The notes beneath the pieces are model-generated. The model had not been told where the DNA came from, did not search any database, and saw only the letters and a program-made list of their open reading frames with translations. A stretch of 64,000 nt of DNA from Halobacillus massiliensis (GTDB taxonomy: Bacteria > Bacillota > Bacilli > Bacillales > Halobacillaceae): assembly GCF_900166625.1 (NCBI RefSeq), contig NZ_LT800499.1:3305676-3369675 (forward strand). Direction: 5' to 3'. Position numbers and translations under genes: made by a program. Below, piece after piece: positions 1 to 64,000 of this stretch (its first letter is position 1; every line of letters starts with the position of its first letter).

Positions 1-725
1 CCCTGTGGAATTTGGCGTTTGTGTTCACTTTTATTGTGCAGATTTTGTAAGGTTTCTTCGTCTTCTGAACTAATATTTTCTCCTCTTAGAAAGGCATCAA
101 TCGCATTGTATGTGATTCCCATTTCTTCTTCATCGGACTGCCCTTCCCAAAGTTCTGCACTCGGTTTCTTATTAATGACATCTTCAGTGACACCAAGGTA
201 TTCCGCCATTTCCCGTACTTCTTCTTTCCTCATGTTAATAAGGGGCACCAGATCTACTCCCCCATCACCGTATTTAGTGAAATATCCCGTATAGTCTTCC
301 GCTGCATTATCCGTTCCGACTACTAAGTAATTGTAATTCTGTGCCACAGCATAGAGGGTGCTCATTCTCATCCGCGCCTGCAGATTGGCGCTTCTCAGCT
401 GAGCCGTTTCCTCATTCCAATCTCCTTTTTCTTGAAGCTGCTTTTGAATCTCGGCATATGTGGCCTGAAATCCATCGGTCAATTCAATTCCGACATATTC
501 AAGTCCGGCCCCCTCTACAACGGCCAGGGCATCATCCTGCTCCTCTACGGTTTTATTAATCGGAAGCAGCACTCCTATGGAATTATCGGGAAACGCCTTT
601 TTAATTAAGTAAGCGACAACTGCGGAATCTATCCCTCCGCTTATTCCTACCAGTGCTCCATCCGCTCCTGCGTTCTCTATTTTATCCTGAAGCCAGGAGA
701 CTAAGTAATCTACTCGTTTCTCCAT
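1..725 (-). CDS. nadE: NH3-dependent NAD+ synthetase, C-terminus cut by window edge
   Basis: Makes NAD from deamido-NAD, ATP and ammonia in the cytosol. 241 codons are visible and the frame stays open at base 1, so the last residues lie outside. The ATP-pyrophosphatase P-loop SGGIDS is at residues 29-34, and a TKYGDGGVDLVPL segment follows in the second half. No glutaminase domain precedes it, so this is the ammonia-dependent form. The short N-terminus ahead of the P-loop resembles the ~245-aa clostridial/archaeal type rather than the ~272-aa B. subtilis NadE (family knowledge). Start ATG at 723-725 follows a GAGAGGGG ribosome site. It is divergent from bshB2. Confidence 0.9.
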   Translation of the reverse strand, partial: MEKRVDYLVSWLQDKIENAGADGALVGISGGIDSAVVAYLIKKAFPDNSIGVLLPINKTVEEQDDALAVVEGAGLEYVGIELTDGFQATYAEIQKQLQEKGDWNEETAQLRSANLQARMRMSTLYAVAQNYNYLVVGTDNAAEDYTGYFTKYGDGGVDLVPLINMRKEEVREMAEYLGVTEDVINKKPSAELWEGQSDEEEMGITYNAIDAFLRGENISSEDEETLQNLHNKSEHKRQIPQ

Positions 726-913
726 TATCTTACCCCTCTCTTATTATGCTAAATGTACAGGCTGCTACCTTTGGCCCTGCCCTTTACTATATGTTCCTGA
801 AAAATTCTCCCAATAAACCTCTAACCCTTGGAAACATAATCAAATGACTTTTCATAGAAAGAAATATACGGGATAATGAAAGATAAGATCGATCGGTCAA
901 GGAGGAATTACAA

Positions 914-1594
914 ATGATTGAACAAGAAGATCGCGTGCTCGTTATTTTTCCGCATCCGGATGATGAAGCCTTCGGGGTGTCTGGAACGATCACTTCATAT
1001 ATAAAAGCAGGAACACCAGTGACATATGCCTGCCTAACCCTCGGTGAAATGGGCAGAAATCTTGGCATGCCACCTTTTGCCACTCGTGAAAGCCTGCCTG
1101 AAATCAGGCGCAAAGAACTTCTGAAAGCGGCTGAAGCGATGGGGCTTGAAGATTTACGAATGATGGGCCTTCGTGACAAAACTCTCGAATTCGAAGACGA
1201 TAATAAAATGAAACAACTTGTTGCTGACTTAATCAGTGAATTAAATCCATCCTTAATTATTAGCTTTTATCCAGGCTATGCGGTTCATCCTGATCATGAA
1301 GCAACAGCCAGAGCCGTTGTGGCAGCATTAAAAGAAATTGACCCGCCTCAACGTCCGAAATTCCACGCTGTCGCTTTCGCCAATAATACAGAAGAGGATC
1401 TTGGAGAACCCGATGTGATACACGATATACGTCATGTCCAAGAAGAAAAGCTTAACACGATGAGGGCGCATATATCGCAGACCGCTCGCATGCTGGAAAT
1501 GCTGGATGAAGGCATAAAAAATAATGACCCTGAAGCAATGCAGTGGGTTACTTTCGAAAGATTCTACACGTTTAATTATAACGAGCTGGCCTAA
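914..1594 (+). CDS. bshB2: Bacillithiol biosynthesis deacetylase BshB2
   Basis: Zinc-dependent LmbE/PIG-L-family deacetylase that removes the acetyl group of GlcNAc-malate in bacillithiol synthesis, or acts on bacillithiol S-conjugates. The zinc motif PHPDDE is at residues 13-18 and a second HPDH motif lies near residues 125-128. The 226-aa length fits B. subtilis YojG (BshB2, about 220 aa). An AAGGAGGAATT ribosome site sits 5 nt before the ATG. In B. subtilis a small yojF gene usually follows; here a lipoprotein gene follows instead. The product name rests on sequence resemblance; separation from the BshB1 paralogue is likely but not certain. Confidence 0.88.
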   Translation: MIEQEDRVLVIFPHPDDEAFGVSGTITSYIKAGTPVTYACLTLGEMGRNLGMPPFATRESLPEIRRKELLKAAEAMGLEDLRMMGLRDKTLEFEDDNKMKQLVADLISELNPSLIISFYPGYAVHPDHEATARAVVAALKEIDPPQRPKFHAVAFANNTEEDLGEPDVIHDIRHVQEEKLNTMRAHISQTARMLEMLDEGIKNNDPEAMQWVTFERFYTFNYNELA

Positions 1595-1610
1595 ATGGCC
1601 GGCTTTTTTT
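1585..1610 (+). terminator. Rho-independent terminator of bshB2
   Basis: A GCTGGCC/GGCCGGC stem is followed by seven T. The bshB2 stop codon TAA lies inside the loop, so termination begins within the coding end. Confidence 0.85.
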
Positions 1611-1696
1611 AAGTTCATAAAATCGACCATAGGATAAAACTCCCTTTTCATGGTAATCTATTGATATAGTTGAACTATTTAAAGGAGCTTTTGTAT

Positions 1697-2455
1697 ATGC
1701 GAAAAGTTATTTTTTTACTGATCATATCCATAGTATTATCCGCTTGCGGCACGACTGAAAATGAAGAAAAGAATGAGACGATTGCGGAAGACGAACTTTT
1801 TAATCCGGAAGTCGAGGTTAAGTTTGAAGAAGAGCCGTTACCCGTTGGAGAAGAAGCAGCAGTACAAGCTGTTGTCACCTCCAATGACACAGTCATCGAG
1901 GATGCCGATTACGTGAAGTTTGAAATATGGAATGATGCTGATGGACAGGATTCCTCGGAAACTATTGAGGCTGAACATACGGGAAATGGGGTTTATGAAA
2001 TCTCCTATTCCTTTGAGAAACCCGGTAACTATCAAGTAATTGCACACACTCAGGCTCGAAATATTCATACAATGCCTCAAGTTGAAGTACAAGCAGGCAG
2101 TGATGATGAAGCTGCTGCTCATTCCCATGATAATGAAGATCAGAACCATGACCATGGTGAAGGGGAATACAGTGCTGCTTTGGAATCTGAGGAATATACA
2201 AGCGGAGAATCTTCTGAGTTATCAGCTCTAATTGAAAGAAAAAATGAAGCTTTTAATGATGCGGAAGTAACTTTCGAAATCATTTCAGACCAATTAGATA
2301 AAAATGAATTTATCGAAGCGCAGGAACAGGAAAGTGGAAAGTATTCCGCACAGTACGAGTTTCCGTCTGCTGGAGACTATACAGTGAATATCCATTACGA
2401 GAAGCCTGATGAAGAGATTCATGGACATAAGGAAATACCTGTAATTATAAAATAA
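1697..2455 (+). CDS. Lipoprotein with two YtkA/FixH-like domains and a His-rich linker
   Basis: Predicted membrane-anchored lipoprotein facing the outside. The ATG at 1697 is chosen because AAAGGAG lies 9 nt upstream; an upstream in-frame start at 1670 lacks one. A signal peptide ends in lipobox LSAC with Cys at residue 17. Two beta-rich segments of about 90-100 residues (near 30-125 and 150-250) resemble each other: each has a pattern of E-x-G-x-Y ending in a GNYQV/GDYTV strand, as in YtkA-like domains (PF13115). Between them is a His/Asp-rich linker (HSHDNEDQNHDHG) that could bind Cu or Zn. The exact role is unknown; a metal-handling role is inference from the linker. Confidence 0.75.
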   Translation: MRKVIFLLIISIVLSACGTTENEEKNETIAEDELFNPEVEVKFEEEPLPVGEEAAVQAVVTSNDTVIEDADYVKFEIWNDADGQDSSETIEAEHTGNGVYEISYSFEKPGNYQVIAHTQARNIHTMPQVEVQAGSDDEAAAHSHDNEDQNHDHGEGEYSAALESEEYTSGESSELSALIERKNEAFNDAEVTFEIISDQLDKNEFIEAQEQESGKYSAQYEFPSAGDYTVNIHYEKPDEEIHGHKEIPVIIK

Positions 2456-2512
2456 CCCTGATCGGATGCTCTCCATGATGCTTCTTTAATTCTCACTTAA
2501 ACAAGAAAGAGA

Positions 2513-2604
2513 GTTCCGTTTACCGTGATATAAAAAAACGTGCCGAGGGAAATAGCTCGCTTTCCCCCGGCACTTTATGTTTATTAAAGTAAAGAAACAT
2601 TGGA
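2513..2604. repeat. Intergenic palindromic repeat, shortened type I copy (A1)
   Basis: Begins with GTTCCGTTTACC and ends near TAAAGAAAC. It keeps the outer stem and the CTCGCTTTCC core, but the central ~80 bp of full copies is missing. It is joined to copy A2 by a spacer that also occurs between copies C2 and C3. Confidence 0.75.
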
Positions 2605-2647
2605 ATAGCGAGGACAAATCTGATAGAAAGTTGAAGGAATTTCCCTT

Positions 2648-2816
2648 GTTCCGTTTACCGTGATAAAGAGGGGCGGGCCTGGGGAAACGACTCGCTTTCC
2701 ATGGGCGAACGGTGAGCTTCCTCGGGCTTTGCCCTCCGGGATCTCCCCCTGTTCTATCCTCCCATAGGAGTCTCGCCGTTTCCCCTGTCCCTTTATGTTT
2801 TTTAGAGTAACGGAAC
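2648..2816. repeat. Intergenic palindromic repeat, full type I copy (A2)
   Basis: 169 bp bounded by GTTCCGTTTACC and TAACGGAAC, an imperfect terminal inverted repeat. Nested arms can pair: GGGGAAACG with CGTTTCCCC, GAACGGTGAG with CTCCCCCTGTTC, and GGGC with GCCC around a TTT loop. Open frames across it are by-products of the repeat. Confidence 0.85.
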
Positions 2817-2866
2817 ATTGAGTAAGAGAAGACTATTTCCTTTAGAGCGGTTACTGAAACTACAGC

Positions 2867-3030
2867 GTTCCGTTTATACCATCAACAGTAAAGAGGCTGG
2901 GAAATGGCGAGACTCCTGCAGGGAGATAGAGCTAAGGTGAGATCCGCGAGTGCAACGAGCTAGCTCACCAGCTCCCCGCGGAAAGCGAGTCATTTCCCAG
3001 CCGCTTTTCTCTTACTACAGATAACGGAAC
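2867..3030. repeat. Intergenic palindromic repeat, type II copy (A3)
   Basis: 164 bp from GTTCCGTTTATACC to TAACGGAAC. The core GGCTGGGAAATGGCGAGACT pairs with AGCGAGTCATTTCCCAGCC, and GGTGAG with CTCACC. It carries the GAGACTCCTGCAGGGAGATA block that type I copies carry in the opposite sense. It lies 50 bp after A2. Confidence 0.85.
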
Positions 3031-3102
3031 CGCCTTTTCCTTATTAAAAGTTAAGATAAACGAAGGGAAATAACAGCACTCAATATTTCTATCTCTTCAA
3101 AT

Positions 3103-3136
3103 AAAAAAACGAGCCGATCATCGGCTCGTTTTTTTA
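3103..3136 (-). terminator. Terminator of typA
   Basis: ACGAGCCGA/TCGGCTCGT stem flanked by A7 and T7, so it can act on both strands. It sits directly after the typA stop. Confidence 0.85.
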
Positions 3137-4978
3137 TTAAAGCTCAGCGTTTTGTAACTTTTTCTTCTTCGCTGCTTTCTCACGTTCATTTTTATTTAGA
3201 TATTTTTTACGAAGACGAACACTTTCTGGTGTTACTTCGCAGTACTCATCATCATCAAGATATTCGATCGCTTCTTCAAGCGTCATCTTGCGGGTTTTCT
3301 TAATGGTACTTGTATTATCTTTAGTGGCAGAGCGCACGTTAGTTAAGTGCTTCTCTTTCGTAATATTAACAGTTAAGTCGTTATCACGGTTGTGCTCGCC
3401 AACAATCATTCCTTCATACACTTCTGTACCAGGCTCCACGAAAATTGTTCCCCTGTCCTCCAGGTTCATAATTCCGTAAGTGGATGCTTTTCCTTTATCA
3501 AGGGAAACAAGTACTCCCTGGCGGCGGCCGCCCACCTGTCCTTGAGCAAGGGGAGCGTATCCGTCAAATGTGTGGTTTAAAATTCCATAACCACGTGTCT
3601 GTGTCATAAATTCAGTAGAGTAGCCAATTAGACCACGAGATGGCACGAGGAATTCAAGACGCACTTGACCGTTTCCGTCGTTAACCATATCCTGCATCTC
3701 GCCTTTACGGATACCGATTGATTCCATAACAGCTCCCTGATATTCTTCAGGTGTGTCGATTTGAACGCGCTCTACCGGCTCACAAGTTACACCATCGATT
3801 TCTTTAAGAATAACTTTCGGCTTGGAAAGCTGAAGCTCAAATCCTTCACGGCGCATATTCTCTACAAGAATAGATAGGTGAAGTTCGCCACGTCCTGAAA
3901 CAGTAAAGGCATCCGGTGAATCTGTTGGATCCACTCGAAGACTTACGTCTGTCTCAAGCTGTGTTAAAAGACGCTCTTCAATTTGACGTGACGTAACATA
4001 TTTACCTTCACGGCCGGCAAACGGACTATTATTAACAAGGAACGTCATTTGAAGAGTAGGCTCATCAATACGCGGGATTTCCATCGCTTCCTGATTGTCT
4101 GGAGGACATACAGTTTCACCAACGTTAATATCTTCCATTCCAGCCAGGGCAATGATATCGCCGGATTGAGCTTCTTGAATCTCAATCCGCTTAAGACCGA
4201 TAAAACCAAACAGCTTAGAAACACGGAAGTTTTTCACAGAGCCGTCTTTCTTCATAAGAGAAACCTGCTGTCCTACTTTAATACTTCCACGGAATACACG
4301 ACCTACCCCAATACGTCCAAGGTAGTCATTGTAATCCAGCAGTGTCACCTGAAATTGTAAAGGCTCTTCCTTCGTATCTTCAGGGGCAGGAATATTGTTC
4401 ATGATCAGCTTAAAGATCGGATCCATCGTTTTTTCCTGATCCTCTGGCTCGTCGCCAGAAGTACCATTTAAGGCAGAAGCGTAAACAACCGGGAAATCAA
4501 GCTGCTCGTCATCCGCACCAAGTTCGATAAATAAGTCAAGAACCTCATCCACTACTTCCTCAGGACGGGCATTCGGGCGGTCAATCTTGTTTAAAACTAC
4601 AACAGGCGTCAGTTTCTGTTCTAATGCTTTTTTCAGAACAAAACGAGTCTGCGGCATACATCCTTCATATGCATCAACAACTAAGAGTACTCCGTCTACC
4701 ATTTTAAGGATACGTTCTACCTCGCCGCCAAAGTCGGCGTGTCCCGGTGTATCCAAAATGTTAATCCGCGCATCGTTATAATTGATCGCAGTATTTTTCG
4801 CTAAAATTGTAATACCGCGTTCTTTTTCCAAATCATTAGAATCCATAGCCCGCTCATCCACATGCTCGTTATCACGGAATGTTCCAGAATAGTGAAGCAT
4901 CTGGTCAACTAACGTTGTTTTTCCGTGGTCTACGTGTGCGATGATGGCGATATTCCGAATATCATTTCTGTGTTGCAT
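3137..4978 (-). CDS. typA: Ribosome-associated GTPase TypA/BipA
   Basis: Translation-factor-family GTPase that binds the 70S ribosome and affects stress growth and ribosome assembly. G1 is AHVDHGKTT at residues 14-22, and DTPGHADF (G3) and NKID (G4) follow. EF-Tu domain II, EF-G-like domain III/V and the BipA-specific C-terminal domain follow in order. Length is 613 aa, as usual for the family. The ATG at 4978 is preferred over an in-frame TTG at 5005 because AGAGGTG precedes it and the family begins close to [18 protein letters not shown] lysine-rich C-terminal tail is normal. Single-gene unit with its own promoter and terminator. Confidence 0.96.
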
Positions 4979-5018
4979 GAAGCACACACCTCTTTCAGAT
5001 TGCAATTATTCAACTTAC

Positions 5019-5047
5019 CTAGTATAACATATTTCATACATTGTCAA
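5019..5047 (-). promoter_or_regulatory. Candidate SigmaA promoter of typA
   Basis: On the minus strand TTGACA is followed after 17 nt by TACTAG, or after 15 nt by TATACT, about 40 nt upstream of the typA start. Confidence 0.6.
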
Positions 5048-5185
5048 TAGCTAGAATGGACATAACTAGCATATTTTACACATTTCTTAATAAATCATCG
5101 CTATACACCGCTTTCGCTTGCGGATAAATCCTTGTACAATAGAATCACTTGTATTGACGCACGTAAGGAAAGGAAGAGAGCACAA

Positions 5186-6115
5186 ATGAAGACGAGAAGG
5201 CTGGGAGAATGGCTGGAGATAACCATTCCAATGAAATGGGAAGGTTTTACGATCGAGCGGATTATGAAAAAAGAATGGAATGTGCCGCGCAAACTTCTTC
5301 ATAAGTTTCGCACGGAAAAGATGGTTACGCTTAATGGGGTTTCAAAGCATTGGAAACAGACGACAGTACAAAGCGGAGAAACACTTAGGGTAAGGGTTTT
5401 TGAGCCGCAGCCGCTTCAGGTTACTCCTTCCTATATTGATATCGATGTCGTGTACGAAGACGATCACCTGCTTGTAGTGAATAAACCAGTGGGCATGTTT
5501 ACCCACCCCAGCCAGCCGGAACAGTCGGACACATTAGTAAATGCGGTCGCTTTCTATTTTCAAATGAACGGGTTTGAAGCTTCGCCTAAATACGTTCACA
5601 GACTGGACCGTGATACGTCAGGCGCCGTCCTATTCGCGAAACACGATTTAGCCATTGCCATGCTTGGCGAGCAATTAAAGAAACGGGATATCCAGCGAAC
5701 CTACATTGCCTGGGTGGAAGGGAAAATTAAGCCTTCACATGGGACAATTAATGAGCCAATTGGCAAAGACAGACACCATGCAGTGAGACGCAGGGTGTCA
5801 CAAGGCGGCCAGGAAGCCGAAACTTCTTATAGCCTGCTTCATTATGAAAGTGCTGAAAATGCCAGTCTGATTAAGCTTCAATTAAAAAGCGGACGAACCC
5901 ACCAGATCCGAGTACACATGAGCTATATCGGATATCCTCTTTTGGGAGATGAATTATATGGCGGTAAAAAGAATTTGAGTGGACATCAAGCCCTGCATGG
6001 AGCAAAGCTTGCTTTCATCCATCCATTTACAGAGGAAAAAGTCGAATGTCTGGCCATGCCTGGAGGTACTTCTATTTTTAAACCAGAACATGTCCGCTTG
6101 CTTGAGCAGCGGTAA
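5186..6115 (+). CDS. RluA-family pseudouridine synthase
   Basis: Isomerises uridine to pseudouridine in rRNA or tRNA. The catalytic motif HRLDRDTSG holds the nucleophilic Asp near residue 143. The RTHQIRVHM motif near 235-243 and the GDELYGG segment are typical of the RluA/RluC/RluD family. A short S4-like N-terminal part (residues ~25-70) precedes the catalytic domain. The ATG at 5186 follows GGAAAGGAAGAG; an earlier in-frame TTG at 5132 lacks a site. Length of 309 aa fits B. subtilis YhcT/YjbO/YlyB paralogues; which one is not clear. Solitary, with a hairpin after it. Confidence 0.88.
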   Translation: MKTRRLGEWLEITIPMKWEGFTIERIMKKEWNVPRKLLHKFRTEKMVTLNGVSKHWKQTTVQSGETLRVRVFEPQPLQVTPSYIDIDVVYEDDHLLVVNKPVGMFTHPSQPEQSDTLVNAVAFYFQMNGFEASPKYVHRLDRDTSGAVLFAKHDLAIAMLGEQLKKRDIQRTYIAWVEGKIKPSHGTINEPIGKDRHHAVRRRVSQGGQEAETSYSLLHYESAENASLIKLQLKSGRTHQIRVHMSYIGYPLLGDELYGGKKNLSGHQALHGAKLAFIHPFTEEKVECLAMPGGTSIFKPEHVRLLEQR

Positions 6116-6133
6116 TAAGTTTTTCTAAAAATT

Positions 6134-6161
6134 AAGGAGCTGCTATGATGGCAGCTCCTTA
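6134..6161. terminator. Bidirectional terminator between the RluA-family gene and the pterin dehydratase
   Basis: AAGGAGCTGC/GCAGCTCCTT stem with a 7-nt loop. On the minus strand it is followed by AATTTTT; on the plus strand the T run is weak. Confidence 0.65.
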
Positions 6162-6180
6162 GTCTTTAGAATTATATTTT

Positions 6181-6477
6181 CTATTTATATCGCTCATACA
6201 CTTCATCATAATGACCCGCACATTTCAAATCGAGATAGGTCAACCCTTTTGCATTCCATGAAGTCAGTTTCAACGTCACCATTTTATAATCGATGCTGAT
6301 AAACGGATGATGCTGGATGTCCTCAGAGTAAGCAGCAATTTTATTTACAAACTCAATTCCTGTTAAAAACTCCTTAAACCGATATCTTTTCACAATAAAT
6401 TTTTCCTCTTCAAGCTTCCATCCATTCAGCTCATTTACACGACTCTGTATCTCTTGCTCAGGAATTCTTTCTTCCAA
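6181..6477 (-). CDS. 4a-hydroxytetrahydrobiopterin dehydratase (PCD/PhhB)
   Basis: Dehydrates 4a-carbinolamine pterin, recycling the cofactor of aromatic hydroxylases; in bacteria without these, a role in molybdopterin or folate metabolism has been proposed. The 98-aa protein has the PCD signature: E-D-I-Q-H-H-P, then Tyr five residues later, Trp after nine more, and Asp after eight more. In this subfamily Trp stands where others have the third active-site His. The TTG start at 6477 directly follows the pepF stop codon (TAATTG), and its GGAGGG ribosome site lies within the last pepF codons, so translation is probably coupled. Confidence 0.85.
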   Translation of the reverse strand: MEERIPEQEIQSRVNELNGWKLEEEKFIVKRYRFKEFLTGIEFVNKIAAYSEDIQHHPFISIDYKMVTLKLTSWNAKGLTYLDLKCAGHYDEVYERYK

Positions 6478-8277
6478 TTATAGACCCTCCTCACTTCTTA
6501 GTTTTTCACTTAGTTCCATAAACTCTTCTACGTCTTTTATACAAAGCTTCAGTGCTTCTTCCCAGAATTCTGTCTGCGTCAGATCGGCTCCTAAATGTTT
6601 ATCTGCAAGCTCTTCCACTGTCATCCTCCCTGTATCCTGAAGCAGTGAAATGTAGCTGTCTTCAAAGGCTGTTCCCTCTTTTACAGCAATGGCATATAAA
6701 CCTAGACTGAAAAGGTAGCCAAACGTATACGGAAAATTGTAAAAAGGTACTCCGGTAATATGAAAATGCAGCTTGGACGCCCAGAAGGTCGGATCATATT
6801 CTTCCAATGCGCCCCTGTAAGCTTCATCCTGAGCTTCAATCATTAACTCGTTCAATCGTTCTGTTGAAACCGCTCCCTCTTTTCTTTCTTCATAAAAACG
6901 TGTTTCAAATAAGAAGCGTGCGTGGATATTCATGAAAAAAGAGACACTTCGCTGTACTTTATCCTCAAGCAGCACGAATCGTTCCTTGTCATTTGAAGTA
7001 CTTTTAACGGCGGCGTCAGAGACAATGGTTTCAGCAAAGGTTGAAGCTGTTTCAGCAACATTCATTGCATATCCCTGATTAAAGATAGCCATATCATTCA
7101 TCACATGCTGGTGATAGGCGTGTCCTAATTCATGAGCCAGTGTCGCCACATTAGAGAGAGTTCCGGAATATGTCATAAAAATTCTCGTTTCCTTACTATG
7201 AGGAAAGCTCGTACAAAATCCACCCGGCCTTTTTCCCGGCCGGTCTTCTGCTTCAATCCAGCTCTTTTCAAAAGCCAGCTTTGTAAAATCAGCCAGCTTT
7301 GGACTAAACGACCGGAAATGATCAATGATAAATTGAGCACCTGTCTGATAGTCCATCATCTCTTCTGATTTCGCAATGGGGGCGTGAATATCAAAGAAGC
7401 TGAGTTTCTCTACTCCGATCCATTTTGCCTTTTCCTTAAAAAATTCCAGATAGTCAGACTTATATTTATTAATCGCCGTCCACATGGCCTGCAAAGTCTT
7501 TTCACTCATTCTATTATAGTCAAGCGGCTCTTTTAACGGGCTTTCCCACCCCCGGTGCTTATATGTCTGAAGGCGAAACCCAGCTAAATGGTTCAATGTT
7601 TCTGTAAACAAATCAGTTTGAGAGCCCCAGGCCTCCTGCCACTTCTCAAACATTTCCTTTCTCACTTCTCGATCTCCGTCATTAAGCTTATTGGAGGCTT
7701 GTCCCACTGACATTTCCTCCCCATTGTAATGAACGCTCATCCTGCCGACAATGGCGTCATACATTTGTCCCCAGCCATGATAGCCGTCAACAGCCAGGTT
7801 ATTGATCATAGATTCCTGCTCAAGCGAGAGCTTTTCTTTCGCCTTCTCCCGGCGTTCGTCAAGCACGAACGCTACTTCACTGATATTCGGCTCATTTAAT
7901 AGTGTTTTCCAAATGTTCTCTTCCGTTTTTAAAAGCTTCTGATCAATTTCAGTTTGAATATTTTTGTAACGTGCCGTCATTTCACTTCTTCTCGTCACCC
8001 ATTTTTGCGCTTGCTTGTCTCCCACATTTTGTGCAGAAAGACAGCTTGCGAATGCTCCAAATTCGCCGAGTCTTTTTACAACATCCTGTGAGTGATTGAT
8101 CACTTCTTTAAGATCCTTTGTCTGTTCTGGACTCTTTGGATACGAGAATCTGCTGACTCTCTCCTGAAGATTTTCAATCCGCTCATTCAAATCTTTCACA
8201 TACTCTTCCAATTCTTTGGAATGGCTGCCTCCGCTGAAAATGCTGTCAAGGTCCCAGGTAAGCTTGTATTCTTTCAT
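6478..8277 (-). CDS. M3-family oligoendopeptidase (PepF-like)
   Basis: Cytosolic zinc metallopeptidase that trims short peptides. The zinc motif AHELGHAYH (HExxH) is near residue 383, and the third ligand Glu lies in NVAETASTFAE about 28 residues on. The 599-aa length and overall sequence match the pepF/M3 family (TIGR02290) rather than the longer ~670-aa PepF1. The ATG at 8277 follows AGGAG about 10 nt upstream. It is the first gene of a two-gene unit with the pterin dehydratase. A regulatory link between the two is not evident beyond coupling. Confidence 0.92.
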   Translation of the reverse strand: MKEYKLTWDLDSIFSGGSHSKELEEYVKDLNERIENLQERVSRFSYPKSPEQTKDLKEVINHSQDVVKRLGEFGAFASCLSAQNVGDKQAQKWVTRRSEMTARYKNIQTEIDQKLLKTEENIWKTLLNEPNISEVAFVLDERREKAKEKLSLEQESMINNLAVDGYHGWGQMYDAIVGRMSVHYNGEEMSVGQASNKLNDGDREVRKEMFEKWQEAWGSQTDLFTETLNHLAGFRLQTYKHRGWESPLKEPLDYNRMSEKTLQAMWTAINKYKSDYLEFFKEKAKWIGVEKLSFFDIHAPIAKSEEMMDYQTGAQFIIDHFRSFSPKLADFTKLAFEKSWIEAEDRPGKRPGGFCTSFPHSKETRIFMTYSGTLSNVATLAHELGHAYHQHVMNDMAIFNQGYAMNVAETASTFAETIVSDAAVKSTSNDKERFVLLEDKVQRSVSFFMNIHARFLFETRFYEERKEGAVSTERLNELMIEAQDEAYRGALEEYDPTFWASKLHFHITGVPFYNFPYTFGYLFSLGLYAIAVKEGTAFEDSYISLLQDTGRMTVEELADKHLGADLTQTEFWEEALKLCIKDVEEFMELSEKLRSEEGL

Positions 8278-8427
8278 ATGAAATGTCAGCTCCTATCATC
8301 AGCTTGTATAATCGCTATTTTTATTGTATCAAAGATTTCCAGCATTCTGCTAATACAGTTAAACCCTTCCCCTTTTTAACGCTTTGCACTACTATAATAG
8401 TATAGAGACTGAAAGGAAGTGAAAGTA

Positions 8428-8784
8428 ATGAGATATAACAGACAGGAAAGCTTACGGTATACCTTCGGCCATCCTCCCGAAGCTTCCTTTACGATTCTCG
8501 ATGCAGAAGATTTTGACCTTGTCTCCACTATGGGAAAAGGGTCTATTCTAAACATGAGTCCTAATGGAATGCTTCTTGCCACAGACCTTAAGCTTCCTGT
8601 AAACCAGAAAATTCAGCTGCTTATCGAAACGACTCTTTTCAATCAGCACTCTCTTATATGTAAAGCAGAGATTGTCTGGGCAAAACCATGGGGATCCAAA
8701 TCTCATTACGGTCTGCAGCTGCTTGATGATAAACGCGACCAAATTATAAAAATTCTTAAAGATATTAATAAAACAGAGAAATAG
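8428..8784 (+). CDS. PilZ-domain protein
   Basis: 118-aa single-domain protein. The ATG at 8428 has AAAGGAAG 8 nt upstream; an in-frame GTG at 8419 overlaps that site. PilZ domains bind cyclic di-GMP through RxxxR near the N-terminus and [DN]xSxxG. Here NMSPNG is present, but the arginine motif reads NRQESLR, with Gln where the second Arg of RRExxR would be, so binding may be weak or lost. The second half has the usual beta-barrel and a closing helix. Divergent from pepF; no flagellar or cellulose genes nearby. Confidence 0.75.
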   Translation: MRYNRQESLRYTFGHPPEASFTILDAEDFDLVSTMGKGSILNMSPNGMLLATDLKLPVNQKIQLLIETTLFNQHSLICKAEIVWAKPWGSKSHYGLQLLDDKRDQIIKILKDINKTEK

Positions 8785-8791
8785 TCCGATT

Positions 8792-8834
8792 AAAAAAGCT
8801 GGATGAGAAAGCATCTCTCGTCGGCTTTTTTCTT
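8792..8834 (+). terminator. Terminator after the PilZ gene
   Basis: Imperfect AAAAAAGC...GAGA / TCTC...GGCTTTTTT hairpin ending in a T run. Confidence 0.7.
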
Positions 8835-8916
8835 TTAGAAACAGGGTATCCCATCGTTTTTTAAATTATTGTTAAGCATGGCTTCCCTATTTTTTGAAAA
8901 TTCACCTAAATCCTAG

Positions 8917-8959
8917 TTGTTTTATATCCATTTTATGTTACAATGGTTTTGTAACATAA
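8917..8959 (+). promoter_or_regulatory. SigmaA-like promoter overlapped by an inverted repeat
   Basis: TTGTTT, 16 nt, TACAAT (8939-8944). The -10 box lies within a 9-bp perfect inverted repeat TTATGTTAC-N9-GTAACATAA (8933-8959). A second GTTAC...GTAAC pair follows at 8973-8997. The layout suggests a repressor or activator site; the protein is unknown. Confidence 0.55.
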
Positions 8960-8997
8960 TTGAAACATTAAAGTTACATAAACGAAATACTTGTAAC

Positions 8998-9120
8998 AAA
9001 ATGTCGATAATGCTCGCTTAATGTATCCCCTGTTTAACTTGATCACCGATGGGGAAATGCTTACTAAGATATTTTTCTTAGGAGCTGTATCAGATCATTC
9101 CATAGAAAGGAGTTTTATTT
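8998..9120 (+). other. Untranslated leader of the 33-aa peptide gene, possible folded RNA
   Basis: The leader can form TCCCC (9026-9030) with GGGGA (9051-9055), and CTAAGA (9064-9069) with TCTTAG (9076-9081) just before the ribosome site. I could not match it to a riboswitch class I know. Confidence 0.35.
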
Positions 9121-9222
9121 ATGAAAGAGAAAGCTGTTTATGATTCCACTGATTTTATCTATGGTTTAGGTGGTTCCGCACTATTAACCGGATTCTTATA
9201 TGTACTTATATACGTTATTTAA
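9121..9222 (+). CDS. 33-aa single-span membrane peptide
   Basis: Short gene with AAAGGAG 9 nt before ATG and a strong terminator 24 bp after its TAA. The product has a polar N-terminus (MKEKAVYDSTDFIYG) and one hydrophobic span of about 18 residues ending at the C-terminus. It has its own promoter with inverted repeats and a long leader of about 170 nt, unusual for a 33-codon gene. I do not recognise the family. Full expression signals argue that it is real. Confidence 0.65.
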   Translation: MKEKAVYDSTDFIYGLGGSALLTGFLYVLIYVI

Positions 9223-9246
9223 AACTCTGCTATTATACTTAAGCAG

Positions 9247-9283
9247 GCCCGCATTTTCTCCTATGAGAAATGCGGGCTTTTTT
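9247..9283 (+). terminator. Strong terminator of the peptide gene
   Basis: GCCCGCATTTTCTC / GAGAAATGCGGGC hairpin with a CTAT loop followed by six T. Confidence 0.9.
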
Positions 9284-9348
9284 ATGGTTATTATTTCTTT
9301 CGTTTGATACCAGACTCGCCTATACTTGAAAACAAGAGGTGATAATGA

Positions 9349-10287
9349 ATGACAGTACATAAAGGATACTCCTCTGCCTTTCAGCCGGATAGAATCAGTT
9401 TCGGCCTGACAGTCCCACTGGAAAATTACGGAAGACAAACTCCAGTAATGACACATCAGGTCTTGCATGCACGGCTTGCGGAAGCCATGAACTTTAAATT
9501 CCTCTGGCTGCAGGATGTTCTTCTAGAAGATCCTTCTTTTGAAGATCCGGCAACAGGCCAAATCTATGACAGTTTTATATACGCTGCTTACCTTGCATCA
9601 CACACTTCTGCCATTTCTATCGGCACCGCAGCCACTGTCCTCCCGTTAAGACACCCGCTGCGAATCGCCAAAGAGGCTGCAAGTCTTGATCGTCTTTTTC
9701 CAGGTCGTTTTCTGCTTGGTGTCTCCTCAGGGGATCGCCGGAAAGATTTTGAAGGATTAGGAATTCCGATTATGGAACGCGGTGAACGATTCAGAGAAGT
9801 TTACGAGGATTTAAATCATGCTCTTTATGAAGAATTCCCTCATTATGAATCAAGGTTTGGCAAAATGGAGAAAGCCAACCTCGTTCCTAAACCTGTTCAC
9901 AAAATTCCGATGCTGATGACCGGCTACTGCCAGCAGACGATCGACTGGGTCGCCAAAAACGGCGACGGCTGGATGTTTTACCCTCAGCGTCCTGAAAAGC
10001 AGAAAGAAATCATTGACCTTTATCGAGAAAAAGTAAGAGAATATCACGGAGAAGTATTTATGCCATTCATTATGCCTTTGCCAATTGACCTGTTAGAAGA
10101 CCGGCACGCCCCTGTTGAAAAAATTCCGGCAGGATATCGTACCGGCCGATTAGGTTTAATTAAACTTATAGAAAAATACAGGCTGATCGGTGTCAACCAT
10201 ATCATGTTTGGTCTTTCTCAAAGTACACGGTCAGTAGAAGAAGTTATCACAGAAATTGGCAAAGAAGTTATACCCCATTTTCAGTAA
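9349..10287 (+). CDS. LLM-class flavin-dependent oxidoreductase (BA3436-like)
   Basis: Luciferase-like TIM-barrel enzyme expected to use reduced flavin (FMNH2 or F420-like) with an unknown substrate. The 312-aa sequence carries the LLM pattern: SIGTAATVLPLRHPLRIAKE near residues 83-102, PGRFLLGVSSGDRR near 118-131, and KNGDGWMFYPQRP near 202-214. Overall it resembles the luciferase-type BA3436 family (TIGR03571). AAGAGGTGATA precedes the ATG. The next gene starts 14 bp later, so they form an operon. Confidence 0.82.
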   Translation: MTVHKGYSSAFQPDRISFGLTVPLENYGRQTPVMTHQVLHARLAEAMNFKFLWLQDVLLEDPSFEDPATGQIYDSFIYAAYLASHTSAISIGTAATVLPLRHPLRIAKEAASLDRLFPGRFLLGVSSGDRRKDFEGLGIPIMERGERFREVYEDLNHALYEEFPHYESRFGKMEKANLVPKPVHKIPMLMTGYCQQTIDWVAKNGDGWMFYPQRPEKQKEIIDLYREKVREYHGEVFMPFIMPLPIDLLEDRHAPVEKIPAGYRTGRLGLIKLIEKYRLIGVNHIMFGLSQSTRSVEEVITEIGKEVIPHFQ

Positions 10288-10301
10288 TAGGAGGAAATAG
10301 A

Positions 10302-11003
10302 GTGATGAAACCAGAAGTTCTTATCCTGGGTACCTCCCATTTTGCTATAGAACCTGATATTGTGAATCACCAGCAAGAGTCCATCCATTCCCTTGTTGAA
10401 TCCTTAAAAGAATTCCAGCCGACTAAAATAGCGGTGGAAAAACCTTTTCTTATTGAAGGAGAGCTGCAGCGTAAATATGAGGAGTACTGCTCGGGTGGTT
10501 TAATTCCCGCATATGACGAGGTAGAACAAATCGCCTTTCCTTTAGCTCAACATTTTGAACACAATGTTCTTTATCCGGTAGACGAAGTAGTGGACATGTC
10601 GACACCTGCCCTCAATCAGGTGTTTGAATGGGCAAAAGAGCACCAGCCTGCTCTTTTCCAGGAAATTATGGAGGTACAGCACCATTTGAAGGAACGGGAA
10701 AATACTGATAATTTCCTTACAACACTTCGATCAATTAATGAACCTGCTTATATTAAAGAATTGCAGCGTATTTACATGAAGCTGACGCGTGTCGGCGACC
10801 GGCAGCATCAAGTAGGTGTTAAATGGCTAAAGCAATGGCATGAACGCGACCTGGCGATAGCTGCTAACATTGCCCGCGCGGCTGAGCCAGATGACCGTAT
10901 TCTTGTATTAATCGGTGGAGATCATGTTCACCTGTTAACTCAATTTCTTAAAGAGAGCCAGGATTTTGAAATCATTCCAAGCCTGAACTATATTCCCAAA
11001 TAA
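10302..11003 (+). CDS. DUF5694 family protein
   Basis: Cytosolic protein of about 233 aa. It opens with VLILGTSHFA and continues with KIAVEKPF, a Gln/Ala helix and YPVDEVVD, then ends with RILVLIGGDHVHLLTQFL. This pattern is that of DUF5694, which is distantly like the TraB/GumN fold (family knowledge, from memory). Function unknown. GGAGG at 10290-10294 serves either GTG 10302 (7-nt spacing) or ATG 10305 (10 nt). It is in an operon with the flavin oxidoreductase and is followed by a terminator. Confidence 0.75.
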   Translation: MMKPEVLILGTSHFAIEPDIVNHQQESIHSLVESLKEFQPTKIAVEKPFLIEGELQRKYEEYCSGGLIPAYDEVEQIAFPLAQHFEHNVLYPVDEVVDMSTPALNQVFEWAKEHQPALFQEIMEVQHHLKERENTDNFLTTLRSINEPAYIKELQRIYMKLTRVGDRQHQVGVKWLKQWHERDLAIAANIARAAEPDDRILVLIGGDHVHLLTQFLKESQDFEIIPSLNYIPK

Positions 11004-11035
11004 AAAAGAACTTTCCGTGGGAAAGTCCTTTTTTA
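11002..11035 (+). terminator. Terminator of the DUF5694 gene
   Basis: AAAAAAG-ACTTTCC / GGAAAGT-CTTTTTT hairpin starting at the stop codon. Confidence 0.85.
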
Positions 11036-11157
11036 TCTTCTCTTCCTTATTTTTCGGGTAAATTTAAACCTTAATCGATATCCAGCCGTCGCAGTATTGA
11101 CCTGAAAAAAATAGAAGCCTGCGTTTCTGTGCAATCCTCTTTAAAAGGAGTATGACC

Positions 11158-11421
11158 ATGTTAAAAAAACTTTCATCAAAGTTCAATCCATTGTATGTCC
11201 CTTTATTTACGGCTGTTCCTGCTGGTCTATGGCTGCTCTTTTCCAATCCTCCATGGACAAGTACATACCTTAGCCTTTATTTTCTCCTCATCGGTTTCTT
11301 AACATTTTCCGGGGCTGTAGAGATTAGTGATGAGGAATTAAAGCATCAACTGCTTGGTGGTTTATATATGACTTTCGCTCTTATCCTCGCTATTACCGGA
11401 TTGATCCGCTGGCTGCTTTAA
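11158..11421 (+). CDS. Small membrane protein, 87 aa
   Basis: Unrecognised. The ATG at 11158 is chosen over ATG 11152 because AAAAGGAG ends only 1 nt before the latter. There are three likely membrane spans: residues ~12-28, ~36-53 and ~66-86. A short acidic loop (SDEELKHQ) separates spans two and three. Its last 4 bp overlap the end of the next, oppositely oriented small membrane gene. Confidence 0.6.
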   Translation: MLKKLSSKFNPLYVPLFTAVPAGLWLLFSNPPWTSTYLSLYFLLIGFLTFSGAVEISDEELKHQLLGGLYMTFALILAITGLIRWLL

Positions 11422-11672
11422 ATAAAGAATAAAAACGGCAGGATCATCGGAATCATAATGATCATGGTAAAAATCAGCCATGCACTTGGGTTTTCGCTTG
11501 TGAGCTGCTTACGATAGGACATCCCCCAGGCCATTAACAGCAGGAGTGTCATAACGATACTTCTTAAATGAAAATCCCCGTCTTTATTATTCGTAAAAAT
11601 ATAGACACCGCCTTCAACGAAGAGAAGAAGACCGACAGCACTATTAAATATATGTGTAAAAAACTTGCTCAT
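11418..11672 (-). CDS. Small membrane protein, 84 aa
   Basis: Unrecognised. Three hydrophobic stretches (residues ~8-27, ~37-50, ~64-84) are separated by a short polar segment TNNKDGDFH and a basic RKQLTSENP loop. GGAG lies about 10 nt before the ATG. Convergent with the preceding small membrane gene, with a 4-bp overlap of the two 3' ends and no hairpin between. Confidence 0.55.
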   Translation of the reverse strand: MSKFFTHIFNSAVGLLLFVEGGVYIFTNNKDGDFHLRSIVMTLLLLMAWGMSYRKQLTSENPSAWLIFTMIIMIPMILPFLFFI

Positions 11673-11746
11673 ATCTGCATCACTCCATCTAGAATGTACC
11701 CCTACAGTATAGCAGAATCTCTATAGGACAGAAATTATAACCTTTT

Positions 11747-12172
11747 TTACCACAATTCATTAACTGCACGTTTAAGTGAATCTGTGATCTGAAAGGCAGG
11801 TCCCTCGTTTTTTAAGACCCTCCAGTGGTCCGTATAAAATAAAACTTCTAATAGAGTCCGATTCTCTGTTGTAAGCGTTAAGCCGCCAGTCACATCACTA
11901 ACATCACTTGCTTCCTCTTCAGGTGGACTGGATTTTAACTCATCAATCACCTCTCTAATTTCGTCTTCACTTTGAATGGTTTTTATTTCACGCTTATCTT
12001 CTGTCGTATATAGCTTAATCGTTATTGGCCTTTCGTATGCACTCCAGTTATGAGGTGTTACACTATCTTTTTCAAAAGAAAGCGGATTATAAAAGTAATT
12101 AAATTTTATGTAGAAGAGACCTGCGCCCATCATAACGATACATATAAGACCGATTCCAACTGTTTTTTTCAT
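11747..12172 (-). CDS. Membrane-anchored protein of unknown function
   Basis: 141 aa. The ATG at 12172 follows AGGGGTGA; the in-frame ATG at 12196 lies upstream of that site. An N-terminal hydrophobic segment (residues 4-21) without a lipobox is followed by an extracytoplasmic domain with an acidic middle (EDEIREVIDEL, SPPEEEASDVSDV) and a LEVLFYTDHWRV strand. I do not recognise the family. Solitary; no terminator is obvious. Confidence 0.55.
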   Translation of the reverse strand: MKKTVGIGLICIVMMGAGLFYIKFNYFYNPLSFEKDSVTPHNWSAYERPITIKLYTTEDKREIKTIQSEDEIREVIDELKSSPPEEEASDVSDVTGGLTLTTENRTLLEVLFYTDHWRVLKNEGPAFQITDSLKRAVNELW

Positions 12173-12257
12173 ACTTTCACCCCTGATTGCTATCACTTAC
12201 CTTCTATTTATACGATCCTCCCCCTCTCTTCGTTTCAGAAAAAAATCCTTAAAATGT

Positions 12258-12294
12258 AAAAGCTCCAAAAACCTAGTAAGGTCTTTGGAGCTTC
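12258..12294 (-). terminator. Terminator of the acyl-CoA synthetase/GNAT operon
   Basis: AAGCTCCAAA / TTTGGAGCTT stem with a 14-nt loop, directly beyond the GNAT stop on the minus strand, followed by a T-rich run. Confidence 0.7.
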
Positions 12295-12297
12295 TGT

Positions 12298-12738
12298 TTA
12301 TAGTTGCTTATAGAAACCAGTGGCTTTTCCTTCAAATCCTAAATGGTGATAAACAGAATGAGCCTGCTGACGATCTCCCCGATTCCCGCTGTTAAGCGTA
12401 AGTCGAGTGGCTTTCTTTTTTTGTCCCCACTTTTCAGCTTTATTCATAAGCGCTCTGCCAATTCCTTGTCCCCGATAGGCAGAATCTACAACAAAGGCAA
12501 TAATGCGGATATGAGAATCGTCTGTATGATAAGCAAGACTATACATCATCCCGATCATACCTGCCAAATGTCCATCCTCTTCATATACATACGTTTGATA
12601 AATCGGGTCATTTAGCAGACCCGGCAAGCGTTGTTCCATCTCCTGTGCAGACACCGGATAGCCTAAAAAAGTCATCAGCTGGGCTAATCCTTCTGTATCA
12701 CTTGCTTCTGCTGCTCTTACGTAACCCGTTCGTTTCAC
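12298..12738 (-). CDS. GNAT-family N-acetyltransferase
   Basis: 146-aa acetyl-CoA-dependent acyltransferase. Motif A reads VDSAYRGQGIGRALMNKAE near residues 85-103 (R/Q-x-x-G-x-G/A acetyl-CoA loop), and YHHLGFE near 130 is the usual motif B ending. Substrate unknown. It begins with GTG inside the last codons of the acyl-CoA synthetase gene (GTGA overlap), so the two are co-translated. The pairing recalls acetyltransferases that acetylate AMP-forming acyl-CoA synthetases (AcuA type), but nothing in the sequence proves that this one does so. Confidence 0.8.
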   Translation of the reverse strand: MKRTGYVRAAEASDTEGLAQLMTFLGYPVSAQEMEQRLPGLLNDPIYQTYVYEEDGHLAGMIGMMYSLAYHTDDSHIRIIAFVVDSAYRGQGIGRALMNKAEKWGQKKKATRLTLNSGNRGDRQQAHSVYHHLGFEGKATGFYKQL

Positions 12739-14309
12739 AGCTGGCGTTGTTCCTGTTTTCTTAACTCCACTCGCCGGATTTTTCCAGAAGTTGTTTTCGG
12801 AAGGCCTTCAATAAATTCAATTTTTCTTGGGTACTTGTAAGGTGCCGTTAATTCCTTTACATGGTTTTGAAGGATTTCAATTAATTTTTCATCTCCTGTT
12901 ACACCTTGCTGCAGTACAACAAAAGCCTTCACAACATTCCCCCTTACTTCATCTGGGCTTGCTACAACTGCACATTCCTGGACTGCTGAATGCTTCACAA
13001 GGGCATCTTCTACTTCAAAAGGTCCGATCGTATAACCTGAGCTGATAATAATGTCATCACTTCGGCCCTCAAACCAGAAATAACCGTCTTCATCCTTAGA
13101 TGCCTGATCTCCTGTAATATAATAATCGCCCCGCTGAGCCATCTTTGTACGCTCAGGGTCTTTGTAATATTCTCTAAATAAAGCCGGTGTATCTAAATGT
13201 ACCGCAATATCTCCTACATTGCCTGGTTCTACAGGTTGCCCTTCATCATCAATAATTTCAACCGTATTTCCAGGTGTCGGACGCCCCATCGATCCCGGAC
13301 GAACCTCCATATCCTTCATAATGCCGACAAGCAAGGTGTTCTCCGTCTGTCCATAACCATCCCTTACCGTCACATTAAATTGTTTCTGGAAAGTCTCAAT
13401 CACTTCTCTATTTAATGGTTCACCTGCTGATACTGCGCTGTGCAGAGATTCCAGTCTGTAATCTGTAAGGTTATCAACTTTTGCCATCAGCCGATATTCT
13501 GTAGGTGTACAGCATAAGACATTCACCTTGTATTCATCCAAAAGATTTAAATACGTTTTGGGATTGAATTTCCCGTTATAAACTAATCCAGTGGCTCCAG
13601 TGCCTAGAACGGACAAAAACGGACTCCATACCCATTTTTGCCAGCCCGGCCCCGCGGTTGCCCATACAGTATCTCCTTCTTTAATGGCCAGCCACTCGTA
13701 AGCAGCTGTTTTTAAATGAGCAAATCCCCAGCCGTGAGTATGTACGACTCCTTTCGGATTGCCTGTCGTACCCGAGGTATACGATAAAAACGCCATATCA
13801 CTCTTTAATGTATCAGCTGTCGCTAATTCGTTTGATTGGTCTTTTTTCAGGTCATCCAGGCTCAGCCATCCCTCTTCCTGGCCTCCAACAGAGAAAGCGG
13901 TTACATTTCTCATCTCAGGGACATTATTGAATTGAGTGGTAAAAGGTGCATATGAAACTACAGCATTTGCTTCTCCATGAGAGAGTCTGTAAGAGATGTC
14001 TTTAGGTCTCAGCATTTCTGAACTTGGGATCACTATAAGGCCAGTTTTTAAAGCTGCGATATAGACTTCGTATGCAGGAATCAGCCTTGGAATCATCACC
14101 AAAACTTTATCGCCTTTTTTTAATCCGGCATTTAAAAAAGCATTACCAATTCTATTGGCGTTATTTATTAAATCTTTATATGTAATTTCATCTTTTTCTC
14201 CTTGCTCATTTTCCCACAGGATGGCTTGTTTCCCAGGATCGCTGGCATGTTTTTCAAATTCCTGAACCAGATTATAGTTTTCTGGAGCTATAAGTTCTTC
14301 GCGATTCAT
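12735..14309 (-). CDS. AMP-forming acyl-CoA synthetase
   Basis: Adenylates a carboxylic acid and transfers it to CoA. Motifs in order: SYTSGTTGNPKGVVH near residue 180 (AMP-binding P-loop), DGYGQTEN near 325, GRSDDIIISSGY near 420 (hinge), and LPKTTSGKIRR near the end with the catalytic Lys. The 524-aa length and sequence are of the acetyl/medium- or branched-chain synthetase group (like Bacillus YtcI/MbcS); the chain length used is not evident. The ATG at 14309 follows AAGGAGG; ORF residues upstream are not coding. First gene of the operon with the GNAT enzyme. Confidence 0.88.
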   Translation of the reverse strand: MNREELIAPENYNLVQEFEKHASDPGKQAILWENEQGEKDEITYKDLINNANRIGNAFLNAGLKKGDKVLVMIPRLIPAYEVYIAALKTGLIVIPSSEMLRPKDISYRLSHGEANAVVSYAPFTTQFNNVPEMRNVTAFSVGGQEEGWLSLDDLKKDQSNELATADTLKSDMAFLSYTSGTTGNPKGVVHTHGWGFAHLKTAAYEWLAIKEGDTVWATAGPGWQKWVWSPFLSVLGTGATGLVYNGKFNPKTYLNLLDEYKVNVLCCTPTEYRLMAKVDNLTDYRLESLHSAVSAGEPLNREVIETFQKQFNVTVRDGYGQTENTLLVGIMKDMEVRPGSMGRPTPGNTVEIIDDEGQPVEPGNVGDIAVHLDTPALFREYYKDPERTKMAQRGDYYITGDQASKDEDGYFWFEGRSDDIIISSGYTIGPFEVEDALVKHSAVQECAVVASPDEVRGNVVKAFVVLQQGVTGDEKLIEILQNHVKELTAPYKYPRKIEFIEGLPKTTSGKIRRVELRKQEQRQL

Positions 14310-14439
14310 TTTCTTTTCCTCCTTAAGAAATTTCATAGATAGACACAATGGTATTATATCAAAAATTCAAAATTATGAGAAATTGACTATTACAAAATAA
14401 GAAATATTCCTGCTCAATTTTTCCACTGAACAGAGAAAG

Positions 14440-14500
14440 AGGTTCGGAAATCACTCGCTTTCAACCAGGAGCCGGTGAGTTAGCTTGTACTTCTGTACCC
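14440..14500. repeat. Fragment of a type II intergenic repeat (B1)
   Basis: Retains GGAAATCACTCGCTTTC...GAGCCGGTGAG, half of a type II unit in reverse sense, with the rest lost. Confidence 0.55.
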
Positions 14501-14532
14501 TATATAGACTTCTATATTCTCAAAAAAATCCT

Positions 14533-14700
14533 ATTCCGTTTGCCTGAATAAAGAGGACCGGGCCTGGGGAAAGACTAGCTTTCCATGGGCGAACGCTGAG
14601 CTTCCTCAGGCTAAAGCCTTCCGGGATCTCACCCTGTTCTATCCTCCCATAGGAGTCTCGCCGTTTCCCCCGTCCCTGTATGGTATTAAGAGTAACGGAA
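14533..14700. repeat. Type I intergenic palindromic repeat (B2)
   Basis: ATTCCGTTTGCC to TAACGGAA. It has the same nested arms as A2: CCTGGGGAAA with TTTCCCCCG, and GAACGCTGAG with CTCACCCTGTTC. Confidence 0.85.
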
Positions 14701-14745
14701 TTTTGACGAAAGCGAGCTTAAAGTTCTTTTACACTGGATTTTAGT

Positions 14746-14910
14746 GTTCCGTTTCAACTATTAAACAGGTTAGCGGCTGGGAAATGGCGAGACTCCTGCA
14801 GGGAGATAGAGCCACGGTGAGATCCGCGATTGTAACGAGCTAGCTCACCGGCTCCCCGCGGAAAGCGAGCTATTTGCCAGCCGCTTTTCTCCGTACTCGA
14901 TAAACGGAAC
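14746..14910. repeat. Type II intergenic palindromic repeat (B3)
   Basis: GTTCCGTTTC to AAACGGAAC, 165 bp, lying 45 bp after B2. It is close to A3 and C4 through the GACTCCTGCAGGGAGATAGA block. Confidence 0.85.
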
Positions 14911-14930
14911 AGTCTGCTTTCTGTGAAACA

Positions 14931-15030
14931 AGAGAAATGGCGAGACTTAGGGAATAATCCCAAAAAATCTTTTGTCTTAGGTATTTCTCGTCCGCCCATG
15001 GAAAGCGAGTTATTTCCATGCACGGTTTTC
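14931..15030. repeat. Degenerate repeat copy (B4)
   Basis: AGAGAAATGGCGAGACT at one end and CATGGAAAGCGAGTTATTTCC at the other; the centre is replaced by a short unrelated hairpin (GGAATAATCC). Confidence 0.55.
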
Positions 15031-15096
15031 TATAATAAGGTCACCGACACTCTCTTCCCCTTTACGTGAGAATCGAAAAAGTCTAGAGTTCTCTAC

Positions 15097-15128
15097 AAAA
15101 AAAGAGCAGCCGACTGGCCGCTCTTTTC
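15097..15128 (-). terminator. Terminator of the yitT-family gene
   Basis: AAAGAGC-GCC / GGC-GCTCTTTT hairpin adjacent to the stop codon on the minus strand. Confidence 0.75.
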
Positions 15129-15977
15129 CTAGGCTAATCGTTTAAAGTTCTGTCCCAAAATTTCATTCATGGAATGAACAGTAATAAACGCACTTTCATC
15201 GATTGCCAACATATATTTTTTTAATTTCGTATAATCTTTTCGATTCATAATAGAGGTAATAACTTCTTTATCCTCTTTGTTAAAGGCGCCCCGGGCGTGG
15301 TGAATGGTAGCACCTCTTCCCAAATGTTTAACGATAAACTCACGAACTTCATCGCTCCTGCGGCTGATAATGACAATCTCTTTATTGTCATCGAACTGCT
15401 GCAGAGCATAGTCAATAACAAGCCCATTTAAAATTACTCCGAAGAAGGCATACATACCAATAGCAGGCCCAAATAGAAACGCAGAAGATAAAGCAATAGC
15501 AATATCAGAGAACAATACACCTTTTCCAACATCAATGGAAAAATATTTATTTAAAATCATCGCAATGATATCTGTACCGCCTGTTGATGCGCCCTGGTGA
15601 AAAACGAGCGCCATTCCGGAGGCAGCAATAATCTGACCGATGATCAACTGAATGAGTATATCATTACTCAAAGGCTGTGAAATAGGGAAGAACGTTTCAA
15701 GCCCCCACACCATAAACGAAAGAGCGAAGCTGGCATAAATTGTTTTCGCCCCAAACTGAAAACCTAAGAAGATAATGCCGATAATAAATAAGACAATGTT
15801 TAGCAAAATCATAAGGGTACCGAGCGTCAAACCAGGAAATACTTTATTGAGCACAATGGATAAACCACTGACGCCTCCGGTAGCAAGGTCATTGGGTGAT
15901 AGAAAGAAATGAACGTTGACCGCTACTGCTAATGCACCTATATTTATGAGTAAAAATGATAGCAATTTCTTTGTCAT
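15129..15977 (-). CDS. YitT-family membrane protein (DUF161/DUF2179)
   Basis: Polytopic membrane protein of unknown transport role, 282 aa. Five or six spans occupy residues ~5-200, including NVHFFLSPNDLATGGVSGLS and FHQGASTGGTDIIAMIL, both typical of YitT/YqfU/YvjA proteins. A cytosolic DUF2179 domain follows (residues ~215-282). The ATG at 15977 has AAGGAGG 7 nt upstream; the longer reading from 16025 would place that site inside the gene. Solitary, downstream of repeat cluster B on the other side of its terminator. Confidence 0.88.
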   Translation of the reverse strand: MTKKLLSFLLINIGALAVAVNVHFFLSPNDLATGGVSGLSIVLNKVFPGLTLGTLMILLNIVLFIIGIIFLGFQFGAKTIYASFALSFMVWGLETFFPISQPLSNDILIQLIIGQIIAASGMALVFHQGASTGGTDIIAMILNKYFSIDVGKGVLFSDIAIALSSAFLFGPAIGMYAFFGVILNGLVIDYALQQFDDNKEIVIISRRSDEVREFIVKHLGRGATIHHARGAFNKEDKEVITSIMNRKDYTKLKKYMLAIDESAFITVHSMNEILGQNFKRLA

Positions 15978-16148
15978 TTGAAAGCCTCCTTCTTCGGAAT
16001 TTTTTACCGCTGCGAAATACGTCACATTACGGGATTATAGAAGGCTTTCTGTTACTTGTAAACCGTTAGGCAGGAAAAAGTTTTATTAAGTTTTTGTAAG
16101 CGGTTGAAGTAAAAGAATTGCAAAAATTATGCCTGAATAAACACTAAA

Positions 16149-16183
16149 AACCGAAGACTCTTATGCTTCAGCCTTCGGTTTTA
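16149..16183 (-). terminator. Terminator of the histidine kinase gene
   Basis: AACCGAAG / CTTCGGTT stem. One arm includes the last codons and the TGA of the kinase gene. Confidence 0.65.
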
Positions 16184-18042
16184 TAAGGAAGCCGGACAGT
16201 AACTTTTGTACCTTTACCGACTGTGCTTTCGTATATAATTTTTCCATCAAGATCATCAATCATTTTCTTGGTCACCATAATGCCTAAGCCGGTGCCTTTT
16301 TCTTTCGTTGTATAAAAAGGTTCTCCCAGCTTGGAAAGTTCATAATCCGTCAGACCATGTCCATTATCTACAATACAGAGAACGAGTTCATTGGCTCTTA
16401 AAAGGGCTTCTAATTGTACTTCCCCTTTTTCGCCAAGAGAATCTATAGCATTACTTAACAGGTTAATCAAAATCTGTTTAAGACGCTTTGGCTCACTGTA
16501 AAAAGCATCTAATTCCGGATCACATGTATGAAACAGTTTAATACCTTTATTGGAGGAATCAGGATCAAGAAGACGACTTACATAAGTGATAATGGATTCC
16601 AAATCGACCGTCTCAAGCTGCACAGAGGATTTGGGCTTCGATAACATCATAAAGTCCTGAACGATCGATTCAATCCGGTTTACTTCGTCCAAAATGATAT
16701 CATGGTAACTATCCCTTAAATCAGGATTTGCGGCACCGATTTGAAGAAAACCTTTAATAGCAGTCAGCGGGTTTTTAATCTCATGCGCAACGCCTGCTGC
16801 CATTTGTGTAATGGTTGACAGCTGTTGGGATTTCTCCTGAAGCTCCGTCATTTCTTTAAATTTCGTAATATCTTCGTCCATTCCAATGACAAACGTCTGT
16901 CCGTTCTCTTTCACTGGAAAGCCCCGCATACGCACCCATTTCTTTTCACCCGCAGGGGTAGTAATAGAATACTCCACTTCATATTTCTGCTCTGTCATCA
17001 GCTTGCCTGCTTCCTGAACTTCAGGAAGAAATTCATCATCTATCAAGCTAAATATCAATCCGGGTTCTTTTAACACTTCTGCTTTATCTAAACCATATAT
17101 TTCGTTAAATGCAGGACTGAGGTAAATTAGTTTGTTTTCCTGTGGATAGCAGATCCAGCAAGCTTCTTTTATATTTTCTGATAGAAGGGTGAAACGGTCT
17201 CTCACCTGTTCCAGGTCACGCAGCTGCTGAGTTGAGCTCGTCACATCCTGAGCTATAATTGTAATCCCCTGGTCACTTGGAACGACGGTAACTCCAAGTA
17301 AAAGGTGGGGCTTAAATAATTCACCTATGAAATTTACAATTTCCTGGGTTTCCATTGCTCTTAAATAGTGTTGGAAAAAATCATAATAGTCATCAATAGG
17401 GAAAAGGTCCCATATTTTTTTGCGATAATACTGACTAAGTTTTAAATTAACCATTTTTTCCATTGCATTATTCGCATAAATGATTTCCCAATTTCGATTC
17501 AGCATGGCTATCCCATGAGGAAAGTAATCTGAGGATTGTACAAGCCTTTCTTTCACCTGGGAGGTTCGAGTTGTTTTAGGCTGTGTTGCAAACATTTCCG
17601 TTTTATGCAAAACCGACCCACGAGGTAACGGGTTTATATGATCACAGTCTGATTTCTGCTTAAAAACAGGCAGGTAGGGTTTATTAAATTGTGAGGAAAA
17701 AATAAAGGCTATATTATTATTTGAAAGGTGAAGCATTTTACAATAATAACGCTTCGAAGTATGGGTTGTTTTTACAGAAACACTCATTTCTTTCTCATTC
17801 CATTTGGAATTTTGATGGATCGTCCTGTAAATTTCTCCGCGATCAAGCATTTCAAACAAGGAGAGCCATCGTGACATGTGAAGGTTTGATTCATCGAGTA
17901 GAAGTTCATTTTTCAGTTCGTTATTAAGCGTAACGGTCTGGTGATGTACATCTAGAAGGCATGCAGGAGTTCCGCTCACACCTAGGATGTAAAGCATTTC
18001 ATCGCTATTAACGTGATCTGAATACTTCTCTTTTATCACCAA
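16168..18042 (-). CDS. Soluble PAS-domain sensor histidine kinase (sporulation-kinase-like)
   Basis: 624-aa kinase with no membrane span. After an unassigned N-terminal ~150 residues come a PAS domain (~165-270, with HGIAMLNRNWEIIYANNAM) and a second PAS with PAC (~285-395, LSPAFNEIYGL). HisKA follows with phospho-acceptor His in VAHEIKNPLTAIKGF near residue 419. The HATPase has an N box (ILINLLSNAIDSL), DNGHGL and GTGLGIMVTKKM. There is no response regulator beside it, as for B. subtilis KinA-KinE phosphorelay kinases; assignment to that group is inference. Start TTG 18042 with AGAGGT 8 nt upstream; GTG 18039 is the alternative. Confidence 0.88.
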   Translation of the reverse strand: MVIKEKYSDHVNSDEMLYILGVSGTPACLLDVHHQTVTLNNELKNELLLDESNLHMSRWLSLFEMLDRGEIYRTIHQNSKWNEKEMSVSVKTTHTSKRYYCKMLHLSNNNIAFIFSSQFNKPYLPVFKQKSDCDHINPLPRGSVLHKTEMFATQPKTTRTSQVKERLVQSSDYFPHGIAMLNRNWEIIYANNAMEKMVNLKLSQYYRKKIWDLFPIDDYYDFFQHYLRAMETQEIVNFIGELFKPHLLLGVTVVPSDQGITIIAQDVTSSTQQLRDLEQVRDRFTLLSENIKEACWICYPQENKLIYLSPAFNEIYGLDKAEVLKEPGLIFSLIDDEFLPEVQEAGKLMTEQKYEVEYSITTPAGEKKWVRMRGFPVKENGQTFVIGMDEDITKFKEMTELQEKSQQLSTITQMAAGVAHEIKNPLTAIKGFLQIGAANPDLRDSYHDIILDEVNRIESIVQDFMMLSKPKSSVQLETVDLESIITYVSRLLDPDSSNKGIKLFHTCDPELDAFYSEPKRLKQILINLLSNAIDSLGEKGEVQLEALLRANELVLCIVDNGHGLTDYELSKLGEPFYTTKEKGTGLGIMVTKKMIDDLDGKIIYESTVGKGTKVTVRLPYKTEG

Positions 18043-18194
18043 TAGTATGACCTCTTTCCTTTATTACTCAATATTTTCCAACACGGTTTTAATTATAAAC
18101 CATAAATGCTAAATTTTGAATATGATATTAGTATTATCCGACTAAAATAATTGTAGAATGAAAATGCTAAGATTACGGAAGATAGCCCTACAAA

Positions 18195-19067
18195 TTAAAC
18201 GCCTTCAATGCTTCGCCACAATGTAAGGGACGCATAGCTTTTAAATGGGGCCCAATCTTTGCTCAAGCTCTCCATTTCTTCGTAGTCGGGCTTTTTTTCC
18301 ATATTAAAATAACTTTTTAAGGCATTTTGTATTCCTATGTCGGCTTTTGGAAATAAATTTTCCCGGCCAACTCCAAACATCAGCCAGTTTTCAGCCGTCC
18401 ATGGCCCGATGCCCCGCACTTTGACAAGCGTATCACTGACACTGTCATTTGATTCCAGAGCCAGCTTATCCAGATCAATCTCTCCTGAAGCGATCAACTT
18501 CGACGTGTCGATGACGTACTCTGCTTTTCTCTGGCTGAACTGTAGTTCGCGCAGCTGATCATATTCTAGGGCCGCTGTTTGTTCAGGAGAAGGATAAAAC
18601 CAGACTCCTTTTCTTTCTGTTCCGAAAATTTTAACAAATCTTGTGCTTAATGTATAGGCAAAACTCATATTTAACTGCTGATGTATAATTACTTTCATTA
18701 AACAATCATACAAATGAAAATCTTTTACAATTGGTGTTCCATAATGGTTTTGAAAGAGAGCGGCGAGATTCGTTTTTTGAAAATGCTGGTGGACCCTGTT
18801 TAAATCACTCCCCCATTGGAACAGTTCAAAAACATGATCAATCAGTGTTTCTTTATCGTGAATACTCGAACTGCTTAGTTCAAAAAGCGGCTGCGATGTG
18901 GTGCCTAGTGCTCGAACTCTTACAATATGGAATTCATCGTCGAGTTTAACAGGTACATCTACCCAGCGTTCGTCCCGATCCAATTGAATCAGCGGATCGA
19001 GTGACCATCTGAGCAGTGTGTAATCAAAATCATATTCCGGGACAGATTCAATTTCTTCTTTCCACAT
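18195..19067 (-). CDS. DNA-3-methyladenine glycosylase (AlkA/YfjP-like)
   Basis: Base-excision repair glycosylase of the HhH-GPD superfamily that removes alkylated purines. An AlkA-type N-terminal domain covers residues ~1-110. The helix-hairpin-helix LVKVRGIGPWTAENWLM is near 225-241, followed by FPKADIGIQ with the catalytic Asp near residue 252. The 290-aa length agrees with B. subtilis YfjP (287 aa), and the downstream neighbour pdaA (yfjS) is in the same order as in B. subtilis, with yfjQ and yfjR absent. AGAGGTGAAC precedes the ATG. Confidence 0.87.
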   Translation of the reverse strand: MWKEEIESVPEYDFDYTLLRWSLDPLIQLDRDERWVDVPVKLDDEFHIVRVRALGTTSQPLFELSSSSIHDKETLIDHVFELFQWGSDLNRVHQHFQKTNLAALFQNHYGTPIVKDFHLYDCLMKVIIHQQLNMSFAYTLSTRFVKIFGTERKGVWFYPSPEQTAALEYDQLRELQFSQRKAEYVIDTSKLIASGEIDLDKLALESNDSVSDTLVKVRGIGPWTAENWLMFGVGRENLFPKADIGIQNALKSYFNMEKKPDYEEMESLSKDWAPFKSYASLTLWRSIEGV

Positions 19068-19103
19068 AGAAGTTCACCTCTTTTATTATAAAAATGACAA
19101 TGA

Positions 19104-19142
19104 AAAAAGACCTAGCTATTCATACAATAGCCAGATCTTTAT
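19104..19142 (-). terminator. Terminator of pdaA
   Basis: Interrupted hairpin AAAGA-CT-GCTATT / AATAGC-AG-TCTTTA just beyond the pdaA stop. Confidence 0.7.
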
Positions 19143-19152
19143 TTAATAAAAC

Positions 19153-19929
19153 TTAAAGGCGAAAAATTGGATAAGGAAGCAGCTCTTTCGCCATTAAATC
19201 ATTAAGGCTTCCAAATTGATACCCTCGCTTGCGCAGTTCTACGATCATCTGTTCCAGAGCTTCTGCATTATCCTCTGAAACGGTATGCATTAAAATCACG
19301 GCTCCTGGATGGATTTGCTCTAAAACGTTATTGTAGGCATATTCCCAGCCCTTTTGATTATCTGTCTCCCAGTCCTTAAAGGCTATTGACCAAAAAGCAT
19401 GTGTGTAACCAAATTCCTGGGCCCATTTTAAAGACTGTGAATTAAAAGTTCCTCTTGGTGGACGCACAAAGGTCATCGCTTCCTGATCTGTCAGCTTTTG
19501 AACTGATTCATTCACTTGATCCAATTCTTTTTTCATTTCTGCTTTTGAAATTTTCGTGAAATCCGGGTGTGACCACGAATGGTTCCCAATTAAATGTCCT
19601 TCTTCATTCATTCGTTTAACCAGTTCAGGAGCACTGTTAATATAATGCCCGGTTACAAAAAAGGTGGCAGGCACCTGTTGTTCTTTTAAAACATCAAGTA
19701 CTTTTCCGGTATATCCCTGTTCATATCCATTGTCAAACGTGAAATACACCATTTTATCGCCAGATTTGTCTGCATAAAAACCATCATATTCTTCCACCAT
19801 AGGACCATAGCGCCCTACTTCCGGAAGTTTTCCATTTTTATTTTTTGAAAATCCCCATCCTTCCGCATATACAGCTGTTGGTGAGGCAAGAATTGCTGTG
19901 ACAAGGATAAGGGCTATTAATTTTTTCAT
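19153..19929 (-). CDS. pdaA: Muramic delta-lactam polysaccharide deacetylase PdaA
   Basis: Secreted NodB-family deacetylase that makes muramic-delta-lactam in the spore cortex, needed for germination. The signal peptide ends near residue 22 (ASPTAVYA). The NodB motif 1 reads YFTFDNGYEQG with Asn in place of the usual second Asp, a PdaA hallmark. Motif 2 is HSWSHPD, motif 3 RPPRGTFN, and LMHTVSEDN is the last motif. The ~258-aa length matches B. subtilis PdaA (263 aa). Start is ATG 19929; an in-frame GTG at 19938 is possible. Its presence indicates a spore former. Confidence 0.93.
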   Translation of the reverse strand: MKKLIALILVTAILASPTAVYAEGWGFSKNKNGKLPEVGRYGPMVEEYDGFYADKSGDKMVYFTFDNGYEQGYTGKVLDVLKEQQVPATFFVTGHYINSAPELVKRMNEEGHLIGNHSWSHPDFTKISKAEMKKELDQVNESVQKLTDQEAMTFVRPPRGTFNSQSLKWAQEFGYTHAFWSIAFKDWETDNQKGWEYAYNNVLEQIHPGAVILMHTVSEDNAEALEQMIVELRKRGYQFGSLNDLMAKELLPYPIFRL

Positions 19930-20019
19930 AAAGGTCACCCACTTTTTGTTTAGTATGCGTGGGTTGAATTCTTACTATTAAAAATGACGAACGGGAAAAT
20001 TACCCATCCGTCTGAAGAA

Positions 20020-21336
20020 CTATAAAATAAGAGCGGCCACCCATCCGAAAATAAACAATGGGATATTAAAGTGGATAAAGGTCGGAACACATGTATCCCA
20101 AATATGATTGTGTCTTCCATCCGCATTAAGTCCAGAAGTCGGTCCGAGTGTACTATCAGAAGCAGGAGAACCTGCATCACCAAGGGCACCCGCAGTTCCG
20201 ATCAATGCCGCTGTTGCAAGAGGAGAGAAGCCCGCTCCGGCACAAATGGGAACAAATAAAGCTGCGATAATTGGAATGGTTGCAAAAGATGAACCAATTC
20301 CCATCGTAACGACTAACCCGACAAGCAGCAGAACAAAAGCAATCAGCAGTTGATTATCTCCAAGATACTGTGAGCTTAAATCCACTAAGGAAGTAACGGA
20401 ATCTGTAGCTGTCAGCACGTTTGCATATCCGCTGGCAATCAGCATGACGAAAGCAATCGTTCCCATCATGGCGATTCCGTCGCTTACAACTTTATCTCCT
20501 TGTTTAAAGGGTACAATTTTAAAGGCAAACATGATCACGAGACCTGCAAGAGCGGCAAGCACTAATTCTTCATAATAGGCCTGAATAAATAAAGTAACGA
20601 GAATAGCAAGAATGGTAAATGCATGCTTTTTAGTAAATGTAATGGACTGGAGATTTTCGGCCTCTGCTTTTATGTCTATTTTATGGGAAGCAATCGTTTC
20701 TTTCGGGTCTTTTTCTTTTCTATACGTGATAAATACAGCAATCAGCAAGCCCACAATCATACCTGATCCTGGAATGAGAAGGGATAGGGCAATATCTCCA
20801 ATTCCAAGAGAAACCCCATTGGCTTTCATTGATTCTTGGATCGTTTGGTGAAAAATCAAACCGAATCCGGCAGGAATCATAACGTAAGGCGCCTTTAAGC
20901 CGAACGTTAAAGCTGTTGCCACAGCTCTTCTATCCAATTTCATCCGATCAAACAGATAGAGTAATGGCGGGATTAATATCGGGATAAAGGCAATGTGAAC
21001 AGGAACTACGTTCTGGGACAGACTGGCAATTGCAGCGATAATTAATAATGTAAACGTGCGCTTATCTTTAAAAACACGCAGCAGCCGGCCTACTAAAAGG
21101 CTGGTAATACCTGAATAAGTAATAGCCACTGCAAATGCACCGAGCAGAATATAACTTAACGCGACACTGGCTTGCTCTCCCATACCATCGATGATCAGCT
21201 GCAAAGAATTTATAAGCGATTCTCCATTCATCACTCCGGCCGTTAAACCAGCCGCTATAATAGCAATAATGACATTAATACGTAATAAACTTAAAACGGT
21301 CAGTACAAGAACTGACACTATAACAGCTAGTGCCAT
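20020..21336 (-). CDS. Na+/H+ antiporter-family membrane protein (YuiF-like)
   Basis: Polytopic transporter with about 11-12 spans, 438 aa. It belongs to the ion-transporter superfamily group annotated as Na+/H+ antiporter family protein; YuiF of B. subtilis is close in length. Family features seen are ASLSQNVVPVHIAFIPILIP near residues 95-115 and the C-terminal re-entrant segment AGALGDAGSPASDSTLGPT. The substrate could be Na+/H+ or an amino acid. The ATG at 21336 follows GGGAGGAG; upstream residues in the same frame are not needed. It interrupts the yfjP-pdaA-SE1561-yfkD order. Confidence 0.8.
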   Translation of the reverse strand: MALAVIVSVLVLTVLSLLRINVIIAIIAAGLTAGVMNGESLINSLQLIIDGMGEQASVALSYILLGAFAVAITYSGITSLLVGRLLRVFKDKRTFTLLIIAAIASLSQNVVPVHIAFIPILIPPLLYLFDRMKLDRRAVATALTFGLKAPYVMIPAGFGLIFHQTIQESMKANGVSLGIGDIALSLLIPGSGMIVGLLIAVFITYRKEKDPKETIASHKIDIKAEAENLQSITFTKKHAFTILAILVTLFIQAYYEELVLAALAGLVIMFAFKIVPFKQGDKVVSDGIAMMGTIAFVMLIASGYANVLTATDSVTSLVDLSSQYLGDNQLLIAFVLLLVGLVVTMGIGSSFATIPIIAALFVPICAGAGFSPLATAALIGTAGALGDAGSPASDSTLGPTSGLNADGRHNHIWDTCVPTFIHFNIPLFIFGWVAALIL

Positions 21337-21434
21337 AATCCAAACTCCTCCCAATAATCTTTCTTTCATTAGCGATTTACCATATTAAAGGATTAAGGTA
21401 AAAAATGCGACTCTCATATAAAAATGAGAGCAGC

Positions 21435-21581
21435 TTACAGTTTTTTTTCTAAATCTTCGAGCATACGAATTAATGCATCTATATCATCAACCGATGTTTT
21501 CTCAGGATCCATTTTTTCGATTCTGCTCATCACATCTGTTAGTCTTAACTTCAATTCAGTCATTTTTTCATCTTGTGCCAC
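21435..21581 (-). CDS. SE1561-family small protein
   Basis: 48-aa soluble protein of unknown function. The GTG at 21581 is chosen because AAAGGAGC lies 8 nt upstream, giving VAQDEKMTELKLRLTDVMSR. The ending KMDPEKTSVDDIDALIRMLE matches the conserved D-P-E-x-T-x-V-x-D-I-D pattern of the SE1561 family (recalled, not searched). B. subtilis has a comparable small gene (yfjT) between pdaA and yfkD, which fits the local order. Predicted all-helical. Confidence 0.7.
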   Translation of the reverse strand: MAQDEKMTELKLRLTDVMSRIEKMDPEKTSVDDIDALIRMLEDLEKKL

Positions 21582-21700
21582 AGAAGAAGCTCCTTTTTTC
21601 AATGAATTAACCTTGCCTATCATAGTACAAGTCATTCATTCTGTCCACCCGCTAACGCTTATTCTCCACTAATTACCAGACGGATACTGCATTCCACTCA

Positions 21701-21753
21701 AAAAAAGCGCTGCGAAATTAGTAGGAGGATTCCAAATTCCGCAGGCACTTTTT
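21701..21753 (-). terminator. Terminator of yfkD
   Basis: AAAAAG-GC-GCG-AATT / AATT-CGC-GC-CTTTTTTT interrupted hairpin at the yfkD stop. Confidence 0.65.
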
Positions 21754-22530
21754 TTAGTGTAATTCATAAGAAAAACTGACATGGTCCTGAACAGGAATCC
21801 AGGCCCCCACATTCTGTCTTGTCACATTCTTTATTTCGAGCATTTTCTTGGAACCTTTTAGTTTGATGTAAACATCCCCAAAGGCAACCTCTCCCTTTTC
21901 ATTAAGTGCGGGAGCAAATGCTTTTAACTGTCCGACTTTGTCTACAGGCACAGCATATTTATTCGGCTGCTCTGTCCCTCTTCCAATGACTGCTTTATAA
22001 GAAAGTGGAAGTTTGGAGTGGCTTTGAGCTTCAAGCAGGATCAGTCTCATTATCTGCTCGCTTTCCTTGCTTTTTGTTGTAAGGCCACCGTTTACTGTCT
22101 TCTCTTCCTGCTGAAGATAACTTATTTCTTCCGTTTGCCTGCCTACCTGGTTATTCAGCTCGTTTGTATTTATCTGCTGATACTCCCAGTTGATGTTACT
22201 TTCTTTTGAGCTATAAGATAACGGCCACCTGCCTAGAAAAATTTCACCACGATAACCGATAGCAATCGGAGAGGGTTTAATAGTTGACCCGTTGAGCATT
22301 TTAATCAGCTCCGGGTTTACGACCGGAACTTCTGACTCATAGATCAGCTCCCCGGTCAGATCTTCCGCCTCAAGGATTTCCTGCTGCTCTGTTGAATTAG
22401 GGAACGTATTGTCTTTAGAAATGTTCAATACATGGCTGGGAATGTGAGGATGTTTTTCTTTTGCCACTGTATGGAATGGCAGAGAAAACAGCAAAAAGCT
22501 TATAAATATAATAAATCCTAGGCTCTTCAT
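21754..22530 (-). CDS. YfkD-family secreted protein
   Basis: Exported protein of 258 aa with a signal peptide (residues 1-23, cleaved after HTVA). No lipobox. The body is beta-rich, with conserved-looking GYRGEIFLGRWPLSY and KYAVPVDKVGQL segments, and resembles YfkD-like proteins (PF14167) in length and pattern. Function unknown. GAAAGGAG precedes the ATG by 9 nt. The yfjP-pdaA-SE1561-yfkD neighbourhood supports the name. Confidence 0.75.
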   Translation of the reverse strand: MKSLGFIIFISFLLFSLPFHTVAKEKHPHIPSHVLNISKDNTFPNSTEQQEILEAEDLTGELIYESEVPVVNPELIKMLNGSTIKPSPIAIGYRGEIFLGRWPLSYSSKESNINWEYQQINTNELNNQVGRQTEEISYLQQEEKTVNGGLTTKSKESEQIMRLILLEAQSHSKLPLSYKAVIGRGTEQPNKYAVPVDKVGQLKAFAPALNEKGEVAFGDVYIKLKGSKKMLEIKNVTRQNVGAWIPVQDHVSFSYELH

Positions 22531-23028
22531 GATAGGGACTCCTTTCTTTTTCTTTTATCATGTGAAATTAGCCTCGGCCTATTCGTTACTGTGAAAGCAG
22601 ATGATTTATCGCGCGTTCTGCTTTTTGATTAAAAAATTGGATAAACGGACCATTAAATATCTGGAATTATAGTGCCGAATCCGTCGGTTCTCCCTATCAT
22701 AAGAGCCAAAATCATTGCAAAGGTTTTCGTTAGAGTTTTTGATACTGTAAGGCTTAAGCCGAATCTTTTCTGCAAGACGAACATGAAATTATCAATCGAT
22801 ATAAAGAAAATTGAGGAAGAAAATACAGTGCAACATCAATAGCAATTTTACGAATTGCTGCCAATAGCATGATTTACCGGCACAAAAATCCAGGAGATTC
22901 AATGTCAAATAACGCTAACTTCATCCAAAAATCAATCATTTTCCCAACAATTACTATTGTAATAACTGTGAGCGATTGATATTTATCACTGAAAGCAATA
23001 AAAATCTAACCGCTTTCATGATTACATA
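22531..23028. other. Intergenic stretch without a recognisable gene
   Basis: About 500 bp between yfkD and the OsmC gene. No frame with a ribosome site exceeds about 45 codons on either strand. It lacks the palindromic repeats found elsewhere. It may hold a decayed gene, but I could not identify a parent. Confidence 0.5.
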
Positions 23029-23069
23029 AAAAAAGAGCCTAAACCTGCTCTTCAGGATTGGCTCTTTAC
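23029..23069 (-). terminator. Terminator of the OsmC-family gene
   Basis: AAAGAGCC / GGCTCTTT outer stem with an inner CTG/CAG pair, A-rich side giving T7 on the minus strand. Confidence 0.75.
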
Positions 23070-23073
23070 ATTC

Positions 23074-23466
23074 TTATTTTGTTAATTCAATACACTCAAG
23101 AGTTTCTTCCACTTTTATACTGTTAATGACAGACTGGACCATCGAACAGTTTTTCTTGGAGATTTCCAAGCTCTTCAGTAGTTTATCCTGGCTTAGGCGA
23201 TAGCCTTTAACGACGAAATGAAGTTGAATGCGTGTAATTCGATTGGACTCTTCTGGGTTACGGACAATATCCGCGGAAACTTTAATATCTTCATAATTAA
23301 CTCTCTGCTTGTCCAGGATTTTCCGATATACTCCAAGGCTGCAGCCGGCTACAGAAGCAACCATCAGCTGATACGGCCGATACCCATACGTCTCGTCTCC
23401 GGAAATATCCATTTCGCCATACTCAAAAGATGTACGAATGCCGCCTTCTTTTAAATAAAAATCCAT
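23074..23466 (-). CDS. OsmC-family peroxiredoxin-like protein
   Basis: 130-aa protein of the OsmC/Ohr superfamily, which reduces organic hydroperoxides with two cysteines. The first Cys is in VASVAGCSLGVYRKIL near residue 42 and the second in KKNCSMVQSV near 107, the usual spacing. The N-terminal strand-rich part and the GYRPYQLMVAS segment are typical. It is the OsmC rather than Ohr branch, since the Ohr ending motif is absent. GAGGAGGATG precedes the ATG. Single gene. Confidence 0.85.
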   Translation of the reverse strand: MDFYLKEGGIRTSFEYGEMDISGDETYGYRPYQLMVASVAGCSLGVYRKILDKQRVNYEDIKVSADIVRNPEESNRITRIQLHFVVKGYRLSQDKLLKSLEISKKNCSMVQSVINSIKVEETLECIELTK

Positions 23467-23620
23467 ATTTCATCCTCCTCTTTTATAACTCTTACTCTTA
23501 TATTAACTTAAAATTACACGCTGTAAAATTATGCTGATTTTTTGAATTATATGAGACACAACATACTTAAATAGTTCATAAATAACCTTCATTCCTTAAA
23601 CGCTGTCGAAAAGAGGTTCT

Positions 23621-23650
23621 AAAAAAAGCCGTTCATAATTTGAACGGCTT
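23621..23650 (-). terminator. Terminator of the FAD oxidoreductase gene
   Basis: AAGCCGTTCA / TTGAACGGCTT stem with A7 on its left, giving T7 after the hairpin on the minus strand. Confidence 0.8.
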
Positions 23651-23692
23651 AACCTACACCTTACTTCTTCCGGAAATATAAAGAGGACTCGC

Positions 23693-24781
23693 CTAAGCCT
23701 TCCTTGGAAGAGGGTGAATGATTCGACTTAACACTTTAAAAAAGTCGACTTTCTTACTCGTAATCAGCTCTTCCACTAATTTATTATTAAGTGACTTTGT
23801 TAGAAGATCTAATTGATGATTATCCAGCTTCTCTAAAGTTCTGCGTAATGTTAAAGAATCATGGTAACTTTGATATAAAGGCTGGACCAGCTTTTCATAA
23901 TTCCCCATACCGGCTATATCCTGAGCAGCATATATACCTGTTAACATAGATTCAAATTGGCCAAAACCAAAAACCGGTGTAATGGCTCCCCAGCAATTTC
24001 CTACAAAAAATGTGTTGCCTATTCGCGGTGTCTCTGTTTTACCAATTCGATAATCTTTTATGGAGTACTCGTGTACTACTTTAAAGTCCTGGTCTAGACG
24101 CCTGCAACATTCTTGAAAGAATTTCCCCCATAAATATTCCTTATCCAGTTTTTCATTTTCCGGGTATTGTGGATAGACTAACACGAGGGTGGCTTCACAA
24201 TTTGAATGTGGTAAAAGGTATCCCATTCCCTTAGGCGCATAGTCATTATTAAAGAAGGCGTGGGCCTCAGTCTCCATAAAATCTCCTTGAATGATGGCTC
24301 CTTTAAAGCTGGCTTTATAAGCCACCTCATATGGCTGCAATTTCTTTGTATCTAATGCATCTCCTGTGGCTAAAACAATATGAGTATATTCTTTTGAAAG
24401 GTCCTCATAGGTCACAGTGGCATTATAATGAATCGAGCCTTTTAATTGTTCAGCCAGCTGTCTTTCATAAGCCTCGGGGTGTTTGCCTCTCATATTCGTG
24501 AACCCTAAAGGTCCGTCGATAAAAGATGTTTCATTTTTAGAGTAAACAAATACTTTATTAAGGTTACTTGATGGTTTTAAATGAATATCGTGGGTTTCAG
24601 ACAAATACCTTACCGCATCATCGAACGGAGTATGGAACATAGAAAACATGGCTTCCGCAATGATAAACCTGTCCCCTGCCATCTCCCGTTTTTCAAATAT
24701 ATCAGCCGTAAACCCTTGCTTTTCCAGAGTCAGAGCACAGGAAAGGCCTGATAGTCCAGCACCCATAATTGCTATTTTCAT
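23693..24781 (-). CDS. FAD-dependent NAD(P)/FAD-binding oxidoreductase
   Basis: 362-aa flavoprotein. The ADP-binding fold MGAGLSGLSCAL with FEKRE at the end of strand two is residues 5-33. Later THIVLATGD (ATG motif, near 135) and a C-terminal GNTFFVGNCWGAITPVFGFG, the second FAD motif of the geranylgeranyl-reductase/monooxygenase group, support the class. The substrate is not evident. GGGAGG lies 7 nt before the ATG. Divergent from the MFS gene with about 190 bp between; a joint role is possible but unproven. Confidence 0.75.
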   Translation of the reverse strand: MKIAIMGAGLSGLSCALTLEKQGFTADIFEKREMAGDRFIIAEAMFSMFHTPFDDAVRYLSETHDIHLKPSSNLNKVFVYSKNETSFIDGPLGFTNMRGKHPEAYERQLAEQLKGSIHYNATVTYEDLSKEYTHIVLATGDALDTKKLQPYEVAYKASFKGAIIQGDFMETEAHAFFNNDYAPKGMGYLLPHSNCEATLVLVYPQYPENEKLDKEYLWGKFFQECCRRLDQDFKVVHEYSIKDYRIGKTETPRIGNTFFVGNCWGAITPVFGFGQFESMLTGIYAAQDIAGMGNYEKLVQPLYQSYHDSLTLRRTLEKLDNHQLDLLTKSLNNKLVEELITSKKVDFFKVLSRIIHPLPRKA

Positions 24782-24972
24782 ACGTTCCCTCCTATCTGCA
24801 TTATTTTAGTATGAAACAATACAAAAGGTTTATTCTCAAATAAATGAACAGACAGAGCAGTTTTTCTTTAATAATATGGGAGAATCCTCCTAACTCGATT
24901 AGAGTCAGGGCAAATAAAATCCGTTGGCTTTCCAAAGGAAATCAGATAGGATAAATAAGTATTCCTATTTTC

Positions 24973-26157
24973 ATGGAGGTGGTTTCCATAGTTTCCAATC
25001 GCACGCGTTTTTGGATCCTTATCGCTCTTGTTACAATTTCAGGATTTTCTCAAGGTATGCTGCTCCCATTACTTGCTGTTATTTTAGAGCAGAATGGTGT
25101 TTCATCATCAGTAAACGGACTGCATGCAGCTGCTTTATACATAGGGATTTTAATTTCATCCCCTTTCATGGAAAAACCTTTGCAGAAATTCGGTTATAAA
25201 CCTGTCATTATGTTTGGCGGAGTTTTAGTTATTGTTTCACTGGCTCTTTTCCCGCTATGGCAAGCCTTATGGTTCTGGTTCATTCTTAGGATGATGATCG
25301 GTATTGGAGATCAGATTCTTCATTTCGGTACCCAAACCTGGATTACAGCAACCGCTCACGAAAAATCACGTGGACGAAGCATAGCTTACTACGGTCTGTT
25401 TTTCAGTCTTGGCTTTACATTTGGTCCGCTGATGACAAATTTACTTTCAATCAGTATGGCTCTGCCATTTATTATTTCATCTGTCATTAGTTTCGCTGTC
25501 TGGATGACGATGTGGCTTGTCCGCAATCAGATGCCCCCTCAGGAGCAGCAAACGGCTTATGGAACAAGTTCCATTAAAAGGTTTGGCCTTGCAATCAAGC
25601 TTGGCTGGGCAGCTTTCCTGCCTCCGTTAACCTATGGTTTTCTCGAAGCAACTCTGCATGCCACTTTCCCCGTTTATGGACTGAGAATCGGTCATGATGT
25701 AAATATGCTTTCACTAATCATTCCATCCTTTGCGGCTGCCAGCCTTTTGTCTCAGATTCCTTTAGGAGCGCTGAGCGACCGATATGGAAGAAAAATCATC
25801 ATTACTTCAGTCATAGCCGGAGGAATTGTCTCCTTTACACTAGCCGGCATTTTTGAAAGCTCAACGGCCGGATTGTTTATAACGTTTGCCATCGGTGGTT
25901 TCTTTGTAGGTTCTCTTTTCTCGCTTGGAATTACTTATATGACGGACCTTTTGCCTAAGGATCTTCTTCCCGCAGGCAACATTCTCTGTGGGATGTCCTT
26001 TAGTATTGGCAGTATTGCAGGACCATCGATTACAGGAGTATTCATCGATGTATTTGAAGGAGTATCCTTCTTCTTTCTCATCGTCATAACATTAGTTCTT
26101 GTTTTTCTCGGTGTTGCCTTACATCCAGCACAAAAAAAAGCTGCCTCTTCTGCATAG
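24973..26157 (+). CDS. MFS transporter, uncertain start codon
   Basis: Twelve-span major facilitator of about 390 aa, probably drug or metabolite efflux. The loop 2-3 motif is replaced by EKPLQKFGYKPV, and the second-half copy reads GALSDRYGRKIII (G-x-x-x-D-R-x-G-R-K). GTQTWITA and FFVGSLFSLGITYMTD fit spans 4 and 11. The start is odd: the best ribosome site GGAGGTGG (24975-24982) lies inside the longest frame, and 5 nt after it stands ATA (24988), not ATG. The ATG at 24973 has no site. GTG 24979 overlaps it. The listed start is the longest reading. Confidence 0.85.
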   Translation: MEVVSIVSNRTRFWILIALVTISGFSQGMLLPLLAVILEQNGVSSSVNGLHAAALYIGILISSPFMEKPLQKFGYKPVIMFGGVLVIVSLALFPLWQALWFWFILRMMIGIGDQILHFGTQTWITATAHEKSRGRSIAYYGLFFSLGFTFGPLMTNLLSISMALPFIISSVISFAVWMTMWLVRNQMPPQEQQTAYGTSSIKRFGLAIKLGWAAFLPPLTYGFLEATLHATFPVYGLRIGHDVNMLSLIIPSFAAASLLSQIPLGALSDRYGRKIIITSVIAGGIVSFTLAGIFESSTAGLFITFAIGGFFVGSLFSLGITYMTDLLPKDLLPAGNILCGMSFSIGSIAGPSITGVFIDVFEGVSFFFLIVITLVLVFLGVALHPAQKKAASSA

Positions 26158-26173
26158 GAAGGGCAGCTTTTTG
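26132..26173. terminator. Bidirectional terminator between the MFS gene and znuA
   Basis: AAAAGCTGCC / GGCAGCTTTTT stem. It includes the last MFS codons. Confidence 0.8.
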
Positions 26174-26175
26174 TA

Positions 26176-27183
26176 TTAATCTGTTAAGGCCTTGTGTAAC
26201 ACTTCAATATTTTTATCCATTAAGCTGAAGTAGTCCTCTCCTGCTTTGATGTCATCTTCCGTAAGTACGGATAAGTTATGAATTCTGAGCGGTTCTGCTC
26301 CAATTTCTTTTTGGACGACTTCTGATACTTTAGGAGTAATGTTCTGTTCAAACAGGACGTAATTTAAGTCGTGCTCTCTGGCTGTCTGTATAATCTTTTC
26401 AAGCTCTTTTTGGGATGGCTCATTTGTTGGACTGATTCCGGATACAGGGATTTGCTCTAACCCATAAGCCTGCTCCCAGTAACCATATGCGGCGTGTGAA
26501 ACAATAATTTCATTTTTGTACTGTCCCGCTACCTCGTCATGGAATTTTTGATCCAATTCTTCAAGATCTGTTTTTAAAGTTTCAAAATTCTCGTTAAACT
26601 GTTCTTCTGATTCAGGGTCCAGACTTACAAGCATTTCCTTAATATTTTCTGCGATTTCAACGGAACGAACGGGATCAAGCCAGATGTGAGGATTGTTTTC
26701 TCCATGGTCGTGTCCTGTATGGTCATCATGTGACTCTTCCGTTCCTTCATCGCTATGACTTTCTTCCTCGTGATTATGTTCACTCTCATTTTTTTCATCT
26801 TCCGCATGAGTGTGGCCGCTCTCTTCAAGATTTATTCCTTTTGCGGCTTCCAGAATAGTCACATCCTCTGATTCTATTGCATCAGATATTTTTTCAGCGT
26901 AGGATTCTAATCCGGCGCCGTTGTATATAAATGCATCCGCTTCTGCTAATTTAACCATTTCTTTCGTCGATGGCTCATATGAATGAGCATCAGATCCTGC
27001 CGGCAGGATCGACTTTACTTCAGCCTTCTCCCCAGCGATTCTTTCTGTAAAATATTCCAGGGGATAAACCGTTGTATTAATTTTCAACCTGTTCTTTCCT
27101 TCTTCTTCAGAGGATTGATTACTGCACGCTCCCAGTAATAAAATCCCTGTAAATATAAAAATATAAATGATTCCCCGTTTCAT
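26176..27183 (-). CDS. znuA: Zinc ABC transporter substrate-binding lipoprotein
   Basis: High-affinity Zn2+ capture at the outer membrane face. The signal peptide with lipobox LLGAC (Cys near residue 19) begins at ATG 27183, which has AAGGAGGAAC upstream. It is a cluster A-1 binding protein: DAHSYEPS and NPHIWLDP hold metal His residues, SHAAYGYWE and SGISPTNEPS follow. A His/Asp/Glu-rich loop (residues ~118-165, HNHEEESHSDEG and HDDHTGHDHG) marks it as Zn rather than Mn. Two Zur-like boxes lie just upstream. It sits downstream of zur on the same strand but has its own promoter region. Confidence 0.93.
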   Translation of the reverse strand: MKRGIIYIFIFTGILLLGACSNQSSEEEGKNRLKINTTVYPLEYFTERIAGEKAEVKSILPAGSDAHSYEPSTKEMVKLAEADAFIYNGAGLESYAEKISDAIESEDVTILEAAKGINLEESGHTHAEDEKNESEHNHEEESHSDEGTEESHDDHTGHDHGENNPHIWLDPVRSVEIAENIKEMLVSLDPESEEQFNENFETLKTDLEELDQKFHDEVAGQYKNEIIVSHAAYGYWEQAYGLEQIPVSGISPTNEPSQKELEKIIQTAREHDLNYVLFEQNITPKVSEVVQKEIGAEPLRIHNLSVLTEDDIKAGEDYFSLMDKNIEVLHKALTD

Positions 27184-27225
27184 GATTGTGTTCCTCCTTG
27201 CTATCATGGACATTAACTCAGTATA

Positions 27226-27240
27226 TAGTAATGATTACGC
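27226..27240 (-). promoter_or_regulatory. Zur box, znuA promoter, proximal
   Basis: TAGTAATGATTACGC matches TCGTAATNATTACGA at 13 of 15 positions. Confidence 0.75.
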
Positions 27241-27248
27241 TCTGTAAA

Positions 27249-27263
27249 TAGTAATCATTACTT
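27249..27263 (-). promoter_or_regulatory. Zur box, znuA promoter, distal
   Basis: TAGTAATCATTACTT shares the GTAATNATTAC core; its centre is 23 bp from the proximal box. Confidence 0.65.
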
Positions 27264-27313
27264 CTGTTTTCTTTATCCATTTCTATAGAGTGATCTTCTT
27301 CCATGCTAAGGTT

Positions 27314-27351
27314 TAAAAAAGCTTGAAGAAAAACTTAGTTTCTCTTCAAGC
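27314..27351 (-). terminator. Terminator of znuC-znuB-zur
   Basis: GCTTGAAGA / TCTTCAAGC stem, with A6 on the left giving T6 on the minus strand. Confidence 0.8.
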
Positions 27352-27389
27352 CATATAAGATCTTTCAAAAACCTTTACCATATAAATGA

Positions 27390-27800
27390 TCAGCTGCAAA
27401 CCGGACATTTCCCATAAATTTCAAACTTATGATTTTCAATATCGTAGCCTCGAAGATTTTCGTTGAGGCTCTCCATCGGGCAGAAATCAATAGACTTAGT
27501 CTTTCCGCAATCGGTGCAAATGAAGTGATGATGGTGTCCTTTCGTATCACAGCCCATCCGGAAATGCTTTTCACCACTGAGATCTGTAGATTCAAGGATT
27601 TCTTCTTCTGTAAGCAGATATAAATTACGATAGACCGTATCATAGCTGACTCCCGGAAAATCCTTCTGAATCTGTTTTAAAATCGTTTTTGCTGCAATAT
27701 ATTGATCATGCTCAATAAGAATTTCTAAGATTCTTTCTCTCTGCTTTGTTTTCTTATATCCGCTCGTTTTTAACTTCTGCAAAGCTGACTCTAATTTCAT
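27390..27800 (-). CDS. zur: Fur-family zinc uptake regulator Zur
   Basis: 136-aa Zn-sensing repressor that blocks zinc uptake genes when zinc is ample. The winged helix is in residues ~10-80 with recognition helix VSYDTVYRNLYLL. HHHHFICTDCGK begins the dimer/metal domain, and the structural zinc site is made of CTDC and CPVC at the C-terminus. Its position as last gene of a znuCB operon and the Zur-like boxes around it separate it from Fur and PerR paralogues. It begins in an ATGA overlap with znuB. Confidence 0.92.
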   Translation of the reverse strand: MKLESALQKLKTSGYKKTKQRERILEILIEHDQYIAAKTILKQIQKDFPGVSYDTVYRNLYLLTEEEILESTDLSGEKHFRMGCDTKGHHHHFICTDCGKTKSIDFCPMESLNENLRGYDIENHKFEIYGKCPVCS

Positions 27801-28654
27801 GCGGTTTCACCCTTTACATGTAACTGATTTCTTACTTTCTTAAATAAGATAGCCATAATAAGCACGAGAATAGCAATCACTACTATCGTCCCACCAGGTG
27901 GAACGCTTAAATGATAAGAAGAAATTAAGCCAAGTATAACAGAGAATTCTCCAAAAAATATAGACAAGCCAATCGTTTGTTTAAAGCTTGATGCTATCCT
28001 TAAGGCAGCTGCGACAGGAAGGGTCATCAGTGCGGATACAAGCAGTATCCCAACGACCTGCATCGACGAAGCAATAACTAGGGCTACCATAACAATGAAC
28101 ATTAAATGAATCCAGCGGCCGTTCACCCCGGAGATGGAAGCATGTTCCTCATCGAAGGAAAGGACGAAGAGTTCCTTATAGAACATGACCACAACTGCAA
28201 GCACTGCGAGGGTAATAAAAACTACGGTCCACATACTGGAACGGCTTACTGCGGTTACACTTCCAAACAAATAGCTGAACAAGTCTGTATTAAAACCTTC
28301 AGCCAGCGAAATTAAAATGACTCCAACTCCTATACCGCCTGATAAAATAATAGGAATGGCAAGCTCTTCATAATGTTTGTAAACTTTCCTCAATTTCTCA
28401 ATAAGAATGGCTCCTCCTACAGAAAACACCATTCCCATGTAAACAGGATTTAATTCATTTATATTAGACACTCTTTTCTCCAGCAGCAGGCTGGCCGCTA
28501 TTCCTGTGAGAGTGATATGTGAGAGGGCATCCGCGATTAATGAAAGCCGCCTCACAACGATAAATACACCGAGCAATGGCGCAACAATCCCAATTAATAA
28601 ACCAGTAATTGCAGCGTTTTGCAAAAATTCATATTCTAGAAAGCTGCTGATCAT
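27797..28654 (-). CDS. znuB: Zinc ABC transporter permease
   Basis: Inner-membrane channel of the Zn2+ importer, 285 aa with eight or nine spans. Typical ABC-3 family segments include SLIADALSHITLTGIA near residues 34-49 (with the metal-path Asp and His) and VGILLVSALMTLPVAAA near 200, the ATPase-contact loop. It overlaps znuC upstream and zur downstream by 4 bp each, so the three are translated together. Confidence 0.92.
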   Translation of the reverse strand: MISSFLEYEFLQNAAITGLLIGIVAPLLGVFIVVRRLSLIADALSHITLTGIAASLLLEKRVSNINELNPVYMGMVFSVGGAILIEKLRKVYKHYEELAIPIILSGGIGVGVILISLAEGFNTDLFSYLFGSVTAVSRSSMWTVVFITLAVLAVVVMFYKELFVLSFDEEHASISGVNGRWIHLMFIVMVALVIASSMQVVGILLVSALMTLPVAAALRIASSFKQTIGLSIFFGEFSVILGLISSYHLSVPPGGTIVVIAILVLIMAILFKKVRNQLHVKGETA

Positions 28655-29424
28655 GGATGAGTCACCTCATGATTGTGGGTGAGCTGCTGAACGGAATGAC
28701 CATACAGGCGGTTTAAATCTTCCTCCCCAAATTCTTTATACTCTTCAGAAGCCCCGTGAAAATGAATGGTCTTATTCATGCAGACTACGTGAGTCGCGTG
28801 TTCTGTAATCGTCCCAATATCATGAGTAACCATAAGCAGGGAAATACCTTTTTCTTTATTAAGATCTTCCAACAGTTTGTAAAATGCAGTCACATGCTCG
28901 GCATCTACACCGACCGTCGGTTCATCAAGGATTAACAGTGAAGGATCACTCACCAGAGCTCTGGCTATAAAGACGCGCTGCTGCTGGCCGCCGGATAACT
29001 CGCCGATATTGACATGGGCATAATCTTCCATCTCTACGGTCCTTAAAGCATCCATCGCTTTTTGCTTATGCTTTTTATTAAAGAAGCGGAAAGCTCCTAT
29101 TCTCGATACCAGTCCTGTTTTTACAACTTCTATCACAGTTGCGGGAAACCCTGAATTAAAACTGTTCGCTTTCTGGGAAACAAACCCGATCTCCTGCCAT
29201 TGGTGAAACTGTTTAAATGGCTTGCCGAACAGCTTCACAGAACCTCTGTCCGGTTTTTCAAGGCCGAGCATCAGCTTAATTAAAGTTGATTTTCCTGAAC
29301 CGTTAGGTCCGACAAGACCAAGGAACTGCCCTTGTTCAATCGTGAGGTCGACATCCTTTACAATCCACTCTCTGTCATATTTAAAAGAAATCTGGTTCAT
29401 TTCTATTATTTTATCTGTTTTCAT
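28651..29424 (-). CDS. znuC: Zinc ABC transporter ATP-binding protein
   Basis: ATPase of the Zn2+ importer, 257 aa. Walker A is GPNGSGKST near residue 39, the signature LSGGQQQRV near 137, Walker B LLILDEPTVGVD near 157, and the switch His is in MVTHD. It is the first gene of znuC-znuB-zur. A Zur-like box lies 19-33 bp upstream of its start. A His-rich C-terminus (HSVQQLTHNHEVTH) may touch zinc. Confidence 0.93.
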   Translation of the reverse strand: MKTDKIIEMNQISFKYDREWIVKDVDLTIEQGQFLGLVGPNGSGKSTLIKLMLGLEKPDRGSVKLFGKPFKQFHQWQEIGFVSQKANSFNSGFPATVIEVVKTGLVSRIGAFRFFNKKHKQKAMDALRTVEMEDYAHVNIGELSGGQQQRVFIARALVSDPSLLILDEPTVGVDAEHVTAFYKLLEDLNKEKGISLLMVTHDIGTITEHATHVVCMNKTIHFHGASEEYKEFGEEDLNRLYGHSVQQLTHNHEVTHP

Positions 29425-29442
29425 AGAAAATCCCTCTCATAA

Positions 29443-29457
29443 TAATAATCATTACGA
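29443..29457 (-). promoter_or_regulatory. Zur box upstream of znuC
   Basis: TAATAATCATTACGA, reverse complement TCGTAATGATTATTA, 13 of 15 to TCGTAATNATTACGA. Confidence 0.75.
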
Positions 29458-29549
29458 ATTAAATTATAATACGTTCATATGTTGAAGTAAATGGCAGTAA
29501 ACTTTATATTGACAAAACTAATATTTAAGGCAGAATAATGGAAGGGAAA

Positions 29550-29564
29550 AAGTAATTATTACGA
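29550..29564 (+). promoter_or_regulatory. Zur box upstream of the permease pair
   Basis: AAGTAATTATTACGA, 13 of 15 to the Zur consensus, 25 bp before the permease start. It places the pair in the zinc regulon. Confidence 0.75.
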
Positions 29565-29589
29565 TTTACATTTTAAAGGAGGATGACCA

Positions 29590-30579
29590 TTGGATCAAGT
29601 AATTCAAACTTCCAATAAGTGGGGGTACCTGCTGCTTTTTTTATTTTTTGCCGCTTTTATCTACGGAGATCTTTTTCCTGTTTCGGTGATAGCTTCAATT
29701 GTTCCCTCACTGCTGGACGTGAATACTATTTTCTTAAGTATCGTACTTGAAGCCATTCCCTTTGTCCTGCTTGGTGTTTTCGCTTCAGCTTTAATTCAAA
29801 CCTTTGTGAAGGAAGAGACCCTCGACCGATTTATACCTTCTAATCCAGTACTGGCACTGTTTCCTGCAGTGACAATTGGAGCCGTGTTTCCTGTATGCGA
29901 ATGTGCAATTGTCCCGATTGTACGACGGCTTATCAAAAAGGGGATGCCGCTTCATGTAGGAATTGTAATCCTTGTATCAGCTCCAATATTAAATCCAATT
30001 GTTTTTCTATCAACCTTCTATGCTTTTCAAACGAACCTTACGATCGCCTGGGCAAGAATGGGACTGGCCTTTGTGGCCTCAATCATCATTGGTGCCTTTA
30101 TTTATAATAAATATAAAAACTCCTGGCAGTTAAAAGAATCGATGAGAGCTGTGGACCACCAACATAGTCATGGGAATCGTTTCGTTGAAACCTTCTATCA
30201 TGCCAGCGATGAATTTTTTGAAATGGGCAAATACTTAATTATCGGTGCTTTAATTGCCAGCATCATACAAACCTTCATGGCAAGAGACCTGCTTGTAGAA
30301 GTAGGGAACGGATTTATTACCGGTCCGGCAGTAATGATGGGACTAGCTTACTTGCTTTCCTTATGTTCAGAAGCAGATGCTTTTGTAGCCTCTTCATTTG
30401 GAAGTCTATTTTCCAGCAGCTCCCTACTAGCTTTTCTCGTATACGGACCGATGACTGACTTAAAAAATACTATATTAATGGTGGCCTATTTTAAAAAGAG
30501 ATTTGTACTGTCTTTCCTTATCATCGTAACCTGTGTCGTCTTTGCTGTAACTCTTATTTTTGAAATGTTATTTATGTAA
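29590..30579 (+). CDS. Permease of the UPF0718/ArsP_1 family (YcgR-like)
   Basis: 329-aa protein with about eight spans. The signature FPVCECAIVPIVRRL near residues 102-116 and the mirrored segment LSLCSEADAFVASSFG near 255-270 are those of PF03773 permeases, where paired Cys residues line the path. A cytosolic HQHSHGNR stretch separates the halves. TTG start at 29590 with GGAGG 7 nt upstream. Overlaid by a Zur box and followed after 13 bp by a TIGR03943 partner, as ycgR-ycgQ in B. subtilis. Export or delivery of a metal is inference. Confidence 0.85.
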   Translation: MDQVIQTSNKWGYLLLFLFFAAFIYGDLFPVSVIASIVPSLLDVNTIFLSIVLEAIPFVLLGVFASALIQTFVKEETLDRFIPSNPVLALFPAVTIGAVFPVCECAIVPIVRRLIKKGMPLHVGIVILVSAPILNPIVFLSTFYAFQTNLTIAWARMGLAFVASIIIGAFIYNKYKNSWQLKESMRAVDHQHSHGNRFVETFYHASDEFFEMGKYLIIGALIASIIQTFMARDLLVEVGNGFITGPAVMMGLAYLLSLCSEADAFVASSFGSLFSSSSLLAFLVYGPMTDLKNTILMVAYFKKRFVLSFLIIVTCVVFAVTLIFEMLFM

Positions 30580-30592
30580 GGAGTGAAAATTT

Positions 30593-31486
30593 ATGTCAAA
30601 AAACTCTCATTATTTTTTTAGAAGCATCATTCTGTTGGGCTTTGGTCTATTTATCATAAACCTTCTTATAACAGGGGATATCCACAAATTTATCGCTCCT
30701 AGGATGACTCCCTATATTTATTTTGCCTTATTTGTAATTATCGTACTGTCTGTTATTCAATTTTTCAAAAGTGATAGTCCTGAGGATGAACATTCATGCG
30801 ACTGCGGCCATTCTCATGACTTAACGGATTCCATGCCCCGTTCATTCTTAGTGTATTCGTTATTCATAGTTCCTATTTTTACAGGCATGTTGTTTTCGGA
30901 TCATGTTCTCGGGAGTTCTCAAGCCTCTATTAAAGGTTTTAAATATGAACTTAATTCCACTTCACCAAGTGACAGCTTTAATAAGCCGGAAAGTAACGTT
31001 AGTACAGGTGATTCTGCAGAAGAATCAGATGAGCAGGACCTGTTGGAAGACCCGGCAATATTAACCCCGGAAGACCGTTACCCTAAACTATATAAAGAAT
31101 TTTCAAACAATGAGAGTTTAGTTTTAAACGAAGATACATATATCGGCGGTATTTCCATTTTGGAAGACAATGCTGATCAATATGTCGGTAAAGAAATTAC
31201 GATGAACGGTTTTGTTTTTCGAGAAGACAGTTTCCCTGAAGACCAAATTGTTATTGGCCGATTCGGAATCAGCTGCTGTGTGGCTGATGGAGGGATTTAC
31301 GGGCTTCTGGTCCAAGGTGGGGGGCAAGAGTATAGTCGTTTTAAAAACGATACGTGGGTAGAAGTTACAGGTACCTTAAAAAAAGTAAAACATAATAATT
31401 GGGAGCTTCCCATGATAGAGCCTGCTTCTATTAAAAAGATTGAAACACCAAAAGAACCATATGTGTATGAAGAATTAGAGTTTTAG
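30593..31486 (+). CDS. TIGR03943-family membrane partner protein (YcgQ-like)
   Basis: 297 aa. Two N-terminal spans (~10-27, ~37-57), a Cys/His cluster HSCDCGHSHD near residues 66-75, a third span (~85-103), then a long acidic linker. The C-terminal OB-like DUF1980 domain (~190-290) contains GRFGISCCVADGGIYGLLVQ. This architecture is that of the putative permease subunit found beside UPF0718 permeases. The CxC/HxH cluster and the upstream Zur box point to zinc. Molecular function unknown. Confidence 0.82.
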   Translation: MSKNSHYFFRSIILLGFGLFIINLLITGDIHKFIAPRMTPYIYFALFVIIVLSVIQFFKSDSPEDEHSCDCGHSHDLTDSMPRSFLVYSLFIVPIFTGMLFSDHVLGSSQASIKGFKYELNSTSPSDSFNKPESNVSTGDSAEESDEQDLLEDPAILTPEDRYPKLYKEFSNNESLVLNEDTYIGGISILEDNADQYVGKEITMNGFVFREDSFPEDQIVIGRFGISCCVADGGIYGLLVQGGGQEYSRFKNDTWVEVTGTLKKVKHNNWELPMIEPASIKKIETPKEPYVYEELEF

Positions 31487-31531
31487 TGGCCAATAAAGCT
31501 GACAGGAGTCTTGCCAGTTTTATAACCACAT

Positions 31532-31572
31532 AAAAACACAGGCTGTCAAAACTTCTCAACAGCCTGTGTAAT
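31532..31572. terminator. Bidirectional terminator after the permease pair
   Basis: ACACAGGCTGT / ACAGCCTGTGT stem with a 12-nt loop between two convergent units. Confidence 0.75.
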
Positions 31573-31580
31573 ATGCATTT

Positions 31581-32273
31581 TTATAGATATTTGCTGTATT
31601 TTTTTTCCAAACGATCCTGCAAAAAGGAAAACACCATAGTAAGCGGCCAGTAAACAAGAGCGGCTAAAATGTAAAGAGTCATTGAGTCATTTGTCCGTCC
31701 TGCTACAACCTGAGCTTTGTTTAATATTTCAGGAACCGAGATCATAGCTGCCAAAGAAGTGGCTTTTAACAGGTCTAAGAATACATTGCTGAGCGGTGGT
31801 ACTGCAATCCGGACAGCCTGAGGCATAATGATTCTTCTCATCGTCTGCCAATAGGACAGTCCTAACGCCCTCGCGGATTCCCACTGCCCTTTCGCCACGC
31901 TGGCTAAAGAAGATCGGTTAATTTCAGCAATATAGGCGGCACTGTTTGTTCCAAAACCGATAATTGCAGCCAGTACGGCGGAAAGAGTTATTCCCAGAAT
32001 TGGAAGTCCAAAGTAAAGAACGAATAAATAAACAAGCACCGGTGTTCCGCGCATAAAGGAAATGTAAAGCCTGGCCGGCCATCTGAGCAGCCGTTTCTCC
32101 GAACTTCTGGCAAGTGCCAGGAAGAAGCCAAGAATCAGTCCGATGGCCATCCCTATCACAGCCACTAATAACGTATAGGGTACTCCTTCGAGTATAAAAG
32201 GAAGGCTATCCCATGCACGGTCTAAAACAAAGAACTTCTCAAAGTTGATGGATCTTACGTCAACTGACAGCAT
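31581..32273 (-). CDS. Amino-acid ABC transporter permease
   Basis: HisM-family permease, 230 aa, five spans. The EAA loop ESARALGLSYWQTMRRIIMPQA near residues 140-160 contacts an ATPase. The N-terminal segment LPFILEGVPYTLLVAVIGM is typical of polar amino-acid importers. AAGGTGA precedes the ATG. It follows the binding protein by 11 bp, but no ATPase gene accompanies them, as in the B. subtilis yckA-yckB pair. Substrate (cystine or another polar amino acid) not evident. Confidence 0.87.
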   Translation of the reverse strand: MLSVDVRSINFEKFFVLDRAWDSLPFILEGVPYTLLVAVIGMAIGLILGFFLALARSSEKRLLRWPARLYISFMRGTPVLVYLFVLYFGLPILGITLSAVLAAIIGFGTNSAAYIAEINRSSLASVAKGQWESARALGLSYWQTMRRIIMPQAVRIAVPPLSNVFLDLLKATSLAAMISVPEILNKAQVVAGRTNDSMTLYILAALVYWPLTMVFSFLQDRLEKKYSKYL

Positions 32274-32284
32274 AAGATTTCACC

Positions 32285-33124
32285 TTACAGTTCCAATCCT
32301 TCAATTTCTTCTATATCTTCTTCCGGTTTTTCAGAAGCGTCTTGACCGCCGAAGAATTCTTTAGAGATTTTTGTTAAAGTTCCGTCTTCACGCATTTCCT
32401 GTAGTGTCTCATCAATCTTCTGTTTCAGTTCATCTTCCCCATTCCCCATAACAATCGCAGATTCGGTGGGATGAAATTTAAGGTCCGGGTGAAGCGTTAC
32501 TTCTATATCGGGCAGCGCCTTTAAAGCAAGAGATTGCAAGTAATAATCATTTATAACCAAGTCCGTGTTTCCATTTTCTACGTCTCTTAAGTATACGTCA
32601 TTAGCTACATTGCCATAGGAAACAATTTCTGCCCCGTAATGTTCAGCAATTTGGGCGAATACGGTAGTGGCTCCACCGCCGTGTCTCTTTCCTTCGATAT
32701 CTTCAAGAGTTTCAATCCCTGACAAATCATCTTCTCTAACAATCATTGTTGAATAAGAATATTTATAAGGCTCACTGAAATCAAAGCTTTCTTCACGGCT
32801 TTCCGTAATTTCCATATCATTAATAACCATATCTACTCGCCCGCTCTCAATTGATGAAAGCAGACCATCAACGCCATACTCTTCAAAGGAAAGTTCTAGA
32901 TCAAGCCGATTGGCGATCTCTTTCATAACTTCCACATCATAACCTGTCAATTCCTCAGAGTCTTCAGGGTAGAAAGAAGCAGGATACAGTGTGCCTGATG
33001 TTCCTACAACAAGTTCACCGCTTTCCTGGACTTCGTCCCACTTAGATGTAGACTCCTCCGACCCACAAGCAATTAGAACAACAGACAACAAAAGAATAAG
33101 TATGGATAAAATACCTTTACGCAT
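32285..33124 (-). CDS. Amino-acid ABC transporter substrate-binding lipoprotein
   Basis: Family 3 solute-binding protein with lipobox VVLIACG (Cys near residue 20). The ATG at 33124 follows GGAAGGTGA. The mature part has GELVVGTSGTLYPASFYPE, GYDVEVMKEIANRLDLEL and DMVINDMEITESREESFDFS, the classic HisJ/GlnH pattern. The acidic C-terminus EKPEEDIEEIEGLEL is an unusual extra. First gene of a two-gene unit with the permease. Confidence 0.88.
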   Translation of the reverse strand: MRKGILSILILLLSVVLIACGSEESTSKWDEVQESGELVVGTSGTLYPASFYPEDSEELTGYDVEVMKEIANRLDLELSFEEYGVDGLLSSIESGRVDMVINDMEITESREESFDFSEPYKYSYSTMIVREDDLSGIETLEDIEGKRHGGGATTVFAQIAEHYGAEIVSYGNVANDVYLRDVENGNTDLVINDYYLQSLALKALPDIEVTLHPDLKFHPTESAIVMGNGEDELKQKIDETLQEMREDGTLTKISKEFFGGQDASEKPEEDIEEIEGLEL

Positions 33125-33280
33125 TAAATTCACCTTCCTGTAAAAAATTCATACCTATACAATATTGCACCAAGTCTTTCGGAATATCAACCTCTCTGCT
33201 TGGTTTAAAAGGCCTGGTACATTTTACAAAATTCTATTGTAGTTTCATGAATGTATGATATTATAATAATCAATATAAAA

Positions 33281-33295
33281 TTAAAATTATTATAA
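33281..33295 (+). promoter_or_regulatory. PerR box upstream of pfeT
   Basis: TTAAAATTATTATAA agrees with TTATAATNATTATAA except at one position. It lies 43 bp before the start in an AT-rich promoter region. Confidence 0.75.
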
Positions 33296-33337
33296 TTACA
33301 ATTAGCCGTTCACTTAATTGATAAAGGGGCTGAGAAA

Positions 33338-35254
33338 ATGTCTATTTTGACATCTGCTTTACGTAAATCAATGACTTCCCTCCCGTTTTCTCCTTATTTT
33401 GATAAAATTAAGCCACATGCAGAATTAATCGCAGCTTTAACGAGCGGTGCTCTGCTATTATTGGCATGGATTACTACTGATCACTCTTCTGCCCCCTTCA
33501 TCGTCCTTCACGTCTTAGCCTTCGTAATTGGCGGGTATGCCAAAGCAAAAGAAGGGATTACAGAAACATTGCAGGAAAGAGAACTCAATGTGGAACTTCT
33601 GATGATTTTAGCAGCGATAGGAAGTGCTTCTATCGGTTATTGGACAGAAGGAGCCATACTTATTTTCATCTTTGCTTTAAGCGGTGCCCTGGAAACCTAT
33701 ACATTAAATAAAAGCAATCGTGAAATATCAGCCCTTATGGATATTCAGCCAAATGAAGCCTTAAAAGTGACAAACAGCGGCTATCAACTCGTTTCTGTCA
33801 ACGAATTAAATATTGGCGACCAAATCCTCGTAAAAGCTGGAGAGCGACTTCCGGCTGATGGAGTGATTATTAAAGGAAACACCTCTATTGATGAGAGTGC
33901 GATAACCGGTGAATCTCTTCCTGTCTATAAGGAGAAACAGACCGAAGTTTTTGCAGGAACCGTGAACCTGACAGGCAGCATCACCTGCGAAATTACAAAA
34001 CGCTCCGATCAAACGCTCTTTCAGAGGATCATTCATATGGTCCAGCAGGCCCAAAGTGAAAAGTCACCTTCCCAGCTGTTTATCGAACGTTTTGAAAATG
34101 TTTACGTAAAAGCTGTCCTGATCACAGTCGCTGTTATGCTTTTTCTTCCCCACTATCTGTTTGGCTGGTCTTGGACAGATACAATATACCGAGCTATGAT
34201 TTTATTGGTAGTTGCTTCACCCTGTGCCTTAGTCGCTTCGATTATGCCTGCTACTCTATCGGCTATTTCAAAAAGTGCTCGCCAAGGGCTGCTTTTTAAA
34301 GGCGGAGTACATGCAGAAAACTTATCTCATATTGATGCCATTGCATTTGATAAAACAGGTACATTAACAAATGGCACACCTAAAGTAACCGATATTGTAC
34401 TAAGTGATGAATCATTAAAAGAGGAAACCTTCGCAATAACGATAGCGGTAGAGCAGGAATCAAACCACCCACTCGCCAAAGCGATCGTTAATGAACTTTC
34501 TAAATATTCCGTTCCATCCTTACAGATGGAAGAGGTCACAAACGTAAGCGGCCAAGGTGTGAAAGCCAAATATAACCATGACATTTGGAAAATAGGTAAT
34601 GCGGAATTTGCGGGTAGAGAAGAAGCTTTCGCCTTTCAAGAAGGCATCGCTGAGAAGCTTGCTTCCGAAGGAAAAACGACTGTTTTTGTAACAAAAAACG
34701 ATGAAATTATCGCGCTAATTGCTCTTAAAGATACGGTTCGAAAAGAAGCGAAACAGGCCATTGAAAACTTAAAGAAGCAAGGGATTTACACGGTTATGCT
34801 GACAGGGGATAATCCTGTTACTGCAGAAGCGATTGCTAAGGAAGCCGGTATTCAGACATATATCGCTGAATGTATGCCGGAAGATAAAGTGAAAGAACTC
34901 AAACTTTTAAAGCAGCATTTTAATAACGTTGCCATGATCGGGGATGGCATTAACGATGCACCGGCCCTTGCTTCGGCTGACTTAGGAATTGCCATGGGAG
35001 AAGGAACAGATGTAGCTTTGGAAACGGCCGACTTAGTGTTAATGAAAAATAATCTGAGCAGGCTTGAAGAAGCAATCCATCTTTCTAAAAAGATGAACAC
35101 AATCATTAAACAAAATGTTGTCTTTTCAATCGCTGTCATTTCTTTATTGATCGCCAGTAACTTTCTTCAGATCCTTGACCTGCCTTTAGGAGTTATTGGG
35201 CACGAAGGCAGCACGATTCTTGTGATCCTCAATGGGCTGAGGCTGCTAAGGTAA
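33338..35254 (+). CDS. pfeT: P1B4-type metal-exporting ATPase (PfeT/ZosA-like)
   Basis: Membrane pump for Fe2+ efflux under peroxide stress in B. subtilis PfeT (formerly ZosA); 638 aa against about 637 there. No N-terminal metal-binding domain. The transport motif is SPCALV (not CPC) near residue 296, and the last-helix motif is HEGSTILVILNGLRLL; both define P1B4 pumps. Phosphorylation site DKTGTLTNG near residue 337, TGES actuator loop near 190, and GDGINDAPAL hinge near 536. AAGGGG precedes the ATG. The PerR-like box upstream supports the PfeT assignment over Zn or Cd exporters. Confidence 0.9.
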   Translation: MSILTSALRKSMTSLPFSPYFDKIKPHAELIAALTSGALLLLAWITTDHSSAPFIVLHVLAFVIGGYAKAKEGITETLQERELNVELLMILAAIGSASIGYWTEGAILIFIFALSGALETYTLNKSNREISALMDIQPNEALKVTNSGYQLVSVNELNIGDQILVKAGERLPADGVIIKGNTSIDESAITGESLPVYKEKQTEVFAGTVNLTGSITCEITKRSDQTLFQRIIHMVQQAQSEKSPSQLFIERFENVYVKAVLITVAVMLFLPHYLFGWSWTDTIYRAMILLVVASPCALVASIMPATLSAISKSARQGLLFKGGVHAENLSHIDAIAFDKTGTLTNGTPKVTDIVLSDESLKEETFAITIAVEQESNHPLAKAIVNELSKYSVPSLQMEEVTNVSGQGVKAKYNHDIWKIGNAEFAGREEAFAFQEGIAEKLASEGKTTVFVTKNDEIIALIALKDTVRKEAKQAIENLKKQGIYTVMLTGDNPVTAEAIAKEAGIQTYIAECMPEDKVKELKLLKQHFNNVAMIGDGINDAPALASADLGIAMGEGTDVALETADLVLMKNNLSRLEEAIHLSKKMNTIIKQNVVFSIAVISLLIASNFLQILDLPLGVIGHEGSTILVILNGLRLLR

Positions 35255-35270
35255 TAGTAAATTTCCCGCA

Positions 35271-35308
35271 AAAAAGGAACAGCCTCGATAAAGGCTGTTC
35301 CTTTTTTT
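35271..35308. terminator. Bidirectional terminator between pfeT and yfkH
   Basis: AGGAACAGCCT / AGGCTGTTCCT stem with A6 on one side and T7 on the other. Confidence 0.88.
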
Positions 35309-36122
35309 ATCTTTTATGGGGAAATTTTTGTTTATAGATGAGGGCGTTTATTTCACCGCCGACAAGGATTATTACCCCGGAAATATAGAACCAGATCATT
35401 AGTACGATAACGCCGCCAAGACTTCCATAAGTTGCTGAGTAGTTGCCTAAATTTGCAACATAAAAGGAAAAAAGCAAGGAGACAATCTGCCAGCCTACCG
35501 TTGAAAATAAAGCCCCATAAAAAACATCCTTCACCCTCAAATGCTCATCTGGTGCCATATAATAAAGAAAAGTAAGTACGGTAAAGAAGATAAAGGAAGA
35601 TATGACCCATCTTAGCGTATCCCATAGCTCTCGAAAACTTTCAGATAGTCCAAATAATGATGAAACAAAAACCCCAATCGCATTTCCTAATACAGGCAGC
35701 AGAAATGCAACGGCTATTACGAGTACCATAGAAAGGGTCAAGAGTATGGCAACGAGCCGGGTAACGATTAATGATCTTTTTTCTCTAACCTCATATGCTT
35801 TATTAAACGAGCGGATAAGAGATGTTACTCCGTTTGATGCCGCCCAAAATGTGCCGATAATCCCGAAAGACAGCAAGCCGCTATTCCTCTCACTCAGCAA
35901 AACCTTTAAGTTTTCTGAAATCATCTCATAAGTATTCGCAGGGGCATATACACTTAATATCGAAAGAATTCTCTGTTCATCTATGTTTAAATAACCTAAA
36001 AGTGTAATTAAGAAAATTAAAAGTGGAAATAGAGACAGCAGGAAAAAATATGAAAGTTGAGCAGCCATTCCTGGTATTTCATGTTTACCAATTTTGCCGA
36101 ACAGCTTCTGAATAAACCGCAT
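35307..36122 (-). CDS. yfkH: YihY/BrkB-family membrane protein (YfkH)
   Basis: 271-aa protein with six spans of the YihY/virulence factor BrkB family, function unknown. The N-terminal KHEIPGMAAQLSYFFLLSLFPLLIF and the C-terminal SATYGSLGGVIVLMIWFYISG segments are family hallmarks. GGAGACGGGGGA precedes the ATG. It is the third gene of yfkJ-yfkI-yfkH, the same order as a B. subtilis operon reported as general-stress controlled. Confidence 0.85.
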   Translation of the reverse strand: MRFIQKLFGKIGKHEIPGMAAQLSYFFLLSLFPLLIFLITLLGYLNIDEQRILSILSVYAPANTYEMISENLKVLLSERNSGLLSFGIIGTFWAASNGVTSLIRSFNKAYEVREKRSLIVTRLVAILLTLSMVLVIAVAFLLPVLGNAIGVFVSSLFGLSESFRELWDTLRWVISSFIFFTVLTFLYYMAPDEHLRVKDVFYGALFSTVGWQIVSLLFSFYVANLGNYSATYGSLGGVIVLMIWFYISGVIILVGGEINALIYKQKFPHKR

Positions 36123-36151
36123 AATCCCCCGTCTCCTTCCAATCTTGACGC

Positions 36152-36481
36152 TTATGAAGCTTCTTTAGAATTATTTGCGGATCTGAACTGATTATTCACC
36201 GCTTCGTCGACCTCACCTATTTTATTTAATGCAGATTCAACCTTATTTAGAAGTTCGATTGCCTGATCAATACCGCTATTTAGCTTGTCCGAAAAAGATT
36301 CGTATTTCGTGCGCAATGTATAAATAGCCTCAGAAGGATGTTGAGCCACATTTCTGCATGAAGAAACACATGTTTTAGATCTCCCTGTTACGTACTGCCT
36401 TGTTTCACGATCAAGCATCATAAGCGCCCCTCCAATAATCGCTCCTGCTGCTACTCCTTTAATCAGTTTATTACCCATCAT
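36152..36481 (-). CDS. yfkI: YtxH-like small protein (YfkI)
   Basis: 109 aa. A short N-terminal glycine-rich hydrophobic segment (KLIKGVAAGAIIGGALMML, residues 5-23) is followed by a polar helical domain with two cysteines (KTCVSSCRN) and a long amphipathic helix. The layout is that of YtxH-type stress proteins, and the position between yfkJ and yfkH supports the name. Its ATG overlaps the yfkJ stop by 4 bp. Confidence 0.7.
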   Translation of the reverse strand: MMGNKLIKGVAAGAIIGGALMMLDRETRQYVTGRSKTCVSSCRNVAQHPSEAIYTLRTKYESFSDKLNSGIDQAIELLNKVESALNKIGEVDEAVNNQFRSANNSKEAS

Positions 36482-36957
36482 AATTTTTCCTCCTTAAATT
36501 GTTGTTCTTTAATCTCTGTTAATAATTTCTCACAGCCTGCTGTAATTAACTCATAGACATAGTCGAAATTACCGGTAAAGTACGGGTCTGGAACATCGCT
36601 GAAATCTTCATCGTCTACATAATCCATAAATAAGCTGACTTGTACATTATTTTTTTCACGGATAGATCGTAAGTCCTCCATATTTTGAGTATCCATCGCA
36701 ATAATGTAATCAAACCGATCCCAATCACTTTCATCAACCTGACGGGCCAGCATTCCTTCATAGGAAATCTTATTCTGATCCAATATAGTTCTTGTCCCTT
36801 TATGAGGAGGATTTCCAATATGCCAGTGGCCGATACCTGCGGAGTCTACAGAGACTTGATTTGTCAGTCCCTCTTTTTCCAGAAGATTTTTCAATATAGC
36901 TTCAGCCATTGGTGAACGGCAAATGTTACCAAGACATACGAATAAAACATTAATCAT
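36478..36957 (-). CDS. yfkJ: Low-molecular-weight protein-tyrosine phosphatase (YfkJ)
   Basis: 159 aa, dephosphorylates protein tyrosines. The P-loop VCLGNICRSPMAEA holds nucleophile Cys (residue 7) and Arg (13) as C-x5-R. The general-acid motif PDPYFTGNFDYVYEL near residues 120-134 holds the catalytic Asp. Function in stress resistance is reported for B. subtilis YfkJ. It heads the operon; a TATAAT box lies about 40 nt upstream, but no clear SigmaB sequence is seen. Confidence 0.9.
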   Translation of the reverse strand: MINVLFVCLGNICRSPMAEAILKNLLEKEGLTNQVSVDSAGIGHWHIGNPPHKGTRTILDQNKISYEGMLARQVDESDWDRFDYIIAMDTQNMEDLRSIREKNNVQVSLFMDYVDDEDFSDVPDPYFTGNFDYVYELITAGCEKLLTEIKEQQFKEEKL

Positions 36958-37182
36958 TTCTTAGCGTCCCCCATCTTCGCCATTTTCATTTCATTATATC
37001 ACGAAAAGCTTTATATAGAGCTTTAAGGAATTGATTATTATAGTTTTAATTATCCCTAACGAGAGTTAATTAAACCCCTTTAAATAATTCCTAATTCATA
37101 AATAAACTTGACTTTTGCTTTCAATTTTCGGAATATTTAATATATAGACAGATATTTTTTACTATAAAAAGGGGGAGTCTGA

Positions 37183-38562
37183 ATGGGCCAACTAGGCGCT
37201 ATTCAAGGATTTTTAGAACAGGCAAGTGCATTTGTATGGGGACCTGTCCTGCTCATTCTTATAGTGGGTACAGGGGTATATTTAACACTAAGGCTTGGGT
37301 TTCTGCAGTTTAAAACCCTTCCCTACGCTTTAAAGCTGGTATTTAAACCAGGCAAAACACAGAAAAAAGAAAAAGGGGATATCTCTCACTACGAGGCATT
37401 AACGACCGCCCTTGCGGCTACCATTGGAACAGGTAATATTGCCGGGGTGGCAACAGCGGTTATTTTAGGTGGTCCGGGAGCTATTTTTTGGATGTGGATT
37501 ACCGCGGTATTTGGAATGGCCACTAAGTATGCCGAAGCTATCTTAGCTGTAAAATATCGTATCACTGATAGAAACGGCAAAATGTCCGGCGGACCGATGT
37601 ATTACTTAGAAAGAGGTTTGAAGCAAAAATGGCTTGGCGTTCTATTTGCTATCTTTGGAGCTATTGCAGCTTTCGGAATCGGAAACATGGTTCAATCGAA
37701 TACCGTTTCCGATGTTATGGAATCAACCTTTAATGTGAATCCATGGATTACCGGGATTCTTCTTACTGTATTTGCTGCACTTGTCCTTATTGGCGGTATT
37801 AAAGGAATCGGCCGCGTTACAGCATTCTTTGTGCCAATCATGGCAATCTTTTATGTTTTAGGTGCACTTATTATTATCTTCTTAAATTTTGAAGCTGTAC
37901 CGGCAGCATTCGGCCTCATTTTTTCTGATGCCTTTACTGGAAGTGCAGTCGGCGGAGGTATTTTGGGGACAGTCATCCGATTCGGGGTTGCCCGAGGCGT
38001 ATTCTCTAACGAAGCCGGCCTTGGTTCTGCACCAATTGCTGCGGCCGCTGCACGAACTGACTATCCTGGACGTCAGGCGTTAGTCTCCATGACCCAAGTA
38101 TTTATTGATACGATCATCGTATGTTCCATGACTGGACTAACCATTGTTATGGCAGGATTATATGGAAATGAAGGAGTGGATGGAGCTGACTTAACGACAA
38201 CTTCTTTCCAGTATTTCCTAGGCGATACTGGGATGTACATTGTGACGATCGGCGTTATTTTCTTCGCCTTTTCTACCATTGTCGGCTGGTCTTACTATGG
38301 AGAGAAATGCTTCGGTTACTTAACAGGCGACCGTGGTATTACGATGTATAAGGCGTTATTCGTTATCTTTGTGTTAGTAGGCTCCGTTGCTCAGCTTGAT
38401 ACCGTGTGGTTATTTGCTGATGTAATGAACGGTTTAATGGCTGTTCCTAACTTAATTGGCCTTCTGCTTCTGTCTGGTGTAGTTGCATCTGAAACGAATA
38501 AATTCCTAAATGTAGCCAGAGAGGAACGTCTGCAGGAAAGAAGAGCTAAGTCAACTAGTTAA
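37183..38562 (+). CDS. Sodium:alanine/glycine symporter (AGCS family)
   Basis: Na+-coupled small neutral amino-acid importer, 459 aa with about ten spans. Family signatures are ALAATIGTGNIAGVATAV near residues 69-86, GGPMYYLERGLKQ near 137-149, and FSNEAGLGSAPIAAAAART near 275-293. AGGGGGAGTCTG precedes the ATG. B. subtilis paralogues are AlsT, AlaP and YrbD; which one this matches is unclear. Single gene, followed by repeat cluster C. Confidence 0.92.
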   Translation: MGQLGAIQGFLEQASAFVWGPVLLILIVGTGVYLTLRLGFLQFKTLPYALKLVFKPGKTQKKEKGDISHYEALTTALAATIGTGNIAGVATAVILGGPGAIFWMWITAVFGMATKYAEAILAVKYRITDRNGKMSGGPMYYLERGLKQKWLGVLFAIFGAIAAFGIGNMVQSNTVSDVMESTFNVNPWITGILLTVFAALVLIGGIKGIGRVTAFFVPIMAIFYVLGALIIIFLNFEAVPAAFGLIFSDAFTGSAVGGGILGTVIRFGVARGVFSNEAGLGSAPIAAAAARTDYPGRQALVSMTQVFIDTIIVCSMTGLTIVMAGLYGNEGVDGADLTTTSFQYFLGDTGMYIVTIGVIFFAFSTIVGWSYYGEKCFGYLTGDRGITMYKALFVIFVLVGSVAQLDTVWLFADVMNGLMAVPNLIGLLLLSGVVASETNKFLNVAREERLQERRAKSTS

Positions 38563-38570
38563 TTAACAGG

Positions 38571-38700
38571 TGCCGTTTACCTTAATAAGAGAAACAGGCC
38601 GGGGAAAGAACAGATTTTTATGTACGAACGCTGTGCTTCTCCAGGCCGAGGCCTTCCGGGACTCTATCCTTTTCTCCCGGGAAGGCTTTTTTGTTTCTCA
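38571..38700. repeat. Divergent intergenic repeat copy (C1)
   Basis: Starts TGCCGTTTACCTTAATAAGAG and contains CAGGCCGGGGAAAG and CGAACGCTG like type I, but the end is replaced by GCCTTCCGGG...CCCGGGAAGGC. It lies directly after the AGCS gene and may terminate it. Confidence 0.6.
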
Positions 38701-38716
38701 ATTAAAGGAAAGAGAG

Positions 38717-38880
38717 TGCCGTTTACCTTGTTTAGAAAACCGGGCCGGGGAAAACAACTCGCTTTCCATGGGTGAACAATGAACTTCCTCAGGCAAAGCC
38801 TTCCCGGATCTCACCTTGTTCTTCCCTACCATAGGAGCTTCGCCATTTCCCCCGGCCCTTTGTGTTTATAGTAAAGATAC
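38717..38880. repeat. Type I intergenic repeat, drifted (C2)
   Basis: TGCCGTTTACC to AGTAAAGATAC with the usual CCATGGGTGAAC and CATAGGAG blocks and several substitutions. Its right spacer matches the one after A1. Confidence 0.75.
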
Positions 38881-38930
38881 ATTGGAATAGCAAGAACAAA
38901 TTCCGATAGAAAGTTGAATTGGATTCCTGT

Positions 38931-39101
38931 GTTCCGTTTACCTTGATAAAGAGAAGCGGGCCTGGGGAAACCACTCGCTTTCCATGGGCGAACGGTGAGC
39001 TTCCTCGGGCTTTTAGCCCTCCGGGATCTCACCCTGTTCTCTTCTCCCATAGGAGTCTCGCCGTTTCCCCCGGCCCTTTAAGTATTTTAGAGTAACGGAA
39101 C
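38931..39101. repeat. Type I intergenic repeat (C3)
   Basis: GTTCCGTTTACC to TAACGGAAC, 171 bp. The inner arms GAACGGTGAG and CTCACCCTGTTC are perfectly placed. The near-identical partner D2 lies 8 kb away in inverse orientation. Confidence 0.88.
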
Positions 39102-39139
39102 CTTAACTTAAGAGAAATAGGGTAGAGTCGAAGCATAGT

Positions 39140-39303
39140 GTTCCGTTTCCACCACCAACGGTAAAGAGGATGGGAAATGACGAGACTCCTGCAGGGAGAT
39201 AGAGCCAGGATGAGATCCGCGAGTGTAACGAGCTAGCTCATCGGCTCCCCGCGGAAAGCGAGTGATTTCCCAGCCGCTTTTCTCTTACTACATATAACGG
39301 AAC
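39140..39303. repeat. Type II intergenic repeat (C4)
   Basis: GTTCCGTTTCCACC to TAACGGAAC, 164 bp, 38 bp after C3. That 38-bp spacer is matched at 36 positions by the inverse copy in cluster D. Confidence 0.88.
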
Positions 39304-39340
39304 ATCCTTTTCCTTCCTCAAATGATTTCTCTCCATTAAG

Positions 39341-39382
39341 AAAAAGCCCTTTTAAGTCTTAGCAGCTTAAAGGGGCTTTTTC
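39341..39382 (-). terminator. Terminator of the sigma factor operon
   Basis: AAAAAGCCC-TTTAAG / CTTAAAGGGGCTTTTT hairpin just beyond the membrane protein stop. Confidence 0.8.
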
Positions 39383-39390
39383 TGTTTTTT

Positions 39391-40464
39391 CTAGCTGGCA
39401 TTTCTATTACTTTTCAGCAAGTAAACTCCGCTTCCAATTAATATTAACGAGACAAGAACAACCTGGAAATATCTTTGATAATAATACCAGATATCAATAT
39501 TAAGGATACGCCTTAGATCATCAGCAAATAAAGGAAAGAGGACTGTATCAGCCATGTAATAAATTCCGAGAATAATAAGTATGCCGCCAACCAGCCCTTT
39601 TCTCATTGAAAGATTTTGAATAATCGGCCGGTCTTCAGCTTTCCCCTGCTTCACAAGACTCGTCTGCTGAAGGGCATCGAAAAAGCTGTAAAACCAAATC
39701 ACTGGGACAAGGAAAAGAAACAGCGACAGCCTTAGCACATCTAATATGTAGATGGCAGCTAGAAAACCAAGCATAAGCTGAAGCCCACGTTTTTGCAGTC
39801 CTAAATACATATGGCCTGCCCCTGGGAAAACTGCCAGAATCGTCGCGAAAACTCCGCTTTTTTCGCCCCGCATTCTTAATTCATTAAGGTCTTCTAAGAG
39901 TGGCCTGTCTTCAAGCGGCTCTCCCGCCTGTTTTTTATTAAGAGCCTGTATGGTGTCAAACAAGCTGTACACCCATATAACAAGCAGGGCTGGAAGAAAA
40001 ACAAGAAATCCGGACTGCCTTGTTAATAGTGTGACAAAGATAATCATTGTTCCGGCTCCAAGGAAAACCGCCAGAAAGGTCAGGCCTCTTTGTTTTAACC
40101 CTATTTGAAAATGGCCGATACCTGGCATAAATGATAATAATATTGTAAAAAAGCGCTCATTTTGAATTTCGTTCTCTGCTTCCACAGTGGCAGTTAAAGA
40201 GGCAGGCGTGCCTTCCTTATTTCTCCGGAGCAGCGTGAAAATCATGTCAAGTATGTTTATGATCCAAATGAGCAAGGCAGCAGCAAGAAAGAACAGAACC
40301 AAATTTCCTTCAACAATATTTACTAGCACGCCGAAAAAAGCAATTGCTAAAATTCCAAAGAACGCGAGCGGATAGAGAGTACCTTTCACAAACCGTCCTA
40401 AATACATGTGCCCAAAACCTGGTATAAATGCCAGAAAAAAAGCTAAAATCGGTGATTTATTCAA
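39391..40464 (-). CDS. Membrane protein with three TM2-like repeats
   Basis: 357 aa, about ten spans. Three units of roughly 110 residues each begin with a variant of F-x-P-G-x-G-H-x-x-x-G: AFIPGFGHMYLGRFVKG (~13), SFMPGIGHFQIGLKQRG (~109) and AVFPGAGHMYLGLQKRG (~213). Each unit ends in IWIINILDMIF, IWVYSLFDTIQ or IWFYSFFDALQ. A fourth, single-span tail ends the protein. It resembles proteins annotated as multi-TM2 domain proteins. Third gene of an ECF sigma/anti-sigma operon, 1 bp after the anti-sigma gene, so possibly part of its signal path or a target. Function unknown. Confidence 0.75.
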   Translation of the reverse strand: MNKSPILAFFLAFIPGFGHMYLGRFVKGTLYPLAFFGILAIAFFGVLVNIVEGNLVLFFLAAALLIWIINILDMIFTLLRRNKEGTPASLTATVEAENEIQNERFFTILLSFMPGIGHFQIGLKQRGLTFLAVFLGAGTMIIFVTLLTRQSGFLVFLPALLVIWVYSLFDTIQALNKKQAGEPLEDRPLLEDLNELRMRGEKSGVFATILAVFPGAGHMYLGLQKRGLQLMLGFLAAIYILDVLRLSLFLFLVPVIWFYSFFDALQQTSLVKQGKAEDRPIIQNLSMRKGLVGGILIILGIYYMADTVLFPLFADDLRRILNIDIWYYYQRYFQVVLVSLILIGSGVYLLKSNRNAS

Positions 40465-40465
40465 C

Positions 40466-40870
40466 CTATCTCCCTCCTAATTCGTCATTGTTTTTCCAGT
40501 AGTCGGATTCATTAATTAATTTTTCCGTGATGGAAGGCTGTTCCTGAAATTGCTGGTCATCAAAAGCAGAAAAAACATAGTGAAAAATGCCGCTTCCCAT
40601 TAGCACAAGAGTCATAGCTGAAGCAATTGCGTAATGAACCAGCGTCGATTTCCCTTTCGTTTTTGGTGTTTTTTTATTTATTTTATTGAAGATTTCTTCC
40701 GTAAACGAAGGAGATAAATCATAAGAAGGTTCTATTCGATCTACAGCCTCCAAGTAAGATTCAAAGCAAAGCGTACAGTCATTTAAATGATCTTCTATCA
40801 GGTCCCTCTCTTCTTCAGACAGCTGATCCCCGATATATGCAGCAATATTTTCCTCTCTCAAATGGCTCAT
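40466..40870 (-). CDS. Zinc-finger anti-sigma factor
   Basis: 134 aa, single-span membrane protein. The cytosolic N-terminus has the ZAS motif, with HLNDCTLCFES giving H-x3-C-x2-C near residues 28-36, preceded by GDQLSEEERDLIEDH. A linker leads to a span near residues 75-93, then a short outside tail. The ATG at 40870 follows AAGGAGG and overlaps the sigma stop by 4 bp (ATGA). Expected to bind and silence the sigma factor encoded just upstream. Confidence 0.85.
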   Translation of the reverse strand: MSHLREENIAAYIGDQLSEEERDLIEDHLNDCTLCFESYLEAVDRIEPSYDLSPSFTEEIFNKINKKTPKTKGKSTLVHYAIASAMTLVLMGSGIFHYVFSAFDDQQFQEQPSITEKLINESDYWKNNDELGGR

Positions 40871-41406
40871 CGAAAATCGTCCTCCTTCCAATGTTTTTTC
40901 ATCCACTTTCTGGCTCTATATAACTTCATTTCTACTGTTTTTTCTGCTAAACCAAATTTTTCTTCCATTTCCTTGTAGCTCAGCTCATCTATGTAGTAGG
41001 CCTCTACAACTTCCCGGTAATTCTCAGGGAGTTGATCAACTGCCATTCGAATTAAATGAATAGATTCATTTTTCAAGAACTCCTTCTCTGTACTGTCAGC
41101 TGACTTTATTTCAAAATCCAATTCAACTGGATCTTCCGGCCTTCGCTTCTGCTTCCTTTTCTCATCTAATGCTTTTCGATAGGCAATTTTACTAATCCAT
41201 GTCTTAAAACCAGGACCTTTGTAAGAAGGGAGGGCATCAAGCATTTTTATAAAAGTTTCCTGGGCCACATCCTCCGCCAGCTTTTCGTCTCTCATAACAC
41301 TCATTGCTACTTTAAATACGTGATGTTTGTAACGCTCAATGAGTATCCTGGCAGCCTGTGTATTTCCTAATAATACTTTTTTTATTAATTGTTCTTCCTG
41401 AACCAA
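40867..41406 (-). CDS. ECF RNA polymerase sigma factor
   Basis: 179 aa, sigma-70 group IV. Region 2 contains MRDEKLAEDVAQETFIKMLDALPSYKG split over residues ~39-65, and region 4 contains LPENYREVVEAYYIDELSYKE then KTVEMKLYRARKWMKKH. A charged linker (KRKQKRRPEDPVELD) joins them. TTG start at 41406 after AAGGAGGGAGG. A CGTCTATA element about 40 bp upstream on the same strand could be an ECF-type -10, hinting at autoregulation. The nearest named relative (SigX, SigV or SigY type) is not clear. Confidence 0.88.
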   Translation of the reverse strand: MVQEEQLIKKVLLGNTQAARILIERYKHHVFKVAMSVMRDEKLAEDVAQETFIKMLDALPSYKGPGFKTWISKIAYRKALDEKRKQKRRPEDPVELDFEIKSADSTEKEFLKNESIHLIRMAVDQLPENYREVVEAYYIDELSYKEMEEKFGLAEKTVEMKLYRARKWMKKHWKEDDFR

Positions 41407-41496
41407 TGCCTCCCTCCTTTCCTAATGACGCATCGATTTATAGACGCTTTCCTTCCTTGCACCCCCTACAAACGGGCAAAAAAAAATGAAGCGAAA

Positions 41497-42171
41497 TCAC
41501 TCCATTTCAGTCAAAGGTCTTATACAGTCTTTACTTTCATTTTTTGCAGAGTTTACAAGCGTACTGACAGGATAAGACTCTAAATCTTCCATTGTCAGTT
41601 GTTCAAGAAACTGATGGACTTCTCCCGGATCACGCTTTACAGGTTTAATCCACTCTTCTTCCATAGATTTAGGAAGGATGACAGGCATCCGTTCATGAAT
41701 CCTGCCCATGAACTCATTCGCTTCCTTCGTCAAAATTGTACAAGTAAAGCGTTCTTCTTCCTCCTGTTTCCACTTTTCCCATAAACCCGCAAAAGCGAAC
41801 AATTTACGGTCCTGCGGGAAAATCCTAACTGGCTGCTTCTTTTCTTTCTCCTTTTTCCATTCATAAAAGCTGTCAGCTATAATTAAGCACCGCTTTTTGC
41901 TCATTGAATGTTTAAAAGAAGGCTTCTCATGTGCTGTTTCACTTCGGGCATTGATCATCTTGTAACCGATCTTAGGATCTTTAGCCCATGGCGGTATAAG
42001 ACCCCATTGCAGCAGACCGGCCCTTTTACGCTCACCGTCATGAATAATCGACCAAATGTTCTGACCCGGTGCTATATTGAACCTGGGCATATAATCTACA
42101 GGAAGGTCATGTAAACCAAACTCAAAAAGAATTTCTTTTTCAGGGGCTGTCAGCGTAAATCTTCCGCACAT
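41497..42171 (-). CDS. SOS-response-associated peptidase (HMCES/YedK family)
   Basis: 224-aa SRAP-domain protein that crosslinks to abasic sites in single-stranded DNA. Catalytic Cys2 (MCGRFTLT), NARSETAHEKPSF, FYEWKKE with catalytic Glu, and IHERMPVIL with active-site His are all present. AAGGAGGGAATTT precedes the ATG. It starts a run of four same-strand genes of unrelated function. No LexA box was identified. Confidence 0.93.
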   Translation of the reverse strand: MCGRFTLTAPEKEILFEFGLHDLPVDYMPRFNIAPGQNIWSIIHDGERKRAGLLQWGLIPPWAKDPKIGYKMINARSETAHEKPSFKHSMSKKRCLIIADSFYEWKKEKEKKQPVRIFPQDRKLFAFAGLWEKWKQEEEERFTCTILTKEANEFMGRIHERMPVILPKSMEEEWIKPVKRDPGEVHQFLEQLTMEDLESYPVSTLVNSAKNESKDCIRPLTEME

Positions 42172-42185
42172 TAAAATTCCCTCCT

Positions 42186-42551
42186 TTAAAACCCGAATTT
42201 TTTGCTGATTGTCCCGCCATATTGTCGATAGGCTGCTGAATTCTGCATTTTCCTTTTTTCCATCAGCATATTATAACGAATTTTCTTTTCTGTTAATGCT
42301 TTTCGTTTGGTGGGATCAGGATTCTCCTGCTGTTCCAGTAATTCCTCCAGCTGGACAATTTCTTTCTTTAACTGCATTTCTTCTGGCAGCATGTTGGCAT
42401 TTTTTAGTATTCGATAGCTATTCCTCAATTCACTCGGCACATAGGACAGCTCGTCTTTCGGCAGCGGTTTTCCTTTTCCGGGAAGATTGTCAAAATCCCC
42501 CTGTTCAATGGACTTCTTAATCTTTTCTTCAATGAGATGGCCAAAATCCAT
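42186..42551 (-). CDS. DnaJC28-type DUF1992 protein
   Basis: 121-aa helical protein. The opening MDFGHLIEEKIKKSIEQGDF followed by NLPGKGKPLPKD is the signature of DUF1992 (DnaJ homologue subfamily C member 28 conserved domain, PF09350); no J domain is attached. The rest is charged helix. Function unknown. AAGGGG lies about 10 nt before the ATG. Confidence 0.85.
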   Translation of the reverse strand: MDFGHLIEEKIKKSIEQGDFDNLPGKGKPLPKDELSYVPSELRNSYRILKNANMLPEEMQLKKEIVQLEELLEQQENPDPTKRKALTEKKIRYNMLMEKRKMQNSAAYRQYGGTISKKFGF

Positions 42552-42572
42552 TCCGCATAACCCCTTTCACTT

Positions 42573-43211
42573 TTATCTGAGTCGTTTTTTCAAAGATTGT
42601 TTATCTTTCTCAGGATAAGCTTCTACTTCCAATAACCGTTTAATTTTTAAAATGTTATGAGGATCATTAAATATCACATCATTCACATCGGCTACCGTCA
42701 CACCTTGAGAATCAGGTTGTTTAAGCCTCATGTCATCTCCCGCTTGAACATATCCCTCTTTTAGAACTTTTAAATAAAACCCCGTACAGCCCGACTGCTG
42801 GACCTTTTTTGGAAAATCATCGATTCCGTGAGTACGGGCGATAATATAACAGGGCTTCCTAGGTTTAGTCACCTGTACTTCAGCTTCTCCAATTGTAAAG
42901 ATATCTCCAATATTTGTATTGTGTTCATCAATACCTTCAACCGTAATATTCTCTCCAAAAGCTGGGAAAGCAAAGTTTCTATTATACTCTTTTTCAAAGT
43001 AGCGATAGTGCTGGGCAGGGTATAAACAAACAGCCTGATCAACGCCTCCATGATTCTTCTTATCTGCTTGTTCATCACCTGTAAAATTTAAAAATCCCAG
43101 AAAAACAGGTTCTTCTACCGGTTTTTTTCGATAGGCACTTTCCAGTTCTCCTTTACTTGTCACATATCGCTCTGGTCGTCCAACATTAAGAGAGATCAGT
43201 TTAAAGTTCAT
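42573..43211 (-). CDS. MOSC-domain protein (YflK/YiiM-like)
   Basis: 212-aa putative sulfur-carrier or molybdenum-cofactor-linked enzyme of the MOSC family. Seen are NHGGVDQAVCLYPAQHY near residues 49-65, FGENITVEGI near 83, and the family Cys in KPRKPCYIIA near 115. The ATG at 43211 follows AAAGGAG, so the N-terminus overlaps the end of the YkgJ-family gene by 11 bp. YiiM-type proteins detoxify N-hydroxylated bases; whether this one does is unknown. Confidence 0.87.
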   Translation of the reverse strand: MNFKLISLNVGRPERYVTSKGELESAYRKKPVEEPVFLGFLNFTGDEQADKKNHGGVDQAVCLYPAQHYRYFEKEYNRNFAFPAFGENITVEGIDEHNTNIGDIFTIGEAEVQVTKPRKPCYIIARTHGIDDFPKKVQQSGCTGFYLKVLKEGYVQAGDDMRLKQPDSQGVTVADVNDVIFNDPHNILKIKRLLEVEAYPEKDKQSLKKRLR

Positions 43212-43947
43212 TCCATGTCTCCTTTCTCCATTTTTCAATCCATCCAGGAAGAAAATGATAGCTCCAGGCGTCGCTAGGATAGTCTACATTCAATTCCTCC
43301 CCGTTTTCATAAAGAGCCTGAAGAAGTTCATTTAAAGAACTGAAATAATAATTGTAAAGAAACTCATAACTAAACGGCTCTTTGGGCAGGTGGTTTTTAG
43401 CGCATACTTCAGGATCACTATAATTTAAATAAGTCCGGCATGGGATAGGACGAATCTCATAGGCCATGCACGCCTGCGTCTTCGGATCGAGCATCGGACA
43501 AGGTAAGTTGAGCTTTTTATACTCAAACTTTGTACCTTCATCTGTGTGATCTAAAGACATTGCGTGATTTAGCTTTTCTTCATACTCTTTATAGTAGCTT
43601 TCCCAATGAGCATAAATTTCTTTCCTGCGCTCTTCCGGAAACTTCTCAATGGAGCGGAACATAATCTTCGCTTCCATTTTACTTATTATAATTGGAAAAT
43701 AGCAGCAGAAAGCACACCCCTTAAAACAGCTCGGTTTCATATCGGCGAAAGTTTCCATCCGCTCAATCTCACTATCAACTTCTGAAAGCAGACGCTGAAA
43801 TCCCTGAAGAATGACCTCTTCTGTGTCTAATTCACTATGAAGCAAGGAATCTACCACATCATCAAATAATTCGTCATCTAGTTCATAATGCTCATTTATT
43901 GTTTTTGATTTATTGATAATCTCTTGATGTTTTAAATATTTTTGCAT
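43201..43947 (-). CDS. YkgJ-family cysteine-cluster protein
   Basis: 248 aa. Eight or so cysteines in the YkgJ pattern: CFKGCAFCC near residues 72-80, LPCPMLDPKTQACMAYEIRP near 150-169, IPCRTY just after, and a later Cys in PEVCAKN. These likely bind an Fe-S or zinc centre. The flanking helical parts are longer than in minimal family members. AAGGGG precedes the ATG. Co-transcribed with the MOSC gene. Biochemical role unknown. Confidence 0.87.
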   Translation of the reverse strand: MQKYLKHQEIINKSKTINEHYELDDELFDDVVDSLLHSELDTEEVILQGFQRLLSEVDSEIERMETFADMKPSCFKGCAFCCYFPIIISKMEAKIMFRSIEKFPEERRKEIYAHWESYYKEYEEKLNHAMSLDHTDEGTKFEYKKLNLPCPMLDPKTQACMAYEIRPIPCRTYLNYSDPEVCAKNHLPKEPFSYEFLYNYYFSSLNELLQALYENGEELNVDYPSDAWSYHFLPGWIEKWRKETWNEL

Positions 43948-44112
43948 AAGAAAACCCCTTTATTTCCTGCTATACTCTATTATACACGGGCAGAGGCCTA
44001 AAATCCTAGACGCCAATACCCTATTTAATTCCACTTGAAAAGACCCCCATAAAATTCTACTATTAGAGAAGAATTATAAAATAATCTGTCATTTATTTGG
44101 AGGTACGCGTAC

Positions 44113-45120
44113 ATGTTTTCAACTGCTGAGATTGGAATAGATTTAGGTACTGCTAATATTTTAATATATTCTAAATCAAAAGGAATTCTTTTAAATGAGC
44201 CATCAGTCGTAGCTTATAATACGGAAACGAGAAATGTTGTAGCTGTAGGAAAAGAAGCTAAAGAAATGGTAGGAAAAACTCCCCGTAATATTATTCCTGT
44301 CCGCCCGCTGCGTGACGGAGTAATTGCCGATTATGATATGACGGCTCAAATGCTTAAGGAACTAATGAAAAAGGTAGCCCGCAAATCAGGAGTATCTATG
44401 CGTAAGCCAACAGTCGTCATTTGTACACCATCTGGCTCTACATCTGTTGAACGCCGCGCAATTCACAACGCTGTAAAAAGCTATGGAGCTAAACAAGTTC
44501 ACCTGATTGAAGAACCAATTGCAGCAGCCATTGGAGCTGACCTTCCCGTTGATGAACCTGTCGCGAATGTTATCGTCGATATCGGCGGAGGAACAAGCGA
44601 GGTTGCAATTATCTCTTTTGGTGGTGTAGTTTCCTGCCGCTCTATCCGCATGGGTGGAGATGTTATGGATGAGGAGATCATCCAGTATGTTCGTAAAGCC
44701 TATAATATTCTAATTGGTGAACGTACAGCTGAAAATATCAAAATGGAAATCGGATATGCCCTTGTCGATCATCCTGAAGAGAAAATGGATGTACGAGGAA
44801 GAGACATGGTAACAGGCCTTCCAAAAACGATCGAATTATCTTCACATGAAATCCAATCTGCTCTAAAAGAATCCCTGGAACAGCTTTTGGAAACGATCCG
44901 AGCGACTTTAGAAGACTGCCCTCCAGAACTCAGCGGTGATATCGTTGATCACGGAATCATTCTCTCAGGCGGCGGCTCCTTGCTGAAAGGAATGCAGGAA
45001 TGGCTTTCCAATGAAATCATCGTACCGGTTCATATGGCTCCAAGCCCGCTTGAATCCGTAGCGATTGGAACAGGCCGTTCCTTAAAAATGATTCAGAAAC
45101 TGCAAAAAGCAGCTAAATAA
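44113..45120 (+). CDS. mreBH: Rod-shape actin homologue MreBH
   Basis: 335-aa bacterial actin that guides cell-wall synthesis on the inner membrane face. Phosphate-1 motif [13 protein letters not shown] is at residues 7-19, [14 protein letters not shown] near 155-168 is phosphate-2, and the adenosine motif is [11 protein letters not shown] near 282. The solitary position, away from mreCD and spoIIID, the 335-aa length and the opening [20 protein letters not shown] match B. subtilis MreBH better than MreB or Mbl. Upstream GGAGG precedes the ATG. Strong terminator after it. Confidence 0.88.
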
Positions 45121-45132
45121 TCCCAACTGCAG

Positions 45133-45172
45133 CGAAAAGACCTCAAGAACTGGTGGTCTTTTCGTTTTTTTT
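45133..45172 (+). terminator. Terminator of mreBH
   Basis: CGAAAAGACC / GGTCTTTTCG stem with a 12-nt loop and eight T. Confidence 0.9.
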
Positions 45173-45244
45173 GTAGAATAAAAGGGAAAGCATTTATTAA
45201 CGCATATTCTCATTTAAGAACCTAATAATAAAAGGAGCTATTCC

Positions 45245-45538
45245 ATGAATCGAACGACAATTTTAAAATGGATCACAGGAATCTGTGAAGGTCTTTTAGC
45301 CATTCCATTGGCTGGCGGAACATTTATCGTAAGCATGACATGGACACCTCTACTGTTTATGTTTGTCTTTCATACAGTTACCCTCATCCTTTCAATTAAG
45401 GATTCACGCTTCAGTTCAGGGAGCATCTTAGGAATGATCACAAGCTTCCTCGGGGCCATTCCTTTTGTCGGCTGGGTCATGCATACCATAACAGCAATTG
45501 TGTTATTAATTGATGCAGCTATTGAAACAAAAAAATAA
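45245..45538 (+). CDS. Small membrane protein, 97 aa
   Basis: Unrecognised. Three hydrophobic segments at residues ~12-30, ~33-50 and ~60-92, the last perhaps two short spans. AAAGGAG lies 8 nt before the ATG. The C-terminus IETKK is cytosolic by charge. The following gene starts 19 bp later, so the two and panE appear to form one unit. Confidence 0.6.
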   Translation: MNRTTILKWITGICEGLLAIPLAGGTFIVSMTWTPLLFMFVFHTVTLILSIKDSRFSSGSILGMITSFLGAIPFVGWVMHTITAIVLLIDAAIETKK

Positions 45539-45557
45539 AAGAAAGGATGATTTCCCT

Positions 45558-45908
45558 GTGTATACAATTATTTGCTTTTTTCGTGTCAAAGAAAAAAATA
45601 TTGAGGAATTTTTAAAAACAGCAAAGAAGACAGGAAATATCCTCATGTCACATGGTGCCTTAGATCATAAAGTATACTCATCAAGTGAATTGACGGGCCA
45701 GCAGGGGTCAATGGGGCTGCTTAATCTGTTTGAACTGGATGATGATGAGGATCTCATTATGGGACAAAGCATTTTCAACAGTGAAGATCACTATTACGAA
45801 GTGATGAAAAATACAGGCAATGATGACATCATTCAGTACTTAAACAATCATTTGGAAAACCTTGTAGAAATGGAAAAAACAATAAGCTCAAAATTTCACT
45901 CGGCTTAA
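45558..45908 (+). CDS. Small protein, possibly dimeric alpha/beta-barrel (DUF1428-like)
   Basis: 116 aa. The GTG at 45558 is chosen because AAAGGATG lies 7 nt upstream; the longer frame from 45510 runs back into the preceding gene. The opening YTIICFFRVKEKNIEEFLK and a later DDEDLIMGQSIFNSEDHYYEVM recall the ferredoxin-like fold of ABM/DUF1428 proteins, but the match is weak. Located 15 bp before the ketopantoate reductase gene. Confidence 0.5.
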   Translation: MYTIICFFRVKEKNIEEFLKTAKKTGNILMSHGALDHKVYSSSELTGQQGSMGLLNLFELDDDEDLIMGQSIFNSEDHYYEVMKNTGNDDIIQYLNNHLENLVEMEKTISSKFHSA

Positions 45909-45923
45909 GGGAGGATATAGAGA

Positions 45924-46844
45924 ATGAAAATTGTGATATTAGGAGCAGGAGCTCTCGGTGCATATTATGGAGCAAGATGGCAGGAGGCTGGTCACGACGT
46001 CATTAACCTTGTCAGAGAGGGACGAGCAGGTCAGCTTCGGGAAAACGGACTGAAGGTGCACAGTACTATGGGAGATTATGAAGTTTCAGAGCTGAATATA
46101 GCTGAAAGTCCTGATGAAATTGAAGAAGCAGATCTTGTCTTTTTATCTGTAAAAGGCTATCATCTCCACGGTACTATACAGTGGCTGAAGTCTCTCGTTC
46201 AAAAAGGTGCCAAAGTCCTGCCTGTCCTGAATGGAGTAGAACATCTGCCTATCCTGCAGAAAGAACTTGGGGAAGAAGCAATTATCGGCGGACTAGCTTA
46301 TATTATTGCGACACTAGACCAAAAAGGCCATGTCGTTCATACAAGCCCATTTCATGACATCGTGTTCGGTCCTCTTCACTCTTCTCAGCAACAGATTTGC
46401 GAAGAACTAAACCTTGCCTGTAATCAAGCCAACATGAATGGCGGGCAAAGTCCTAACATCCTAGAAGACATTTGGAATAAATACATGTTTATCACCGCTT
46501 TTTCAGGGATTACTACTGCTACAAATCTTCCTATCGGTGAAATAAAAAGCATTCCAGAAACTTTTGTGATTGCAAGAAAACTTCTTGAAGAGATGAAAGA
46601 GCTCGCTAATGCCCATGGCATTCATTTAACAGAAGAGCATGTACATAAGGCTTTTGAAAACTTAAAGGGGCTGGATCATGAGATGACTTCATCTATGCAC
46701 CAGGACCGGCGTAAAGGCCTGCCGCTTGAAGTAGAACATCTTCATGGAGGCGCATTACGACTTGCAGAAGATCACAATTTGGCCCTCCCTTATATTCAAA
46801 CGATTTATGCGATGATCAAGCCGTATGAAGCGTATCAGGAATAA
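45924..46844 (+). CDS. 2-dehydropantoate 2-reductase (PanE/ApbA family)
   Basis: NADPH-dependent reduction of ketopantoate to pantoate in CoA synthesis. The Rossmann motif ILGAGALGAYYGARW is at residues 4-18, and VKGYHLHGT near 77 and the catalytic Lys in DIWNKYMFITAFSG near 187 follow. The C-terminal helical domain has SSMHQDRRKGLPLEVEHLHG, a strong family motif. 306 aa. Bacilli carry several PanE paralogues, so the true substrate could differ. AAGGGAGGATA precedes the ATG. Confidence 0.88.
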   Translation: MKIVILGAGALGAYYGARWQEAGHDVINLVREGRAGQLRENGLKVHSTMGDYEVSELNIAESPDEIEEADLVFLSVKGYHLHGTIQWLKSLVQKGAKVLPVLNGVEHLPILQKELGEEAIIGGLAYIIATLDQKGHVVHTSPFHDIVFGPLHSSQQQICEELNLACNQANMNGGQSPNILEDIWNKYMFITAFSGITTATNLPIGEIKSIPETFVIARKLLEEMKELANAHGIHLTEEHVHKAFENLKGLDHEMTSSMHQDRRKGLPLEVEHLHGGALRLAEDHNLALPYIQTIYAMIKPYEAYQE

Positions 46845-46881
46845 AAAAGGAAGATCCTTTCTTTAAGGATCTTCCTTTTTT
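46844..46881 (+). terminator. Terminator of the panE-type gene
   Basis: AAAAAAGGAAGATCCTT / AAGGATCTTCCTTTTTT hairpin. Confidence 0.9.
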
Positions 46882-46917
46882 AGAGAGAATTTAACTTATA
46901 GTTATGAACTCAATGAG

Positions 46918-46928
46918 GTAATCATTAC
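46918..46928. promoter_or_regulatory. Orphan Zur-like palindrome
   Basis: GTAATCATTAC, the exact core of the znuA distal box, but between a terminator and repeat cluster D with no gene start nearby. It may be chance. Confidence 0.25.
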
Positions 46929-46930
46929 TT

Positions 46931-47093
46931 TTTCGTTTACCTTTTGAGGCAAAAAGTGGCTGGGAAATCACTCGCTTTCCGCGGGGAGCCGGTGAGCTAG
47001 CTCGTTATACTCGCGGCTCTCACCATGGCTCTATCTCCCTTCTGGAGTCTCGCAATTTCCCATCCTCTTTGCCGTTGATGGTGAAAACGGAAC
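46931..47093. repeat. Type II intergenic repeat, inverse orientation (D1)
   Basis: GGCTGGGAAATCACTCGC to AACGGAAC; the reverse complement aligns with C4. The left end is degenerate (TTTCGTTTACC). Confidence 0.8.
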
Positions 47094-47131
47094 ATTATGC
47101 TTCGACTCTACCCTATTCCTCTTAAGTTAAG

Positions 47132-47300
47132 GTTCCGTTACTCTAAAATACTTAAAGGGCCGGGGGAAACGGCGAGACTCCTATGGGAGAAGAGAACAGG
47201 GTGAGATCCCGAAAGGCTTTAGCCTGAGGAAGCTCACCGTTCGCCCATGGAAAGCGAGTCTTTCCCCAGGCCCGGTTCTCGATATTAAAGCAAACGGAAC
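47132..47300. repeat. Type I intergenic repeat, inverse orientation (D2)
   Basis: GTTCCGTTACTC to AAACGGAAC. Inverse of C3, with GAACAGGGTGAG pairing with CTCACCGTTC. Confidence 0.88.
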
Positions 47301-47431
47301 AGGGGTCTCTTTTTTGAGGGGGAGAAAACAGGGGAAAATCCTGAAATGCTTTAGCCTTAGGAAGTTCACCGTTGGCCCATGGAAAGCGAGCTATTTCCCC
47401 AGGCCCGCTTCTCTATTAAAATAAACGGAAC
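47301..47431. repeat. Truncated type I repeat, inverse orientation (D3)
   Basis: Shares GGCCCATGGAAAGCGAGCTA, ATTTCCCCAGGCCCGCTTCTC and AAACGGAAC with D2, but the left arm is shortened. Confidence 0.7.
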
Positions 47432-47462
47432 AGTCTTTGGGTAAGGAAGCTGACTAATGACT

Positions 47463-48026
47463 TTAAGGATTTACTCCCGGCCGCTTACCGTTTTGAAGCT
47501 GGCGGATGCTGAGACCAAAGTCCATTTGTAAATGAGGATAATCTTTAAATGAACTCCAATCTCCTCCCCACTCAAACCCTAAATCTTTCGCAATTTCCGC
47601 CGCCTCTACCCAGTCCGCTTCTCCGTTCCCATTATCATCTCGTTCCAAATCCCAGACGACATTCCCCTCATCTGTTCTTAACGCATAATCAATAGCAAGC
47701 CCATAATTATGATAGGATTCCCCGCCTCTGGCGTAGGAGACTATATCCCCTTCTCTTAAACGCCCTTGTTCATAGATACGTTCCTGCTCTTCTATTGTGC
47801 GAAAGCCATCCGTAATGACTACATCTATTCCTCTTTCAGCAGCAAGCTCAATCAGTTCATCTTTCTTCTTTTCAACCGTTGGATGAAGCTCTGAAGGGTA
47901 GCTGCCTTCTTCTACTTCATATATATTTGAACGACGATCCATCGTTTCAACTAGTGAATATAAAAATAAGCCTCCCGCAGAAGCAAGGAACACAAACCAG
48001 GACATCCGACTAAATGCTGCTCTCAA
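47463..48026 (-). CDS. M15-family cell-wall peptidase (CwlK/D-Ala-D-Ala carboxypeptidase-like)
   Basis: 187 aa. An N-terminal hydrophobic segment (residues ~8-26) anchors or exports it. The catalytic M15 domain shows DGFRTIEEQERIYEQGR near 73-89, SYHNYGLAIDYAL near 103-115 (zinc His and Asp) and DYPHLQMDFG near 162-171 (zinc His). Cleaves peptidoglycan stem peptides; L-Ala-D-Glu endopeptidase activity as in CwlK is likely but not certain. TTG start with AAAGGAA about 10 nt upstream. Adjacent to repeat cluster D. Confidence 0.87.
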   Translation of the reverse strand: MRAAFSRMSWFVFLASAGGLFLYSLVETMDRRSNIYEVEEGSYPSELHPTVEKKKDELIELAAERGIDVVITDGFRTIEEQERIYEQGRLREGDIVSYARGGESYHNYGLAIDYALRTDEGNVVWDLERDDNGNGEADWVEAAEIAKDLGFEWGGDWSSFKDYPHLQMDFGLSIRQLQNGKRPGVNP

Positions 48027-48153
48027 AGAAGTTCGTTCCTTTCCTCTTAAAACTTTTCTCCTATTCTATCATACTCTTTGTCTACTCTACATTTATCGAC
48101 ACTTGTCATGCGTGATATAATGGTCCTAACGAATTTGAGACCAGGAGGCCATC

Positions 48154-48807
48154 ATGGGAAATGGAAGAGGAAAAGTGCAGACCACATATGAGATTTTTAT
48201 GATTGGTCTTGCTGCTCTATCTGTTGCTACTATATGGCAGCAGTCTAATTTTGACAGCTACATTGTCTGGGGAACATGGGGGATCTTTTTTATAGATTTC
48301 ATTTACAGGTTCTCTAAAAGTTCCAATAAATGGGATTTCCTTAAAGAAAACCCGTTCATAGTGATTGCGGCTATCCCGCTGGACGCTGTCTTTCAGTTTG
48401 CAAGATTTGCGCGGATCCTTCATCTTCTCCGTTTAAAATCTATTACTAAATATTACACCGCCCCTTTTATCCGCTTTCTAAGAAAACACCACTTTTCATA
48501 TACAGCAGGACTTACAATGGTTGTAGTTTTTATTCTTATCATTCCCTTAAAGAGTATTGAACCCTCGTTAAACAGCTACTTTGAAGCCTTACTCAGCTCA
48601 CTCAGGGGGCTGATCTTTTTCGGACGAACCGGGTATGAGCCTGAAACAGCTGGCGGGCAGGTCATTTTTGTCATAATTACTATCCTTGGAGTTATTCTTC
48701 ATGGATTAATTATAAGTACGGCTATCGATTATGTATGGAACAACTCTTTCGTCAAATCCATTAGAACAAAATGGAAGATGAAAAATAAAGAATCTGAAAA
48801 CCGCTGA
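48154..48807 (+). CDS. Voltage-sensor-like ion channel protein lacking a K+ filter
   Basis: 217-aa membrane protein with about six spans. Residues ~12-100 look like S1-S4, with an Arg/Lys-spaced S4 (FQFARFARILHLLRLKSI, ~77-94). A pair of spans follows (S5 ~112-130, S6 ~165-190) with a pore-helix-like SYFEALLSSLRGLIFFG between. The selectivity filter TVGYG is absent: the segment reads FFGRTGYEPETAGG. The protein resembles the ion-transport/two-pore-domain family in layout only. CAGGAGG precedes the ATG. Function unknown; it could be a non-selective channel or a subunit. Confidence 0.6.
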   Translation: MGNGRGKVQTTYEIFMIGLAALSVATIWQQSNFDSYIVWGTWGIFFIDFIYRFSKSSNKWDFLKENPFIVIAAIPLDAVFQFARFARILHLLRLKSITKYYTAPFIRFLRKHHFSYTAGLTMVVVFILIIPLKSIEPSLNSYFEALLSSLRGLIFFGRTGYEPETAGGQVIFVIITILGVILHGLIISTAIDYVWNNSFVKSIRTKWKMKNKESENR

Positions 48808-48823
48808 CCTGCAGCGGTTTTTT
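48799..48823 (+). terminator. Terminator of the channel-like gene
   Basis: AACCGCTG / CAGCGGTT stem with an ACCTG loop and T6, overlapping the stop codon region. Confidence 0.85.
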
Positions 48824-48913
48824 CAATTTTAATTTCCTCATTTTTGAAATTATTCGATGGATTCTGTTTAGACACCCTTTCAAAAAGGAACATTTACAGT
48901 GGAGGTGATCCTA

Positions 48914-49141
48914 ATGAACAGTAAATCAAATAACGATAAAATTAAACCGTCACAAGAAGAGATTGAGAAGGAATTTGAAAAAGACCGCTTTACCGAAGAC
49001 CCTATTCCAACAGAGGATGTAAAGCAGGAAGAAAAGGAAATCGATAAAGGTGATCATTCTAAGGACAACTCGTCAACTTCCGAGAAGTATGATGAGGATT
49101 TGAAAAATAAAAAAAATAACCGAACAGAGGGGGACGATTAA
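48914..49141 (+). CDS. Small, highly charged disordered protein, 75 aa
   Basis: Start ATG 48914 with an ideal GGAGGTGATC ribosome site. Composition is almost entirely Lys, Glu, Asp, Asn and Ser (for example KEFEKDRFTEDPIPTEDVKQ), with no hydrophobic core and no Cys, so it is probably intrinsically disordered. I do not recognise a family. Its TAA is followed immediately by the GTG of the reductase gene (TAAGTG), so the two are coupled. Confidence 0.65.
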   Translation: MNSKSNNDKIKPSQEEIEKEFEKDRFTEDPIPTEDVKQEEKEIDKGDHSKDNSSTSEKYDEDLKNKKNNRTEGDD

Positions 49142-50137
49142 GTGTCAACCTTTGCAGCCTATCAGATCAGCCGGTTAGACAATGGCGAATTTAAGGCAGG
49201 GATTGAAGATTTTCAAAAAGACGATCTTTCTAAAGGCGATGTTCTTATAAAAGTCCACTACTCCAGCGTTAATTATAAAGATGGCATGGTATCCACACCG
49301 GATAATCCGCTCGTTAAAGATTATCCGATCATACCAGGCATTGATTTAGCTGGAGTAGTAGAAAAATCAAATGATCCGCAGTTTAAGGAAGGCGACGAAG
49401 TAATCGCGACAAGCTATGAAATAGGAGTTAACCATCACGGCGGCTATAGCGAATATGCCAATATTCCATCCGAGTGGATCGTTCCTCTTCCGGAAGGAAT
49501 TTCCTTGGAACAAGCGATGATTTACGGAACGGCTGGCTTTACTGCTGCTCTTTCTATCCACCGTCTGGAAGCCGGCGGCCTCACCCCTGAAGATGGTCCA
49601 GTTCTTGTAACAGGTGCTTCAGGTGGTGTGGGAAGCATGGCTGTGGCTATGCTTGCCAAAAGAGGATACACCGTTGAAGCCAGTACAGGCAGCCAGGAGC
49701 ATGAAGAATACTTAAAACGTCTTGGTGCTCAAAAAGTAATTTCACGCGAAGATGTATATGATGGAAAGTTAAAACCAGTTCAAAGCGAGAGGTGGGCCGC
49801 TGCCGTTGATCCTGTTGGCGGTGAACAGCTGGCTTCCCTTTTAGGACAGCTTAAATATCAGGGCGCCGCTGCCGTTAGTGGATTAACAGGTGGAACAAAA
49901 GTTCCTGCACAGGTTTACCCATTCATTTTAAGGGGTATCAGCCTGATAGGTATTGATTCAGTAAACTGTCCAATGCCGCTTCGAAAGAAAATCTGGAATC
50001 GACTGGCTGAAGATTTAAAAACAACAGATGCTTTTGAAGATATTAAATCTGTTATTCGATTGGAAGACTTAACAGATACACTGCAAAGTATCCTTCAAGG
50101 AAACACCCGCGGCCGAGTTATTGTAGAGCTCAAGTAA
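49142..50137 (+). CDS. YhdH/YhfP-family quinone/acryloyl-CoA-type reductase
   Basis: 331-aa zinc-independent MDR-family NADPH oxidoreductase. HYSSVNYKDGMV near residues 39-50 and YPIIPGIDLAGVV near 62-74 open the catalytic domain. VTGASGGVGSMAVAML near 156-171 is the NADPH site. The CPMPLRKKIWNRLAEDL segment near 280 is typical of YhdH/YhfP. B. subtilis YhfP is 330 aa. GTG start at 49142 with AGGGGGA upstream. The physiological substrate is uncertain (quinone or acryloyl-CoA). Confidence 0.88.
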   Translation: MSTFAAYQISRLDNGEFKAGIEDFQKDDLSKGDVLIKVHYSSVNYKDGMVSTPDNPLVKDYPIIPGIDLAGVVEKSNDPQFKEGDEVIATSYEIGVNHHGGYSEYANIPSEWIVPLPEGISLEQAMIYGTAGFTAALSIHRLEAGGLTPEDGPVLVTGASGGVGSMAVAMLAKRGYTVEASTGSQEHEEYLKRLGAQKVISREDVYDGKLKPVQSERWAAAVDPVGGEQLASLLGQLKYQGAAAVSGLTGGTKVPAQVYPFILRGISLIGIDSVNCPMPLRKKIWNRLAEDLKTTDAFEDIKSVIRLEDLTDTLQSILQGNTRGRVIVELK

Positions 50138-50168
50138 TGGTAGTTAAACATGCAGAAAGATTCACAGT

Positions 50169-50197
50169 TTGACAATAGGCAAAATATATAGTATATT
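50169..50197 (+). promoter_or_regulatory. Near-consensus SigmaA promoter of a candidate RNA gene
   Basis: TTGACA (50169-50174), 17-nt spacer, TATATT (50192-50197). Transcription would start near 50204. Confidence 0.75.
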
Positions 50198-50257
50198 ATT
50201 TCATTAGTACCTTCGCTGTAAAGAAGGTAACTTCGGAACAATGAAAGAGTGATGTGA

Positions 50258-50377
50258 ATGAGACTGGCTTCTGCTACGTTTTATCACAACTTAATCACAC
50301 TGGATCAGCTACGGAGCTGTAAGGATGCAATAGAGGTAGGGATTGCGTCGTTTAAGTTGATAAAAACTACCATGTAG
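50258..50377 (+). CDS. Possible 39-aa peptide inside the candidate RNA
   Basis: ATG 50258 to TAG 50375-50377. The product starts MRLASATFYHNLITLDQL and ends FKLIKTTM. A weak GAGTGAT element lies a few nt upstream. It overlaps the central folded domain exactly, so either the RNA is coding or the frame is incidental. No family recognised. Confidence 0.3.
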   Translation: MRLASATFYHNLITLDQLRSCKDAIEVGIASFKLIKTTM

Positions 50378-50464
50378 AATTTATCCGCGGCAAGACAGGG
50401 ATGGAACTAACCTGTTAGATAAACGAAACACAAAAAAATAAATTCATTATCCGAACAACAACGA

Positions 50465-50494
50465 GCGAGTCAGACTTCTGTCTGACTCGCTTTT
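50465..50494 (+). terminator. Terminator of the candidate RNA
   Basis: Perfect 11-bp stem GCGAGTCAGAC / GTCTGACTCGC, TTCT loop, then T4. Confidence 0.85.
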
Positions 50495-50551
50495 CGAATT
50501 TAAAAAGGCTTATTTTTAAATAACAAAAAAGCGAAAGGACTCACCTTCCGC

Positions 50552-50746
50552 TTAATTATTAATATGTTTTACTCTTCCTACCTGACCATCTTCTAATCTC
50601 ACCTTTATTCCGTGAGGGTGAAAAGATGAATTAGTCAGAATGTCTTTTACGATCCCTTTTGTTAAACGACCGCTTCTTTGATCTTTTTTTAATACAATTT
50701 CAACTTCCGCACCGGGAGTTATGTCTTTTCTGTTCTGTCCATTCAA
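50552..50746 (-). CDS. ywbE: YwbE-family protein
   Basis: 64-aa small soluble protein (DUF2196). The TTG at 50746 is preferred: an AAGGAAGGGGA ribosome site lies upstream, and known members begin at NGQNRKDI. The ATG at 50773 would put that site inside the gene and has none of its own. Conserved HPHGIKVRLEDGQVGRVKHI occupies residues ~44-63. Function unknown. Divergence or overlap with the candidate RNA: their 3' ends face each other. Confidence 0.85.
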   Translation of the reverse strand: MNGQNRKDITPGAEVEIVLKKDQRSGRLTKGIVKDILTNSSFHPHGIKVRLEDGQVGRVKHINN

Positions 50747-50823
50747 AGCAACTGTCCCCTTCCTTACCTTCATTGTAGCATTATTTCAAAATAAAAAGCA
50801 CCTCAATGGGTGCTATGTCCGGA

Positions 50824-51282
50824 TTATTCGTTAAAAGATTTCTGTTTTTGTACACTGCCGTCTTTTTTATGGATAATCACCTTGGTTCCCTTGTTCTTAG
50901 CGATTTCCTCTGCACGTTCCACAGCATCCTGCTTGTTATCATAAACGTTAGACGGCCTTTTAGCATCCTCTGTCTGCACTGCCCATCCATCTTCATGACT
51001 GACAACATGTTCCCCTTTATCCATAAGTTCAGGGCGGCTTGAGTCTTCTTCTTCTTTATCTCTTTTCTTCAGCTGCTTATCTGACATATTCCTAACTTGA
51101 TCAATCTCACTTTTGCTTGCGTTGTCATACCATTCCTTGGCCTGTTCGGTTGCAATTGGAATAGCTCTTCCTTCGTCATATCCTTCGTCAATCATGGCAT
51201 TAGCAATATCTATCGCTTTCTTTCTGACTGTCGTATCGAGATTCTTTAAAGAGCTCGGATAATCGTTTGTATCCCAAGGCAT
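50824..51282 (-). CDS. ydaT: YdaT-like DUF2188 stress protein
   Basis: 152 aa. The ATG at 51282 follows AAAGGAGTG. The N-terminal half MPWDTNDYPSSLKNL and AIPIATEQAKEWYDN is a ChaB-like small helical domain. The C-terminal half (residues ~88-150, HVVSHEDGWAVQ to VIIHKKDGSVQKQKSF) is DUF2188. Both length and order match B. subtilis YdaT (about 150 aa), a SigmaB-dependent general stress protein. No clear SigmaB promoter was found here. A short hairpin AGCACC/GGGTGCT lies just after the stop. Confidence 0.8.
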   Translation of the reverse strand: MPWDTNDYPSSLKNLDTTVRKKAIDIANAMIDEGYDEGRAIPIATEQAKEWYDNASKSEIDQVRNMSDKQLKKRDKEEEDSSRPELMDKGEHVVSHEDGWAVQTEDAKRPSNVYDNKQDAVERAEEIAKNKGTKVIIHKKDGSVQKQKSFNE

Positions 51283-51409
51283 ATATAATACACTCCTTTT
51301 TCCAAAGTTTCTCATTCTATTCCTCTTTTAGCATTTTTTAAAACAAAAATCTGTAATCAAAAAGTAAAAGTATCACAATTTTAATTTTTTTTGATTTTTT
51401 GCATCTAAA

Positions 51410-51427
51410 TGTTAGAAAAACATTACG
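51410..51427 (+). promoter_or_regulatory. Imperfect GlnR/TnrA-like site
   Basis: TGTTAGAAAAACATTACG, close to TGTNAN7TNACA but with one extra base in the spacer. Confidence 0.4.
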
Positions 51428-51432
51428 TAATG

Positions 51433-51449
51433 TGTTACTATTTCTAACA
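51433..51449 (+). promoter_or_regulatory. GlnR/TnrA box upstream of glnA
   Basis: TGTTACTATTTCTAACA fits TGTNAN7TNACA exactly, 52 bp before the glnA start. It indicates nitrogen control. Confidence 0.75.
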
Positions 51450-51500
51450 TAAGATATTTCGAGAGATAATCTCAATATATAAAAAGGTGAGGAGAAAAGT

Positions 51501-52811
51501 ATGACTTACACGAAACAATCAATTTTAGACGCTGTAAAAGAAAAACAAGTGGAATTTATCCGCTTGGAATTCACAGACATGATGGGAGATACGAAAAACG
51601 TAGAACTTCCAATTGAGGAAATTGAAATGGTTCTCGACAACGAAGCAATGTTCGACAGTTCATCGATTTCCGGTTTTTCAGATATTCAGGAAAGTGATAT
51701 GTATTTATACCCTGATTTAGATACTTTCCTGATCCTGCCTCAAGAGATGGATGAAGATCCCATCGCCCGTTTCATCTGTGATATCTATACTCCTGATGGA
51801 GAACCCTTCGAAGGAGATCCTCGTTACATTTTGAAAAGAGCTATGGAACAAGCCCATGAAATGGGATATACAGTAAATGTAGGACCTGAGCCTGAATTCT
51901 TTCTTTTTAAACTAAATGAGGAAGGCTATCCTATCCGTAAAATGAATGACCGTGCCGGTTACTTCGATGCTTCTCCAAAAGATAAAGGAGATAATGTTCG
52001 CCGGGATATCGTTCGCACACTTAAAAAGATTGGTTTTGAAATGGAGGCTTCCCACCACGAAGTGGCTAAAGGCCAACATGAAATTAACTTCCGTTTTGAT
52101 AAGTTAATTAAAACGGCTGATAACATCCAGACATTTAAAAATGTAGTTAAAGACGTAGCTACTAATCATAATTACCACGCGACCTTTATGCCGAAACCAG
52201 TTTATGCAGAAAACGGCTCCGGTATGCACTGCCACCTTTCCCTGTTTAAGGATGGAGACAGCGCTTTTTATGACAACGGTTCAGATGATGAGATTTCACA
52301 GACTATGAAGTATTTCATGGGTGGTATCTTGAAACATGCGAACGGAATCGCTGCAATTACGAATCCAAATGTTAATTCATATAAGCGCCTAGTCCCTGGC
52401 TATGAAGCCCCTGTAAGTGTCGCATGGTCTCACTCTAACCGAAGCTGTATGATCCGGGTACCGACTACACGTGGACTTGGAACCCGTTTTGAAGTGCGAA
52501 ATCCAGATCCGACAGCAAACCCTTATTTAGCATTAGCCGTTCTTATTCAGGCTGGTCTTGAAGGGATTCAGGAAAAAATTGATCCAGGTGAAGCTGAAGC
52601 ACGTAACCTGTATGAAGTTGAGGATGAAAGCATTCCTACACTTCCCACAAACTTAAAAGAAGCACTTGAGTCTCTTAAGAAAGACAACCTGCTTCTTGAA
52701 GCCCTTGGCGATCATACCTCCAAAATATTTATTGAGGAAAAAGAATCCGAGTGGACAGAGTATTCCCTGCAGGTAAGCAGCTGGGAGCTTGAACATTATA
52801 TGAGTAAGTAA
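51501..52811 (+). CDS. glnA: Type I glutamine synthetase, solitary second-type (GlnA2-like)
   Basis: Makes glutamine from glutamate, ammonia and ATP; 436 aa dodecamer-type GSI. Active-site segments: GPEPEFFLF near residue 129, GQHEINFRF near 191, NGSGMHCHLS near 236, NSYKRLVPGYEAP near 292, and RNPDPTANPYLALA near 337. Near residue 55 the usual DGSSIEGFVRIEES reads DSSSISGFSDIQES: the position of B. subtilis Arg62, needed for feedback inhibition by glutamine, is Asp61 here. No glnR gene precedes it. Halobacillus halophilus has such a second enzyme (GlnA2) linked to chloride-dependent glutamine/glutamate osmolyte synthesis; equivalence is inference. GGTGAGGAG precedes the ATG. Confidence 0.92.
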   Translation: MTYTKQSILDAVKEKQVEFIRLEFTDMMGDTKNVELPIEEIEMVLDNEAMFDSSSISGFSDIQESDMYLYPDLDTFLILPQEMDEDPIARFICDIYTPDGEPFEGDPRYILKRAMEQAHEMGYTVNVGPEPEFFLFKLNEEGYPIRKMNDRAGYFDASPKDKGDNVRRDIVRTLKKIGFEMEASHHEVAKGQHEINFRFDKLIKTADNIQTFKNVVKDVATNHNYHATFMPKPVYAENGSGMHCHLSLFKDGDSAFYDNGSDDEISQTMKYFMGGILKHANGIAAITNPNVNSYKRLVPGYEAPVSVAWSHSNRSCMIRVPTTRGLGTRFEVRNPDPTANPYLALAVLIQAGLEGIQEKIDPGEAEARNLYEVEDESIPTLPTNLKEALESLKKDNLLLEALGDHTSKIFIEEKESEWTEYSLQVSSWELEHYMSK

Positions 52812-52814
52812 TCG

Positions 52815-52847
52815 AAAAAACCCTGCTGAACATTCAGCAGGGTTTTT
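52815..52847. terminator. Bidirectional terminator after glnA
   Basis: AAACCCTGCTGAA / TTCAGCAGGGTTT stem with a CAT loop; also placed to stop the convergent coiled-coil gene. Confidence 0.88.
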
Positions 52848-52849
52848 AA

Positions 52850-53821
52850 TTAATCTTTACCTTCTATGAAGTTCTGTTTCTTTATGTCTTTTTCCATTTC
52901 GTTAATCTCTTCTGTAATTTCATCTAGTTTCTCTTCAATGACGTTCATAAACAACAGCCGGGAATCCAGGTCTTCTTCTTCAAATTCCAACGACTGCCCG
53001 AGAATCTCCTTCACCTGCTTCTCCAGCTCTTCAACAAGCTCTAACGTCTGTTGATCCTCTCCTCCCAATTGATCAATTTCCTTATTCAGTTCTTTTATTC
53101 TGTTATTTAAGTTAGTGTTTTCTGCCTGAAGGTCTTTCTTGTCTTTCGATAGCTTCGTAATTTTTTGTTTTAATGATTTTTCGTTATCTTTCGCTTTCTG
53201 CACAGATTCTTTATACTCGTTTATCGTTTCATTCTTTTGTGCAGTTTCTGTAGAATAAGCCTCTTCTTTTTCTTTTAATTTCAACTGCAGCTCTTCTAAA
53301 CTGCTTTCATATTCTTTCTCTTTTTCCTTCGCCTTTGAAACACTCAGTTTCAGCGCCTGAATTTCCCTCTTCTTTTCTTCATGGTCCTTTTGCAGATTTA
53401 CGTAGCTCGCCTGCAGCAATGCCATATCATGCTGCTGCTGGGAAAGGCGCTGACGATTTGTCTTAAGATCACCTTCTAATGTTTTAACTTCATTAGCCAG
53501 CGACTGCTTTTGTTGGAGAAGACTCGAATTTTTACCTCGCAAGGCTGAAGCTTCTTCAGACAGTGTTTGATATTTGTTCTTAGAATCTGCCAGTTCACTT
53601 TCAGAAAGACGGAGTTTCTCGCCAAATTCTCCTTTAACGGTCTGGACTTGTGAATTTAAGTCCTGCCGTTCATCGAGCAGACGTTCATTATCTTTCTTTA
53701 GTTTCTCAAGCAAAGAATAATGGTAGTTATCCTGGTAGTCCTTCACTTTCTCTTTATATTTGTCTAACTCGGCTTTAAAATAAATTAATTTTTGCTGTAA
53801 TTGAATAGGGTCACTTCTCAA
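52850..53821 (-). CDS. Long coiled-coil protein of unknown function
   Basis: 323 aa, almost wholly charged alpha-helix from residue ~10 to ~260 with heptad patterning (for example LKEKEEAYSTETAQKNETI), followed by an acidic C-terminal part (SLEFEEEDLDSRLLFMNVIE). No signal peptide, Cys or membrane span. Start TTG 53821 with AGGAGG 9 nt upstream; upstream residues in the same frame include the ribosome site itself. Last of three same-strand genes behind a SigmaE-like promoter, so a spore coat or mother-cell structural role is inferred. Confidence 0.7.
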   Translation of the reverse strand: MRSDPIQLQQKLIYFKAELDKYKEKVKDYQDNYHYSLLEKLKKDNERLLDERQDLNSQVQTVKGEFGEKLRLSESELADSKNKYQTLSEEASALRGKNSSLLQQKQSLANEVKTLEGDLKTNRQRLSQQQHDMALLQASYVNLQKDHEEKKREIQALKLSVSKAKEKEKEYESSLEELQLKLKEKEEAYSTETAQKNETINEYKESVQKAKDNEKSLKQKITKLSKDKKDLQAENTNLNNRIKELNKEIDQLGGEDQQTLELVEELEKQVKEILGQSLEFEEEDLDSRLLFMNVIEEKLDEITEEINEMEKDIKKQNFIEGKD

Positions 53822-53875
53822 CTTCAATAACCTCCTATTAACCTTAAAGGTGTTTTTCACCATTTTATTTGCATT

Positions 53876-54178
53876 CTATTTTTTAAGAAGTGAAATTACT
53901 TCATCAAAATTCTTTTGATCCTCAGCTAGTAAATTGTCTAATTCCGTAAGCAGTGGTTCAGCATGAATGGTTTCCTTGTGTTCTTTTTCATCTGCCATGT
54001 ATTTCTCCCAGTGCATAAGAAAATAAAGCATAAGCATGTTTAAAAGCTGATTATCAAGGAAGGCAAAGCTTTTTCCCTTCGACCTTTTTTCGTCTTGTAC
54101 TTCATCCGTTAATAGGTCCCTCATAAATTGTCTAAGAAGCTGTTTCCCTAAGAGATCTTCCTCATGATTCCTCTTCAT
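53876..54178 (-). CDS. 100-aa helical protein, unknown
   Basis: No recognised domain. Mostly helical, with a hydrophobic middle LLNMLMLYFLMHWEKYM (residues ~45-61) that is amphipathic rather than a clear membrane span, flanked by charged stretches. GGGGGA precedes the ATG. It overlaps the end of the upstream gene by 17 bp, and the next gene follows after 54 bp, so it is the middle of a three-gene unit. Confidence 0.65.
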   Translation of the reverse strand: MKRNHEEDLLGKQLLRQFMRDLLTDEVQDEKRSKGKSFAFLDNQLLNMLMLYFLMHWEKYMADEKEHKETIHAEPLLTELDNLLAEDQKNFDEVISLLKK

Positions 54179-54749
54179 TTTTTTCCCCCTGTTCAGGCAC
54201 AGTGCCGCTTAAACTGATTGTATTAAGCGCTGCCATTCCTTCATTAAATTCGTCGCAATAACCAAACCCATTTACCTGCCCTGAATAGGACTCCTTGGGC
54301 AGCCACTTTAGCTGAAAACTTGGGAAAGTAAGCTTTTGATTAGGCTCCACGGTCTGTTGTTTTAAAGGCTTTAACCATATTTCTTCTTTATTAGATGGCT
54401 CGTTTATCCTTTCCCAGTCGACAGAAAGGTTTTTTGAAACCGTCATGCCTTTATTCACGTACTTGCCAGAGAATTCAAATGGTGCTTCTTTGGACAGCTG
54501 AATACATATGCAGGGATTCGTAATAGGAGCAGTGCCACTGTTTAAAAGATGAAAAGAACCAATGCACAGATTTTCACTTTTAAGACCGTGAGCGAGGTTC
54601 AGGGAATATGTAAAATAACAGATAAATTGGCTGGATTTTTCCGTTTTTTCAGATGAAATGAGTTCTTTTAAAGTATTACAATAGGACTGATTCTGCTGTT
54701 TAATTTCCAATATTTTCGCCCGTAGTACCTGAATCTCACTGTTTGCCAT
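54162..54749 (-). CDS. 195-aa protein, first gene of the minus arm, unknown
   Basis: A short coiled coil (residues 1-32) is followed by a beta-rich domain with four or five cysteines (CYFTYSLNLAHG, ENLCIGSFHLLNSG, NPCICIQLS, GFGYCDEF). The segment SFHLLNSGTAPITNPCICIQ recalls an immunoglobulin-like or C2-like sheet, but I recognise no family. AAGGGGTGGG precedes the ATG by 3 nt. A candidate SigmaE promoter lies 34-63 bp upstream. Confidence 0.65.
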   Translation of the reverse strand: MANSEIQVLRAKILEIKQQNQSYCNTLKELISSEKTEKSSQFICYFTYSLNLAHGLKSENLCIGSFHLLNSGTAPITNPCICIQLSKEAPFEFSGKYVNKGMTVSKNLSVDWERINEPSNKEEIWLKPLKQQTVEPNQKLTFPSFQLKWLPKESYSGQVNGFGYCDEFNEGMAALNTISLSGTVPEQGEKNEEES

Positions 54750-54782
54750 AATCCCACCCCTTTGCAGAGCATTTCTACCTTC

Positions 54783-54812
54783 ATCTTATGATTGACACTT
54801 TAGCAATATCAC
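54783..54812 (-). promoter_or_regulatory. SigmaE-like promoter of the minus-strand cluster arm
   Basis: Minus strand: GTGATATT, 14 nt, CATAAGAT. SigmaE consensus is about GKMATATT-N13/14-CATACAMT. The predicted start is about 27 nt before the ATG. Confidence 0.5.
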
Positions 54813-54840
54813 CCACTTCTTTATCCTCTCTTACTCTTAA

Positions 54841-54869
54841 CTTATATTTTCACAAAACAAGCATATGGT
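54841..54869 (+). promoter_or_regulatory. SigmaE-like promoter of the plus-strand cluster arm
   Basis: CTTATATT, 13 nt, CATATGGT: ATATT and CATANNNT agree with the SigmaE consensus. The predicted start is about 45 nt before the ATG at 54922. Confidence 0.45.
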
Positions 54870-54921
54870 GTTACTAACCAATAAATTTGCGACGTGACTT
54901 ATTTAAGGAGGACATAATAAT

Positions 54922-55773
54922 ATGAACAAAAAGAAACCTAACAACGTTGATGAAATGGATCGTCTCAAACAGCGTATTGATGCTTATAAAGAATTGATAG
55001 ATAAAACAAAAACGGAGCATATGGCAGCCTCCTCTATTAAAGAGGACATGCAGGCATTCAAATTAAAATTTGGAGAAATGGAACAAAATATGGCTCATGT
55101 CGAACATGCAGTTTCTCAATTGAGAGAGGATATCTACGAAGTAATGAAGAATATAACACAGCCTCAGCATCAGGAGGTTTTAGACAAGATCAATAAGTTA
55201 ATGGAATTGCAGCAGGAAGTATCGATAAAGAACCTGAACCAAGCCTCCTTGCCTTCCCAGGAAAGCCCGCCGGAAGAGCAGCCGAAGAAAGCCGTGCCAA
55301 GTCAGACGAACTTTAGACAAATTCAAAATATGATGAAAACGTCTAATAACATCACCAGTCAGGATTTTTCAGGGGGGACCATGCCGTCTTCTCGTTCTTT
55401 TCCAAAAGCAGGTGATTCATCAAGAACCCATCACAGCCAATACCCAAACATGCCACAAAAAAACAGTGGAAGTATGCCTTTTAGAAATCAACTGAACTCT
55501 TCTATTCATAATCAATCACCTTATTCCAGCCATCATTCAAAACAACAAAATTTTGAACTTAACCAATTTAACAAGCAAAAATTCAATCAATCACCCATTC
55601 AAAAGAAACATCAGATCGACCGCCGGAAACCACAACCAAAGAAGGAAAACGAAACGAGAATGAATAACCCGGAGAGTGATGAAAATGAAACCGAGAGGCC
55701 GGCAAAGTCGGCAACATCTATGTTCCTGTCCTTTTTTCAGAAGAAAAATCGAAGAGTAAGAAGACGGACATGA
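54922..55773 (+). CDS. Coiled-coil, Asn/Gln/Ser/His-rich protein with basic tail
   Basis: 283 aa. Residues ~10-100 are a charged coiled coil. Residues ~105-240 are low complexity, rich in Ser, Gln, Asn, His, Pro and Phe (SSIHNQSPYSSHHSKQQNF). The end is strongly basic (FFQKKNRRVRRRT). This looks like a spore coat or crust assembly protein, but I recognise no named family. AAGGAGGAC lies 12 nt before the ATG. First gene of the plus arm; its stop overlaps the JAMM gene by 4 bp (ATGA). Confidence 0.65.
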   Translation: MNKKKPNNVDEMDRLKQRIDAYKELIDKTKTEHMAASSIKEDMQAFKLKFGEMEQNMAHVEHAVSQLREDIYEVMKNITQPQHQEVLDKINKLMELQQEVSIKNLNQASLPSQESPPEEQPKKAVPSQTNFRQIQNMMKTSNNITSQDFSGGTMPSSRSFPKAGDSSRTHHSQYPNMPQKNSGSMPFRNQLNSSIHNQSPYSSHHSKQQNFELNQFNKQKFNQSPIQKKHQIDRRKPQPKKENETRMNNPESDENETERPAKSATSMFLSFFQKKNRRVRRRT

Positions 55774-56177
55774 ATCAACTGGTCATGTCTCCTGACCTGT
55801 ATAACAGACTTATTGAATATGGAAGCCAAGAGCTTCCCTATGAATCATGTGGGCTTTTGTGCGGGAATGGTAATAAAGTCAGCAGTATTTTCCATTTAGG
55901 CAATGAGATCAAATCTACACACCGTTTTTACATTAGTCCATCCACTCTTGAATCTTCACTTGCTCAAATCGGCAAACGCGATGAAACCGTCCTGGCCATT
56001 TATCACACTCATCCTACTTCATCTCCTACCCCTTCCCGTGAAGATGTAAAGAGCCATGTGGATCCTGAGATTAAAATGGTCATTATCTCTTTTAAGAAAG
56101 AACCACCTGAGGTCAGCTGCTTTCAGATTTATGAACACGGGTATATATCTTTTCCACTTGATATTAAAACACTTTAG
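55770..56177 (+). CDS. JAMM/MPN-family (M67) metallopeptidase
   Basis: 135 aa, one JAB/MPN domain. The zinc motif is complete: catalytic Glu in YESCGLLCG near residues 26-34, and HTHP-x-S-x7-D as YHTHPTSSPTPSREDV near 87-102. Bacterial relatives cut isopeptide or C-terminal bonds of ubiquitin-like or sulfur-carrier proteins, or protein crosslinks. No ThiS/MoaD-like partner gene is near. It is translationally coupled to the low-complexity gene, so that protein or its crosslinked form is a possible substrate (inference). Confidence 0.8.
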   Translation: MNQLVMSPDLYNRLIEYGSQELPYESCGLLCGNGNKVSSIFHLGNEIKSTHRFYISPSTLESSLAQIGKRDETVLAIYHTHPTSSPTPSREDVKSHVDPEIKMVIISFKKEPPEVSCFQIYEHGYISFPLDIKTL

Positions 56178-56237
56178 CCCGCTCATTTTGCAAGAAAGGG
56201 ACTATAATATACCAATAAGTGAAAGGAGTTGGTTGTC

Positions 56238-56396
56238 CTGAAAGCAAGAAGAGTTGCTCGAAAATCTGTTCATAATGTTCAAAAACAGCCTTCAGAACCA
56301 CCTAGGGTTATTAATACATCCTCTTCAAAAAAAGCGAAGTTAACCGGTTATAAAATAGGCGGTTGCTGTGGGAAGAAAAAACCTCTTAAACCTTAA
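56238..56396 (+). CDS. 52-aa basic peptide with GGCCGKKK motif, CTG start
   Basis: The frame from CTG 56238 to TAA 56394-56396 encodes a peptide opening KARRVARKSVHNVQKQ and closing TGYKIGGCCGKKKPLKP, rich in Lys and Arg with a vicinal Cys pair. AAAGGAG at 56222-56228 is 9 nt before CTG; the only other in-frame start, TTG 56229, touches that site. A TATAAT-like box lies about 35 nt upstream and a strong terminator follows. Unrecognised; possibly a spore-associated peptide like its neighbours. Confidence 0.5.
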   Translation: MKARRVARKSVHNVQKQPSEPPRVINTSSSKKAKLTGYKIGGCCGKKKPLKP

Positions 56397-56405
56397 ATAA
56401 AATAT

Positions 56406-56432
56406 AAAAACCGCCTATTCGGCGGTTTTTTT
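56406..56432. terminator. Bidirectional terminator after the small basic peptide
   Basis: AACCGCC / GGCGGTT stem, TATTC loop, T7. It can also stop the convergent degradation operon. Confidence 0.8.
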
Positions 56433-56496
56433 ATATGAAGTAATCTGTAACTCCCCTCAGGCAAAAAGCACGGATTTATTTAAAACATTTCGCACT

Positions 56497-57471
56497 CTAA
56501 GGCTTCAAAATTATTTTTCCTTTCGTCTTCCTGCCCTGGAGAAGCTCATGTACCAGTGCCGCATCTTCCAGTGGATATGTTCCACCAAGTGTTAATTTTA
56601 GTTTATTTTCCATAACTAGCTGGAGAATTTCCTTTAAACTTTGTTGAAAAAGCTCTTGCTTTTTCATAATTTGCGGAAGGAAAAAGCCGATGACAGACAA
56701 ATTACGATTCATCAATCCAGACGGGTGCATTACAGCTTGCTCACCGCTTGCGGCTCCATATACGACTACTCTCCCGAATGACCGCATACATTTTACTGTC
56801 TCCGTAAATATGTCTCCACCTGCCATCTCTAAAGCCACATCAACACCTTTTCCGCCGGTTTCTTCCATTACTTCTTCCCGCCAGTTTGGTTTTGTATAAT
56901 TTACGAGTACATCTGCTCCTAACTCCTGGGCCATCGAGAGTTTTTCTTCTGTACTCGCTGTTGCAATTACTTTGCCTGCATGAAAATGTTTAGCCAGTTG
57001 AACAGCTAATGAACCCACCCCGCCAGCAGCAGCGTGAACAAGTACGGTCTCTCCTTCAGAAAGCCTGCCCATAGTTTTTAAAATATGATAGGCCGTCAGT
57101 CCCTGTAGAGGAAGTGCTGCGGCATGTTCATCACTTACACCTTCAGGAATGGGAATGAGGCTCCTTGAATCCGCTGCTGCATATTCCGCATAGCCTCCTG
57201 AGGAGATTAGCGTAACGACACGGTCCCCTTTTGCAAATCCTTTTACTTTTTCTCCTATGTTTTCAATTACACCGGCCACCTCTGCGCCAGGTATAAAGGG
57301 AAGCGGGGTCGGAATGACATATGCTCCTTCTCTCCTTGCTGTATCTGCATAGTTCACCCCAATGGCCGTAACCCGCAGCAAAACTTCATGACCGTCAGGG
57401 GCCGGCTGCTCCATATCGGTGTATTCTAAAACTTCAGGGGCTCCAAATTTCTTAAATTGAACAGCTTTCAT
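56497..57471 (-). CDS. Zinc-independent quinone oxidoreductase (MDR family)
   Basis: 324 aa. The GroES-like half contains VTAIGVNYADTARREGAY near residues 33-50 and PGAEVAGVIENIG near 60. The NADPH site VHAAAGGVGSLAVQLAKHF is near 144-162, the quinone-oxidoreductase signature. No zinc Cys cluster. GGGAGG lies 8 nt before the ATG. Last gene of the degradation operon, 6 bp after the enoyl-CoA hydratase. It may reduce a quinone or an enone intermediate. Confidence 0.87.
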   Translation of the reverse strand: MKAVQFKKFGAPEVLEYTDMEQPAPDGHEVLLRVTAIGVNYADTARREGAYVIPTPLPFIPGAEVAGVIENIGEKVKGFAKGDRVVTLISSGGYAEYAAADSRSLIPIPEGVSDEHAAALPLQGLTAYHILKTMGRLSEGETVLVHAAAGGVGSLAVQLAKHFHAGKVIATASTEEKLSMAQELGADVLVNYTKPNWREEVMEETGGKGVDVALEMAGGDIFTETVKCMRSFGRVVVYGAASGEQAVMHPSGLMNRNLSVIGFFLPQIMKKQELFQQSLKEILQLVMENKLKLTLGGTYPLEDAALVHELLQGRKTKGKIILKP

Positions 57472-57477
57472 AAAGAA

Positions 57478-58263
57478 CTACCTCCCAATAAATTCCGGTT
57501 TACGCTTATCTTTAAAAGCTTGAACTCCTTCTTTATGATCCTCTGTAGATACCATAATCGCCTGTGTGAGACGTTCCTGTTCGAGAATATCTTCCAGGGA
57601 AGATCGTTCCGAAAGATCAACGAGCTTTTTCATCATTCCTATGGCACGCCCCGGTCCATTTGCCAGCCTTAACGCATAATCCATAGCGTCAGACTCCAGG
57701 TTCTCAAGAGGAATCACGCGGTTCACAATTCCCCATTCCGCTGCGGTTTCAACTGGAATAGGTTCTGCTGTAAATAGCAGCTCTTTTGTACGATAAGGAC
57801 CAATCAGCTTAGACAAGAAATAGTGTCCGCCGCCATCTGACACAAGCCCTACTTGAGCAAAGCTTAATACAAACTTACTCTCTTCAGCTGCAAGGATTTG
57901 ATCACAGGCTAGCGCTAAATTAAAACCGGCTCCGGCTGCGTAACCATGAACAACAGCTATGACTGGCTTTTCTACTTGTTTGATCTTCAAAATCAGCTTG
58001 TTTAACTTTCCGACATGATCATATAAGTGGCTGGCATCTGCTTCTCCCATCGTTTTTACGTCGCCGCCAGCTGAGAATGAGCGCCCGGCACCGCTTAAAA
58101 CTACCACTTTCACCTCAGGGTTTTTTTCAGCTTCTAATAGCGCTTCCATAAGTCCGCTGATCATATCATCAGAAAAAGCGTTCAACCGGTCCGGCTGATT
58201 TAAGACACATGAAAGAATCGGGCCTTCGTGACTTACAAGTAAATGACTGTTTCCTAGTTTCAT
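57478..58263 (-). CDS. Enoyl-CoA hydratase/isomerase
   Basis: Crotonase-family enzyme of beta-oxidation or a related ring/branched-chain route, 261 aa. The CoA-oxyanion segment GAGRSFSAGGDVKTM is near residues 60-74, and AVVHGYAAGAGFNLALACD near 97-115 is the second oxyanion signature. The ATG at 58263 is chosen because AAGGAGG is only 1 nt before the ATG at 58272. The PaaG-like subgroup is probable. The gap of 219 bp upstream (58264-58482) shows no gene. Confidence 0.87.
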   Translation of the reverse strand: MKLGNSHLLVSHEGPILSCVLNQPDRLNAFSDDMISGLMEALLEAEKNPEVKVVVLSGAGRSFSAGGDVKTMGEADASHLYDHVGKLNKLILKIKQVEKPVIAVVHGYAAGAGFNLALACDQILAAEESKFVLSFAQVGLVSDGGGHYFLSKLIGPYRTKELLFTAEPIPVETAAEWGIVNRVIPLENLESDAMDYALRLANGPGRAIGMMKKLVDLSERSSLEDILEQERLTQAIMVSTEDHKEGVQAFKDKRKPEFIGR

Positions 58264-58482
58264 ACTGTTCATTCCTCCTTAAAGTTAAAAGCTTTGTCAT
58301 ACCCTGCGATGAGTATTCCCGCGTCTCCTCTGCTTATATTATGCAAGCATATTTCCCGGGGAATATATTGTCGAACATCGTCCAATGATATTTTCACTTG
58401 TGAACTATTTTCCTCTAGTAAAAGACAGTATCTAAGGAAATTCCTTAAAAGATTAAATCCCCCTTCTTAGGTTAGGAATACT

Positions 58483-59214
58483 TCATCGTTCAACCTCCCT
58501 TATCTGGCCAGTAGAAGAATCATACTTGCTGATAACATGAAACAATCCTTCCTGAGCCACAAATTTTATTTCCTGTTCATCCATCCCAAAACCGAGTAAT
58601 ATCTGCCCAATTTTAGTAGCTCGAAGGAGCTGAAACGGGGACTGAGGAATTCCACTATAAAACAAAAGGGCGGTCTGAGCCGAATCTGATAATTCAAACT
58701 CGCCCATTTCTACAAGATAAGAAATGAGACTCCCAGCACCATAGAAATCTTCCATCGTAAAATGCCCGCTCGTTCCTGAACAAACAAGAACAATAGTTTC
58801 CTCCGCATGATGTTCAATAAGATGCTTCGCCATCTCCCTGTTATTCAGCAAAGAAGATGTATATAAATGATCAGCCTGTGCAGATCTGTTCACAGCTACT
58901 GTCCCATTTGTTGTAGATAAAATAAGATGCCTTCCCTTTACAATGGGATTGAGAAATGTCCTTAGAGGATGATGGAACCCTTCAATAGTACGCCCCTGTT
59001 CTTCTCCAGCAAGGACATAAGCTTCTTCAAAGGTTTTAGCTTTTTCCCGGGCTTGGGCCTTATCATAAACAGGGATAACAGATGTGGCCCCATCTGCTAA
59101 TGCAGCTGTAATGGTTGAGGTTGCAAATAGCACATCAAAGACGACTGCGATTTTTCCCTTCATTTGATCTGGCTGAATATCTTCCTTTTTAAAAATTAGT
59201 TGGATATTTCCCAT
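58483..59214 (-). CDS. 2-phosphosulfolactate phosphatase family protein (ComB-like)
   Basis: 243 aa. In coenzyme M or sulfolactate synthesis ComB removes phosphate from 2-phosphosulfolactate, needing Mg2+. Family segments seen: VVFDVLFATSTITAAL near residues 23-38, AGEEQGR near 69, LSTTNGT near 97-103 and VCSGTSGHFTMEDFYGAG near 141-158. No comA or other sulfolactate gene is nearby; the gene lies in a fatty/organic-acid degradation operon. Start is uncertain: ATG 59214 gives the family-like beginning, ATG 59241 would overlap the upstream gene; neither has a strong ribosome site. Confidence 0.82.
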   Translation of the reverse strand: MGNIQLIFKKEDIQPDQMKGKIAVVFDVLFATSTITAALADGATSVIPVYDKAQAREKAKTFEEAYVLAGEEQGRTIEGFHHPLRTFLNPIVKGRHLILSTTNGTVAVNRSAQADHLYTSSLLNNREMAKHLIEHHAEETIVLVCSGTSGHFTMEDFYGAGSLISYLVEMGEFELSDSAQTALLFYSGIPQSPFQLLRATKIGQILLGFGMDEQEIKFVAQEGLFHVISKYDSSTGQIREVER

Positions 59215-59215
59215 T

Positions 59216-60262
59216 TTACAATCTTGCCGTTTCTTCAGCATGTTGAATTAAGTTATTCACGAATACGTTCATATTAGAAAATCTTGAATCATTGGTCTGG
59301 CCTTTTTTATACCTGTAATAAATCTGCTGAATAATGCCGGCCAGTTTAAAATAAGCAAACGTTAAGTAAACATGAATGTTCTCGACATTGCGGCCGCTCT
59401 TTAAAGCATAGTTTTCTATAAATTCATTCCTTGTATAAAACCCATCCCGTGCTGTTAAAGGGGTTTTACCGAGGCCGCGCTGCAGAACTTCAGGGTCATC
59501 CTTCTCAATCCAATAACTCATAGCCGCACCTAAGTCCGCTAACGGGTCACCGACCGTAGTCATCTCCCAGTCAAACAAGCCGACCATGTCTCCTTTTTCG
59601 TTAAAAAGCGCGTTATTAAGCTTATAATCATAATGAATAATGGATGCTTCTGAATTCACAGGAATGTGATCAGCCAGCCAGTTTTTAATTCGTTCGCCGG
59701 ACACGACATCGTCTGTTCGGGCTTTTTCAAAACGGTTAATCCATCCGTGAATCTGGCGCTCCATAAATCCATCTGGTTTCACCATATCCTGAAGCGCTGT
59801 TTTTTTATAATCAATATTATGAAGCTCTGCTAAGCGGTCGACCATTGTTTCAGAGATTTTACGCCCCATTTCAGGGCTTTCCTCTATTTCTTTAGGATAA
59901 TCCGTGTCTAAGACAAGTCCATGTCTTCTTTCCATCAGGAAGAATGGTGCGCCAAGCACGCTCCCGTTATCAAAGGCAAATGGTTTAGGTGCTAATGGGA
60001 AAACCGGATGCAGTGCTTTTAGCACGGTATATTCTCTCTCCATATCGTGGGCTTTAGGCGCTACCGGCCCCATTGGCGGTCGGCGCAGCACTGCTTCCCA
60101 CTCTCCTACTTTTAGTTCATAAGTAAGATTCGAATGGCCTGTTCCAAATTGGTTTATTATTAAAGAGTCTTGTGGCAGCTCAGGAAATGTATGGCTCAGG
60201 AATGACTTCAACTGCTCTTGAGGCAGCTCCTCTCCTTTACGAACTTTTTGAGTAACGTTCAT
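59216..60262 (-). CDS. APH-like phosphotransferase (ACAD10/11 N-terminal type)
   Basis: 348-aa aminoglycoside-phosphotransferase-fold kinase. Brenner motif IIHYDYKLNNALFN (catalytic Asp) near residues 208-221, then GLFDWEMTTVGDPLADLG with the Mg-binding Asp. GTGHSNLTYEL near 41 is the nucleotide loop. This family occurs fused or next to acyl-CoA dehydrogenases; in ACAD10/11 it phosphorylates 4-hydroxyacyl-CoA (established for the mammalian enzymes). Here no acyl-CoA dehydrogenase is within the operon. The ATG at 60262 follows AGGAGG by 6 nt. Confidence 0.85.
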   Translation of the reverse strand: MNVTQKVRKGEELPQEQLKSFLSHTFPELPQDSLIINQFGTGHSNLTYELKVGEWEAVLRRPPMGPVAPKAHDMEREYTVLKALHPVFPLAPKPFAFDNGSVLGAPFFLMERRHGLVLDTDYPKEIEESPEMGRKISETMVDRLAELHNIDYKKTALQDMVKPDGFMERQIHGWINRFEKARTDDVVSGERIKNWLADHIPVNSEASIIHYDYKLNNALFNEKGDMVGLFDWEMTTVGDPLADLGAAMSYWIEKDDPEVLQRGLGKTPLTARDGFYTRNEFIENYALKSGRNVENIHVYLTFAYFKLAGIIQQIYYRYKKGQTNDSRFSNMNVFVNNLIQHAEETARL

Positions 60263-60273
60263 GAACACCCTCC

Positions 60274-60672
60274 TTACTTAGCAGCAAACTGTTGTGTCTC
60301 TAGCTTTCTCTTCATCTCTTCTGTTAACGGCCGGCTCTTCTGCTCATTAAAATCAAATTGAACAACAACTGTACTCCCTTTTGCCACTAACTCTCCGGAG
60401 TCTTTCACATACATTTCCTGCTCCATGTGAAAACTGGAATTTCCAATTCTGCCGATTCCTGTTTTAATGATCACCTGCTGGCCGAAATAAACCTGCTTAA
60501 TAAAGTCGCATTTAATGGAAGCCACGATAAAATTCCAATCTTCATCTACTAGATTTAAGTCATGAAAAAACTTAATCCGCGAATCTTCCATATAGACGAA
60601 GTAGTTATTGTTATTCACGTGTCCTAGTAAATCTGTTTCACAAAATCTAATGTTGATTTCTGTTTCATGCAT
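60274..60672 (-). CDS. Acyl-CoA thioesterase (4HBT hotdog fold)
   Basis: 132 aa. ETEINIRFCETDLLGHVNNN near residues 3-22 carries the Asp and the D-x-x-G-H-V-N motif of the 4-hydroxybenzoyl-CoA thioesterase family. GRIGNSSFHMEQEM and AKGSTVVVQFD follow. The ATG at 60672 has AGGAG 8 nt upstream; GTG 60681 touches it. Hydrolyses an acyl-CoA, probably to release or balance CoA esters in the pathway. Confidence 0.85.
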   Translation of the reverse strand: MHETEINIRFCETDLLGHVNNNNYFVYMEDSRIKFFHDLNLVDEDWNFIVASIKCDFIKQVYFGQQVIIKTGIGRIGNSSFHMEQEMYVKDSGELVAKGSTVVVQFDFNEQKSRPLTEEMKRKLETQQFAAK

Positions 60673-60683
60673 CTTTTCCACTC

Positions 60684-61550
60684 CTAGACTTTTGAATGAT
60701 ACTCATAAAATCCTTTGCCGGTTTTTCTGCCCAGTTCCCCTGCTTCTACTTTATCTGTCATAGTTTTTGAAGGTTTATCTTTGGGATCTCCGGTCTCTGC
60801 GTATTGCTGCATCATGACATAATAACCGACATCAATTCCAGATAAGTCCATCAGTTCAAAAGGACCGATCGGGTGACTCAAGGCCTTACGCGTAATTTTA
60901 TCGATATCTTTATAATCCGCATATCCACCCTCGTATAAAGCCATCGCCTCATTTTGGATAGCAAATAGAATACGATTGGCAATAAAACCTGAGATTTCTT
61001 TTTGAAGCAGAACAGCGGTTCTATTCATTTTTTCACAAACTTCCATAGCGATGCCCGCTGTTTCTTCTGAGGTATGCTCCCCCTTTACAACCTCTACACA
61101 GTCCATTACCAGTGGAGGAAAGAAAAAGTGCATATTACATACTTTATCAGGTCTCTCTGTTGCATCCGCGATCAATGAACTAACTATAGTCGAAGAATTG
61201 GTGGCAAGTACAGCATGGGCAGGTGCTGCCTTATCGAGTTTCTGAAAGACTTCCCGCTTGATGTCAAGTTTCTCGATGACTGCCTCTATAACTATGTCAG
61301 CATGCCGAACTGCTTCGTTAAGATTTGTTGTGAAATACAACCTCTTAAAGGCAAGATCTCTCTCTTCAATGGAGATCTTGTCTTTTGCCACCCATTTGTC
61401 CATAATTTTGTTCAGTTTCAATCTGGCCTGCTTTAAGGCCTCTTCGTTTACATCCTGAATATTTGTGTCAAACCCTGCTAAAGCGCTCAGCATCGCAATC
61501 TGATGTCCCATTGACCCGGCACCAATTACTGACACATTTTGAATATTCAT
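60684..61550 (-). CDS. 3-hydroxyacyl-CoA dehydrogenase
   Basis: 288-aa NAD-dependent dehydrogenase (HBD/FadB type). The Rossmann motif VIGAGSMGHQIAMLSAL is near residues 8-24. ATNSSTIVSSLIAD near 110-123, NMHFFFPPLVMDCVEVV (catalytic His) near 135-151 and ANRILFAIQNEAMALYEGG near 185 are family segments. HPIGPFELMDLSGIDVGYY and the final GRKTGKGFYEY belong to the C-terminal domain. The ATG at 61550 follows AAAGGAGG. Second gene of the operon. Confidence 0.9.
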   Translation of the reverse strand: MNIQNVSVIGAGSMGHQIAMLSALAGFDTNIQDVNEEALKQARLKLNKIMDKWVAKDKISIEERDLAFKRLYFTTNLNEAVRHADIVIEAVIEKLDIKREVFQKLDKAAPAHAVLATNSSTIVSSLIADATERPDKVCNMHFFFPPLVMDCVEVVKGEHTSEETAGIAMEVCEKMNRTAVLLQKEISGFIANRILFAIQNEAMALYEGGYADYKDIDKITRKALSHPIGPFELMDLSGIDVGYYVMMQQYAETGDPKDKPSKTMTDKVEAGELGRKTGKGFYEYHSKV

Positions 61551-61563
61551 GCTTTCCCTCCTT

Positions 61564-62343
61564 TTAACATGAGGCGTGCATACCGCCATCGACGACAAGC
61601 ACATCTCCCGTAACGTAATCAGAAGCTGCTGATGCGAGGAATAAAGCCGCTCCTTTTAAATCTTTCTCACTGCCGAACCTTCTTAGCGGTGTACGACCAA
61701 GAATTATATCTCCTCCTTGTTCAAGCAGCACCTTCGACATTTTCGTTGGAAAGAACCCAGGCGCCAGTGCATTCACTTGAATATTGGATCCACCTAACTT
61801 TACCGCTAAGTCTTTTGTAAAAGTTACGACAGCCCCTTTGCTGGCATTGTAGCCGATCGTATCCATAAAGCCCGGGTCAGTTCCGCCAAGACCGGCAACA
61901 GAAGCAATGTTAATGATTTTTCCAGACTGTTGTTTAACCATCACCTCTCCCACTTTTTGAGACATTAAAAAGGTCCCGGTTACGTTCACATTCATCACTT
62001 TTTGAAAAGCTTCCAGCGGCATTTCCAAGGCAGGAGCCCCCCATGAAGCTCCGCTGTTATTTATGAGAATATCGATATTGCCAAACTCCTGTACCGTTTG
62101 GTCAACGACCTGTTGAACCTGCTCATCGTTTGTTACATCACAGGAAAGGGCCAGTGTTTTTACTCCATGCTCTTCCCGCAGTCTTTGAGCCACTTCTTCA
62201 CATGCCTCTACCTTCCTCGAGCATAAAACAATATCAGCCCCGGCTTCAGCTAATCCTTCAGCTATTTGTTCACCCAGACCCCTGCCGCCGCCTGTCACAA
62301 TAGCTGTTTTTCCCTTCAATTCAAAAAGCTCCATTACATGCAT
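61564..62343 (-). CDS. SDR-family oxidoreductase
   Basis: 259-aa short-chain dehydrogenase. Cofactor motif VTGGGRGLGEQIAEGL near residues 15-30, NNSGAS near 91, catalytic Ser near 144 and Y-x3-K as YNASKGAVV near 160. It resembles the glucose-dehydrogenase/3-oxoacyl-ACP-reductase group. The ATG at 62343 follows AAGGAGAG by 8 nt; the open frame extends 62 codons further upstream, but that part has no ribosome site and lies in the promoter region. First gene of the operon. Confidence 0.88.
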   Translation of the reverse strand: MHVMELFELKGKTAIVTGGGRGLGEQIAEGLAEAGADIVLCSRKVEACEEVAQRLREEHGVKTLALSCDVTNDEQVQQVVDQTVQEFGNIDILINNSGASWGAPALEMPLEAFQKVMNVNVTGTFLMSQKVGEVMVKQQSGKIINIASVAGLGGTDPGFMDTIGYNASKGAVVTFTKDLAVKLGGSNIQVNALAPGFFPTKMSKVLLEQGGDIILGRTPLRRFGSEKDLKGAALFLASAASDYVTGDVLVVDGGMHASC

Positions 62344-62527
62344 GATAGATCTCTCCTTATGCTTTTGCCTTATACCAATTAAAAAATGCCCCTTCCAGTC
62401 ACTTAGAGAAGCATACTCACCATTGAATAACCAGCTCCATATGTACTTGTTTGTTCTTCCTTCTCCTCCTTTATCATCGGTAGAATTTTCGTTAACAAAA
62501 AAGCTGGTTACAATATATTTTTTAAAC

Positions 62528-62541
62528 ATACCAGTTGGTAT
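62528..62541. promoter_or_regulatory. TetR-like operator between divergent units
   Basis: ATACCA-GT-TGGTAT, preceded by AAAC. The spaced ACC/GGT halves resemble sites of TetR-family repressors. It lies 185 bp before the SDR start and 134 bp before the Old Yellow Enzyme start. Confidence 0.4.
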
Positions 62542-62674
62542 CTTCCATTTTATACCGACAATTCTGATAATTCAAGCAGAAAATGAATGGTTATTCACTT
62601 ATGGACAGGCATATTTAGGGACAATTACTCAATTGCGGTGATAAACTACTTCTTGATAAAGGAGGTCGAACTTA

Positions 62675-63772
62675 ATGAAACTATTTGAAAAATATACATT
62701 GCCTTCAGGTACTGAACTTAAAAATCGTATCCTAATGGCTCCGATGACCAATTTTTTATCTAATGATGATGGAACAGTTTCTCTAAAAGAGCTTGATTAT
62801 TATGCTCGTCGTTCCGGAGGAGCCGGGGCTGTAATCACTGCCTGTGCGAATGTGAATGTTTACGGTAAAGGATTTGAAGGTCAAATTGGGGTATATAGTG
62901 ATGACCAAATTCCTGGTCTTAGAAAGCTTGCTGCCGCCATTCACGAACAAGGGTCTAAAGCAATTTTACAAATCCATCACGGAGGGCGAATGTGTCCGCC
63001 TCATTTAGTGCCTGATGAAGATATTGTGAGCGCAAGTGCTGTAGCGGCTGTGCGTGAAAATGCAAAAACTCCACGGGAAATGACAGAGGAAGAAATTTAT
63101 AAGACGATTGAGGATTTTGAAAAAGCAACACAGAGAGCCATTGAAGCTGGGTTTGACGGAGTAGAAATTCATGGAGCCAATACTTATTTGCTGCAGCAAT
63201 TCTTTTCGCCGCACTCTAATCGTCGGACTGACCAATGGGGCGGCAGTGTTAAAAACAGAATGAACTTCTCACTCGCTGTAGTGGAATCAGTTACTGCAGC
63301 TGTTAAGACATATTCAGAGCAGCCTTTTATTGTCGGCTACCGCTTATCTCCGGAAGAACGGGAGAATCCCGGGATCACATTAAAAGATACTCTTCAGTTT
63401 GCTGATGTTTTATCTGAGAAGAAGCTTGACTATCTTCATATTTCTTTAGGAGATTTCAACCAGACCTCCATTCGAGATGAGTCAATCACTCAGCCCGTTA
63501 TTGAAGCTATTCAGAGCCGGGTCGGAGAAAAAGTTCCGGTTATGGGTGTAGGTTCTCTCTATACACCTGAAGAAGTAGAGCAAGCGTTGAATACCGTACC
63601 TCTTATATCTTTAGGCCGAGCATTTTTAATTGAACCGGACTGGATACAAAAAGTAGAAACAGGTGAAGAAGTCCGGACAAAAATGGACAGCGAAAATCAG
63701 GAAGAAGTGATCATCCCTGAACCCATGTGGACGAGAATAATGAGCGTACCTAATTGGATTCCAGTTAAATAA
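62675..63772 (+). CDS. NADH:flavin oxidoreductase (Old Yellow Enzyme family)
   Basis: 365-aa FMN-dependent ene-reductase-like enzyme. RILMAPMTNFLSNDDG near residues 19-34, LQIHHGGRMCPP near 98-109, VEIHGANTYLLQQFFSPHSN near 169-188, RTDQWGGSV right after, and GVGSLYTPEEVEQAL near 292 are typical of the FMN-binding TIM barrel. AAAGGAGGTCG precedes the ATG. Divergent from the degradation operon and probably under the shared operator; it may reduce an enoyl intermediate. Confidence 0.9.
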   Translation: MKLFEKYTLPSGTELKNRILMAPMTNFLSNDDGTVSLKELDYYARRSGGAGAVITACANVNVYGKGFEGQIGVYSDDQIPGLRKLAAAIHEQGSKAILQIHHGGRMCPPHLVPDEDIVSASAVAAVRENAKTPREMTEEEIYKTIEDFEKATQRAIEAGFDGVEIHGANTYLLQQFFSPHSNRRTDQWGGSVKNRMNFSLAVVESVTAAVKTYSEQPFIVGYRLSPEERENPGITLKDTLQFADVLSEKKLDYLHISLGDFNQTSIRDESITQPVIEAIQSRVGEKVPVMGVGSLYTPEEVEQALNTVPLISLGRAFLIEPDWIQKVETGEEVRTKMDSENQEEVIIPEPMWTRIMSVPNWIPVK

Positions 63773-63777
63773 ATAAC

Positions 63778-63810
63778 TAAGCCCACCTTTTTGAAAAGGT
63801 GGGCTTTTTA
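63778..63810. terminator. Bidirectional terminator
   Basis: AAGCCCACCTTTT / AAAAGGTGGGCTT stem with a TG loop and T5, between two convergent genes. Confidence 0.85.
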
Positions 63811-64000
63811 TGTATACTCGTTCAAGATTGCTCTTAAGAATGAAAGGGTGTAAACGGTTTGATCTTTTAATTGCTGATGTATCCAGGCAGATTCCCGGAC
63901 TAATAAGCAAGCAATCTTCTTAACTGCTTTTGTATGGGAGGCTGGTGTTATATAGTTTTGAATGGTCAAAATTTCTGCAATACGTTCACGAGGAAGAGAA
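63808..64000 (-). CDS. C-terminal fragment of an unrecognised protein
   Basis: 64 codons to a TAA at 63808-63810; the start lies outside the window. The visible part is helical (LPRERIAEILTIQNYITPAS near its left side, then SAWIHQQLKDQTVYTLSFLR). It could belong to a regulator or a small helical protein, but no family is clear. Confidence 0.6.
   Translation of the reverse strand, partial: SLPRERIAEILTIQNYITPASHTKAVKKIACLLVRESAWIHQQLKDQTVYTLSFLRAILNEYT

Follow-up and report, generated by a model that had tools for sequence, protein, structure and literature searches.

The region at 50204-50497 of the 64,000-nucleotide stretch of Halobacillus massiliensis DNA that we analyzed (the window) almost certainly holds a homologue of the Bacillus subtilis sRNA bsrC, encoded on the plus strand, which is the strand opposite to the one on which the public model of this family matches. 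A promoter and a terminator-like hairpin would bound an RNA of about 290 nt, and its three-way-junction core (helices P1, P2, and P3) would display purine-rich loops of nearly constant sequence on two of its arms, namely GGA on P2 and AGAGGUAGGG on P3. The best explanation of the locus as a whole, to which we give an even chance, is that this bsrC homologue acts in trans and that its loops bind a conserved partner.

A sequence-only reading of this region had proposed a structured RNA standing alone between yhfP and ywbE, with its own promoter and terminator, and our analysis recovered each of these elements. The upstream neighbor belongs to TIGR02823 (YhdH, acrylyl-CoA reductase family; yhfP type) and the downstream neighbor to the YwbE family. 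A consensus scan found the sigma-A-type promoter TTGACA-17-TATATT on the plus strand at 50169-50197, with 11 of 12 consensus matches and a spacer of 17. The terminator-like hairpin followed by TTTT (50464-50494, plus strand, read from the sequence) proved to be one pair longer than the perfect 11-bp stem first described, with 12 perfect pairs (50464-50475 with 50480-50491) around a TTCT loop and the plus-strand 3' sequence TTTTCGAATTT. The consensus scan calls the 50464-50491 hairpin terminator-like on the minus strand only, because the plus-strand T-run is short, and a second terminator scan covering 114 homologous loci also missed the window's plus-strand hairpin (locus L001). With its ends inferred from the promoter and the hairpin, the predicted RNA spans 50204-50497 on the plus strand. 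Its interior of about 290 nt does fold as had been suggested: the folding energy of 50200-50500 is -90.7 kcal/mol, compared to -63.4 ± 5.1 kcal/mol for shuffled sequences (z of -5.4; 0 of 100 shuffles as low).

The same reading had also considered the RNA undescribed, and here the Rfam check that it proposed gave a different answer. In a search against Rfam release 15, the only gathering-level match in the whole window was to RF01410 (BsrC; gathering score of 38 bits), whose model positions 1 to 87 aligned to 50275-50361 on the minus strand with 67.8 bits and an E-value of 1.1e-9; the plus strand of the window matched no Rfam family at gathering score. The 87-position model therefore spans the central domain of the window RNA, but it lies antisense to that RNA, and its structure consists of one hairpin, built around the P2 complement, and lacks P1 and P3. 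The original bsrC report is said to be that of Saito et al. in 2009. A covariance model that we built from the plus strand of this core (R1) matched the genome of B. subtilis 168 (G466) at 474413-474509 on the plus strand with 71.8 bits, at the ydaG-ydaH locus of the reported sRNA bsrC, where ydaG (a 140-codon PPOX-like gene) lies upstream on the same strand. These matches indicate that the window region is a homologue of bsrC and, by this sequence comparison, not undescribed. RF01410 and R1 took opposite strands in all seven sources in which they were compared (the window, L150, L151, L155, L156, L159, and L162), and RF01410 matches the strand opposite to that of R1 in both B. subtilis 168 copies. 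The RF01410 model thus appears to be the reverse complement of the window RNA core, and this strand comparison suggests that annotation pipelines based on RF01410 are likely to misplace the gene on the wrong strand.

We examined the question of strand across homologous loci. The RF01410 profile matched 126 of 150 genomes (host included), giving 137 matches in total, with a single match in the host genome. We used 114 of these matches as loci, the 23 that were omitted all coming from genomes of the window's own family, and the 114 loci yielded 111 distinct cores, all of which were aligned. A G-U pair becomes an A-C mismatch on the reverse strand and vice versa, so the balance of the two identifies the folding strand. 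In P2 and P3 together, the plus strand of the 111-core alignment contained 178 G-U cells and 2 A-C cells; the signal in P1 was weaker, with 104 G-U and 44 A-C cells alongside 196 other mismatches. Transcription signals showed the same polarity. We scored promoter-like sites by their matches out of 12, with small bonuses for a spacer of 17 and for TG, and counted sites scoring at least 10 within 260 nt upstream. Such sites were present at 66 of 114 loci, compared to 6 of 114 in the reverse (Rfam) orientation, and in 63 of the 66 the promoter started 80 to 170 nt before the core. Strong terminators within 300 nt downstream were found at 37 loci versus 4 in the reverse orientation, and both signals together at 22 versus 1.

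It could be argued that the Rfam orientation is nevertheless correct, such that the functional RNA is made from the minus strand and the plus-strand product is an antisense transcript or an artefact. The minus-strand RF01410 match would fit this alternative, as would the hairpin at 50464-50491 being called terminator-like on the minus strand only, though it lies upstream of any minus-strand RNA. On that strand, however, the 178 G-U cells of P2 and P3 would turn into A-C mismatches while only 2 A-C cells would become G-U, the transcription signals are those of the sparse reverse orientation (promoter-like sites at 6 and terminators at 4 of the 114 loci), and strand-specific tiling arrays of B. 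subtilis are described as joining the bsrC segment to the upstream gene (PMC2784878). We regard a functional minus-strand RNA as scarcely probable at all. The RNA very probably has the sequence of the plus strand, and the proposal of a structured, independently transcribed plus-strand RNA is supported by the fold, by covariation, and by the polarity of promoters and terminators.

Read in the plus-strand orientation, the core approximates CTTATTCACACTGG-P2-TAAGG-P3-TTTAAG, and the alignment fits a three-way junction made up of P1 (50286-50293 pairing with 50353-50360 in the window), P2 with a two-pair extension (hairpin at 50305-50320, with an apical loop ending in GGA at 50313-50315), and P3 with eight pairs (50324-50349, loop AGAGGUAGGG at 50332-50341). 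Two-sided changes occurred in 22 of the 24 core pairs among the 111 homologues. Paired cells amounted to 88.4% across the 111 cores, a share that fell to 76.9% for shuffled sequences and to 28-47% for slid pairing partners, and the covariation score was 0.417, versus 0.200 in shuffles and 0.056-0.132 for slid versions; the structure was derived in part from these same 111 sequences, which favors it over the slid versions. P3 was the most regular element, with 98.3% of its cells paired and two-sided changes in seven of its eight pairs. The outer three pairs of P1 were poorly conserved (77, 64, and 47 of the 111 sequences unpaired), probably in part because rows with insertions or deletions are out of register.

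P1 is the inner part of a longer stem, 50279-50294/50352-50365, to which the sequence-only reading had drawn attention. This stem can form, and the compensatory changes that the reading had named as support are present in its inner pairs. P1 is, however, absent from the minimum-energy fold of the window RNA, where its pair probability is about 0.002. In the full-length fold, P2 and P3 form, with pair probabilities of mostly 0.75-0.99, alongside a 5' hairpin at 50208-50229 that was predicted by the minimum-energy fold only and a predicted hairpin of the 3' domain at 50394-50416. Standard pairs are available in the window for 22 of the 24 pairs of the family structure, and forcing that structure on the window RNA costs 7.2 kcal/mol (-83.5 versus -90.7 kcal/mol). 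In the minimum-energy fold, an upstream stretch captures part of the P1 5' arm (near 50283-50293). States with and without P1 might alternate in the window RNA, as far as these modeled folds can suggest. Outside P1, a candidate helix P0 could pair TTCTGC (50269-50274) with GTAGAA (50374-50379). In a swap test over 58 loci, the mean longest helix was 6.72 for own pairs and 5.94 for swapped ones, with the best of 200 swaps reaching 6.34, and P0 thus has modest sequence support as an outer helix.

The distribution of conserved bases within this structure is uneven. The GGA of the P2 loop was kept in 109 of 111 cores, and the P3 loop was spelled AGAGGTAGGG in 91 and AGAGGCAGGG in 12, so that the two spellings AGAGG(U/C)AGGG accounted for 103 of the 111. 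Majority-base frequencies across the cores were 0.98 for the P3 loop and at least 0.99 for GGA and for the UGG that precedes P2, compared to 0.64 for P1, 0.80 for the P2 stem, and 0.82 for the P3 stem. What varies among homologues is therefore the flanking open reading frames (ORFs), the arms, and the stems, and what stays constant is the P2-loop GGA, the UGG before P2, and the P3 loop. On this sequence evidence, invariant loops amid varying stems are the pattern of a putative recognition module, which may serve as a scaffold or a decoy. The window carries a long form of the RNA, with a TGGC(A/G)TTCT-like stretch upstream of the core and a CCGCGGC box downstream (50385-50391 in the window); 64 of the 114 loci had CCGCG or TCGCGG no more than 110 nt past the core. 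By eye, the GGUAG of the P3 loop could pair with CUACC at 50367-50371 in the window and its near relatives, and we set this pairing aside after finding several long forms that have no CUACC. Pairing between the P3 loop and the 3' end of 16S rRNA would cover about five bases.

R1 matched 153 of 299 genomes sampled across the class Bacilli and 10 of 299 sampled across the phylum, and all 10 of the latter were Bacilli (labeled as own, same order, or same class). Carriers spanned at least 59 family labels and included every genome of two genus groups, the 44 of the group containing B. subtilis 168 and the 7 of a second one. Most listed carriers have one copy and the maximum is four (G384); three or four core copies were seen in G384, G401, G289, G309, G321, and G339. 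A search with an exact sequence pattern returned 7 records from Paenibacillus and Salipaludibacillus species, and both of the records checked were R1 matches. When R1 was applied to the 24 relatives negative with the Rfam model, 20 stayed negative and 4 were found to carry the RNA, two of them weakly (25.1 and 24.7 bits). Four genomes of genus g6, within the window's family and of smaller size (G015, G018, G021, and G024), had neither an RF01410 nor an R1 match, an apparent lineage-specific loss.

A subset of loci has a distinctive setting. At 11 of the 114 loci (L002-L010, L012, and L013), as well as in B. subtilis 168, a core copy lies downstream of the CarD-like gene ydeB and shares its strand, and within genus group g28 this copy was seen only in G141 among three sampled genomes. 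We had considered loci of the L002 type as a possible mobile element and rejected the idea, since they are the ydeB-linked copy. None of the 11 has a promoter scoring at least 10 within 260 nt, and the ydeB-linked copy may be a 3'-UTR-derived RNA. In B. subtilis 168, this second copy lies between cspC and ydeB (R1 match at 559884-559980 on the minus strand, 88.3 bits; L151, 1585-1681 minus) and differs from the window RNA in its position, downstream of ydeB in the same orientation and convergent with cspC; BSGatlas records it as an extra Rfam bsrC match (PMC8208703). The csp-like ORF of B. subtilis is at 559264-559465. For 19 of the 114 loci, the sequence fetched around the RNA included csp-like ORFs, located on one side of it or the other (e.g., L019, L020, L021, L025, L046, L058, L063, and L085), and the Rfam cspA thermoregulator model matched in L151 and L155.

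Such linkages raise the potential that the RNA is instead a cis-acting leader or 3' element of a neighboring gene, or a small mRNA, as the copies downstream of ydeB (11 of 114 loci and B. subtilis 168) and the csp-like ORFs near 19 of 114 loci would suggest. Against this, the flanking ORF clusters of the 114 loci differ between lineages, which argues for trans action, and high-scoring promoters (66 loci), or promoters together with terminators (22 loci), accompany many of the cores. The coding side of this alternative, which includes an earlier suggestion of a dual-function RNA, fares no better. A 39-codon frame in the window (50258-50377, plus strand) is shifted relative to that of its relatives, and we rejected a coding role. 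A 21-codon frame is open in 13 of 18 near relatives (window included), its start codon is missing from L039, L111, and L112, and an AUG at the base of P3 is present in only 76 of 111 cores. In the window, a one-base shift disrupts this short frame, which reads MRLAFCYV..LNHTGSASEL or a near variant; the frame overlaps conserved parts of the RNA and looks incidental. We consider a cis-element or mRNA very unlikely and think it likely that the locus makes a structured RNA acting in trans.

Published data from B. subtilis bear on both the transcript and its possible partners. The ydaG-ydaH copy resembles the window RNA in having a homologous core, an intergenic position, and a hairpin and T-run downstream; it differs in its length (about 380 nt, as read from the sequence), its neighbors, and the absence of a CCGCGGC box. 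By eye, the sequence TGTTATTAT (an extended -10 type) lies upstream of an expected start near 474267, and a GC-rich hairpin and, after it, a run of seven T are seen near 474649. The consensus scan omits the TGTTATTAT promoter, reports another weak site within the RNA, and finds the terminator hairpin on both strands. In the minimum-energy fold of this copy, the core is closed by a 10-bp helix, GAAAGUAAAC/GUUUACUUUC, and the whole RNA has a z of -2.4, with 1 of 100 shuffles as low. A co-immunoprecipitation study with Hfq lists a peak named bsrC at 474265-474410, between ydaG and ydaH, in its Table 1 (PMC3574147). The peak begins at the expected transcription start of the TGTTATTAT promoter and ends three bases before the core; strand information was lost in library preparation, as that study states (PMC3574147). 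As noted above, the strand-specific arrays join the bsrC segment with the upstream gene. One report, citing earlier work, describes bsrC as a vegetative-phase transcript in B. subtilis, and its own dRNA-seq of Bacillus amyloliquefaciens FZB42 did not detect a BsrC homologue, which its authors attribute to growth phase (PMC4634765). In Paenibacillus riograndensis, a 322-nt transcript from RNA-seq was annotated as BsrC (PMC5670726).

The Hfq data invite the hypothesis that BsrC is a base-pairing sRNA, which would use its exposed AGAGGUAGGG loop to bind CU-rich mRNA segments, aided by Hfq in some species. The exposure and near invariance of the P3 loop would also suit a pairing seed, the RPKM ratio with Hfq at the bsrC region was 53.6 in B. 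subtilis (Table 1 of PMC3574147), and 56 of 59 carriers tested have an Hfq match. An Hfq match is also present in the window's own genome, and the published peak adjoins the core (PMC3574147). Three of the 59 carriers, however, have no Hfq match, and we therefore rejected Hfq as an obligate or general partner. We also counted the loop complement CCCTACCTCTNT outside the RNA locus in four genomes and found no excess over its reversed control: it occurred 1, 2, 0, and 0 times in G000, G061, G466, and G207, compared to 4, 2, 0, and 5 times for the control, in a count that takes in perfect complements in one context only, and so just part of the loop contexts, and is blind to imperfect pairing. 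Finally, the hairpin that bears the loop covaries throughout the alignment. Seeds for pairing are rarely preserved within covarying hairpins across a whole class, and for this reason we rate a protein partner slightly above RNA-RNA pairing. Base pairing as the mode of action is possible but rather unlikely, and a protein-binding rather than a base-pairing mode falls a little short of an even chance.

Among proteins, CsrA would be a candidate, with BsrC sequestering it through GGA loops in the manner of CsrB or RsmY. The P2-loop GGA (109 of 111 cores) fits this idea, and the P3 loop and other hairpins contain more AGG/GGA runs, but seven of the eight genomes that lack a CsrA match (among 150) keep the RNA, five by RF01410 (G004, G036, G076, G094, and G107) and two by the plus-strand model (G064 and G140). 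The eighth, G043, in which the RNA was not matched, is an assembly of about 1000 contigs. We therefore rejected a CsrA sponge, which is highly improbable. A strict link to sporulation was likewise rejected, since Spo0A_C matches are missing from no fewer than 8 of the 153 class-level carriers (G054, G153, G223, G236, G246, and G256 were negative; G379 and G395 are inferred from their not being among the listed positives).

We are left with a proposal in which the plus-strand RNA, bounded by its promoter and terminator-like hairpin, would act in trans, with the core offering both loops to a conserved cellular partner. That partner would most likely be an RNA-binding protein, which the RNA scaffolds or sequesters, and the variable 5' and 3' arms could provide stability and, in some species, an Hfq site. 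Weighing against this proposal are the absence of P1 from the window's minimum-energy fold, the weaker strand signal in P1, and the lack of high-scoring promoters at the ydeB-linked copies. Our computations show the strand, the covarying P2/P3 fold, the spread over Bacilli, and the standalone position. More tentatively, and at rather less than an even chance, BsrC may be a structured RNA spread across the class Bacilli that functions in a ribonucleoprotein, together with a conserved putative protein partner, and that has perhaps been overlooked because the public model is antisense. In the open-access literature, as far as its available text goes, we found no account of the function, consensus fold, or strand problem of bsrC; the original report, which is behind a subscription, may print the correct strand. 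A probable strand, a fold backed by covariation, and a map of the spread make BsrC testable, by providing loops to mutate, species that lack the RNA, and probes. As a working analogy only, it resembles 6S, CsrB-type, and OLE/raiA-type RNAs in being a structured RNA that would bind a conserved protein.
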